Below are positions 1 to 36,718 of a stretch of DNA of 36,718 bases, in pieces. This stretch comes from Flavobacteriaceae bacterium (GTDB taxonomy: Bacteria; Bacteroidota; Bacteroidia; Flavobacteriales; Flavobacteriaceae). The stretch is from the NCBI GenBank assembly GCA_023257625.1, contig JALRBW010000062.1, forward strand, positions 1 through 36,718. Direction: 5' to 3'. A program made the translations under genes and the position numbers. Below the pieces are notes generated by a model. The model was not told where the DNA came from, did no database searches, and saw nothing but the letters and a program-made list of their open reading frames with translations. How positions within the stretch are numbered: the first letter of the stretch is position 1; every line of letters begins with the position of its first letter.

Positions 1-129
1 CCGGCGATCAGCCGGTCGGCTGGGGCGCTTTTTCGGGAGCGGCCGTGCGGCCGGCCGGCTTGGCCTTGCCGCGCAGCATCTCCCAGCTATTGGGCTGGCT
101 CACCGAGCGGCGCAGATAGGCGATGGTCG

Positions 130-130
<1 letters not shown>
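1..130. other. GC-rich foreign segment, probable assembly chimera
   Basis: These bases are strongly GC-rich, unlike the AT-rich rest of the window. They do not match the part of 23S rRNA that should precede the conserved stretch beginning near 130. On the minus strand a frame stays open from inside the rRNA down to a TGA at 8-10; its last ~40 residues (including LRRSVSQPNSWEML) look like the C-terminus of a protein from a high-GC organism. The junction lies near the short word cggagg at 130-135, which could be microhomology. I cannot identify the protein. A misassembly is the simplest reading; a real insertion in the rRNA gene is much less likely. Confidence 0.7.
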
Positions 131-738
<608 letters not shown>

Positions 739-818
739 TGGCACTTTTTCTATGAAATTGTAGCTAAATTTTACTGGTTTTTTGCTGGTTTGTATCTATA
801 GATATGTCAAAATATTAG

Positions 819-836
819 GTAGTGTAAAAACGCTAC
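819..836 (+). other. Hairpin in the 23S-5S spacer, possible rRNA processing stem
   Basis: GTAGTGT (819-825) pairs with ACGCTAC (830-836) across an AAAA loop, with one G-U pair. The hairpin ends ~9 bases before the 5S gene and has no T-run, so it is not a terminator. It could guide maturation of the 5S 5' end. The rest of the spacer (739-844) shows no tRNA and no open frame. Confidence 0.35.
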
Positions 837-844
837 GAAAATTA

Positions 845-951
<107 letters not shown>

Positions 952-954
952 TTT

Positions 955-989
955 AAAGACCCTTCATTGACTTGAAGGGTCTTTTTTTT
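955..989 (+). terminator. Intrinsic terminator of the rRNA operon
   Basis: AAAGACCCTTCA (955-966) and TGAAGGGTCTTT (973-984) form a perfect 12-bp stem with a 6-nt loop, followed by a T-run to 989. It closes the rRNA operon just after 5S. The ~108 bases after it (990-1097) are AT-rich with nothing recognisable. Confidence 0.92.
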
Positions 990-1097
990 GATGTATATGA
1001 AAGGGGGGACTGGTTTTTGATTCTCAAAAAAAGGCCGTAAAAAAGGTATTTTTTGACTTATTGTTGAGAAGATTTTTATTTAAATAAAATAGGCCAC

Positions 1098-1385
1098 CTA
1101 GGATGGATTTAAATATTTTTTCATCTGAATAACATACTCTTCAAATGCTTTTTTTCCTTTGGAAGTTAAACTACAATAGGTTTTTGGATAGTTTCTTTCA
1201 AAGGTTTTAGTGATGTTTATATATTCCACCTCTTTTAATTTTTTTAATTGGTGGCTTAAATTTCCTTGTGTTGTTTTTGTTTTCTCTTTGAGATAATTAA
1301 AGTCAGCTTTATTTACTTTTATAAGAAGCGAAACAATTGCTAATCTTATTTGTTGATTTAAAACTGGATCTAAGTCTTTAAGCAT
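1098..1385 (-). CDS. Winged-helix transcriptional regulator (HTH_34/MarR-like)
   Basis: This 95-residue protein is a stand-alone winged-helix DNA-binding domain. The first ~35 residues form helices around RLAIVSLLI. The recognition helix lies near residues 38-50 (TTQGNLSHQLKKL), followed by the wing (EYINITKTFERNYPKTYCSLT) and a C-terminal helix (GKKAFEEYVIQMKKYL). No ligand domain is present, so it resembles the small Bacteroidota regulators paired with membrane proteins. Its ATG begins one base after the TGA of the upstream membrane gene (TGATATG), so the two are almost certainly translationally coupled. A perfect palindrome at 2001-2015, just upstream of the operon, is a plausible operator for autoregulation (inference). 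The regulated signal is unknown. Confidence 0.85.
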   Translation of the reverse strand: MLKDLDPVLNQQIRLAIVSLLIKVNKADFNYLKEKTKTTQGNLSHQLKKLKEVEYINITKTFERNYPKTYCSLTSKGKKAFEEYVIQMKKYLNPS

Positions 1386-1386
1386 A

Positions 1387-1959
1387 TCATTCTGATTTTT
1401 TAAGTAAGTATGCTGGAATCAAATAACCCACTATGGTAGCAATTCCATTTACTAATAGTGTTTCAGTATTACTTACAAATATTGAAACTATTGAAAAGGC
1501 AAAAAAGAAAATACCTCCAATTGTAAGCCATTTAAATTTCATAGAGAGTCCAGTTATAAGTGTACCAATTCCAGCTATTAATAGGATAAGAGAAGTAGGA
1601 ATTACTTTTAGGAATGAGCAAATGAAAATTATATTTAAAAAAGATATCCCTATAACAATCCATAAATACTTTAGAAACCTATCTAAATAGGTTTCATATT
1701 TCATGTTAGCTAATTGTTTTTTTGAATAGATAATTGTTAAAATCCAACCAATTGGCATTATAATGATCCATGTAAGGTAAGAATGTAAAAAATCTGTATA
1801 AGACAGTAAAAGATAATGCGTAAAAGAGGCGATTGTTACTAGCCAACCCCACACTAGAAAATAAAAACTTTGATCTTTAATATTTTCCTTTGTTTGGTTA
1901 ATTGTATTTGAAATTAAGTTTAAGCTTTCAATTGGGTTAAGAAGATTTGGGTTTTTCAT
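1387..1959 (-). CDS. Multi-pass membrane protein of unknown function
   Basis: A 190-residue protein with about six predicted transmembrane segments, roughly at residues 31-51, 62-80, 92-114, 122-140, 145-163 and 170-187. A short hydrophilic N-terminus (~30 residues) and a Lys-rich end fit an inner-membrane protein. I recognise no catalytic motif. It is the first gene of a two-gene operon with the winged-helix regulator, whose start follows its stop by one base. Such pairs are common in Bacteroidota, with the regulator often controlling its own operon. The function is unknown; a membrane stress or sensing role is only a guess from the gene pairing. Confidence 0.8.
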   Translation of the reverse strand: MKNPNLLNPIESLNLISNTINQTKENIKDQSFYFLVWGWLVTIASFTHYLLLSYTDFLHSYLTWIIIMPIGWILTIIYSKKQLANMKYETYLDRFLKYLWIVIGISFLNIIFICSFLKVIPTSLILLIAGIGTLITGLSMKFKWLTIGGIFFFAFSIVSIFVSNTETLLVNGIATIVGYLIPAYLLKKSE

Positions 1960-2000
1960 GATGTAAATAATAAATTAAACAATAGTGTAAATATAATATA

Positions 2001-2015
2001 GTTTGTAATACAAAC
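2001..2015. promoter_or_regulatory. Perfect 15-bp palindrome, candidate operator
   Basis: GTTTGTA (2001-2007) and TACAAAC (2009-2015) are exact inverted repeats around one central base. The site lies 42 bases upstream of the ATG of the membrane protein/regulator operon (1959 to 1098). It is a natural candidate binding site for the dimeric winged-helix regulator encoded there. This is inference from position and symmetry. Confidence 0.45.
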
Positions 2016-2100
2016 CAAAAATTCAACATTTGAATAAAAATAAAAATATTCAGAACACAAAAAGTTTAGGTATACCACTAAATATTTAATCCTAAAAAAA

Positions 2101-2784
2101 TTAAATAGAATATGAAATGGCAAAAGCCAGTAGAATGGTAAACAGCTTTTGGATATTAAAAGCATGACCTTGGTTGCTTTCAAAGAGTATGGTAGTAGAA
2201 ATATGCAAAAGCATACCTATTACAAGGGCAACAATGGGCATTTCCCATTCTTGAAGTACTGGCGAGTGGAATAGGGTAAAGGTGCCTAAAGGAGTCATTA
2301 TCGCAAAAAGAAATAGCCCAAGAAGTTTTACTATTTTTGGGGTTTTTGAGGGCCAAAGCAAAAAGAAGAGTACCATACCGATTGGTATTTTGTGTATAAA
2401 AATACCCCATACCAAAGGCAATTGAATAGCTAAGGGTAAGCCTTCTATAAAGGCATGAAGGCATAAACTAAACAGAAGTAACCTTGGCATTTTGGCATTG
2501 GGTTGGGCATGTGCATGGCCATGTTCAGCTCCTTGGGAAAGGTATTCCAATAAAATTTGAGTCACTAGTCCGGCTACGATCCAAACCCCTGCTTTTGAAT
2601 TGCTCATTTGAAACACTTCCGGTAAGAGGTGAAATAGCGTTATACCTAACAAAAAAGCCCCGCTAAAGGCCAATATCAATTTAAATCCTGTAGGGGTTTT
2701 CGGTTTAACACTATAGGCAATTCCCATACCCAAGGTGGCCCCTAAAAACGGGACAAGGTATTGAAGGAGGGAAATTGTGTTCAT
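2101..2784 (-). CDS. ZIP family metal (zinc) transporter
   Basis: A 227-residue integral membrane protein that should import divalent metal, probably zinc, across the inner membrane. It shows the ZIP pattern: FHLLPEVF in an early helix, a His-rich cytoplasmic loop (EHGHAHAQP), the signature helix LHAFIEGLPLAI with the metal-binding His and Glu, and the next helix with HKIPIGMVLFF. I chose the ATG at 2784 (MNTISLLQYL). A longer frame reaches 2931, but it would overlap the divergent methyltransferase gene and adds a non-hydrophobic leader atypical of the family. No metal regulator is adjacent. The exact metal cannot be read from sequence. Confidence 0.88.
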   Translation of the reverse strand: MNTISLLQYLVPFLGATLGMGIAYSVKPKTPTGFKLILAFSGAFLLGITLFHLLPEVFQMSNSKAGVWIVAGLVTQILLEYLSQGAEHGHAHAQPNAKMPRLLLFSLCLHAFIEGLPLAIQLPLVWGIFIHKIPIGMVLFFLLWPSKTPKIVKLLGLFLFAIMTPLGTFTLFHSPVLQEWEMPIVALVIGMLLHISTTILFESNQGHAFNIQKLFTILLAFAISYSI

Positions 2785-2822
2785 AATTTTACCAATCGGA
2801 ATAACTGTAGCTAAAATTAAAG

Positions 2823-2830
2823 TATTTTTG
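2823..2830 (+). promoter_or_regulatory. Bacteroidota -7 promoter element for the THUMP methyltransferase
   Basis: TATTTTTG fits the TAnnTTTG consensus of the Bacteroidota housekeeping sigma factor. It ends 14 bases before the ATG at 2845. No clear -33 TTG is visible at ideal spacing, so the call is moderate. Confidence 0.45.
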
Positions 2831-2844
2831 GTCGAAATTAGGGT

Positions 2845-4005
2845 ATGCACGAAAATTTTACCATGACCGCTAAAACCTTTTACGGTTTTGAAGATTTGTT
2901 GGCCAAGGAATTGCTGGCTCTTGGAGCTCAAAAAATTGAAAAACAGAACCGATTGGTTCGGTTTGTAGGCGATAAGGGGTTTATGTATAAAGCAAATCTT
3001 TCTTTGCGTACTGCCTTAAAAATTCTAAAACCAATCCATACAGCTCAAATACAAAATGAGCAAGATCTTTACGATTTGTGTTTTGACTTTCCTTGGGAAG
3101 ATTACTTTGACATTGATTCTAGTTTTGCTATTGATAGTGTTGTTAATAGTGATGTTTTTCGGCATTCCAAATATGTTGCCCTTAAAGCGAAAGACGGTTT
3201 GGTTGATCGGTTTCGTGCTAAATATAACCAGAGACCAGATGTAAATGTAGATAGCCCCACACTTCGAATCAATTTACATATTCAGCATAATACTTGTACA
3301 CTTTCATTAGATAGTTCAGGGTCTTCTTTACACCACAGGGGATATAGAACAGCTACCAATATAGCACCTTTAAATGAGGTATTAGCTGCAGGATTAGTGC
3401 TACTATCAGATTGGAAAGCCAATACTGATTTTTTAGATCCTATGTGTGGAAGCGGAACCCTCTTAATTGAAGCGGCTCTGATGGCCTGTCGTATTCCTGC
3501 TAATATTAATCGGCGTTTTTTTGCATTTGAAAAATGGCAAGATTATGAGCCCGAATTATTTGAAAAAATCAAAGAAGGTCAGTTGCAAAAAGTGGTTAAT
3601 CCAACCGTTAAAGTTACAGGATATGACAAAGCTCCTTCTGCCGTGACCAAAGCGGTGTTAAATATTCGTAACGCGAATCTAAGTGAATTCATTACAGTGG
3701 AGCAAAAGAATTTTTTTAATACTAAAAAAGAAACTCAAGGACCATTGCATCTATTAAGTAACCCTCCTTATGGCGAACGATTGGATGGAGATATCAAAGC
3801 GTTGTATAAATCTCTAGGAAATACCCTAAAGCAGGGTTATTCCCAAACACATGCTTGGCTGATTAGCGCTAACAGTGAGGCATTAAAAAATATTGGATTA
3901 CGGCCAAGTCGAAAAATAAAACTTTTTAATGGTAAGCTAGAGACCCATTTAATGTATTATCCATTGTATGAGGGAACAAAACGAATTCATAAACTGAACG
4001 CATAA
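2845..4005 (+). CDS. THUMP-domain class I SAM-dependent rRNA methyltransferase (RlmL N-terminal type)
   Basis: This 386-residue enzyme should methylate guanine N2 in 23S rRNA, like the N-terminal half of E. coli RlmL (G2445). The N-terminal ~160 residues form a ferredoxin-like/THUMP RNA-binding region. The Rossmann methyltransferase domain follows, with the SAM motif DPMCGSGTLLIEAAL near residue 200 and the catalytic NPPYGERLDG near 310. I keep the ATG at 2845 because the MxxNFxMxAKT beginning resembles flavobacterial homologues; an ATG at 2863 is the alternative. Its TAA abuts the stop of the convergent DUF6048 gene with no spacing. RlmD lies nearby. The exact target base is inferred from the family. 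Confidence 0.92.
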   Translation: MHENFTMTAKTFYGFEDLLAKELLALGAQKIEKQNRLVRFVGDKGFMYKANLSLRTALKILKPIHTAQIQNEQDLYDLCFDFPWEDYFDIDSSFAIDSVVNSDVFRHSKYVALKAKDGLVDRFRAKYNQRPDVNVDSPTLRINLHIQHNTCTLSLDSSGSSLHHRGYRTATNIAPLNEVLAAGLVLLSDWKANTDFLDPMCGSGTLLIEAALMACRIPANINRRFFAFEKWQDYEPELFEKIKEGQLQKVVNPTVKVTGYDKAPSAVTKAVLNIRNANLSEFITVEQKNFFNTKKETQGPLHLLSNPPYGERLDGDIKALYKSLGNTLKQGYSQTHAWLISANSEALKNIGLRPSRKIKLFNGKLETHLMYYPLYEGTKRIHKLNA

Positions 4006-4746
4006 CTATCTATGAAAGCGAAAGGGTAAACTATATGATAAGGTATAGTTAAAGCTTGCCCCAAATTTATTTTCATCGGTTTTGCGATTGAAACCAGGAA
4101 TATAAATATTTTCAAAGTTATCAGGAATCGTATCATTCACTAAGCGATGCAATCTGAGCCCTAAGCCTAAATATATATTTTTGAACAGTTGAACCTTAAA
4201 TCCTAAAACAGCTTCTACCCAAAAAGCATTTAAATTTTCACGCATACCTGTAGAAAAACCACTTTGAACAGGTTCGTCATAGCCTATCCAAAATGGGGTA
4301 CGGTCCAGTATAGTGTAAGAATTTAGGGTTTGGCTAAAGCTACTTCTGGCGATTCGAAAACCTAAGGTAACATGGTTGTTCATCCCTTCCCAATTTTCAT
4401 ACATATTGAGTTCCAATCCTAATTTAAGGTAATTGCCTAAAGTTGTGTAATTGACCTGTTCTGTTTGTTTGGTAACTTCAATAGAGCCAAATTCCATTGC
4501 GATAAAAGTATTTTTTCGAAACAACAAATCGCCAGCCCATTCAATCCCTTGAAAAGCATCATCAATTCGGGATCGGACTGGGCGGTATAAATCTACACCT
4601 ACACGTAATGTTAAGGGTGTTTTGGGAGTACTCACAATAGAATCCTGAGTTGATTCTTCGAGTAGCTTTGGCGCTTCTTCTTGGCCTAGAAGCGAACTAG
4701 CCCATAAAAGACTAATACAAAATACCCAGATGTGCATTTTTTTCAT
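4006..4746 (-). CDS. DUF6048 family protein, probable outer-membrane beta-barrel
   Basis: A 246-residue exported protein with a signal peptide (KKMHIWVFCISLLWASSLLG, cleavage near residue 21, before QEEA). The mature part has alternating polar/aromatic strands (for example GLELNMYENWEGMNNHVTLGFRIA and FGASFNYTLSYSLPF) and ends in Phe-His-Arg, in keeping with a small outer-membrane barrel. I recognise it as DUF6048, which in flavobacteria sits between DUF6452 and a THUMP methyltransferase, exactly as here. Its start overlaps the end of the DUF6452 gene by 35 bases, so the two are cotranscribed from rlmD. Function is unknown. Confidence 0.8.
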   Translation of the reverse strand: MKKMHIWVFCISLLWASSLLGQEEAPKLLEESTQDSIVSTPKTPLTLRVGVDLYRPVRSRIDDAFQGIEWAGDLLFRKNTFIAMEFGSIEVTKQTEQVNYTTLGNYLKLGLELNMYENWEGMNNHVTLGFRIARSSFSQTLNSYTILDRTPFWIGYDEPVQSGFSTGMRENLNAFWVEAVLGFKVQLFKNIYLGLGLRLHRLVNDTIPDNFENIYIPGFNRKTDENKFGASFNYTLSYSLPFRFHR

Positions 4747-5212
4747 TAAAAACTGTATCGTTTAATATAATGACTCCCTTAATCCAATCAGACCCAGGAT
4801 TTAATAGTGTCAATGGATTTTCTTTAAAAATATAATGTGCTGAAAATCCACATGCACTACTAATAAAACGATCCCAACGGTTATAGTTAAACTGAAGAGT
4901 GTCAATATTTTCATTTTCTTGACCTTGGTTAATTATAAATTCAAATTGGGTATTTGATTCGTTTCGCTTCAAAGGGAGAGCCAATGAATCATTACGAGAA
5001 TTTGTTAAAAGACTATCAGTACCTATAGGACGAATTAAAAAGCCAGGAGGTGTTTTACGACTTTTACTTTCCAACTCAATCATCAAAATAACAAGTTCAG
5101 GGGTTTCAGCTACCTCTGAAATACAAATGTCGTCTTGTTCACAACCGGATAACAAAACAAAAATAAATATTACCCAAAAAAATCGAAACTTCAAATTATT
5201 TTGCAAAGCCAT
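4712..5212 (-). CDS. DUF6452 family lipoprotein
   Basis: A 166-residue lipoprotein of unknown function. With the ATG at 5212 (MALQNNLKFRF) it begins with a basic N-terminus, a hydrophobic core (FFWVIFIFVLL) and a lipobox LSGC, so the Cys should be lipidated; the mature part starts CEQDDICI. A start at 5230 would add six residues and is less natural. The remainder is predicted mostly beta strand with paired cysteines (ICIS and SACG) that might form a disulfide. The start overlaps the 3' end of rlmD by 17 bases and its end overlaps DUF6048 by 35, so rlmD-DUF6452-DUF6048 form one operon. Confidence 0.8.
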   Translation of the reverse strand: MALQNNLKFRFFWVIFIFVLLSGCEQDDICISEVAETPELVILMIELESKSRKTPPGFLIRPIGTDSLLTNSRNDSLALPLKRNESNTQFEFIINQGQENENIDTLQFNYNRWDRFISSACGFSAHYIFKENPLTLLNPGSDWIKGVIILNDTVFNEKNAHLGILY

Positions 5213-6614
5213 TGAGTCGTAAAAGTACAATATTTTCTATATGGTGGGTTTGTGGAAACATATCAACAGCTTGACTTTTTTCAACAATATAGCTTGTTTT
5301 AAGCAGTTCAATATCACGGGCTTGAGTCGCACTATTACAACTTACATAAACAATTTTTTCAGGTTTTAGTTTAAGTAATTGATTAACTACTTCGGGATGC
5401 ATCCCATTTCTTGGGGGATCAGTTATTACAACGGTTGCCTTCCCTTGCCTTTCTATAAAGGCATCATTAAAACATTCTTTCATATCTCCCACTTCAAAAA
5501 AGGCATTTGAAATACCGTTTTCTATAGCATTTTCTTTGGCTGCAGCAATGGCTTCTGCAACCGATTCAATTCCGATTACCTTTTTACATGCCTTTGCAAT
5601 GTATAAAGCTATTGTTCCTGTTCCTGTATATAAATCATAGACTATATCTTCACTTTTTAGATCGGCAAATGTTTTAGTGATTGAGTATAGAATTTCTGCT
5701 TGTTGTGAGTTAGTTTGATAAAACGACTTTGCAGTAATTTTAAAACGTAAGTTTCCTAATTTCTCTTCAATGTAATCTTTTCCGTGATAGCAAAGTATTG
5801 ATTGATCGTAAAGACTATCATTTCCTTTTGCATTCACACAATAAAGAACCGAAGTAAGTTTAGGATAATCACGAAGTAGCGCATTAAAAAGAGTAGCTCT
5901 TTTTTCTGGAATATCTTCAAAAAACTGAAGCAATACCATGGTTTCACCTAGGGTAGTTGTGCGAATCATTAATGATCTGAGAAAACCAGTTTGCGAGCGG
6001 GCATCAAAAAAATCAAGACCTTGCTCTATCGCAAATGTACGTATCGAATTACGTATACCGTTAGATGGATCTGCTTGTAAATGACATTTTTCAATATCAA
6101 CCACTTTATCCCACATGTTAGGTTTATGAAATCCAAGTCCATTTCTTTCCATCGCAATGCCACTATTAATTTGTTCAGTGGTCAACCATTTTGAATTTGA
6201 AAATGAAAATTCAAGTTTGTTTCGATACCAATATTCTTCTTCATTACCTACAATAGGTAGAATTGTTTTAGGTACTACTTTCCCAATAAATTGAAGGTTA
6301 TTTAGTACACTCTTTTGTTTAAACTCGAGTTGAGCGGCATAATTTAAATGTTGCAATTTACAACCTCCACAAAGTCCGAAATGTTGGCAAGAAGGTTCGG
6401 CTCTGTGAGGTGATTGGGTTATCCATTCTATGGGTCTGGCTTCAAAATAGCCTTTTCTTTTTTTATACACCTGAATGGTTACTAAATCACCTGGAACAGT
6501 ATCTTTTACAAAATAAACAGCACCGTACTCGTCTTTTCCAACCCCTAGTCCTTTAGAATTGATATCTACAATTTGTAAAGCCTTTACAGTGCGATTTAAT
6601 TTTATTTTAGACAT
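5196..6614 (-). CDS. rlmD: 23S rRNA (uracil-C5)-methyltransferase RlmD
   Basis: This 472-residue enzyme should make m5U at position 1939 of 23S rRNA using SAM. An N-terminal TRAM domain (residues ~5-65) is followed by the iron-sulfur ligands C76, C82 and C85 (CQHFGLCGGC) with a fourth at C177. The SAM motif is VYDLYTGTGTIALYIA. The catalytic end has DPPRNGMH and the nucleophilic Cys in VYVSCNS (C426). All residues needed for activity are present and the length is normal. Some TrmA/RlmD paralogues make m5U747 instead; the Bacteroidota enzyme is usually annotated RlmD. A TACATTTG element lies only four bases before the ATG, suggesting a leaderless transcript. Confidence 0.93.
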   Translation of the reverse strand: MSKIKLNRTVKALQIVDINSKGLGVGKDEYGAVYFVKDTVPGDLVTIQVYKKRKGYFEARPIEWITQSPHRAEPSCQHFGLCGGCKLQHLNYAAQLEFKQKSVLNNLQFIGKVVPKTILPIVGNEEEYWYRNKLEFSFSNSKWLTTEQINSGIAMERNGLGFHKPNMWDKVVDIEKCHLQADPSNGIRNSIRTFAIEQGLDFFDARSQTGFLRSLMIRTTTLGETMVLLQFFEDIPEKRATLFNALLRDYPKLTSVLYCVNAKGNDSLYDQSILCYHGKDYIEEKLGNLRFKITAKSFYQTNSQQAEILYSITKTFADLKSEDIVYDLYTGTGTIALYIAKACKKVIGIESVAEAIAAAKENAIENGISNAFFEVGDMKECFNDAFIERQGKATVVITDPPRNGMHPEVVNQLLKLKPEKIVYVSCNSATQARDIELLKTSYIVEKSQAVDMFPQTHHIENIVLLRLNGFAK

Positions 6615-6618
6615 CCTG

Positions 6619-6626
6619 CAAATGTA
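6619..6626 (-). promoter_or_regulatory. Promoter -7 element abutting the rlmD start
   Basis: On the minus strand this reads TACATTTG, a perfect TAnnTTTG. Only four bases (6615-6618) separate it from the rlmD ATG at 6614-6612. Transcription from it would begin at or within a few bases of the start codon. Confidence 0.6.
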
Positions 6627-6682
6627 GTAGCTTAGCCATTTAAAAAACCATTTTTAACTAAGTTTTTACCCGCTATTTTGAT

Positions 6683-6690
6683 TACTTTTG
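6683..6690 (+). promoter_or_regulatory. Promoter -7 element for ornithine aminotransferase
   Basis: TACTTTTG is a perfect TAnnTTTG and ends 29 bases before the ATG at 6720. It supports the inner start over the frame's upstream ATG at 6678, which would lie upstream of the transcript. Confidence 0.5.
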
Positions 6691-6719
6691 AAACTTTAGT
6701 TATCCCTAAATTCATTCAA

Positions 6720-7997
6720 ATGGAAGACTTAAAAATTACCCATCCTTTTATCGAGCTAGAAAAGGAATACGGTGCACATGATTATCATCCTATCCCGATT
6801 GTATTACAAAAAGGGAAGGGTGTTTATCTTTGGGATACTGAGGGTAAAAAATATTATGATTTTTTATCTGCTTATTCCGCAGTGAATCAAGGGCATTGCC
6901 ATCCTCGAATTGTAAATGTACTTCAAAAGCAAGCTGAAACGTTGACATTAACATCACGTGCGTTTCACAACAACAGGCTAGGGACTTACATGAAATACAT
7001 GACTGAATATTTTAAATTTGAACGTCTATTGCCATCTAATACTGGAGCCGAAGCTGTTGAAGCTGCTATTAAAATAACTCGCAAATGGGGTTATACGATA
7101 AAAAATATTCCTGAAGATAAAGCTCAAATTGTGGTTTGTTCTCAAAATTTTCATGGTAGGACCTCAACTATAATTTCATTTTCAAGCGATTCTGGATCCA
7201 AGAAACATTTTGGACCCCATGCTCCGGGATTTATCAAAATTCCTTTTAATGATATCGAAGCTCTTGAATCGGTTTTAGAAACCCATCCCTATGTTGCAGG
7301 GTTTTTAGTAGAGCCCATTCAAGGAGAGGCAGGGGTCTACACTCCAGATACTGAATTTATAAAAAAAGCTCGAGAATTGTGTACCCACTATAATGTGTTA
7401 CTCATAACTGATGAAATTCAAACAGGTATAGGGAGAACGGGTTCATTGTTAGCTGTTTGTGGAAATTGTAATTGTTTAGGTGATTGTGAACAACAAGAAA
7501 CCTATGTGCGTCCTGATATTCTATTATTGGGTAAAGCTTTAAGTGGTGGAACCTATCCCGTTTCAGCAGTTTTGTCAGACAGTGCAGTAATGGATGTTAT
7601 TCAGCCAGGTCAACACGGTAGTACTTTTGGGGGAAACCCAATAGCATGTTCTGTTGCAATGGAGGCACTTGAAGTGATAAGGGATGAGAAATTAACTCAA
7701 AATGCTAGACGATTAGGAGAAATTTTTCGTTCAGAATTAAACCAATATATCAAACAAAGTACAATAGTAAAGCAGGTACGAGGAAAAGGCTTACTAAATG
7801 CTATAGTAATTAATGATTCAGAATCTGGAAATAAAGCTTGGAACATTTGCCTGGCGCTTATGGAAAACGGGTTATTAGCTAAACCAACTCATGGAAATAT
7901 TATACGCTTCGCACCCCCTTTAATTATTACAGAAGTCCAACTATACGATTGTATATCAATTATTACATCAACACTTCAAACTTTTGAATCATTATAG
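6720..7997 (+). CDS. rocD: Ornithine aminotransferase
   Basis: This 425-residue PLP enzyme transfers the delta-amino group of ornithine to 2-oxoglutarate, linking arginine/ornithine catabolism to glutamate and proline. It is a class III aminotransferase: the N-terminus [20 protein letters not shown] is typical of OAT, followed by the [10 protein letters not shown] cofactor-phosphate region, the [12 protein letters not shown] strand and the [15 protein letters not shown] Asp motif. K272 in [10 protein letters not shown] forms the Schiff base. A short Cys-rich insert ([10 protein letters not shown]) before the lysine also occurs, as I recall, in other flavobacterial OATs. The ATG at 6720 fits homologues and the promoter at 6683. 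A cysteine desulfurase gene follows after 15 bases. Confidence 0.93.
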
Positions 7998-8012
7998 TTT
8001 AAGTTGCTATAG

Positions 8013-9155
8013 ATGAAAGTTTATTTTGATAATGCTGCAACAACTCCACTTCGAAAAGAAGTGATTTCTGCAATGACAGAGGTTATGTCCTCTTGTTTTG
8101 GAAATCCTTCATCTAATCATTCGTTTGGGCGTACTGCAAAATCCTATTTGGAAACTGCTCGAAAAGGGATTGCAAAATTAATAGGGGCAGAACCCCAAGA
8201 AATTATTTTTACTTCAGGAGGAACAGAATCTGATAATATGATTCTTCATTGTGCTGTAAAAGACTTGGGTGTAAAAACAATAATAACTTCGCCTATCGAA
8301 CACCATGCTATACTTCACTCAATAGAAGCGTTACAGCATAATAAAAAAATTAATATTCAATTCATTAAGGTAAATGAAAAGGGAGTAATTAATAAGTCAC
8401 ATTTAGCCTCGTTACTTCAGGCCGACAATTCAAAAAAACTGCTAACCCTCATGCATGTAAATAATGAAATTGGCAATACCATAGACTTACAAGAGATAGG
8501 TCAAATGTGTCATGAAAACAATGCTTTATTTCATACCGATGCAGTTCAAGGAGTATGTCATTATACTTATAATTTGGCATCATTACCACTAGATTTTCTT
8601 TCTGCGGCGGCACATAAATTTCATGGTCCAAAAGGAATTGGTTTTTCTTTTGTTCGAAAAAATTCAGGGTTACAACCCTTTATTTATGGAGGTTCTCAGG
8701 AACGTGGATTACGCGCAGGAACTGAATCTATTCACAACATTGTAGGAATGTATACTGCACTTCAAATTGGATATCAAAATTTGGTAGTGGAACAAAACTA
8801 TATTGAAGGACTCAAGGTGTATTTTATTGAGCAAATAAAGTTACTTTTTCCAAAGGTACACTTCAATGGGAATTCAGATTCAATGCACCATGCTACCTAT
8901 ACGTTGGTAAATGTATCATTACCTATTTCAAAAGAAAAGGCACAATTATTAGATTTTCATCTTGATTTAAAAGGGATTGCTTGCTCTAAAGGAAGTGCTT
9001 GTCAATCAGGAAGTACTTCTGGATCACATGTTTTAAATTGTATTCAAAAGGGTGAAATTTCAGAATGGCCTTCGTTACGTTTTTCTTTTTCGATCTTTAA
9101 TACCAGAAAAGAAATAGATTACCTCGTTAGTGTATTGAAAGATTTTTTGGATTAA
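8013..9155 (+). CDS. Cysteine desulfurase (NifS/IscS-like)
   Basis: A 380-residue PLP enzyme of aminotransferase class V that takes sulfur from cysteine for Fe-S clusters or thiolation. It has the family start VYFDNAATTPL, the TSGGTESDN loop, the PLP lysine K202 in SAAAHKFHGPKG, and the catalytic persulfide Cys C330 in GSACQSGS. The RAGTESIHNIVG segment is also typical. The active-site loop resembles group I (IscS/NifS) enzymes. No iscU or other Fe-S assembly gene is adjacent, so the sulfur acceptor is unknown. It starts 15 bases after rocD and probably shares its transcript. Its TAA lies one base from the stop of the convergent peptidase gene. Confidence 0.92.
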   Translation: MKVYFDNAATTPLRKEVISAMTEVMSSCFGNPSSNHSFGRTAKSYLETARKGIAKLIGAEPQEIIFTSGGTESDNMILHCAVKDLGVKTIITSPIEHHAILHSIEALQHNKKINIQFIKVNEKGVINKSHLASLLQADNSKKLLTLMHVNNEIGNTIDLQEIGQMCHENNALFHTDAVQGVCHYTYNLASLPLDFLSAAAHKFHGPKGIGFSFVRKNSGLQPFIYGGSQERGLRAGTESIHNIVGMYTALQIGYQNLVVEQNYIEGLKVYFIEQIKLLFPKVHFNGNSDSMHHATYTLVNVSLPISKEKAQLLDFHLDLKGIACSKGSACQSGSTSGSHVLNCIQKGEISEWPSLRFSFSIFNTRKEIDYLVSVLKDFLD

Positions 9156-9156
9156 A

Positions 9157-10821
9157 CTAATTATTGGGTTTTCGATAAAAAATTAATTCCAATTTTTGTT
9201 TATTGCCTACACCATCCTCTGCATCTATAGTTAATCGATGTTCTGCTTGGTCAAATTCTAGATCACTAAAATCGTAAATTAAGCTTTGATTTTTAGGTTC
9301 GTATTCTAGTCGTATCCATTGTCCATTAATTTCACCTCTGTAGCTTTTTATTCCAGTTAAATCATCTTCTATTTTAAATTTCAAAAAACTGTAATTTGTA
9401 AGCCATTGACCAGATTTAAAATTTAAAGCACTAATTGTAGGTGAGAGCGTATCTTTTCTTAATGAAAATTTGCCTAAGGTAGATGATTTAGCAGTCCAGA
9501 CCTTTTCCTCTTTTTTAGTAATTAGAAACAACGGTTTGCCTTTTGTATTTAAAAGAGCTATAAAAGACTGTATTTTAGATAAACTATCTAATTCTTCAAT
9601 TTGAAAACTTACCTCAAAAGGTTTTTGAAGAGGGTAGCGATCTTCATCAACAACTAATGTATCTACTTCTTTATAAATGTTAAGCTTTACAGGTTCAAAA
9701 AAGCAATCTTTTGGGAAATAAACGGCAGCTTGTTCAAAATCAAAAAAGTGGTCAATTGAGGGATTGTAAAAATCTTTTTTGGGCTCTTTGCTATCAAACA
9801 TTGATTTTCCACCTTCAATATAAGTTTCTATATAACGTTTATTGCCGCTAAAATCTTCAACCGTAACTAGAAGTTGGTAAGAATTTCCTGCTGTAATTTC
9901 CATTTCTCCATTACCTAAATCATCTAAAAAACTAAGCTTTAAGCTGGGGTGCCTAACAAAACGTTGAATTCGAATTTTATCCTTTTTTAGAGTAGGATAG
10001 TCAACTAATAGATCTATAAATTTAGAATCGTTAAATGATAATTTATCCATTCGAATTTCAAAAAAAACTTTCCCATTTAAATGAAGTGTAGCCTTGTAAA
10101 TTCCATTTTTATTGTATGATAAGTTTTGACGATCAAATAAGCGAAGTCCTAGGTTTATTTTACCTAAGGCAGTAAGGGTAGGTGTTGTATAAATACTATC
10201 GTTTAAAGGAATAAGCGGAAATTCCTTTTTACGACTTAGTTGGCTAGTATTTTCATAAATATAAAAATTTTGAATTTGTGGTCGTTGTGTATCGCCGATT
10301 TCAATAGGAAATTGCATTGCATTTACAGGGGTTTGGTCTATCGTTTTTCGAACTTCAAAATGAAGATGAGGACCGTATGAACCTCCACTATTTCCAGAAA
10401 AGCCAATTCCTTCCCCAACAGAAATTGGAAATTCGTTCTTTTTGGGAAATAATTGAAGGGTATAACTTTCTTTTTCGTATTGTTTATTTTTCACATACTC
10501 TTCAATAGGCTGTGAAAATTTTTTTAGATGTGCATATATGCTAGTGGTTCCATCTAAATGATCTATATATAAGGCTTTTCCATATCCACTGGTACTCACA
10601 TTAATACGACTAATCCAACCTGCCTGAACACTTTTTACCGGTAAACCTTGTCTTCCTTGTGTCCGGATATCTAAACCTGCATGAAAATGAGTATTTCTCA
10701 ACTCACCAAATGTCCCTGATAATTGTATAGGAATGGATAATGGAGGTACCCAACTTCTTTCTTCCTGGCTTTGAATTGGCAAAAAAGCAATCAAAAAAAT
10801 GAAATATATGAAGAATTTCAA
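9157..10821 (-). CDS. M23 family metallopeptidase (LytM-like), exported
   Basis: A 554-residue secreted protein with a Sec signal peptide (KFFIYFIFLIAFLPIQS). The catalytic M23/LytM domain is near the N-terminus: the zinc motif H47-x3-D51 (HAGLD) and H152-x-H154 in GPHLHFEV are present, so it should be an active peptidoglycan endopeptidase. After residue ~200 comes a long beta-rich region of unknown fold, probably for binding or positioning. The start is TTG at 10821 (TTG AAA TTC); no in-frame ATG lies upstream before a stop, and an inner ATG would remove the signal peptide. It is transcribed alone, divergent from the zapA group. Confidence 0.9.
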   Translation of the reverse strand: MKFFIYFIFLIAFLPIQSQEERSWVPPLSIPIQLSGTFGELRNTHFHAGLDIRTQGRQGLPVKSVQAGWISRINVSTSGYGKALYIDHLDGTTSIYAHLKKFSQPIEEYVKNKQYEKESYTLQLFPKKNEFPISVGEGIGFSGNSGGSYGPHLHFEVRKTIDQTPVNAMQFPIEIGDTQRPQIQNFYIYENTSQLSRKKEFPLIPLNDSIYTTPTLTALGKINLGLRLFDRQNLSYNKNGIYKATLHLNGKVFFEIRMDKLSFNDSKFIDLLVDYPTLKKDKIRIQRFVRHPSLKLSFLDDLGNGEMEITAGNSYQLLVTVEDFSGNKRYIETYIEGGKSMFDSKEPKKDFYNPSIDHFFDFEQAAVYFPKDCFFEPVKLNIYKEVDTLVVDEDRYPLQKPFEVSFQIEELDSLSKIQSFIALLNTKGKPLFLITKKEEKVWTAKSSTLGKFSLRKDTLSPTISALNFKSGQWLTNYSFLKFKIEDDLTGIKSYRGEINGQWIRLEYEPKNQSLIYDFSDLEFDQAEHRLTIDAEDGVGNKQKLELIFYRKPNN

Positions 10822-10961
10822 AGTTGAATACTTGAGTTGAAATATTTAAAACGCAATATATAAAACTCATTTTAATTAGTCTTTAAATTTTAAAATCTAT
10901 TCTTTGGGTGTTAAAATTTTTAAAAACAACTTAGGTAATAATGATATATTAAAAGATTATC

Positions 10962-10969
10962 TACCTTTG
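10962..10969 (+). promoter_or_regulatory. Promoter -7 element for the zapA group
   Basis: TACCTTTG matches TAnnTTTG exactly and ends 32 bases before the ATG at 11002. It would drive the coiled-coil gene and zapA, and perhaps read into the 6S RNA and rny. No convincing -33 element is seen. Confidence 0.5.
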
Positions 10970-11001
10970 TTGGAGAGTAGATTTTTAGCGCCAAACGTGT
11001 T

Positions 11002-11307
11002 ATGAATGATCAAAATAAAGGGATTGTTTTACTAGAAGAAAATATTATCCAACTGCTCAATAAACTGAAAGACAATCATCTTCAATTGAGAAGACTTTCA
11101 GATTTGAATTCAGAATTTGAAGTACAAATTAGAGCAATGGAGTTAGAACTAGAAGCGTTGAAGAAGGAAAATCAATCATTAAAAATAGCTAATAATTTAC
11201 TCGGCAGTACAGAAGGTAAAACCGTGACTAAGAACAAAATAAATCGTTTAATCAAAGAAGTTGATTTTTGTATTCTTCAGCTTTCAGAACTTGATGGACA
11301 TGAGTGA
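11002..11307 (+). CDS. Small coiled-coil protein upstream of zapA
   Basis: A 101-residue soluble protein dominated by a coiled coil. Residues ~8-65 are heptad-rich with hydrophobic a/d positions (IIQLLNKLKDNHLQLRRL, then IRAMELELEALKKENQSLK), followed by a polar linker and a C-terminal helix (INRLIKEVDFCILQLSEL). No enzyme motif is visible. It overlaps zapA by 8 bases (ATGAGTGA), so the two are translationally coupled. The location suggests a cell-division accessory protein, perhaps a coiled-coil partner of ZapA in the role ZapB plays in E. coli. That is inference from size, fold and neighbour, not from recognised homology. Confidence 0.85.
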   Translation: MNDQNKGIVLLEENIIQLLNKLKDNHLQLRRLSDLNSEFEVQIRAMELELEALKKENQSLKIANNLLGSTEGKTVTKNKINRLIKEVDFCILQLSELDGHE

Positions 11308-11596
11308 TTTGCTTAAAATAAAATTGACCATTGCCAATAGAGTATATCCATTATCTGTAGCACCAGAGCAAGAAGCCTCTTTACGAGCTTCAGCAAAAAA
11401 AATTGAAGCTACAATACTTCAGCTCGAAAAAAATTATGCTGTTAGAGATAAACAAGATGTTCTTGCCATGTGTGCCCTTCAGTATGCGGCTCAACTAGAA
11501 TTAAATAAAAACAGTGAGCATTCTCATTCTTCAGAAACAGAAGAAAAGATTAAACAGCTTATTGATATGATAGAAGTTCACAGGGCCGTTTATTAA
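11300..11596 (+). CDS. zapA: Cell division protein ZapA
   Basis: This 98-residue protein should bind FtsZ and bundle protofilaments at the division ring. It begins with the ZapA strand pattern (LLKIKLTIANRVYPLSVAPEQEASLRASAKKIEATI) and continues into the C-terminal dimerisation helix (AMCALQYAAQLELNKN), with a short tail. I chose the ATG at 11300 because it gives the standard N-terminus; the frame extends upstream inside the preceding gene. The gene overlaps its coiled-coil neighbour by 8 bases. A 6S-like RNA and rny follow, matching flavobacterial order and recalling the E. coli zapA-ssrS link. Confidence 0.92.
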   Translation: MSDLLKIKLTIANRVYPLSVAPEQEASLRASAKKIEATILQLEKNYAVRDKQDVLAMCALQYAAQLELNKNSEHSHSSETEEKIKQLIDMIEVHRAVY

Positions 11597-11611
11597 GTTC
11601 ATTAAGATAAT

Positions 11612-11783
11612 ACAACACTGCCTGTATTAGTATTTTTTGGTAAACTCAACGAGCTTTTAATTAAAGGGGGTGAGTATCTTTTGTAAAAGCATGCTGCCTT
11701 GAGCAGATCCTTGATCAAAGGTGTAGCCCCAAACTTGTTTTACAGGAGTTTACACAAAACTTCAACTAGTACAGGCTTTTTTT
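11612..11783 (+). ncRNA. ssrS: 6S RNA, 6S-Flavo type (probable)
   Basis: The ~200-base gap between zapA and rny folds as a long rod. GCCTGTATTAG (11620-11630) pairs with CTAGTACAGGC (11766-11776) in an 11-bp closing stem with one G-U pair. Inside it, GTAAACTC (11640-11647) pairs with GAGTTTAC (11746-11753). Shorter helices near CCTTGA...TCAAAGG cap the rod. A run of seven T follows at 11777-11783, so the closing stem also makes a terminator. The position between zapA and rny matches flavobacterial 6S-Flavo RNA, which should bind RNA polymerase and dampen housekeeping transcription in stationary phase. The 5' end is approximate. Confidence 0.8.
11777..11783 (+). terminator. T-run terminating the 6S-like RNA
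   Basis: Seven T follow the 3' arm of the 11-bp closing helix (11766-11776). The stem spans the whole RNA rather than a short hairpin, so termination efficiency is uncertain and read-through into rny is possible. Confidence 0.5.
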
Positions 11784-11799
11784 AAATTAAATAGTAACA

Positions 11800-13365
11800 A
11801 TGGAACCAAACTCAATAACTATTATAATCGGAATTTTGGCAGGTGTAATTGGTTTTACAATTGGCATTCTAATCCGTAATACAAAAAATAAAACCTTGAT
11901 AGAAGCTGCAGAAAGTCAAGCCAATGAAATTATTAGAAAAGCTGAATTGGAATCTGAGTCTTTACGAAAAGAAAAAGAATTACAGGCCAAGGAGCGCTTT
12001 ATTGAATTAAAATCAAATCACGAAAGGGAAGTACACCAAAGAGAGCAAAAAGTGAATGAAATAGCCTCGCAGATCAAGCAAAAAGAGGTTTTTGTTCAGA
12101 ACGAAATTAAATTAAATGCTGAACTTAAACGAAAACTAGAACAAAATAACCTTCTTTTTGAACAACGTTTAGAAAAAGTAGAAATTAAAGAAGCTCAACT
12201 AGATGAAAAAATAAAAATTCAAATCCAAAAATTAGAATCACTTTCAAAATTATCAGCAGAAGAAGCTAAAAATGAATTGATGGAAGGAATAAAGCAACAA
12301 GCAAAATCAGAAGCGATGTCATTTATTCAGCACAGTGTGGAAGAAGCGAAATTGACTGCACAACAAGAGGCCAAAAAGATAATTATCAATACAATTCAAC
12401 GAATAGGTACTGAGGAAGCCATAGACAACTGTGTATCAATTTTTAATTTAGATTCTGATGATGTTAAAGGAAGAATTATTGGTAGAGAAGGTCGTAATAT
12501 TAGAGTTTTAGAAGCTGAAACAGGAGTTGAAATAATAGTAGATGACACTCCAGAAGCAATTATATTATCATGTTTTGATCCTGTTCGTAGAGAGATCGCC
12601 CGTTTGTCGCTTCATAGGTTGGTTAGTGATGGTAGAATCCATCCTGCACGTATTGAAGAGGTGGTAAATAAAACTAGAAAACAAGTAGAAAACGAAATCA
12701 TTGAGGTAGGAAAACGTACCGTAATTGATCTAGGAATTCACGGATTGCATCCTGAATTAGTTAAAGTAGTTGGAAGAATGAAATACCGGTCTTCTTACGG
12801 TCAAAACCTTTTGCAACATTCTCGAGAAGTTGCCAAGCTTTGTGGTGTAATGGCCTCTGAATTGGGATTAAATCCTAAACTAGCTAAACGCGCAGGGTTA
12901 TTGCATGATATTGGAAAGGTGCCAGAAGAAGAAGTGGAAACCCCACATGCTTTATTAGGTATGGAATGGGCTGAAAAGTTTGGAGAAAAGTCTGATGTAT
13001 GTAATGCAATTGGAGCTCACCATGATGAAATTGAAATGACCTCTTTACTTTCCCCTATTGTTCAAGTTTGTGATGCTATTTCTGGAGCTAGACCTGGGGC
13101 AAGAAGACAAGTTCTAGACAGTTATGTTCAGCGATTAAAAGATCTTGAAAAGATTGCTTATGATTTTAATGGTGTTAACAAAGCTTATGCCATTCAAGCG
13201 GGAAGGGAACTTCGGGTATTTGTTGAAAGTGAACATGTTTCTGACGATTTAGCTGCTCAATTATCTTTTGAAATTTCTCAAAAAATACAAACAGATATGA
13301 CATATCCAGGACAGGTTAAGGTAACCGTAATTAGAGAAACCCGAGCTGTAAATGTTGCAAAATAA
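11800..13365 (+). CDS. rny: Ribonuclease Y
   Basis: This 521-residue membrane-anchored endoribonuclease initiates mRNA decay. One N-terminal transmembrane helix (residues ~5-25, [20 protein letters not shown]) is followed by a long charged coiled coil to about residue 200. A KH RNA-binding domain follows ([15 protein letters not shown], ~225-240), then an HD phosphohydrolase domain with H369-D370 in LLHDIGKV and a second HHDEI motif. Domains, order and length are all canonical. It starts 16 bases after the 6S RNA T-run, and its stop is one base from that of the convergent aquaporin gene. Closeness to 6S RNA may allow shared or read-through transcription. Confidence 0.96.
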
Positions 13366-13366
13366 T

Positions 13367-14116
13367 TTAAAGTTTTATTAAAAAGCTAAAAAGTAAACCA
13401 GCCACACTTCCACCAACGATAGGTCCTAAAACAGGAATCCAGCTGTAAGACCAATCAGCTTTTTTGTTTTTTCGTGGTAGCATTTGATAAACTATACGAG
13501 GTCCAAGATCACGAGCAGGATTAATAGCATATCCAGTTGTTCCTCCTAAAGCCAACCCAATCAACCATACTAAAATTCCTACTGGAAGCGCATCTAATGC
13601 TCCTAAACCAAAATTTTGTACTTCACTCCCTTGTATTTCTATAGAGGGTCCAACTATAAATAGTGCTCCAAAAACCAACATAAATGTTCCTATGACTTCA
13701 CTGAAAAAGTTATTTTTAAAATTTCGGATAGCAGGTCCTGTACAGAATGTACTTCGCACGCTGGCCTCCTCTTTGGTTGCACGAAAGTGATCAATATAAG
13801 TTAGGTATGCCAACCAACTCCCTAACATGGCACCTAAGAGTTGAGCTACACAATATCCGGGAACTGAAGCCCAATTAAATTTACCGGCAAATGCCATACC
13901 TAAAGTTACTGCAGGATTAAGATGTGCACCACTCGTTTGGGCCGTAATATAGACGGCAACAAACACAGCAAATCCCCATGCACAAGTAATTAATATCCAT
14001 GGAGTTTGTCCTGAGGCGATAGTATTTTTTAAATTTACATTGGCAACAATTCCTGAACCAAAAAGCAAAAGGATTGTAGTACCTATAAATTCTGCTAAAA
14101 AGGGAGAAGAGATCAT
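13367..14116 (-). CDS. glpF: Glycerol uptake facilitator, aquaporin family
   Basis: A 249-residue MIP channel for passive glycerol entry across the inner membrane. It has six membrane helices and both half-helix motifs: HLNPAVTLG in the first half and INPARDLGPRI in the second. The Asp after NPAR is the usual mark of glycerol facilitators rather than strict water channels. I use the ATG at 14116, which overlaps the glpD stop as ATGA; a frame extension to 14170 is polar and unlike the family. It is the last gene of the minus-strand operon and, with GlpK and GlpD, completes glycerol uptake, phosphorylation and oxidation. Confidence 0.93.
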   Translation of the reverse strand: MISSPFLAEFIGTTILLLFGSGIVANVNLKNTIASGQTPWILITCAWGFAVFVAVYITAQTSGAHLNPAVTLGMAFAGKFNWASVPGYCVAQLLGAMLGSWLAYLTYIDHFRATKEEASVRSTFCTGPAIRNFKNNFFSEVIGTFMLVFGALFIVGPSIEIQGSEVQNFGLGALDALPVGILVWLIGLALGGTTGYAINPARDLGPRIVYQMLPRKNKKADWSYSWIPVLGPIVGGSVAGLLFSFLIKL

Positions 14117-15663
14117 ATTTGATATTTTTTTATTAAAGATGAAAATAAATTTAATTCCTTTATAATCCACTCAGAATCAGCGTTAAGTTCATCAGCCATA
14201 ATTGTTGCCACTTTTGGGGCAATTTTTTCTGTTTCATAAGCGTCTAAAAATAAACAACGAGTTCTACGGGCCAAAACATCTTCTAAATGTATAGCCATTT
14301 CTTCTCGAACTGCCCAGCGAATTTGATTTTCCGTAATGTGTAATTTATTAGAAAGCGATTGCATTGCAGTTTTGGGATTGATATTTATTAGTTTTTGAAC
14401 TTCTGTTCCGTAGCAATGTAACGGATCACTCCAATCAGAATTATAATCAAAACCAAAGATTGGCAAGGTGTCAGTTTCGCATTTTCTCTCTGAAAGCCCT
14501 CCAACCAATTGAATGGTATTTACAGCATCTTCCGCAATTTTTCTATAAGTTGTCCATTTTCCGCCTAAAACACTTATTAAACCGCTAGTACTGACTGTAA
14601 TTTTGTGATGACGAGAAACTTCTTTAGTACTTTCATTATTATCAGAAGATGCCGCCAATGGACGAAGGCCAGCAAAAACACTTTTTACATCTTTTCTGGT
14701 AGGTTTTTTAGTCATGTAAGCTCCGGCATTATCAAGAATAAATTGAATTTCCTCTTCTAAGGGTATGGGATCTTCTAAGGCTTTTTTTATAGGAGTATCT
14801 GTAGTGCCCACTACAACATATTGATTCCAAGGCACAGCAAATAAAACCCTACCATCAGTAGTATGAGGGACCATAATTGCATGCGGTCCGTTCAAAAATT
14901 TTTTTTCAATTACCAAATGAACTCCTTGCGAAGGGCGAATCATTTTTGGTGTATTGGGTTGATCCATTTGGATGATCTCATCGGAAAATACTCCAGTAGC
15001 ATTTACAACAACTTTCGTTTTAATGGTTTTTTTTATATCATTTATTCGATCGGTAAGGTGAATTCCTGTAATGAGATTATCTGTTTTTTCTAAACCAGTG
15101 ACTTCACAATAATTTATCAACTTTGCTCCTTGTTGATGTGCTGTTAGTGCCAAGCTAATAGCCATACGAGCATCATCAAATTGACCATCGTGGTAAATGA
15201 CACCTCCCCGTAATCCTTCTCTATTTACATTTGGAATAAGTTTCAGTGTTTCCTCCCTATCAAGAATAGTTGAAGGACCTAGACCTAATTTTCCAGCCAT
15301 CATATCATATACTTTTAAACCCAGTCCATAAAAAGGACTATTCCACCAATCATAAGAAGGAATAACAAAGCTTAAATCTTGAACCAAATGAGGTGCATTT
15401 TTACGCATAATACCACGCTCACGAAGGGCTTCAATAACTAATGAAATATCCCCATTTTGTAAATAACGAACTCCACCATGAACTAATTTAGTACTTCGAG
15501 ATGAAGTGCCTTTTGCAAAATCATATTTTTCAAGAAGAAGGGTTTTATGCCCTCTATTAGCAGCATCTACAGCAATGCCTAATCCTGATGCACCACCACC
15601 AATAACAACAATATCCCATTCTGATTGAGAGTCAAGTTGTTTTAGTTGATCCGCTCTTTTCAT
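14113..15663 (-). CDS. glpD: Glycerol-3-phosphate dehydrogenase, FAD-dependent
   Basis: A 516-residue flavoenzyme that oxidises glycerol-3-phosphate to dihydroxyacetone phosphate and passes electrons to quinone at the inner membrane. The N-terminal FAD dinucleotide-binding motif is DIVVIGGGASGLGIAVDAANRG, followed by the family stretch GTSSRSTKLVHGGVRYLQ. A conserved GLRPLAAS segment sits near residue 330, and a C-terminal DAO_C domain follows after residue ~380. It starts within the glpK stop (ATGA overlap at 15660-15663) and ends within the glpF start (ATGA at 14113-14116), so glpK, glpD and glpF are translationally coupled. No glpR regulator is visible nearby. Confidence 0.95.
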   Translation of the reverse strand: MKRADQLKQLDSQSEWDIVVIGGGASGLGIAVDAANRGHKTLLLEKYDFAKGTSSRSTKLVHGGVRYLQNGDISLVIEALRERGIMRKNAPHLVQDLSFVIPSYDWWNSPFYGLGLKVYDMMAGKLGLGPSTILDREETLKLIPNVNREGLRGGVIYHDGQFDDARMAISLALTAHQQGAKLINYCEVTGLEKTDNLITGIHLTDRINDIKKTIKTKVVVNATGVFSDEIIQMDQPNTPKMIRPSQGVHLVIEKKFLNGPHAIMVPHTTDGRVLFAVPWNQYVVVGTTDTPIKKALEDPIPLEEEIQFILDNAGAYMTKKPTRKDVKSVFAGLRPLAASSDNNESTKEVSRHHKITVSTSGLISVLGGKWTTYRKIAEDAVNTIQLVGGLSERKCETDTLPIFGFDYNSDWSDPLHCYGTEVQKLININPKTAMQSLSNKLHITENQIRWAVREEMAIHLEDVLARRTRCLFLDAYETEKIAPKVATIMADELNADSEWIIKELNLFSSLIKKYQI

Positions 15664-17150
15664 AAGGAGTTAACGTTACAAACCTTTTTGATTCGATCTT
15701 CCCATAAATTAACTATCTGTTCAGTATTGGAAGGATTAAGGGGTTTAAATTCTACATCTTTTTGCCAAATGTTTTTTAAAGCTTCTAAAGAAGGCCAGTA
15801 CCCTACAGCTAAGCCAGCGAAAAAAGCAGCACCAAGGGCAGTTGTCTCCGTGGTTTGCGGTCTTATAACAGTTGTGTTGAGAAGGTTTGCCTGTATTTGC
15901 ATTAACAGATTATTTGTACTTCCTCCTCCATCAACTTTAAGTGTACTGAAAGTTGTTTTGGCATCTTTTTGCATTTCAACTACAATTTCTCTTGTCCGCA
16001 TAGCAATAGCTTCTAGAGCTGCTCGTGCAATATGTCCTTTTTGAGTTCCTCGAGTAATTCCTAATATAGTACCAGTGGCGTGAGGATCCCAATGTGGTGC
16101 TCCCAAACCAGCTAAGGCTGGAATAAAGGTTATTCCTCCATTGTTTTCCACTGTTTCTGCCAAGGCTTCAATTTCTGGAGCAGAGGAGATAATTCCCATT
16201 TGATCTCGTAACCATTGAACTACTGCCCCTGCGATAAAAACACTCCCCTCTAAGGCATAAGCTACTTTTCCATTTAATTGGTACCCAATAGTGGTAAGCA
16301 TTCTATTTGTGGATTGAACAGGAGTTGAGCCTGTATTCATAATACAAAAGCAACCTGTTCCATAGGTGTTTTTAACCTCTCCTGGGTGTATACACATTTG
16401 CCCGAATAAGGCAGCTTGTTGATCTCCAGCGATTCCAGAAATTGGAATACTATGACCAAATAGTGAAGCTTCAGTAGCACCAACAATTTCAGAACAGGAA
16501 ACTGTTTTGGGTAAGAGAGAGGGTGGAACATCTAAAAGAGAAAGTAGTTCGTTGTCCCATGAGAGATTATGAATATTAAATAATAATGTTCTACTTGCGT
16601 TTGTAACGTCAGTCACATGAACTTCTCCCTTTGTTAAATTCCAAATTAACCAAGAATCGATTGTGCCAAAGGCTAAATTACCCAATTCTGCTTCTTTGCG
16701 AAGTGTAGGATCTTGATCTAAGATCCACTTTATTTTGGTTCCAGAAAAATAAGCATCTAGAATTAATCCTGTTTTTTCATAAAAGTAAGTGCTTTTACCT
16801 TTTTTTTCAAGGTCTGTACAAAGTTGAGCTGTTCTTCGGTCTTGCCAAACAATGGCTCGATAAACAGGTTTGCCTGTTATGCGATTCCAGATTACGGTTG
16901 TTTCTCGTTGGTTGGTTATCCCCATTCCCTTTATTTGTTGAGATTGAATACCAGCAGATTTAATTGCTTCTCGAATAGCTTTTACTTGGGTTGTCCAAAT
17001 TTCTTCAGCATCGTGTTCTACCCAACCTTCTTTAGGAAAGTGTTGTGTAAATTCATATTGAGCCATTCCGATGGTTTCTCCTTTTTGATTGAACACTAAT
17101 GCACGAGAACTTGTTGTTCCTGCATCAATTGCCAAAATAAATTCTTCCAT
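15660..17150 (-). CDS. glpK: Glycerol kinase
   Basis: A 496-residue FGGY-family kinase converting glycerol and ATP to glycerol-3-phosphate. It shows the N-terminal phosphate-binding motif LAIDAGTTSSRALVF, the WVEHDAEEIW substrate-side segment, the GITNQRETTV motif, the AGDQQAALFGQ signature and the DGGGSTNNLLMQIQANLL adenosine motif. Length and motifs are those of an active GlpK. It begins 23 bases downstream of the gluconate-dehydrogenase subunit 3-like gene, so it is probably read with the upstream oxidoreductase genes, and it overlaps glpD by ATGA. Confidence 0.96.
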   Translation of the reverse strand: MEEFILAIDAGTTSSRALVFNQKGETIGMAQYEFTQHFPKEGWVEHDAEEIWTTQVKAIREAIKSAGIQSQQIKGMGITNQRETTVIWNRITGKPVYRAIVWQDRRTAQLCTDLEKKGKSTYFYEKTGLILDAYFSGTKIKWILDQDPTLRKEAELGNLAFGTIDSWLIWNLTKGEVHVTDVTNASRTLLFNIHNLSWDNELLSLLDVPPSLLPKTVSCSEIVGATEASLFGHSIPISGIAGDQQAALFGQMCIHPGEVKNTYGTGCFCIMNTGSTPVQSTNRMLTTIGYQLNGKVAYALEGSVFIAGAVVQWLRDQMGIISSAPEIEALAETVENNGGITFIPALAGLGAPHWDPHATGTILGITRGTQKGHIARAALEAIAMRTREIVVEMQKDAKTTFSTLKVDGGGSTNNLLMQIQANLLNTTVIRPQTTETTALGAAFFAGLAVGYWPSLEALKNIWQKDVEFKPLNPSNTEQIVNLWEDRIKKVCNVNSL

Positions 17151-17173
17151 GTAATCTAAATTTTAAATTTAAA

Positions 17174-17872
17174 CTATGATATCAGGTTACCCTCATCATC
17201 CCATTGGGCTAAATCATTTCTTTTGCTTTGGTCTACAAATTTTGGCATCCAATCCTCATCATAAGATAAGCCGTGATCTGCTAAAACATCTTCAGGAACT
17301 CCATCCCATACATTAGGCTGATTTCCCTCATAGCCTAATTCTTTAATTCCAACTTCAGAGGTAAAATAACCTGTCAAAACAAGATTACGCATTAATGAAA
17401 AAAACTGAACTTCTTGTTTTTGAGCTTTCGCTTCGGGATCTGGATAAGCAATTTGGTCTAATGTGCTCAGCTGTTGATCTTCAGTACAATTCACAAACGA
17501 ATTTCCAAAATGCCGATTACAGTGATTTTCCAGCCACATTAGTCCGCCGCGTATTGGAGTTTGTAGACTAGGAAAGTCTTTTGACATAAATTCAATAAAT
17601 TCAGTAACTCCTGCCTGTTCTACTGTCCCTTTTTCATTAGGAGGTAAAATTAGGTTAGCTAAACGAGTAATTGTATTTTTTTCTGAACCATTTAAAAAAT
17701 CAGAGTTCAGTAATTTTTTATCATATGCAGCTTCTGCCGGAGTTCTTCCATATTGATAGGTCCACACTTTCTCAGCGAGTACCTCTTCGGAGACGTTTAC
17801 ACAACTTTCTAAGGCAAGTCCACCTGCCATGCTTCCTAAAAATAGGGATCTAATACTATCTCTTCTGTTCAT
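17174..17872 (-). CDS. Gluconate 2-dehydrogenase subunit 3 family protein
   Basis: A 232-residue small-subunit partner for a GMC dehydrogenase. The N-terminus NRRDSIRSLFLGSMAGGLALESC has twin arginines and a hydrophobic stretch, consistent with Tat export, possibly carrying its folded flavoprotein partner along. The middle (ITRLANLILPPNEKG, then WLENHC) and the C-terminal WDGVP segment fit the subunit 3 family. I use the ATG at 17872, two bases after the GMC stop (TAACCATG); a longer frame to 17947 lies inside the GMC gene. No cytochrome c subunit gene accompanies the pair here, so the electron acceptor is not evident. Confidence 0.88.
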   Translation of the reverse strand: MNRRDSIRSLFLGSMAGGLALESCVNVSEEVLAEKVWTYQYGRTPAEAAYDKKLLNSDFLNGSEKNTITRLANLILPPNEKGTVEQAGVTEFIEFMSKDFPSLQTPIRGGLMWLENHCNRHFGNSFVNCTEDQQLSTLDQIAYPDPEAKAQKQEVQFFSLMRNLVLTGYFTSEVGIKELGYEGNQPNVWDGVPEDVLADHGLSYDEDWMPKFVDQSKRNDLAQWDDEGNLIS

Positions 17873-17874
17873 GG

Positions 17875-19593
17875 TTAAATATTTTGTTTTTTTAGTTCTT
17901 GAATAATAAATTCTGAGGTTCTCCAAGACAAGGCTAAAATGGTCCAAGTTGGATTTTTATCGGCTTGTGAAACGAAAGGCCCAGCATCTACAATGAAGAC
18001 ATTTTCAGCGTCGTGTAATTGTTCAAATTCATTAACTACTGATTTTGTAGGATCACTTCCCATTCTAGTAGTACCAACTTCATGAATTATTCTCCCTGGA
18101 TTAAGTAAGCCGTAATCACGATCTGCGCCGGGTTTAGACCCCAAAACGGTTCCTCCCATATTGTGAATAATTTCTTCAAAGGTATCATGCATATGTCGGG
18201 CCTGTTTTCGTTCGTGGTCTGACCACTTGTAATGAAAGCGAAGTACAGGAATTCCAAATTCATCCACTGTAGTTGGATCAATTTCACAATAATTACTTTC
18301 AAGGGCAATAGATTCACCTCTTCCTGACATACCCATAACTGAGCCATAAAATTTCTTAACATCTTCTCTAAGGCCATTTCCATATCCTCCTACTTTCAGT
18401 CCTAGGTATTTATTTAGATCATTAGGATTGAAACCTGTACCATAACTAGGCATTCCCATTCCTCCCCAAACTTCTATATGATATCCTCTTGGAAAATCTA
18501 ATTTTTTATTGTCTAACCACCAGGGTGAATATAAGTGCATTCCTCCAACACCATCTTCATTGTAACGTTTTCTATTCATTAACTCTGGTACAAACGCCAT
18601 CCTATCTGACCCTGTTGAATCGTGTAAATATTTACCTACCATTCCACTACTATTCCCTAATCCATTCGGGTGTGTAATACTTTTTGAATTCAGTAAAATA
18701 CGGGCAGTACTGCAAGCAGAGGCTGCCAAAATAACCACTTTTCCGGAAACTCTATATTCTTTTCTATCTTCTTTGTTGATGTATAATACCCCTGTAGCTT
18801 TGCCTTCTTCATTTACCGTAACTTCACGAACCATGCTATTTACATATAAATCCACTTGACCTCCAGATTTTTGAGCTGGGAATATCAAACAAGAACCTGC
18901 TGAAAAATCACCATAAACTGAACATGAACGGCTACATTGATTACAATAAAAACAAATACCACGCTCATTGTTAATTCGTTTTGTAAGAATAGAAAGGCGT
19001 GAAGGAATTACTTTAACTCCTGCTTTTTCTGCCCCTTTTTTGTAATATAATTCATGTAATCTTGGTTTTGGTGCAGGTAAGAAAAAACCATCAGGCTCAT
19101 TGTAAATGCCTTCTTTACTGCCAAATACACCAATTAGCTTATCAACTTTATCGTAATAGGGTTTAATATCTTCATAACCAATAGGCCAATTTTCACCGAG
19201 GCCATCTCGATCTTTTCCTTTAAAGTCTCGAGGCCCAAACCGTAGGGAAATTCTACCCCAATGATTAGTTCTTCCACCTAACATACGAGATCGAAACCAA
19301 TCAAATTGAGAATCACCGATTTGATTGTAAGGTTCACCATTAATTTCCCAGCCGCCATATGCCATGTCAAATTCTCCAAAGGCACGGGTAGTTCCTGCTC
19401 CTCTTCTAGGGGATTGATAAGGCCATTTGAGTTGGGTTTGCTGTTCAGGGTTAGCAGGATCAAAAAAGGGTCCTGCTTCAATCACAGCTACTTTTAACCC
19501 TGCATCAGCTAATACTTTAGTTGCCATTCCTCCGCCAGCCCCAGAGCCTACAATAACAACATCATATTTTTTTTCATTCTCAATAATTTGCAT
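17875..19593 (-). CDS. GMC-family FAD oxidoreductase (sugar or alcohol dehydrogenase)
   Basis: A 572-residue flavoprotein. The FAD motif is VVIVGSGAGGGMATKVL (residues ~12-28), followed by the GMC signature GGRTNHWGRISLRF (~107-120). The C-terminal GMC domain has HEVGTTRMG and the ending DAGPFVSQADKNPTWTILAL. A cysteine group C214-x2-C217-x2-C220-x3-C224, with C235 nearby, lies where bacterial FAD glucose dehydrogenases hold a 3Fe-4S cluster, so it may carry an Fe-S centre (inference). The subunit 3 gene follows after two bases. The substrate is unknown: a sugar, sugar alcohol or polyol. The protein has no signal peptide and probably leaves the cytoplasm with the Tat partner. Confidence 0.9.
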   Translation of the reverse strand: MQIIENEKKYDVVIVGSGAGGGMATKVLADAGLKVAVIEAGPFFDPANPEQQTQLKWPYQSPRRGAGTTRAFGEFDMAYGGWEINGEPYNQIGDSQFDWFRSRMLGGRTNHWGRISLRFGPRDFKGKDRDGLGENWPIGYEDIKPYYDKVDKLIGVFGSKEGIYNEPDGFFLPAPKPRLHELYYKKGAEKAGVKVIPSRLSILTKRINNERGICFYCNQCSRSCSVYGDFSAGSCLIFPAQKSGGQVDLYVNSMVREVTVNEEGKATGVLYINKEDRKEYRVSGKVVILAASACSTARILLNSKSITHPNGLGNSSGMVGKYLHDSTGSDRMAFVPELMNRKRYNEDGVGGMHLYSPWWLDNKKLDFPRGYHIEVWGGMGMPSYGTGFNPNDLNKYLGLKVGGYGNGLREDVKKFYGSVMGMSGRGESIALESNYCEIDPTTVDEFGIPVLRFHYKWSDHERKQARHMHDTFEEIIHNMGGTVLGSKPGADRDYGLLNPGRIIHEVGTTRMGSDPTKSVVNEFEQLHDAENVFIVDAGPFVSQADKNPTWTILALSWRTSEFIIQELKKQNI

Positions 19594-19598
19594 AGTAT

Positions 19599-20579
19599 TT
19601 AGATTTTGAAGACCGATTCAACAGTCTTTATTGTGGTTTTATTTTCTTTGTAAATGGTATATGTAAAACCGGGATGAATACTATAAGCACCAATTCGGCC
19701 ATTAATATCAATTGCAATGAAACCAACTTGAAAATCGGGTTTTTCATCATGCTTTACAAGTATTCTGTTAATGGCTTCTTCACATGATGCTTGGGGTGTT
19801 TTTCCTTGACGCATGAGTTCAACAATTAAGAAGCTACCTACGGTTTTAATTACTTCTTCTCCTAAGCCAGTGGCAACAGCTGCTCCTACTTGATTATCAA
19901 CAAATAACCCTGAACCAATTACTGGAGAATCACCAACACGTCCTTTCATTTTATAAGCCAAACCACTTGTGGTACAAGCTCCTGACAAGTTTCCCTGTTG
20001 GTCACAACATAACATTCCTATGGTATCATGGTTTTCTACATTGATTTCGGGAGAATAGTTTGATTTTTCGAGCCAAGATTCCCATGCTTTTTTACTTTCT
20101 AGGGTTAATAAATTTTCTGGAAGATAGCCTTGTGATAGAGCAAATTGTCTAGCTCCATCACCCGCAAGTATTACATGGGGTGTTTTCAACATTATATCTT
20201 TTGCAAGAGCGGCTACATGAGTAATTTGTTCTACTGCCATCACTGAGCCACAATTTCCAAAATGGTCCATAACGCATGCATCAAGCGTAACATTACCCTC
20301 TCGATCTGGGGCACCTCCTTTACCTACAGTTGTATTTTTTAAATTGGATTCTTCAAATGATACTCCTTCAACAGCAGCATCAAGTGCATTTTGACCTTTT
20401 TCAAGCGCATTTCCTGCTAAGTTCACTGCTTCCGGTACATTCCAAGTGGCAATAGCAAAAGGAGAAACCAAAGATTTGCTATTGAATAGTTTTTTTTTAG
20501 ATTCTCCCCAAACCTTTGGAGCAACTAGAAGTGTTGATAAGCCTATGCTGCTTTTATCTAAAAAGGAACGTCTTTTCAT
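19599..20579 (-). CDS. Glycosylasparaginase (N4-(beta-GlcNAc)-L-asparaginase), exported
   Basis: A 326-residue Ntn hydrolase that should cleave the GlcNAc-asparagine bond of N-glycans or related amides. The autoprocessing site and nucleophile are in NHDTIGML (T186), followed by GNLSGACTTSGLAYKM and the substrate loop GRVGDSPVIGSGLFVD. An N-terminal twin-arginine signal (KRRSFLDKSSIGLSTLLVAP) points to Tat export to the periplasm. I use the ATG at 20579; another three codons upstream is possible. It is the first gene of the minus-strand run, five bases before the GMC dehydrogenase, suggesting breakdown of glycan-derived material feeds the operon. Confidence 0.9.
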   Translation of the reverse strand: MKRRSFLDKSSIGLSTLLVAPKVWGESKKKLFNSKSLVSPFAIATWNVPEAVNLAGNALEKGQNALDAAVEGVSFEESNLKNTTVGKGGAPDREGNVTLDACVMDHFGNCGSVMAVEQITHVAALAKDIMLKTPHVILAGDGARQFALSQGYLPENLLTLESKKAWESWLEKSNYSPEINVENHDTIGMLCCDQQGNLSGACTTSGLAYKMKGRVGDSPVIGSGLFVDNQVGAAVATGLGEEVIKTVGSFLIVELMRQGKTPQASCEEAINRILVKHDEKPDFQVGFIAIDINGRIGAYSIHPGFTYTIYKENKTTIKTVESVFKI

Positions 20580-20708
20580 AGGCCACATTCTAGTTTTAAT
20601 TTCATAGTGTGTAATTTATGACTATTTTAATTTTTAAAAAATTACTTTAGGCAAGATGTTGCATATTTTAGGTTAATTTTAGTTTTTTTAAACAATTATA
20701 TAATAAGA

Positions 20709-21431
20709 ATGACTGTAGAGGTATGTGTAAGTTCAATAGCATCTCTTGAAAATGCCAAAAAGGCAGGTGCTGATCGAGTTGAATTGTGTTCCGCACTTTC
20801 TTTAGGGGGGATTACTCCTTCAATTGGTTTGATACATATGGCAGTAAATTCTGCACTTTTACCTGTTCATTGTCTTATTCGTCCTCGTGAAGGCCATTTT
20901 ACTTATAATGAAAACGAAGCCAAACTTATTGAAGAAGATATAAAACGTGCAAAAGATAGTGGTTGTAAAGGTATTGTAATTGGTGCTCTAACCTCTGAAT
21001 TTAAATTGGATTTGGTACGTTTAGAATATTGGGTAAAACTTGCTTCTCCATTGCATTTGACTTTTCATCGCGCTTTTGATGTTGTAGCAAATCCAGATAA
21101 TGCTCTTGAAGATTTAATTTCATTAGGTTTTAATACTATACTTTCTTCAGGTCAAATGGAAAAAGCTGAGGATGGAATAGAAAATTTAATACGACTACAT
21201 TCTCTATTTGGTGATCGAATTACTCTAATGCCTGGAAGTGGAGTAACAGCAAAAAACTCCCTGATTTTTAAAAAAGGTGGTTTTCGTGCCCTCCACTTAT
21301 CAGGAAATCAACCGCTACCATCCCTTACTATTCCTAATGGTGTAAATAAAACGATGTCGTTTTTACATCAAGAATTAAACGAAAGCCATTTCGAAAACCT
21401 ACAAAAGGTTATCAACATAGTAAAGGGTTAA
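20709..21431 (+). CDS. cutC: CutC family protein (copper homeostasis)
   Basis: A 240-residue TIM-barrel protein. It matches CutC from the first strand (VEVCVSSIASLENAKKAGADRVELC) through the LPVHCLIRPREGHF loop, the LTFHRAFDVVANP motif and the C-terminal MPGSGV segment. CutC was linked to copper tolerance in E. coli, but its biochemical role remains uncertain. It is divergent from the glycosylasparaginase gene with a 129-base gap, a pairing I recall from other flavobacteria. The ATG at 20709 gives the standard N-terminus. Its end overlaps the stop of the convergent TauE/SafE gene by four bases. Confidence 0.93.
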   Translation: MTVEVCVSSIASLENAKKAGADRVELCSALSLGGITPSIGLIHMAVNSALLPVHCLIRPREGHFTYNENEAKLIEEDIKRAKDSGCKGIVIGALTSEFKLDLVRLEYWVKLASPLHLTFHRAFDVVANPDNALEDLISLGFNTILSSGQMEKAEDGIENLIRLHSLFGDRITLMPGSGVTAKNSLIFKKGGFRALHLSGNQPLPSLTIPNGVNKTMSFLHQELNESHFENLQKVINIVKG

Positions 21432-22168
21432 CGAAATAACAAAAGAATACCCCCTAAGGCGGTAAAAAACAAAATTAGTTTGCGGTAACTCTCGTTTTTT
21501 ATTTTTTTTACCAATAAAACACCAATAAATAAACCCATTAAAACAAAGGGTACTAGTTGAATACTAAAAAGAATTGATCTTTCATTAAGGGTTTTCCAAC
21601 TGAAAATATGAAGAGGGACTTTAAATAAATTGGTAAAGAAAAAAAGCCAAGCTGCAGTACCAATAAAATTATTTTTCTGAAATCGCATTGCCAGAAAATA
21701 AATATTTGAAAAGGCTCCAGCTAAATTTCCAATCATTGTTGATACCCCGGCGAAAACACCCATTGTAGCGGCAAACGAAATGTGTGAGGGAACAGCATTG
21801 TCTTTTTTGGTATCCCAATAATACATCATAGCTACACTGAAAAGTATTATAGAAGCCATTCCATATGTGAATAAATTATCAGGGATAGTTTTGCCTCCAA
21901 AAGCACCTATAAGAACTCCTAAGATCATCCAAGGAATTAATTTTATGATAGATTTCCAGTCTACGTGTCTTTTGTAATAAGTTATCGCAAATAAATCACC
22001 AATTATCAGCAAAGGCATTAAAATGCCTGTAGAAGTTTTGGCGCCATATACAAGGGCAAAACCTGTTACAATTAAGGCATCAATTCCTTTAATACCAGCT
22101 TTAGTCATTCCTAATAATAATGCACTTAATGCTGCAATTATATAGTGATAAACGGAAAGCTCAACCAA
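21428..22168 (-). CDS. TauE/SafE family permease (sulfite/anion exporter type)
   Basis: A 246-residue membrane protein with about eight hydrophobic segments. The N-terminal repeat begins HYIIAALSALLLGMTKAGIKG, typical of TauE/SafE (DUF81) proteins, and the second repeat includes TMGVFAGVSTMIGNLAGAF with the family's Gly-rich turn. Members export sulfite or organosulfonates or move other anions; the substrate cannot be predicted here. It ends four bases inside convergent cutC. Upstream it faces the EamA gene, whose true start leaves ~100 bases for divergent promoters. Confidence 0.87.
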   Translation of the reverse strand: MVELSVYHYIIAALSALLLGMTKAGIKGIDALIVTGFALVYGAKTSTGILMPLLIIGDLFAITYYKRHVDWKSIIKLIPWMILGVLIGAFGGKTIPDNLFTYGMASIILFSVAMMYYWDTKKDNAVPSHISFAATMGVFAGVSTMIGNLAGAFSNIYFLAMRFQKNNFIGTAAWLFFFTNLFKVPLHIFSWKTLNERSILFSIQLVPFVLMGLFIGVLLVKKIKNESYRKLILFFTALGGILLLFR

Positions 22169-22267
22169 GGGTATTCATTAAAATATTCATCGAATATACG
22201 GTTTATTTTTTCGCATTTTCGGTTTACCTTTTACAAAGCGCTACCTTTGATAAAATTAAAACTAAGG

Positions 22268-23128
22268 GTGTTGAAAACTTCATTTTACAAGGCAGTTCAA
22301 TACATGTTATTGAGTACGTTATCTTTTGCATTTATGAATGCATTAGTAAAGTATCTAGTAGAATATTCAGCCTTTCAATTAGTTTTTTTCAGATCTGTAG
22401 GTTCTTTATTGATTACATATTCAATTTTAAAAGCCAAAAAAATCTCCCCTTTAGGGAATCAAAAAAAATTACTGTTAATTCGAGCAATAACTGGAGCTAT
22501 TTCAATGCTTTTGTTTTTTTGGAGTGTTCATTATATTACCATTGGAAGTGCCGTTACTCTCAGATATATATCTCCCATTTTTGCCGCACTTTTAGCAGTT
22601 GTATGGTTGGGAGAAAAAGTAAAACCAATTCAATGGGTGTTTTTTATTTTGTCCTTTTATGGGGTTTATTTGATAAAAAACTTTGATCCCTCAGATTCTG
22701 TTTTAGGAATAGTATTAGTATTGATAGCTGCATTTTTTTCAGCTATAGTTTATATGTTAATTTCAAAAATTGGAAAAAGAGATCATCCGGTAGTTGTTGT
22801 GCATTATTTTATGGCAATAGCAACAATTCTTGGTGGTATTGGGAGTATATTTTATTGGATCACTCCAACAATTAAAGATTTATTTTTATTAAGTAGTATG
22901 GGTTTCTTTGGTTATTTTGGACAATTGTTTATGACCAAGGCATTTCAAGACGGGGAAGCACATATGATTGCCCCCTTCAAATATGTAGAGGTTATATTTA
23001 CTTTGATTTTTGGAGTTTTTGTTCTATCTGAAGAATATAGTATTTATCATTTATTGGGGACAGCTTTTGTAATTATGGGACTCATCCTTAATGTACTATA
23101 TAAAACACAATTTAAAATAAAAGGCTAA
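22268..23128 (+). CDS. EamA/DMT family transporter
   Basis: A ~286-residue integral membrane protein of the drug/metabolite transporter superfamily with ten predicted helices in two EamA repeats. The first repeat runs from AVQYMLLSTLSFAFMNALVKYL to about residue 135 and the second from LGIVLVLIAAFFSAIVYMLISKI to the end. A long frame starts at 22145, but its first ~40 residues are not family-like and would overlap the TauE gene. I prefer GTG at 22268 (or TTG 22271); the first in-frame ATG with a complete helix is 22304. The substrate is unknown. Its stop overlaps that of the convergent DUF2911 gene. Confidence 0.83.
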   Translation: MLKTSFYKAVQYMLLSTLSFAFMNALVKYLVEYSAFQLVFFRSVGSLLITYSILKAKKISPLGNQKKLLLIRAITGAISMLLFFWSVHYITIGSAVTLRYISPIFAALLAVVWLGEKVKPIQWVFFILSFYGVYLIKNFDPSDSVLGIVLVLIAAFFSAIVYMLISKIGKRDHPVVVVHYFMAIATILGGIGSIFYWITPTIKDLFLLSSMGFFGYFGQLFMTKAFQDGEAHMIAPFKYVEVIFTLIFGVFVLSEEYSIYHLLGTAFVIMGLILNVLYKTQFKIKG

Positions 23129-23970
23129 ATGCCTTTCTTTGACCATTCTTCAATAGACTTATTATTCAAACGAACATAATCTTTATTTCCAGCTTTTTCA
23201 GCGAGTTCAAGCGATTTTTTAGAAGCTTCTATAGCGGCCTTAATTTCATTAAGATCTGCTAATATAAGCGCCTGTTGACGGTACATCCAGTATTTTCCGG
23301 GGTCTTGTTCAATGGCTTTGGCAATCCATTGTTTTGCAATTGTTAAATCACGATTTGTTTCTCTAAAGTATACAGCGGCGGCGTAATAATCGCCTGATTT
23401 TGGTGTTTCATTTAAGGTTTTTTCTATGGAGGCCATTGTTTTTGCATCAGTAGGAACTTCAAATGGAATTAAAATTTTGGTAGTTTCCCATTTAAATTCT
23501 AGTGTTGCCCCATTATTATTTATGTTTTCAATAGAAATTGTAAATGTTTCAACAGGAGATTCAAGAGTACTTGTTGGAGCTTCAATTGCAGCAGCAATCA
23601 TTTTAGAATCCCATTCTTCTGGTAGTCCAGAATTATCTGTTTTTGTATAAAAAAATACTTCCCACATACTAACACCAGGTCTTACATAAATGGCATAGGT
23701 TCCAGAAGCTAGTCCTTGATTTCCCATAATAATATTATCGCTAAAAGTTAGAGTTGTATTTCTATTAGCTCCAGCTCTCCATAGCTCTCCATAAGGCACT
23801 AACTCTCCCATTATTTTTCGACCACGCATTGAGGGTCTAGAATAATCGATTGCAATGTCAGTCAGCCCAACCTTTTGTTCAATCTTAGCTTGAGGACTGG
23901 GTTGTGGAGCCAGAATTTGAGCGTTAGCAAGTCCGTAGTACAGCATGATTAAGAAAATACTTTTTTTCAT
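23125..23970 (-). CDS. DUF2911 domain-containing exported protein
   Basis: A 281-residue protein with a Sec signal peptide (KKSIFLIMLYYGLANA, cleavage before QIL). The DUF2911 domain has its typical opening (IDYSRPSMRGRKI, then GELVPYGELWRAGANRNTTLTFSD) and covers residues ~25-170. The C-terminal ~90 residues are helical with TPR-like repeats (AKQWIAKAIEQDPGKYWMYRQQALILADL). The function of the domain is unknown. I use the ATG at 23970; a longer frame to 23997 would precede the signal peptide with polar residues. A promoter lies at 23995-24002. It ends overlapping the convergent EamA stop. Confidence 0.88.
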   Translation of the reverse strand: MKKSIFLIMLYYGLANAQILAPQPSPQAKIEQKVGLTDIAIDYSRPSMRGRKIMGELVPYGELWRAGANRNTTLTFSDNIIMGNQGLASGTYAIYVRPGVSMWEVFFYTKTDNSGLPEEWDSKMIAAAIEAPTSTLESPVETFTISIENINNNGATLEFKWETTKILIPFEVPTDAKTMASIEKTLNETPKSGDYYAAAVYFRETNRDLTIAKQWIAKAIEQDPGKYWMYRQQALILADLNEIKAAIEASKKSLELAEKAGNKDYVRLNNKSIEEWSKKGI

Positions 23971-23994
23971 TTTTTGGGATTTATTGATAAAAGT

Positions 23995-24002
23995 CAAATA
24001 TA
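23995..24002 (-). promoter_or_regulatory. Promoter for the DUF2911 gene
   Basis: On the minus strand this reads TATATTTG, preceded at 16 bases by TTG, close to the Bacteroidota TTG-N17-TAnnTTTG consensus. It ends 24 bases before the ATG at 23970. Confidence 0.6.
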
Positions 24003-24062
24003 CATGATTTTACGTAATCAATTAGTGGCTAAAGCCAATGTTTTCAATTGTTCATAAAATGA

Positions 24063-24075
24063 TGTTTAATAAACA
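24063..24075. promoter_or_regulatory. 13-bp perfect palindrome upstream of the photolyase operon
   Basis: TGTTTA (24063-24068) and TAAACA (24070-24075) are exact inverted repeats around one base, 43 bases before the first gene of the operon. A half-site-like TTAAACA recurs at 24087-24092. It may be an operator for a regulator encoded elsewhere. No clear TAnnTTTG element is present for this operon, so a different sigma factor or an activator is possible. Confidence 0.4.
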
Positions 24076-24118
24076 GTGAAAATAATTAAACATTTTGTAG
24101 ATTTACTGAAAAATTACT

Positions 24119-24589
24119 ATGAAATTGTTTCGTTTGGAAACGGTTCAAAATCTTCCAATATCTATTTCTGAGGCATGGGTTTTTTTTTCTGATCCTAAAA
24201 ATTTAAAGGAGATTACTCCCTCATACATGGGATTTGAAATTATTAGCGGTGGAAATGACCCAATGTATCCAGGACAAATAATTCAATACAAAGTTACTCC
24301 TATTGCAAAAATTCCAGTGCGTTGGGTTACTGAAATTACTCATGTTGAAAAAGAAAAATATTTTGTAGATGAACAACGATTTGGACCCTATGCACTATGG
24401 CATCATAAGCATTTTTTTTCACCAATTAACAATGGAGTTCAAATGCGTGATTGTATTGATTATAAATTACCATTTGGATGGTTGGGTCAATGGTTTCAAC
24501 CTTTAGTTGTAAAGCCAAGACTAGAAGAGATTTTCAATTATAGAAAAAAAATATTAACAGAAAGATTTGGAGCCTATGAACATGCCTAA
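24119..24589 (+). CDS. SRPBCC (START/Bet v1-like) ligand-binding protein
   Basis: A 156-residue soluble helix-grip protein. The N-terminus FRLETVQNLPISISEAWVFFSDPKNLKEITP and the later VRWVTEITHVEKEKYFVDEQRFGPYALWHHKHFF are characteristic of the SRPBCC group often labelled CoxG or cell-division-inhibitor-like in marine bacteria. These proteins bind hydrophobic ligands in a central cavity; no catalytic residue can be assigned. It is the first gene of the photolyase operon and overlaps the short-chain dehydrogenase by 8 bases. A role with a cofactor, pigment or lipid is possible from context, but the ligand is unknown. Confidence 0.87.
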   Translation: MKLFRLETVQNLPISISEAWVFFSDPKNLKEITPSYMGFEIISGGNDPMYPGQIIQYKVTPIAKIPVRWVTEITHVEKEKYFVDEQRFGPYALWHHKHFFSPINNGVQMRDCIDYKLPFGWLGQWFQPLVVKPRLEEIFNYRKKILTERFGAYEHA

Positions 24590-25283
24590 TAACAAAAAAA
24601 TTCTCATAATAGGGGGCAGTTCTGGGATTGGGTTAGCCCTAACACGCTTGTTATCATCAACAAACTCTGTTTTTGTAGCAAGCAGAATGGCAACAGCCTT
24701 AGCATCTTTATCGATTACCCACATTCCTTTTAATGCTTCAATGGAAGAGTTACCTACAGAATCACTTCCAGAATATTTAGATGGATTTGTGTATTGTCCT
24801 GGCAGTATCAATTTAAGACCCTTTAAGGGTTTAACTAATCAAACTTTTGAAGATGATTTTAATATCAATGTAATGGGAGCTATAAAATCATTAAAGACAG
24901 TATTAGATCGTTTACAATCAAGTTCACAAGCCTCAGTCGTTTTTTTTAGTACTGTTGCCGTACAAACCGGAATGCCCTTCCATAGCTCAGTTGCTGCTTC
25001 TAAGGGGGCTATTGAAGGATTAACACGAGCCTTAGCTGCTGAGTTTGCACCAAAAATCAGGGTGAATGCAATAGCACCCTCATTGGTGAACACTCCTCTA
25101 GCAGAAAAATTTTTAAATAACGAATCAAAAATTGAAAAGGCAGGAGAACGCCACCCCTTAAAACGTGTAGGAAATTCTGAAGAAGTAGCTCAATTAACCG
25201 CTTTTTTATTGTCTGAAGCAAGTAGTTGGATTACAGGAAGTATAATTAAAATAGATGGTGGAATAGGAAGTTTGAAAGTGTAA
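24582..25283 (+). CDS. Short-chain dehydrogenase/reductase (SDR)
   Basis: A 233-residue NAD(P)-dependent oxidoreductase with a Rossmann fold. The cofactor motif is IIGGSSGIGLALTRL, the NAG-like position reads YCPGSINL, and the catalytic Ser and Lys lie in VFFSTVAVQTGMPFHSSVAASKGAIEG. The usual YxxxK tyrosine appears replaced: the residue before the expected spacing reads HSSVAASK, so catalysis may differ. The C-terminus ITGSIIKIDGGIG is classical. I use the ATG at 24582, nine bases after GGAG; ATG 24576 is possible. It lies between the SRPBCC gene (8-base overlap) and the photolyase (1-base gap). The substrate is unknown. Confidence 0.88.
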   Translation: MPNNKKILIIGGSSGIGLALTRLLSSTNSVFVASRMATALASLSITHIPFNASMEELPTESLPEYLDGFVYCPGSINLRPFKGLTNQTFEDDFNINVMGAIKSLKTVLDRLQSSSQASVVFFSTVAVQTGMPFHSSVAASKGAIEGLTRALAAEFAPKIRVNAIAPSLVNTPLAEKFLNNESKIEKAGERHPLKRVGNSEEVAQLTAFLLSEASSWITGSIIKIDGGIGSLKV

Positions 25284-25284
25284 A

Positions 25285-26586
25285 ATGGAAAAAATGGTTG
25301 TTTTTTGGTTTCGCAGAGATTTACGAATAGAAGACAATCAAGGTTTGTATAAAGCCTTAAGTGGAACCTTAAAAGTTATTCCAATTTTCATTTATGATAT
25401 TTCAATAATAGATAAACTAAATAAGACTGATGCGCGTCTTGATTATATAGAAATAGCTTTGGGGAGACTTGATATCGCTATGCAGAGGAACCAATGTACT
25501 GTGGGAAGATATCATGGATCCCCTGAGGCTATTTTTAAAAAATTAATTGCAGATTGGCCTATTGAAAAAGTAGTCTGCAATACAGATTACGAGCCATACG
25601 CTCGATCTCGTGATCAAAAAATTGGAGAATTACTTAAATCCCATGGTATCGGTTTTGAACAGTATAAAGACCAAGTACTTTTTGAAAAATCAGAGGTAAT
25701 AAAAGACGATGGTTCACCCTATAAAGTTTTCACACCCTATTCAAGAAAATGGAAATCTCTTTTAGGAACTCAACCCCTTATTCACTATCCATCTGAAGCC
25801 CATTTAGAGCAACTTAGTAAGGTTTCTTTGCCCAAATTAACATTAAGAGAAATAGGATTTACAAAAAGTACTCTAAAGCAACCTCAGGTAATATTAAATA
25901 ATGAAGTTATAGATAGATATGAAGCAACAAGAAATTTCCCAGCCTTAGATAAAACCTCACGAGTAGGAACTGCCCTCCGTTTTGGAACGGTAAGTGTAAG
26001 GAAACTGATAAAAAGTGCTGCCTGTAGACCCAATCTTACTTTTTTAAATGAACTAATATGGAGGGAATTTTTTATGCAAATAATATGGCATTTTCCTCAC
26101 ACCACTGAAAAGAGTTTTAAACCGCAATATGATCGGATTGAATGGCGGAACAATCCTGATGAATTTCAAGCATGGTGTCAAGGCAATACAGGCTATCCTT
26201 TAGTTGATGCGGGTATGCGACAGCTAAATGCAACCGGGTTTATGCACAATCGTATACGAATGGTAGCTGGTAGTTTTTTGTGTAAACATCTTTTAATTGA
26301 TTGGCGTTGGGGAGAAGCCTATTTTGCAGCAAAACTATTTGATTTTGAATTGTCAAGTAATGTTGGTAATTGGCAGTGGGTTGCTGGGTGTGGAGTAGAT
26401 GCGGCACCTTACTTTCGAATTTTTAATCCCTCTGAACAAATAAAGAAGTTCGATAAAAATCATGATTATATTCAACAATGGGTGCCTGAGTATCAAGAAA
26501 TGAGTTATCCGAAACCTATTGTGGAACATAAATTTGCTAGAAAGCGCTGTTTAGAGGTTTATAAGGAAGCTGTGGCTACACCATGA
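25285..26586 (+). CDS. phrB: Deoxyribodipyrimidine photolyase, class I CPD type
   Basis: A 433-residue flavoprotein that should repair cyclobutane pyrimidine dimers in DNA using blue light. The N-terminal photolyase domain starts [21 protein letters not shown] and binds an antenna chromophore. The FAD domain includes [33 protein letters not shown] (~residue 255), [24 protein letters not shown] and [20 protein letters not shown] (~365-382). These match class I CPD photolyases rather than animal-type cryptochromes. Its start is one base after the SDR stop, and its TGA overlaps the start of the DUF2256 gene as ATGA. Confidence 0.93.
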
Positions 26587-26723
26587 AATCTGTAAAAAAG
26601 GAGCACCTCCCTCAAAAAGTTTGTCTTCTGTGTCAGCGTCCTTTTACGTGGAGAAAAAAATGGGAAAGGGACTGGGAAAATGTAAAATATTGCAGTAAAA
26701 AATGCTCAGCAAAGAAAAAATAG
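26583..26723 (+). CDS. DUF2256 domain-containing small protein (zinc-ribbon-like)
   Basis: This 46-residue gene is easily missed. It begins ATGAAATCTG, overlapping the photolyase stop by ATGA, and ends TAG at 26723, inside the start of the cryptochrome gene (22-base overlap). The protein reads [19 protein letters not shown] in its first half and VKYCSKKC near the end. C14-x2-C17 and C37-x3-C41 form a probable metal site, and the RPFTWRKKW core is the DUF2256 hallmark. Homologues commonly neighbour photolyase/cryptochrome genes. The very basic charge suggests nucleic acid or protein binding. Function is unknown. Confidence 0.9.
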
Positions 26724-28015
26724 GAATCGTTTGGTTTCGGAATGATCTTCGTATTTCAGATCATCAGGCCCTTTTAAAAGCAACAGAAACCTGTTCAAAA
26801 GTTGTTTGTTTTTACTGTTTAGATGATGCTATGTTTTTACCTACTCCCTGGGGATTTAAAAAAACAGCAAAATTTAGAGTTCAATTTTTATTAGAAACAC
26901 TCCAGCAAATCTTACAAGATTTAGAGCAACTAAATATTACTTTAATAATTGAAACTGGAAACACTGTTTTAACACTTTCTCATTGGATTAAAAAACTATC
27001 GTGTACCGATTTATTTTTTCAAAAGGAATGGACACAAGAGGAAGCGATCACAGAAAATCAATTAAAAGCTCAAGTTAGCCCCTCAGTTCAATTTCATTCA
27101 TTTTACGATCAGTTTTTAATACATCCAGATGATCTGCCCTTTTCTGTGGAAGCTTTACCAAAAGTATTCACTGAATTTCGTAAGGCCATAGAAAAATTCA
27201 GCTCTGTTCGCCAGAGTATACCTCCAATTAATTCAAAATCTATAGAAAATAAGCTCGACTTTGTTTCGCCAGTACCTAGTATTAAAGACTTAGGATATTC
27301 ACCTTTTACCCAACATTTTCATTCAGCCTTTCCGTTCAAGGGAGGGTCAAAGGCTGCCTTAGAAAGAATGAATTCTTATTACTGGGAAACCCATAAGGTG
27401 TCTTATTATAAAAAAACAAGAAATGGATTAATAGGAAAAGATTATAGTTCCAAATTCTCTCCATGGTTGGCAAACGGATCTATTTCTGCACGTCAACTCT
27501 ATTGGGAATTAAAACGGTATGAATTAGAAGTTGAAAAAAACGAATCAACTTATTGGCTCATTTTTGAATTATATTGGCGTGATTTTTTCAAATACGTATC
27601 TCTAAAATTTGGGAATTCAATTTTTAAATTGTCTGGAATACTTCAGAAACAGTATGATTGGAAAAAAAGTTTAAATGAATTTCAGCGTTGGAGTATGGGT
27701 CAAACCTCTGAGCCTTTTGTAAACGCTTCAATGATAGAACTAAAGAAAACAGGGTGGATGAGTAATCGAGGAAGGCAAAATACAGCATCATATTTAGCGC
27801 GAAATATGAAAATAGATTGGCGTATTGGAGCCGCTTATTTTGAATCATTGTTATTGGATTATGATGTACATAGTAATTATGGAAATTGGATGTATGTAGC
27901 AGGTGTAGGAAACGATCCACGCGATAGAGTATTTAATGTTCGCCTTCAGGCAGAACGTTATGATCCCCATGGAAAATTTCAAAGTATATGGAATCAGAAT
28001 CAATTGTTTGAATGA
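26702..28015 (+). CDS. DASH-type cryptochrome
   Basis: A 437-residue blue-light flavoprotein of the Cry-DASH group, known for repairing dimers in single-stranded DNA and possibly signalling. The N-terminal domain starts [22 protein letters not shown]. Diagnostic FAD-domain segments are [58 protein letters not shown] and [16 protein letters not shown]. The end [19 protein letters not shown] (~residue 393 on) is a DASH signature. It overlaps the DUF2256 gene by 22 bases, and its TGA overlaps the next photolyase start as ATGA. Confidence 0.92.
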
Positions 28016-29550
28016 AACTACGTTTACTTTTAGGAGATCAGTTAAATGAAAAACATCCTTGGTTTTCAAGCATTTCTGAAGATATTCTATTTGTGATTAT
28101 GGAAATACGTCAAGAAACTGATTATGTGCTCCATCACATTCAAAAAGTGATCGCTTTTTTTGGCGCTATGCGGCAATTTTCAAAGCATCTAATTAAAGAG
28201 GGACATCAGGTGATTTACCTGTCTCTAGACCATCCAAAAAATACCCAGTCACTTATCCAGAATATTGAAAATATAATTATTACACATAACATTACCTCGT
28301 TTGAATATCAAGCTCCAGATGAATACCGGTTAGACGATCAATTAAAATCATTTTGTAAAAAATTATCAATTCCAAGTGAAATGGTAGATTCCTTTCATTT
28401 TTTAACCTCTCGTGATACGTTACGTGATTTTTACAAAGGAAAAAAACAACTGATTATGGAATATTTCTATCGTCAGATGCGTCGTAAATATCAAGTTTTG
28501 ATGGATGGTGAGCATCCGGAAGGAGGACAATGGAATTTTGATAAAGACAATAGGAACAGATGGAAGGGTGATCCTCCTGTTCCCCCTCATTATCTTCCCA
28601 AGGTTAATCAAGAGGAGCTACTTGAAATCAAAGCATTAATTGATCAGAATGGAGTTAAAACTTTTGGATCTTTTAAGGTATCTAATTTTGCATATCCGTT
28701 AAATAGAAAAGAAGCCCTTCTTCAGTTAGATTATTTTTGCACTTATTTATTACCGCACTTTGGCAATTATCAAGATGCTTTTCATACAGATGAAATATAT
28801 CTCTTTCATGCTCGTATTTCTTTTGCACTAAATGTTAAATTGATTAGTCCTTTGGAAGTAGTTAATGCAGCTATTGAACACTATCGAAACGAAAAAGGAT
28901 TGATAAATCTTTCACAGGTAGAAGGGTTTGTTCGACAAATTATAGGTTGGCGTGAATACATTCGAGGTATTTATTGGAAAGAAATGCCTAACTATCAAAA
29001 TTTAAATGTTTTAGGTAACCAGTTTCCCTTGCCTGACTTTTATTGGACAGCAAAAACTAAAATGAATTGTATGCATCATAGTTTGAAAAATTCATTAGAA
29101 AATTCCTATGCACATCATATTCAACGGCTTATGATAATTGGTAATTTTTCCCTTTTAGCTCAGCTCCATCCCGATGCAGTAGATCAATGGTATTTAGGGG
29201 TGTATGCAGATGCTATTCAATGGGTGCAGTTGCCCAACACTAGAGGAATGAGTCAATGGGCAGACGGAGGTATAGTGGCTACAAAACCCTATGTTTCTGC
29301 AGCGGCATACATCAGTAAAATGGGAAATTATTGCTCGGGTTGTTCCTATGATAAATCCAAACGTATTGGTGATGCTGCATGTCCCTTTAATAGTTTGTAT
29401 TGGAATTTTTTAGATGATAAAAAAGCCTATTTCAAGAACAATAACCGTATGGCTATGATGATACGCTTGCTTGAAAAAATTCCATCTGACGAAATTGTAG
29501 CAATCAAAGAACGTGCATTTGAAATTATGACAAGCCCAGATACTTTTTAA
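28012..29550 (+). CDS. Iron-sulfur bacterial cryptochrome/(6-4) photolyase (FeS-BCP)
   Basis: A 512-residue member of the prokaryotic FeS-BCP/CryPro group, whose known members repair (6-4) photoproducts and carry FAD, a ribolumazine antenna and a 4Fe-4S cluster. The start LRLLLGDQLNEKHPWF is family-typical. The cluster ligands are all present: C353 (KMNCMHHS), C441, C444 and C457 (NYCSGC, then AACPF). Their 88-3-13 residue offsets equal those of the ligands of Agrobacterium PhrB as I recall them (C350, C438, C441, C454). VEGFVRQIIGWREYIRGIYW is the FAD-domain core. It starts within the Cry-DASH stop (ATGA). Confidence 0.93.
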   Translation: MKLRLLLGDQLNEKHPWFSSISEDILFVIMEIRQETDYVLHHIQKVIAFFGAMRQFSKHLIKEGHQVIYLSLDHPKNTQSLIQNIENIIITHNITSFEYQAPDEYRLDDQLKSFCKKLSIPSEMVDSFHFLTSRDTLRDFYKGKKQLIMEYFYRQMRRKYQVLMDGEHPEGGQWNFDKDNRNRWKGDPPVPPHYLPKVNQEELLEIKALIDQNGVKTFGSFKVSNFAYPLNRKEALLQLDYFCTYLLPHFGNYQDAFHTDEIYLFHARISFALNVKLISPLEVVNAAIEHYRNEKGLINLSQVEGFVRQIIGWREYIRGIYWKEMPNYQNLNVLGNQFPLPDFYWTAKTKMNCMHHSLKNSLENSYAHHIQRLMIIGNFSLLAQLHPDAVDQWYLGVYADAIQWVQLPNTRGMSQWADGGIVATKPYVSAAAYISKMGNYCSGCSYDKSKRIGDAACPFNSLYWNFLDDKKAYFKNNNRMAMMIRLLEKIPSDEIVAIKERAFEIMTSPDTF

Positions 29551-29558
29551 GATAGAAT

Positions 29559-29837
29559 ATGAGAAAAAAGAAAATACATTTTAAAGAAGAACAAATTGAT
29601 CGAATTATTGAAATGGCTTGGGAAGATCGAACGCCCTTTGAAGCCATTCTAAATCAATTTGGATGTAAAGAGCAAGAAGTGATTAATATTATGCGACGAG
29701 AAATGAAACCTTCTAGTTTTAAAATGTGGAGAGAACGTGTTCAAGGTCGAGCAACCAAGCATCAAAAGCTACGCCCCGAGGAAGTAGAAAGATTTAAATG
29801 TTCACGTCAACGTTCAATCTCAATGAATAAAAAATAA
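29559..29837 (+). CDS. TIGR03643 family protein
   Basis: A 92-residue basic protein. The segment KEEQIDRIIEMAWEDRTPFEAI followed by GCKEQEVINIMRREMKPSSFKMWRERVQGR is the TIGR03643 pattern: a helix-turn-helix-like first half and a conserved central MxPSSFKMWRERV core. The C-terminus is Lys/Arg-rich. It lies eight bases after the FeS photolyase stop, so it closes the operon. Genes of this family are repeatedly found beside photolyases and cryptochromes, but the role is unknown. The basic charge and helical character fit DNA or RNA binding (inference). Confidence 0.9.
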   Translation: MRKKKIHFKEEQIDRIIEMAWEDRTPFEAILNQFGCKEQEVINIMRREMKPSSFKMWRERVQGRATKHQKLRPEEVERFKCSRQRSISMNKK

Positions 29838-29854
29838 TTCAACAGTAGATTTAT

Positions 29855-31168
29855 TTAGACAGTTACTCTTTTAATTTTAGCACCAATAGCGCGTAAGCGT
29901 TCATCTATGGCTTCATAACCACGATCAATTTGCTCAATATTGTGTATTGTACTGTTCCCTTGTGCGGAAAGGGCCGCTATTAAAAGCGAAACTCCAGCTC
30001 GAATATCGGGAGAGGTAAGGGTAGCTCCTTTGAGAGAAGATTGAAAATCAAGACCGATAACAGTTGCTCTATGGGGATCACACAAAATGATTTTAGCACC
30101 CATATCAATAAGTTTATCAACAAAAAACAAACGGCTTTCAAACATTTTTTGGTGTATCAAGACGCTACCACGAGCTTGGGTGGCAACAACTAGAACAATA
30201 CTTAACAAATCAGGAGTAAATCCTGGCCATGGTGCATCAGCTATGGTTAATATAGAACCATCAATAAAATTTTGTATTTCATATCCTTTAGTATGCGGTG
30301 GGATATACATATCATCCCCTTTTTTTTCTATGGTAATCCCTAATTTTCGAAATACATTTGGCATTTGACCCAAGTATTCCCATCTTACGTTTTTGATTGT
30401 TAACTCGCTTTGTGTCATTGCAGCAAGACCCACCCAACTTCCTATTTCAATCATATCGGGGAGCAAAGTGTGTTCTGTTCCGTTTAAGGATTGAACCCCT
30501 TCAATGGTAAGTAAATTAGAGCCTATTCCAGAAATTTTTGCACCCATTCGATTTAGCATATTACATAGCTGTTGTAAATAGGGTTCACAGGCAGCATTGT
30601 AAAGGGTAGTAGTCCCTTTTGCCATAACAGCGGCCATAACTAAATTAGCTGTACCTGTAACAGAGGCTTCATCAAGTAATAGTGAAGTTCCTATTAATTC
30701 AGAAGCTTCTACACTGTAAAAAGCATCCTCTTGATTGTATTTGAATTTTGCCCCTAATTGAATAAACCCATCAAAATGAGTATCAAGTCTTCTCCTACCA
30801 ATTTTGTCACCTCCGGGTCTTGGAATGCTTCCTTTTCCGTAACGTGCTAAAAGGGGGCCTACAAGCATAATTGAACCACGTAAACTTTTCCCTTCAAGAT
30901 TAAAAGCTTCTGAATTGAGGTAGGATAAATCTATTGAATTTGATTGAAAAGAATAACTACCAGGAGAAAGATGCGTTACTTTGACTCCTAAATTTCGTAG
31001 TAGTTGAATTAGCTTATTAACATCTACAATGTCAGGCAGATTATTAATTAAAACGGGTTCTGCAGTTAATAATACGGCACATAAAATTTGAAGCGCTTCA
31101 TTTTTTGCTCCTTGAGGTGTAATTGATCCTTTTAATGTATGTCCACCTTCAATAACAAATGACTCCAT
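29855..31168 (-). CDS. murA: UDP-N-acetylglucosamine 1-carboxyvinyltransferase
   Basis: A 437-residue enzyme of the first committed step of peptidoglycan synthesis: phosphoenolpyruvate transfer to UDP-GlcNAc. The N-terminal GAKNEALQ motif carries the conserved Lys-Asn pair, and the two-domain EPSP-synthase fold spans the protein. The mobile loop reads PRPGGDKIGRRRLDTH, so the catalytic position, Cys115 in E. coli, is Asp (D121, codon GAC at 30808-30806). Asp is known there in naturally fosfomycin-resistant MurA. It follows the DUF4290 gene by three bases as an operon. Confidence 0.95.
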   Translation of the reverse strand: MESFVIEGGHTLKGSITPQGAKNEALQILCAVLLTAEPVLINNLPDIVDVNKLIQLLRNLGVKVTHLSPGSYSFQSNSIDLSYLNSEAFNLEGKSLRGSIMLVGPLLARYGKGSIPRPGGDKIGRRRLDTHFDGFIQLGAKFKYNQEDAFYSVEASELIGTSLLLDEASVTGTANLVMAAVMAKGTTTLYNAACEPYLQQLCNMLNRMGAKISGIGSNLLTIEGVQSLNGTEHTLLPDMIEIGSWVGLAAMTQSELTIKNVRWEYLGQMPNVFRKLGITIEKKGDDMYIPPHTKGYEIQNFIDGSILTIADAPWPGFTPDLLSIVLVVATQARGSVLIHQKMFESRLFFVDKLIDMGAKIILCDPHRATVIGLDFQSSLKGATLTSPDIRAGVSLLIAALSAQGNSTIHNIEQIDRGYEAIDERLRAIGAKIKRVTV

Positions 31169-31171
31169 ATA

Positions 31172-31810
31172 CTAGTAACGTTTGCGGTTATTTCTTTTTC
31201 GTTGTTTATTATTACTATTGGGACCATTACCGTTTTTAGTTTTAATTTTCATTAATTCTACAGAGTCACCAAGGGGAAGTTGTTGGGCAGTAACCTTTAG
31301 TTTTCCATTAGAAAGCTCATCTAAATGAGATAAAATGACAGCATCCTCAACGGTATCTTTATTCCAACTTAGAAAGCATTTTTTCATATGATTGGCAATA
31401 GTAAAAACTAATACATCTTTAAGTTCTCCTTCTTTCCAATTTACAGCTGCATCAATCATATGTTTGATGTTGTTTCCATAAAATCTATATTTTGGATGGT
31501 TTTGAGGATAAGCTAATTTTTCAGGTTTTGTCTCCAGTAGTTCTTTTTGTGGTTTTTCAAAGGGACTTTCAACATCAAAATCAAAACCTGACATTATGAA
31601 TAACTGATCCCAAAGTTTGTGTTGAAAATCAGGAACGTCTCGTAAATGAGGATTTAAATTACCCATTACACCAATTATAGCTTTAGCCAATTTATTTCTC
31701 TCAGCCGCATTAGGCTCTTCTTTGGCTTGTTCAATCATTAAATGAATATGTCTGCCATATTCGGGTATAATTAAAGGCTTGCGCTTTGTGTTGTATTGCA
31801 AGGATTCCAT
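31172..31810 (-). CDS. DUF4290 domain-containing protein
   Basis: A 212-residue soluble, mainly helical protein restricted to Bacteroidota. It opens LQYNTKRKPLIIPEYGRHIH, a strong family marker, with later conserved segments RDVPDFQHKLWDQLFIMSGFD, YRFYGNNIKHMIDAA and DVLVFTIANHMKKCFLSWNKD. The last ~20 residues are a basic Asn/Lys/Arg tail that could bind nucleic acid. It sits three bases before murA, an arrangement conserved in flavobacteria as I recall, so a link to envelope growth is possible. Function is unknown. Confidence 0.88.
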   Translation of the reverse strand: MESLQYNTKRKPLIIPEYGRHIHLMIEQAKEEPNAAERNKLAKAIIGVMGNLNPHLRDVPDFQHKLWDQLFIMSGFDFDVESPFEKPQKELLETKPEKLAYPQNHPKYRFYGNNIKHMIDAAVNWKEGELKDVLVFTIANHMKKCFLSWNKDTVEDAVILSHLDELSNGKLKVTAQQLPLGDSVELMKIKTKNGNGPNSNNKQRKRNNRKRY

Positions 31811-31890
31811 AAAACTAGATTAAATATATTGGGTGGGTTATTCTGAGCTGCAAATTAGTAAAAACATCTTAAAATCAAAGGACAAAGTAC

Positions 31891-32184
31891 TTACAAAACA
31901 ATAACCCCTTTAAGGAGACTTACTTTTTTGTATATTGATATAACCTCTTCAGGATCTTTCATGGTTATTCTAACACTTAGGCTTATGAATGCATTTTTTG
32001 ATGATTTTTTTTCACTAAAAAGCGCATTTTTATGTTCAAACAGGGATTTTAAGTTTGTCAGATTTGAGGAGTTTGTTTTTACAATAAATTTAAAAAGATA
32101 CAGACCTGGCCAAGATTGTGATTGTTGAAGTTTTTCTTTTAAACTAGAATAAAAATCTTCAAAAGGGGGAGATGGAATTGACAA
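31891..32184 (-). CDS. DUF493 family protein (YbeD-like)
   Basis: A 97-residue alpha/beta protein. EEVISIYKKVSLLKGVIVL at the C-terminus and WPGLYLFKFIVKTNSSNLTNLKSLF in the middle fit the DUF493/YbeD fold, a small ferredoxin-like domain of unknown, possibly regulatory, function. The start appears to be TTG at 32184 (TTG TCA ATT): upstream in frame there is a stop before any ATG, and no internal ATG keeps the domain whole. It is divergent from the ATPase gene with only 46 bases between the starts. It is separated from the DUF4290 gene by 80 bases. Confidence 0.78.
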   Translation of the reverse strand: MSIPSPPFEDFYSSLKEKLQQSQSWPGLYLFKFIVKTNSSNLTNLKSLFEHKNALFSEKKSSKNAFISLSVRITMKDPEEVISIYKKVSLLKGVIVL

Positions 32185-32215
32185 AGCCTTTTCTTTTGTG
32201 TAAAGATATGGTTTT

Positions 32216-32223
32216 TATCTTTG
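32216..32223 (+). promoter_or_regulatory. Near-consensus promoter abutting the ATPase start
   Basis: TATCTTTG is a perfect TAnnTTTG, preceded by TTG at 32196-32198 with a 17-base spacer, the textbook Bacteroidota arrangement. It ends seven bases before the ATG at 32231, so the transcript would begin at or very near the start codon. Confidence 0.7.
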
Positions 32224-32230
32224 GTAAAAA

Positions 32231-32794
32231 ATGAACATGTCCATAAAGCGTATTGTTATCAGTGGAAGTCCAGGTGGTGGAAAAACGAGTTTAATTCGTG
32301 AATTGTCATTAAAAGGATATTCTGTTTTTGAGGAATTTTCTCGTATTTTAATTCAACAAGGGCAAGAAGAAGGTGAACACAATGCATTTTTATCAGACCC
32401 ACATCTTTTTAGTAATAGATTATTTGAGGGTCGTAAGGCTCAATATTTTCATAACCTTGGTTCAAATTTAAGCACAACGGCACCTGTTGCATTTTACGAT
32501 CGGGGTATACATGATATTTATGCTTATTTAAATGCAATAGGGAAACATACTTTAGACTGGGAAAATAAAATAACTCAGTATCAGTATGACCTAGTATTTT
32601 TAGTTGAGCCTTGGGAAGCTATTTACCAACAAGATGAACAAAGGTTGGAAACTTTTGAACAAGCAAAAGCTTATTTTCCATTTATTTTATCGGCCTATAA
32701 ACTAAATCATAAAGTAGTAATAGTGCCTAAAGATACCATTCAAACAAGGGTGTCATTCATTGAGTCTTATTTACAAATGCTTGCAAATGATTGA
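32231..32794 (+). CDS. P-loop ATPase/kinase-like protein (AAA_28 type)
   Basis: A 187-residue single-domain P-loop NTPase. The Walker A motif is VISGSPGGGKTSLI near residue 10, and a Walker B-like strand is VAFYDRGIHDIYAYL around residue 88. The LVEPWEAIYQQDEQRLETFEQA segment looks like a kinase lid with arginines. The family is annotated as AAA domain or predicted ATPase, and some members resemble small-molecule kinases. The substrate is unknown. Its ATG at 32231 (or 32237) follows the promoter by only a few bases. Its end overlaps the recQ start by eight bases, so the two are cotranscribed. Confidence 0.85.
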   Translation: MNMSIKRIVISGSPGGGKTSLIRELSLKGYSVFEEFSRILIQQGQEEGEHNAFLSDPHLFSNRLFEGRKAQYFHNLGSNLSTTAPVAFYDRGIHDIYAYLNAIGKHTLDWENKITQYQYDLVFLVEPWEAIYQQDEQRLETFEQAKAYFPFILSAYKLNHKVVIVPKDTIQTRVSFIESYLQMLAND

Positions 32795-34673
32795 ACAACT
32801 AAAAAAATATTGGGGCTACACTGCTTTCAAACCCTTACAGCACGACATAATTGAAAGTGTACTGCAAGGCAATGATACTTTAGCACTAATGCCTACTGGG
32901 GGAGGTAAATCACTTTGCTATCAACTACCTGCAATGATAATGAAAGGAAGTGTATTGGTTGTTTCACCCTTGATAGCACTTATGGAAGATCAAGTTCAGC
33001 AACTTAGCCAACGAGGAATTAAGGCAATGTATTTTAAACTAGAGACTTCAAATCTTTCCTTACATCAGCAAATAGATAATTGTATACATGGAAACTACAA
33101 GTTGGTATATGTTTCACCTGAAAGATTAGCTCATCCCACATTTAGGGAGCACCTTAGTCAAGCTCATTTTTCTTTGATTGCAATTGATGAATCTCATTGC
33201 ATTTCATCATGGGGGCATGATTTTAGGCCAACCTATAGAAAATTAAAGGAATTACGTGATGTATTTCCATTAGTTCCAATATTAGCATTAACCGCAACTG
33301 CAACTCCAGAAGTTGTTAGTGATATTATTGAAAATTTAGAAATGAAATCACCACGTTGTTTTAAGGGTAGCTTTGACCGGCCAAATATTTCATATCAACG
33401 TTGGATTATTGAAGACAAAAAAGCAGCTATTACTCAGATTTTAAAACATAATAATCAACCGAGTATTATTTATTGCTCTACCCGTAATATGACTGAAAGT
33501 TGGGCTTTATTTTTACAGCAACAAGGACTAAAAGCTGATTTTTTTCATGGAGCATTAACTCAAGAGGACAAAAAAGAAAAGTTAAATAAATGGAAATCTG
33601 AACATATAGTGCACATGGTGGCAACAACTGCTTTTGGGATGGGAATTGACAAGGCTAACGTTCGATCCATTATTCATATCGATCTTCCAGAAAGCATAGA
33701 AGCCTATTATCAAGAAACAGGTCGTGCCGGTAGAGATGGACAGCCTGCTCAATCAATATTGCTTTTTCATCCTCCCGAGGCAAATAATCAATTGAAAAAA
33801 CATCAACAACAAATTCCAACTACTTCAGAAGTTGAAAAAATGTATAAGGCAATTTACAACTACTTTCATATTGCAAAGGGTGAAGGACAAGCAGAAACCT
33901 TTCCTTTAGAGTTAAGTCATTTTGCTTCTCGATATTCGTTATCAAAGTCAAGAGTAAAACGCCTTTTAATACTTTTTGAAAAAGCAGGGGTTATAGCATT
34001 GCAATATGGACAAGATCAACAAAAAGGCATTAAAATTCAAAGTACTGTTGACCAAGCAAAAGCTTATTTAACAAGAAATAATTCAGATCCAGCAATGCTA
34101 CTAGAATTCATGATGCGGCACTATCCGCATATGTTTTTAGAAAAGTCAATTGTTCAATTAAATACAATAGTTACTTCATTGAAATGGTCATCTCATCGAT
34201 TATTTATGGGACTAACAGAATTGGAAAAAAACAACCTGCTAAAAATTCAAAATACTTCACCATTATCGATTACTATTCTTCAGCCAAGAAATGATTATCA
34301 AAATAGCGTAGTCATTTACAAAAACATACTTAAGGTTGAAAACCGAAAAGAAAAACAATTAAAAGATATTCTATCTTTTGCTTCTGGTTCTAATACATGT
34401 AAACGAAATCAGTTATTAATATATTTTGGAGAAACACCCCATAAAAATTGTAATCAATGTTTTGCTGATTCATGCAGATCAGAGATAGCACAAGAAAAAA
34501 ATTTAGATAAAAAGGTAGCTTCATTACTTCAAAAAGCCCCTCATTCCATTCAGGAACTAAAACAAAAATTGTATTTTGAACCCGAAGCATTACAACCGAT
34601 ATTACATAAATTATTAGAAAATCAAATGATTTATGAAGCTGACAATCATCAATATGTATGGAACTATGAATAA
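32787..34673 (+). CDS. recQ: ATP-dependent DNA helicase RecQ
   Basis: A 628-residue 3'-5' superfamily 2 helicase for DNA repair and recombination. It has LMPTGGGKSLCYQLP (Walker A), the DESHCISSWGHDFRP DEAH-type box, ALTATATPEV, TAFGMGIDKANVR and YYQETGRAGRDGQ with the arginine finger. The RecQ C-terminal zinc-binding cysteines lie in NTCKRNQ and HKNCNQC, near residues 535-560. A winged-helix-like end follows, but no recognisable HRDC domain, as in the shorter Bacteroidota RecQ form. I use the ATG at 32787, inside the end of the ATPase gene. It overlaps fmt by eight bases at its end. Confidence 0.94.
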   Translation: MIEQLKKYWGYTAFKPLQHDIIESVLQGNDTLALMPTGGGKSLCYQLPAMIMKGSVLVVSPLIALMEDQVQQLSQRGIKAMYFKLETSNLSLHQQIDNCIHGNYKLVYVSPERLAHPTFREHLSQAHFSLIAIDESHCISSWGHDFRPTYRKLKELRDVFPLVPILALTATATPEVVSDIIENLEMKSPRCFKGSFDRPNISYQRWIIEDKKAAITQILKHNNQPSIIYCSTRNMTESWALFLQQQGLKADFFHGALTQEDKKEKLNKWKSEHIVHMVATTAFGMGIDKANVRSIIHIDLPESIEAYYQETGRAGRDGQPAQSILLFHPPEANNQLKKHQQQIPTTSEVEKMYKAIYNYFHIAKGEGQAETFPLELSHFASRYSLSKSRVKRLLILFEKAGVIALQYGQDQQKGIKIQSTVDQAKAYLTRNNSDPAMLLEFMMRHYPHMFLEKSIVQLNTIVTSLKWSSHRLFMGLTELEKNNLLKIQNTSPLSITILQPRNDYQNSVVIYKNILKVENRKEKQLKDILSFASGSNTCKRNQLLIYFGETPHKNCNQCFADSCRSEIAQEKNLDKKVASLLQKAPHSIQELKQKLYFEPEALQPILHKLLENQMIYEADNHQYVWNYE

Positions 34674-35625
34674 AACAAAATTGCTTCCTCGGATTGTTTT
34701 TTTTGGTACACCAGAATTTGCTCGTTATTGTTTAGCTTATATAATAGAGAAGGGTTTTGAGATAGTAGCAGTTGTAACCGCACCTGATAGGAAAGCTGGA
34801 AGAGGAAAAAAAATGACCCCGCCAATAGTTAAAACGTATAGTTTAGCCAATGGAATTGTTGTTTTTCAACCTGATAATTTAAAGAATAAGCAATTTATTT
34901 CTGATTTGAAATCATTGGCTCCAGATATTCAAGTGGTTGTTGCTTTTCGAATGTTACCTAAGGTAGTTTGGGAAATACCCACTTTAGGAACATTAAATTT
35001 ACATGCATCTTTATTACCCAATTTTCGTGGAGCCGCTCCGATCAATTGGGCAATCATTGAGGGAGAAAAAGAAACTGGTGTTACAACGTTTTTAATTAAT
35101 GAACAAATTGATACAGGTGCCATTTTACTGCAAGAGCAAATTCCTCTTTTAGATACTTATAACGCACAAACGCTTCATGATGCTTTATTAATAAAAGGAG
35201 CTCCATTATTAGCAAAAACTTTAATTAGATTATCGGAAGGGACACTTAATCCAAAACCTCAATTCATTAAAGGGAATGAAAAGGGGGCACCAAAATTGAC
35301 TTCTGAAAACACTAAACTTGATTTGAATCAATCTTTGAAGGAAATTGTTTTAAAAATAAGAGGATTGGATCCATATCCAGGCGCTTGGTTAAACTTTAAT
35401 GATGGGAACGAGACTGTTCGAATGAAATTATTTCAAGCAGAGGCTATATATGAAGAGAATACGGAACCTATACATCATCTTATTATTAAAGAGGATAAAA
35501 TTCTTATTGTTGTTAAAGAAGGATATCTAAAATGTATTGAAATTCAACTTCCAAACAAGAGAAGAATGCATGCGAAAGACTTGTTAAATGGGTATTCTTT
35601 CCCTAAAAATTGTCTAATTTTTTGA
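34666..35625 (+). CDS. fmt: Methionyl-tRNA formyltransferase
   Basis: A 319-residue enzyme that formylates initiator Met-tRNA with 10-formyltetrahydrofolate. It shows the N-terminal IVFFGTPEFARYC, the VTAPDRKAGRGKKM loop, the catalytic core LNLHASLLPNFRGAAPINWAI (Asn and His) and TTFLINEQIDTGAILLQ (Asp). The C-terminal tRNA-binding OB domain follows from residue ~205, with IRGLDPYPGAW. All catalytic residues are intact. The ATG at 34666 fits the family and overlaps the recQ stop region by eight bases; an ATG at 34633 lies well inside recQ. ATPase-recQ-fmt form one operon. Confidence 0.95.
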   Translation: MNKTKLLPRIVFFGTPEFARYCLAYIIEKGFEIVAVVTAPDRKAGRGKKMTPPIVKTYSLANGIVVFQPDNLKNKQFISDLKSLAPDIQVVVAFRMLPKVVWEIPTLGTLNLHASLLPNFRGAAPINWAIIEGEKETGVTTFLINEQIDTGAILLQEQIPLLDTYNAQTLHDALLIKGAPLLAKTLIRLSEGTLNPKPQFIKGNEKGAPKLTSENTKLDLNQSLKEIVLKIRGLDPYPGAWLNFNDGNETVRMKLFQAEAIYEENTEPIHHLIIKEDKILIVVKEGYLKCIEIQLPNKRRMHAKDLLNGYSFPKNCLIF

Positions 35626-35639
35626 AAATCACTCTTTCC

Positions 35640-35672
35640 TTATCAACAAAACCTTCGATTTATCAACAAAAC
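35640..35672 (+). repeat. Two 13-bp direct repeats upstream of the HU gene, DnaA-box-like
   Basis: TTATCAACAAAAC occurs at 35640-35652 and again at 35660-35672, exactly 20 bases apart, about two helical turns. TTATCAACA differs at one position from the E. coli DnaA box TTATCCACA. The pair lies 45-77 bases upstream of the HU promoter element. Confidence 0.55.
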
Positions 35673-35716
35673 TGCGTATTTCAAGCAGTTTTTAATGGCT
35701 CATTTAAAAATCCCTA

Positions 35717-35724
35717 TAAATTTG
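35717..35724 (+). promoter_or_regulatory. Promoter -7 element for the HU gene
   Basis: TAAATTTG is a perfect TAnnTTTG and ends 29 bases before the HU ATG at 35754. A T-rich -33-like stretch lies near 35689-35693, with a spacer a little longer than usual. Confidence 0.6.
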
Positions 35725-35753
35725 TTAGTATAACCATTTAATTTTATAACATT

Positions 35754-36026
35754 ATGAACAAGACAGAATTAATCGATGCAATGGCTGCTAGTGCAGGCAT
35801 TTCTAAAGCAGCAGCAAAAAAAGCACTTGAATCTTTCTTAGGAAGCGTAAGTGGTACTTTGAAAAAAGGTGGACGAGTTTCTCTAGTAGGATTTGGATCA
35901 TGGTCTGTATCTAAAAGAAGCGCTCGTGAAGGTCGTAACCCTCAAACAGGTGCAACTATAAAAATTGCTGCTAAGAAAGTTGTTAAGTTTAAAGCTGGTG
36001 CCGAATTATCTGGTGCTGTAAACTAA
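35754..36026 (+). CDS. HU family DNA-binding protein
   Basis: A 90-residue histone-like nucleoid protein that bends and compacts DNA as a dimer. The two N-terminal helices (TELIDAMAASAGISKAAAKKALESFL) form the dimer core. GRVSLVGFGSWSVSKRSAREGRNPQTGATI is the HU signature and DNA-wrapping arm, including the conserved RNPQTG tip. It has its own promoter, two DnaA-box-like repeats upstream and a strong terminator downstream, so it is a single-gene transcript. Length and motifs are canonical. Confidence 0.96.
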   Translation: MNKTELIDAMAASAGISKAAAKKALESFLGSVSGTLKKGGRVSLVGFGSWSVSKRSAREGRNPQTGATIKIAAKKVVKFKAGAELSGAVN

Positions 36027-36044
36027 ACAAGCTCACAACTTTTT

Positions 36045-36073
36045 AAAAAGCTCCCAAGTGGAGCTTTTTTTTT
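36045..36073 (+). terminator. Intrinsic terminator after HU
   Basis: AAAAAGCTCC (36045-36054) pairs perfectly with GGAGCTTTTT (36060-36069) around the 5-nt loop caagt, followed by more T to 36073. Confidence 0.9.
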
Positions 36074-36086
36074 ATCTTAGTGTATA

Positions 36087-36632
36087 ATGAAATCTTCAAA
36101 ATTACTTGTTGCCTCTCCAGCTATTTTTGGAGATCATCATTTTCAACGTTCTGTTATTTTATTAACCGAAGAAAAAGACACAGGAAAAGTTGGATTTATA
36201 TTAAATAAAAAGTTCAATTATGATTTAAATGAATTAATGGAAGGTATTGATGCTCCTTTTCCCCTTTTTTATGGCGGCCCTGTAGAACCAGACAATTTAT
36301 TTTATATTCATCGGGCTGCAGATAGAATTCCTAACAGTATTCCTATTGATGAAAATTGGTTTTGGTGTGGTGACTTTAAAACCGTAAAACAATTAATAAA
36401 TTCAAAGGATTTAACACAAACTGAGATTCGATTTTTTTTAGGCTATAGCGGATGGTCAGCAGGTCAACTTGAAAATGAGTTGGCATCTAAATCTTGGATT
36501 GTAATTGAAAAGAAAATCTCTTTTGATTGGATTATTTCACCGCCTAATGTGCTTTGGAAAAAGTTGATTCACTCTATAGGAGGAATTTACGCTATTTGGG
36601 CAAATGCACCTGAAAACCCCATTCATAACTAA
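36087..36632 (+). CDS. YqgE/AlgH family protein (DUF179)
   Basis: A 181-residue soluble protein. The opening KLLVASPAIFGDHHFQRSVILLTE, GKVGFILNKKFNYDL, FYGGPVEPDNLFYIH, the FFLGYSGWSAGQLENELASKSW motif and the C-terminal WKKLIHSIGG are all conserved in YqgE/AlgH. The family's biochemical function is unsettled; AlgH was linked to alginate regulation in Pseudomonas. It starts 13 bases after the HU terminator, so it probably uses its own weak promoter or read-through. The end is intact (TAA at 36630-36632). Confidence 0.92.
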   Translation: MKSSKLLVASPAIFGDHHFQRSVILLTEEKDTGKVGFILNKKFNYDLNELMEGIDAPFPLFYGGPVEPDNLFYIHRAADRIPNSIPIDENWFWCGDFKTVKQLINSKDLTQTEIRFFLGYSGWSAGQLENELASKSWIVIEKKISFDWIISPPNVLWKKLIHSIGGIYAIWANAPENPIHN

Positions 36633-36718
36633 AAAAAAGATTCTACAAATCGCTTAAATAAGATTATTGAAGCGTTTGATTTGACTAAGTCCGTCCGTGA
36701 AGTCAAGTTGACCTACAA
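36633..36718. other. Unassigned right end, possible partial gene
   Basis: After yqgE the sequence changes from AT-rich to a more balanced composition near 36672. On the plus strand a frame stays open to the edge, reading IIEAFDLTKSVREVKLTY, with only a TTG (36681) as possible start. On the minus strand a frame comes in from the edge, reading VGQLDFTDGLSQIKRFNNLI, and stops at 36654. Either could be the edge of a real gene; I cannot choose between them. Confidence 0.3.

Follow-up and report, generated by a model that had tools for sequence, protein, structure and literature searches.

Open reading frames and profile searches of the window, the whole 36,718-nucleotide stretch of flavobacterial DNA that was analysed, confirmed a seven-gene island between positions 24119 and 29837. 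All genes lie on the forward strand, in the order SRPBCC-like gene, short-chain dehydrogenase/reductase (SDR), class I/III-type photolyase, DUF2256, cry-DASH, FeS-type (6-4) photolyase and DUF2805/TIGR03643. The six junctions measure, in this order, -14, +1, -4, -22, -4, and +8 nt, the first of them counted from the SDR start codon at 24576. The neighbouring genes, DUF2911 upstream (23125-23997) and murA downstream (29855-31168), are both located on the reverse strand. Scans for sigma-70 promoters and terminators returned matches no better than those in shuffled sequence. The first-pass annotation had placed three photolyase classes in a single operon with the DUF2256, TIGR03643, SRPBCC, and SDR genes built in. 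The shared operon is supported: the classes were assigned by sequence, four of the six junctions overlap, and the four additional genes are all present, in order and on the same strand.

The first photolyase (25285-26586, forward strand, 433 aa) combines PF00875 and PF03441 and aligns with the solved structures 1owl (273 bits), 1dnp (263 bits), and 4u63 (260 bits). The alignment retains the WQW and MHNR-RM stretches found in the CPD enzymes of E. coli and Anacystis. Because its score of 339 bits for TIGR03556 (class I CPD photolyase, 8-HDF type) is lower than the cut-off of 884.6, the enzyme is named class I/III-type only. The cry-DASH (26702-28015, forward strand, 437 aa) scored 481 bits for TIGR02765, above the cut-off of 317, with 1np7 as best solved match (E 2.4e-117). 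The third enzyme (28012-29550, forward strand, 512 aa) is an FeS-type bacterial (6-4) photolyase of the FeS-BCP/CryPro type (PF04244, E 2.6e-72). Its nearest solved relative is 7ykn (515 bits, E 1.4e-153), and the four FeS-cluster cysteines C353, C441, C444, and C457 are all kept and align with those of PhrB and 7ykn. Judged by their sequence relatives, the class I/III-type enzyme would act on CPDs in duplex DNA, the DASH protein on CPDs in single-stranded DNA, and the FeS-type enzyme on (6-4) products.

The operon opens with a 156-aa SRPBCC-like protein (24119-24589, forward strand). Its Pfam match to Polyketide_cyc is weak (E 0.0077, below cut-off), no Pfam match was obtained at E<=0.001, and none of the sequence matches to solved structures was significant (best E 0.38). 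Homologues of this gene precede SDR-photolyase pairs or a photolyase in the loci of relatives. The SDR (24576-25283, forward strand; PF13561, E 4.6e-39) was assigned the ATG at 24576, which is preceded by GGAG, and not the TTG at 24567. Both genes may be part of a broader gene set related to light or photo-oxidation.

No function has been assigned to the DUF2256 and DUF2805 families, and the literature excerpts consulted contained no link of DUF2256 or DUF2805/TIGR03643 to photolyases. The DUF2256 protein (26583-26723, forward strand, 46 aa) is zinc-finger-like with four cysteines in a CxxC...CxxxC pattern and scored well above the Pfam cut-off (PF10013, E 3.4e-21, 75.6 bits versus 25). Among 15 aligned sequences C14, C17, C37, C41, F21, W23, R24, K26, W27, and W31 were invariant. 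A sequence search against solved structures gave nothing significant; the structure model (mean pLDDT 82) had non-significant best fold matches that include MYND, YacG, TRASH, and FCS fingers, and PF10013 has been placed in the TRASH clan (PMC4047054, excerpt). The DUF2805/TIGR03643 protein (29559-29837, forward strand, 92 aa) is helix-turn-helix-like and scored 123.3 bits against a TIGR03643 cut-off of 66.6. Its model contains four confident helices within residues 10-61 and a tail at low confidence. The best fold matches, likewise non-significant, were mostly DNA-binding HTH proteins, and no solved structure was matched significantly by sequence.

Five Flavobacteriaceae loci (L087, L095, L098, L107, and L114) hold the same gene order, which therefore is not due to chance. 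The downstream genes also match in all five, as judged by ORF lengths and, for L087, by sequence starts as well. An extra photolyase (493 aa in L087), absent from the window, precedes DUF2805 in each of them. L087 is truncated ahead of the SRPBCC gene, and an ORF of 452 aa separates its DUF2256 and DASH genes; in L114 the DUF2805 ORF was masked by the ORF-overlap filter. Among the best 80 of 590 confirmed DUF2805 genome loci (79 from Bacteroidota groups, and L113 from Sphingomonadales), a photolyase was found in the flanks (up to 8 kb) of 44, and DUF2256, DASH, and PF04244 occurred together at 26. One related island also carries TspO, glutathione peroxidase, and FolE (GTP cyclohydrolase I). 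Genes that look crt-like by eye adjoin another, L109.

Co-occurrence was determined in 148 genomes of one phylum, Bacteroidota. Among the matches listed, DUF2256 was present in all 43 genomes that combine a PF04244 photolyase with an intact DASH or a reverse-order small photolyase, in 5 of 11 with only one of these (3/6 with PF04244 only, 2/5 with DASH or small photolyase only), and in none of 94 with neither. The last count becomes 2/94 if two dropped hits are included, one below the cut-off (G011) and one spanning 22 positions only (G082; 27.7 bits, above the cut-off). The small-photolyase set (14 genomes) and two genomes with a broken-looking DASH were hand-picked among the matches listed; counting these two as positive gives strata of 45/45, 1/4, 2/5, and 0/94. 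Within-family shuffles of the 85 genomes with a family label, out of 148, yielded a mean DUF2256/PF04244 concordance of 57.4, versus 80 of 85 observed, a value reached by 0 of 100,000 shuffles. A tie of DUF2256 to photolyases in general was rejected, as none of 33 genomes whose photolyases are all other PF03441 proteins carried it among the matches listed (1/33 with the sub-threshold G011 hit); the underlying set of 80 genomes with a PF03441 match taken as full was also hand-picked among the matches listed. With these genomes as a built-in control, the co-occurrence yields a concrete hypothesis.

Physical linkage was partial. DUF2256 lay within 5 kb of PF04244 in 21 of 46 shared genomes; of its 48 loci, 15 lacked a recognised photolyase within 300 bp, and at 11 there was none in 6 kb flanks, some of which are cut by contig ends. 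DUF2805 co-occurred with photolyases more loosely than DUF2256 in the 148 genomes and was found no more than 5 kb from PF04244 in 9 of the 37 genomes that have both, a count that includes G021 and G025, which have a divergent paralogue only and were left out of later DUF2805 counts. A random distribution relative to photolyases, the outcome that was to speak against an accessory role, was looked for and is strongly contradicted for DUF2256 in Bacteroidota by co-occurrence and shuffles; for DUF2805 it was not found there either, with less strong support.

On viral contigs, no photolyase was detected in the flanks of 77 of 78 DUF2805 loci and 35 of 37 DUF2256 loci, and the PF03441 domain was found in 0 of 50 such records, which may be fragments. 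Four tblastn queries had no match at E<=0.001 among 50,697 records of known phages. In PHROGs, DUF2805 had no match and DUF2256 had only two weak ones (an HNH endonuclease family, E 0.0009, and an unknown family, E 0.0035). A minimal DUF2805/DUF2256/PF04244 module was located on one Acinetobacter plasmid and one IMG/VR contig, and 19 plasmid records, including many near-identical Acinetobacter plasmids, have DUF2256 within 1 kb of PF04244. No DUF2256 or DUF2805 fusion to a photolyase was seen among the matches listed for the 148 genomes, where the largest open frames measured 153 and 135 aa, respectively. The viral contigs weaken a strictly photolyase-dedicated role for either protein. The non-random partners of both proteins are supported, but the proposed label of photolyase accessory factor may be too narrow.

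An exact copy of the operator-like inverted repeat TGTTTAA-N16-TTAAACA (24063-24092, forward strand) lies 26 bp upstream of the operon's first start codon; base composition predicts about 0.0015 copies in the window. Across 160 Bacteroidota loci and the window, counted without de-duplication, its core, GTTTAA-N16-TTAAAC, occurs 48 times between genes, versus 0 times at spacings 13, 14, 15, 18, and 19 and 5 times at 17. In 25 family genomes 64 exact sites were counted, versus 2 for the reversed control. They precede crtI, folE, a gene for a MerR plus B12-binding (LitR/CarH-like) protein, photolyase operons, Fasciclin proteins, and others. Of these sites 63 were recovered as distinct; six that had no gene starting within 160 bp and another six flagged inside long ORFs were not scanned. 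As a regex classification proved too strict (40/63 sites unassigned), 67 downstream proteins were instead scanned with Pfam and NCBIfam, giving 5 CrtI, 8 TetR_C_23, 11 Fasciclin, 1 FolE, 1 photolyase, and 1 CrtW. Fasciclin, the commonest family, has no obvious link to light.

The genome of the window also encodes rhodopsin and blh, with a one-mismatch copy of the motif between them. At rhodopsin promoters of family loci, this genome included and the weak rhodopsin match L337 excluded, 5 of 11 had a site with at most one mismatch at spacing 16, versus a total of 2 such hits at the 16 other spacings tested; 5 of 11 had three or more mismatches. The motif before the operon and the copy beside the rhodopsin gene suggest that sunlight use and damage repair may be switched on together. 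The motif, shared with rhodopsin and carotenoid genes, was absent from the first-pass annotation.

A candidate regulator is the MerR_1 plus B12-binding_2 protein (L339, 312 aa) encoded beside SQS_PSY (crtB) in the window's genome. The site at its gene has two mismatches, and another MerR plus B12-binding gene, L354, has an exact site just 1 bp upstream of its ORF. Within the window's own genome the 12-base core with one mismatch allowed was not enriched (17 versus 57 for the reversed pattern), and two of the three exact 14-base sites precede genes without a light role evident by eye. The Pseudomonas class II LitR operator is absent from the 121-bp region upstream of the operon, which has one TATACA half-site at 23999. 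As that operator resembles the motif at its ends only, another regulator could bind here. A TetR_C_23 protein is an alternative candidate, its own gene often carrying the motif. The motif is a testable candidate coordinator of proteorhodopsin, carotenoids, and photorepair in flavobacteria, in a regulon that would further include Fasciclin proteins, a TetR-ABC1 kinase operon, and an unknown gene of ~142 aa.

The island is best read as an operon for the photorepair of several kinds of lesion that probably belongs to a LitR/CarH-type regulon. Without light, the regulator would occupy the site before the operon as well as related sites at crt, folE, rhodopsin/blh, and its own gene; illumination would release it, and the operon would then yield three photolyases with different substrates. 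DUF2256 and DUF2805, probably helpers on the nucleic-acid side, would most likely hold, present or mark damaged or single-stranded DNA, or regulate, and SRPBCC and SDR would contribute to this response through membrane, redox or pterin chemistry. We hold this account of a rhodopsin-bearing flavobacterium with moderate confidence. A bolder version remains tentative: DUF2256 would be a general zinc-finger partner feeding damaged or single-stranded DNA to PF04244 and single-strand photolyases, phages with DUF2256 or DUF2805 but no photolyase would employ these proteins to draw host photolyases onto phage DNA, and one operator in marine flavobacteria would switch on the repair set, carotenoid genes, and proteorhodopsin together.

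Cofactor delivery, in which both small proteins help to load FAD, antenna or [4Fe-4S] cluster, could be argued from the overlap of the DUF2256 gene with its neighbours, its cysteine richness, and the GTP cyclohydrolase I gene in a related island. In 16 of 49 genomes, however, none of the four FeS cysteines is present in the PF04244 proteins, and since DUF2256 accompanies these about as often (15/16) as the enzymes that keep them (31/33), iron-sulphur delivery was rejected as its role. FAD is common to photolyases, yet among the matches listed DUF2256 is absent from all 33 genomes that have other PF03441 photolyases alone. The DASH antenna is folate. PF04244 enzymes use DMRL or 8-HDF, and an FeS-BCP produced in E. 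coli, which was not among the control genomes matching PF04244 or PF10013, carried FAD and cluster (PMC9178010, excerpt). This part of the earlier proposal is thereby weakened, and we regard it as very improbable.

Less doubtful is that the HTH-like DUF2805 and DUF2256 are small DNA- or protein-binding light-response regulators borrowed by phages. LsrR, TrpR, GcrA, and sigma region 4 are among the best DUF2805 model matches, DUF2256 resembles YacG and TRASH fingers, and both occur on viral records without PF03441; these fold matches are all at E>0.3, though, both genes often lie inside photolyase operons, and the MerR/B12 protein is the simpler assignment for the operator, so we give this explanation only a modest chance. 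Slightly less probable still is hitch-hiking, that is, co-regulation of the small genes and SRPBCC/SDR through a light-exposed lifestyle with no part in DNA repair. The TspO, glutathione peroxidase, and FolE genes, the crt-like genes at L109, and the frequent lack of linkage to PF04244 would fit, but the absence of DUF2256 from genomes with only other photolyases (apart from the dropped weak hit), the minimal module, and the plasmid pairs count against it.

Photolyase clusters in marine Flavobacteriia are already known, being enriched in proteorhodopsin-bearing members (PMC5932025, excerpt). The window's genome is likewise rhodopsin-bearing, whereas DUF2256, DUF2805, and a shared operator are not named in that excerpt. 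From the FeS-BCP/CryPro proteins (PhrB, 4dja; 7ykn) the FeS-type enzyme shows no difference detectable by sequence, sharing PF04244, the four cysteines, and the 515-bit match to 7ykn. FeS-less PromaPL-type and reverse-order Phr6/Phr7 photolyases have been described for picocyanobacteria (PMC9426592, excerpt). The cysteine-less Bacteroidota PF04244 proteins resemble the former, and a small photolyase whose FAD domain comes first, Phr7-like by architecture only, occurs in at least 14 of 148 Bacteroidota genomes; here both kinds are found in Bacteroidota and beside DUF2256. Synechococcus PCC 7335 has a UV-B-induced photolyase operon with overlapping genes, as in the window, but with two photolyases and no small proteins, and two earlier reports of photolyases in operons are named in the same source (PMC9649867, excerpt).

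The regulon of Pseudomonas LitR (class II) comprises light-induced phrB-SDR-FAD oxidoreductase-ufaM, PME7070-cryB, and folM-folE-folX (PMC9758184, excerpt). Shared with the island and its putative regulon are a photolyase and an SDR in one operon (light-induced in Pseudomonas), folE as a regulon member, an uncharacterised gene that is transcribed together with a photolyase-family gene (cryB), a MerR-type regulator, and a TGT...ACA inverted repeat. The Pseudomonas site, T(G/A)TACA-N12-TGTA(C/T)A, has another half-site and N12 in place of N16, and class II LitR works with a LOV protein, whereas the window combines three photolyases in one operon.

All seven genes of the island at 24119-29837 (forward strand) were present and four of the six junctions overlap, confirming that observation of the first-pass annotation. 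Its interpretation, that the embedded small genes are accessory factors distributed non-randomly relative to photolyases, was partly supported. The DASH gene product scored above its curated cut-off, and the FeS-type enzyme reached 515 bits against its solved relative 7ykn, retaining all four FeS cysteines. The first photolyase did not reach the threshold set for the 8-HDF class I profile and was therefore labelled class I/III-type; conserved stretches suggest CPD specificity. The surrounding genome (1.93 Mb, 90.9% complete) carries rhodopsin. The window also encodes a 6S-Flavo RNA (11644-11751) and, at 1-952, a partial 23S rRNA and a 5S rRNA.

The gene order is common to the window and five Flavobacteriaceae-titled loci, whose neighbours also match by ORF pattern. 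All five encode an additional photolyase that follows the FeS enzyme and precedes DUF2805; it is absent from the window, whose island is a shorter form. A longer island was found in Polaribacter porphyrae (locus L110): flavin reductase, DUF2867 epimerase, DUF2256, DASH, PF04244 (the FeS-type photolyase family), a 495-aa photolyase, a 144-aa unknown, DUF2805, GTP cyclohydrolase I, SDR, glutathione peroxidase, TspO, SRPBCC, and a 433-aa photolyase, the photolyase labels being assigned with profiles built in this analysis. A ~142-aa gene without a Pfam match (L110:7534-7968 and equivalents, including L371) is located before DUF2805; in many Flavobacteriaceae islands the operator described below precedes it.

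We searched 148 Bacteroidota genomes from 83 genera for DUF2805, PF04244, DUF2256, PF03441 (photolyase FAD domain), and DASH. Leaving out two weak DUF2256 hits, DUF2256 and PF04244 occurred together in 46 genomes, DUF2256 only in 2, PF04244 only in 3, and neither in 97. Adding DASH (35 genomes above cut-off) and a small FAD-domain-first photolyase (14 genomes among the matches listed; PF03441 was the sole domain recognised in the L019 protein) sharpened the association. Among the matches listed, DUF2256 was present in 43/43 genomes with PF04244 plus either enzyme, in 3/6 with PF04244 and neither, in 2/5 with either but no PF04244, and in 0/94 with none of the three (2/94 counting the dropped weak hits). 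Within-family shuffles, covering 85 genomes with printed labels in 17 families, reached the observed DUF2256/PF04244 agreement in 0 of 100,000 trials, so that for Bacteroidota the proposed non-random distribution of DUF2256 holds. DUF2256 tracked PF04244 in six of the seven listed genera with variable PF04244 (exception, genus g22). Of 14 control genomes, Caulobacter and Synechococcus elongatus had both PF04244 and DUF2256, Haloferax had PF04244 alone, and the rest had neither. On plasmids, 29 of 53 DUF2256 records (E≤1e-4) recurred among 60 listed PF04244 records (87 in total), the two genes lying ≤1 kb apart in 19 of these, so that both counts are lower bounds for the full set. Linkage was partial: a photolyase lay within 300 bp in 33 of 48 DUF2256 loci, and 11 had none anywhere in the fetched flanks. 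In two genomes (G077, G139), the DASH genes adjoining DUF2256 look broken (L013, L035).

Of 84 aligned PF04244 proteins, 57 have all four cysteines (support 0.97), while 27 lack them and share a ten-residue deletion (support 1.0). DUF2256 was as frequent with the FeS-less form (15/16 genomes) as with the FeS-type (31/33), which counts against FeS assembly, one part of the suggested cofactor delivery role. Among the matches listed, a reverse-order photolyase occurred in 11/16 FeS-less and 2/33 FeS-type genomes.

DUF2805 was more loosely associated: PF04244 was found in 37 of 41 canonical carriers, the two lying ≤5 kb apart in 9 of the 37 shared genomes, and 12 of 49 PF04244 genomes lacked DUF2805. 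Its predicted structure has a confident helical core and a low-confidence tail; fold matches were mostly HTH proteins, none significant. At four loci (L052, L062, L079, L080), a divergent paralogue is followed by a ~618-aa protein. DUF2805 occurred at 78 viral-contig loci and DUF2256 at 37, with a photolyase in the fetched flanks of one and two, respectively; one contig holds both L172 and L245, with a DUF2805/DUF2256/PF04244 trio. PF03441 was found in 0/50 viral records tested (32 DUF2805, 18 DUF2256), which may be fragments or misfiled. Phages may thus use these proteins in another way, or act on enzymes of the host. By-eye candidates for thymidylate synthase, ribonucleotide reductase, quinone reductase, and NUDIX lie near viral copies at L193, L211, and L246.

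Upstream regions compared by eye revealed TGTTTAA-N16-TTAAACA (24063-24092, 26 bp before the first start codon) or its core GTTTAA-N16-TTAAAC in the window, L095, L098, and L114. The 12-base core, sought in 160 Bacteroidota loci together with the window, was intergenic in 48 cases with spacing 16 and in 5 with spacing 17, and never with 13-15, 18, or 19; these loci were picked for DUF2256/DUF2805/PF04244 and not de-duplicated. The less biased test used 25 whole family genomes: the 14-base motif matched exactly at 64 places, spread over 19 of them, versus 2 for the reversed pattern. The 67 proteins starting ≤160 bp from an exact operator included 11 Fasciclin (the commonest family), 8 TetR_C_23, 5 CrtI, 3 HtpG (two across from a TetR gene), and one each of FolE, CrtW, and photolyase. 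The Fasciclin proteins, represented by L365:2122-3495 and the rest of alignment A4, could possibly form a light-regulated surface protein set. Among 11 rhodopsin loci of the family, including the window's genome, five sites had ≤1 mismatch and six ≤2. Within the window's genome, the site between rhodopsin and blh deviates at one position and that of a litR-like gene at two, the latter site overlapping the gene's ORF start. Against this, one-mismatch sites there were fewer than in the reversed control (17 versus 57), and two of three exact 14-base sites precede genes without evident light function.

We infer the regulator acting at the operator, a probable LitR/CarH-type (MerR plus B12-binding) protein. 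In L014 and, judged from its ORF pattern, L109, TetR_C_23 is the first gene of an ABC1-DUF2256 run; L354 is a MerR and B12-binding gene with the operator directly upstream. A literature search for a flavobacterial light regulator of proteorhodopsin or photolyase returned none by title, subscription journals being mostly outside its coverage. The Pseudomonas LitR operator, in the part of the source consulted (PMC9758184), differs from the island's motif. One FeS-less enzyme and reverse-order enzymes were already known from picocyanobacteria, according to the portion seen of PMC9426592. The island is a variation on photolyase clusters already known, to which this analysis adds two testable points: how DUF2256 is distributed, and an operator shared with other genes.
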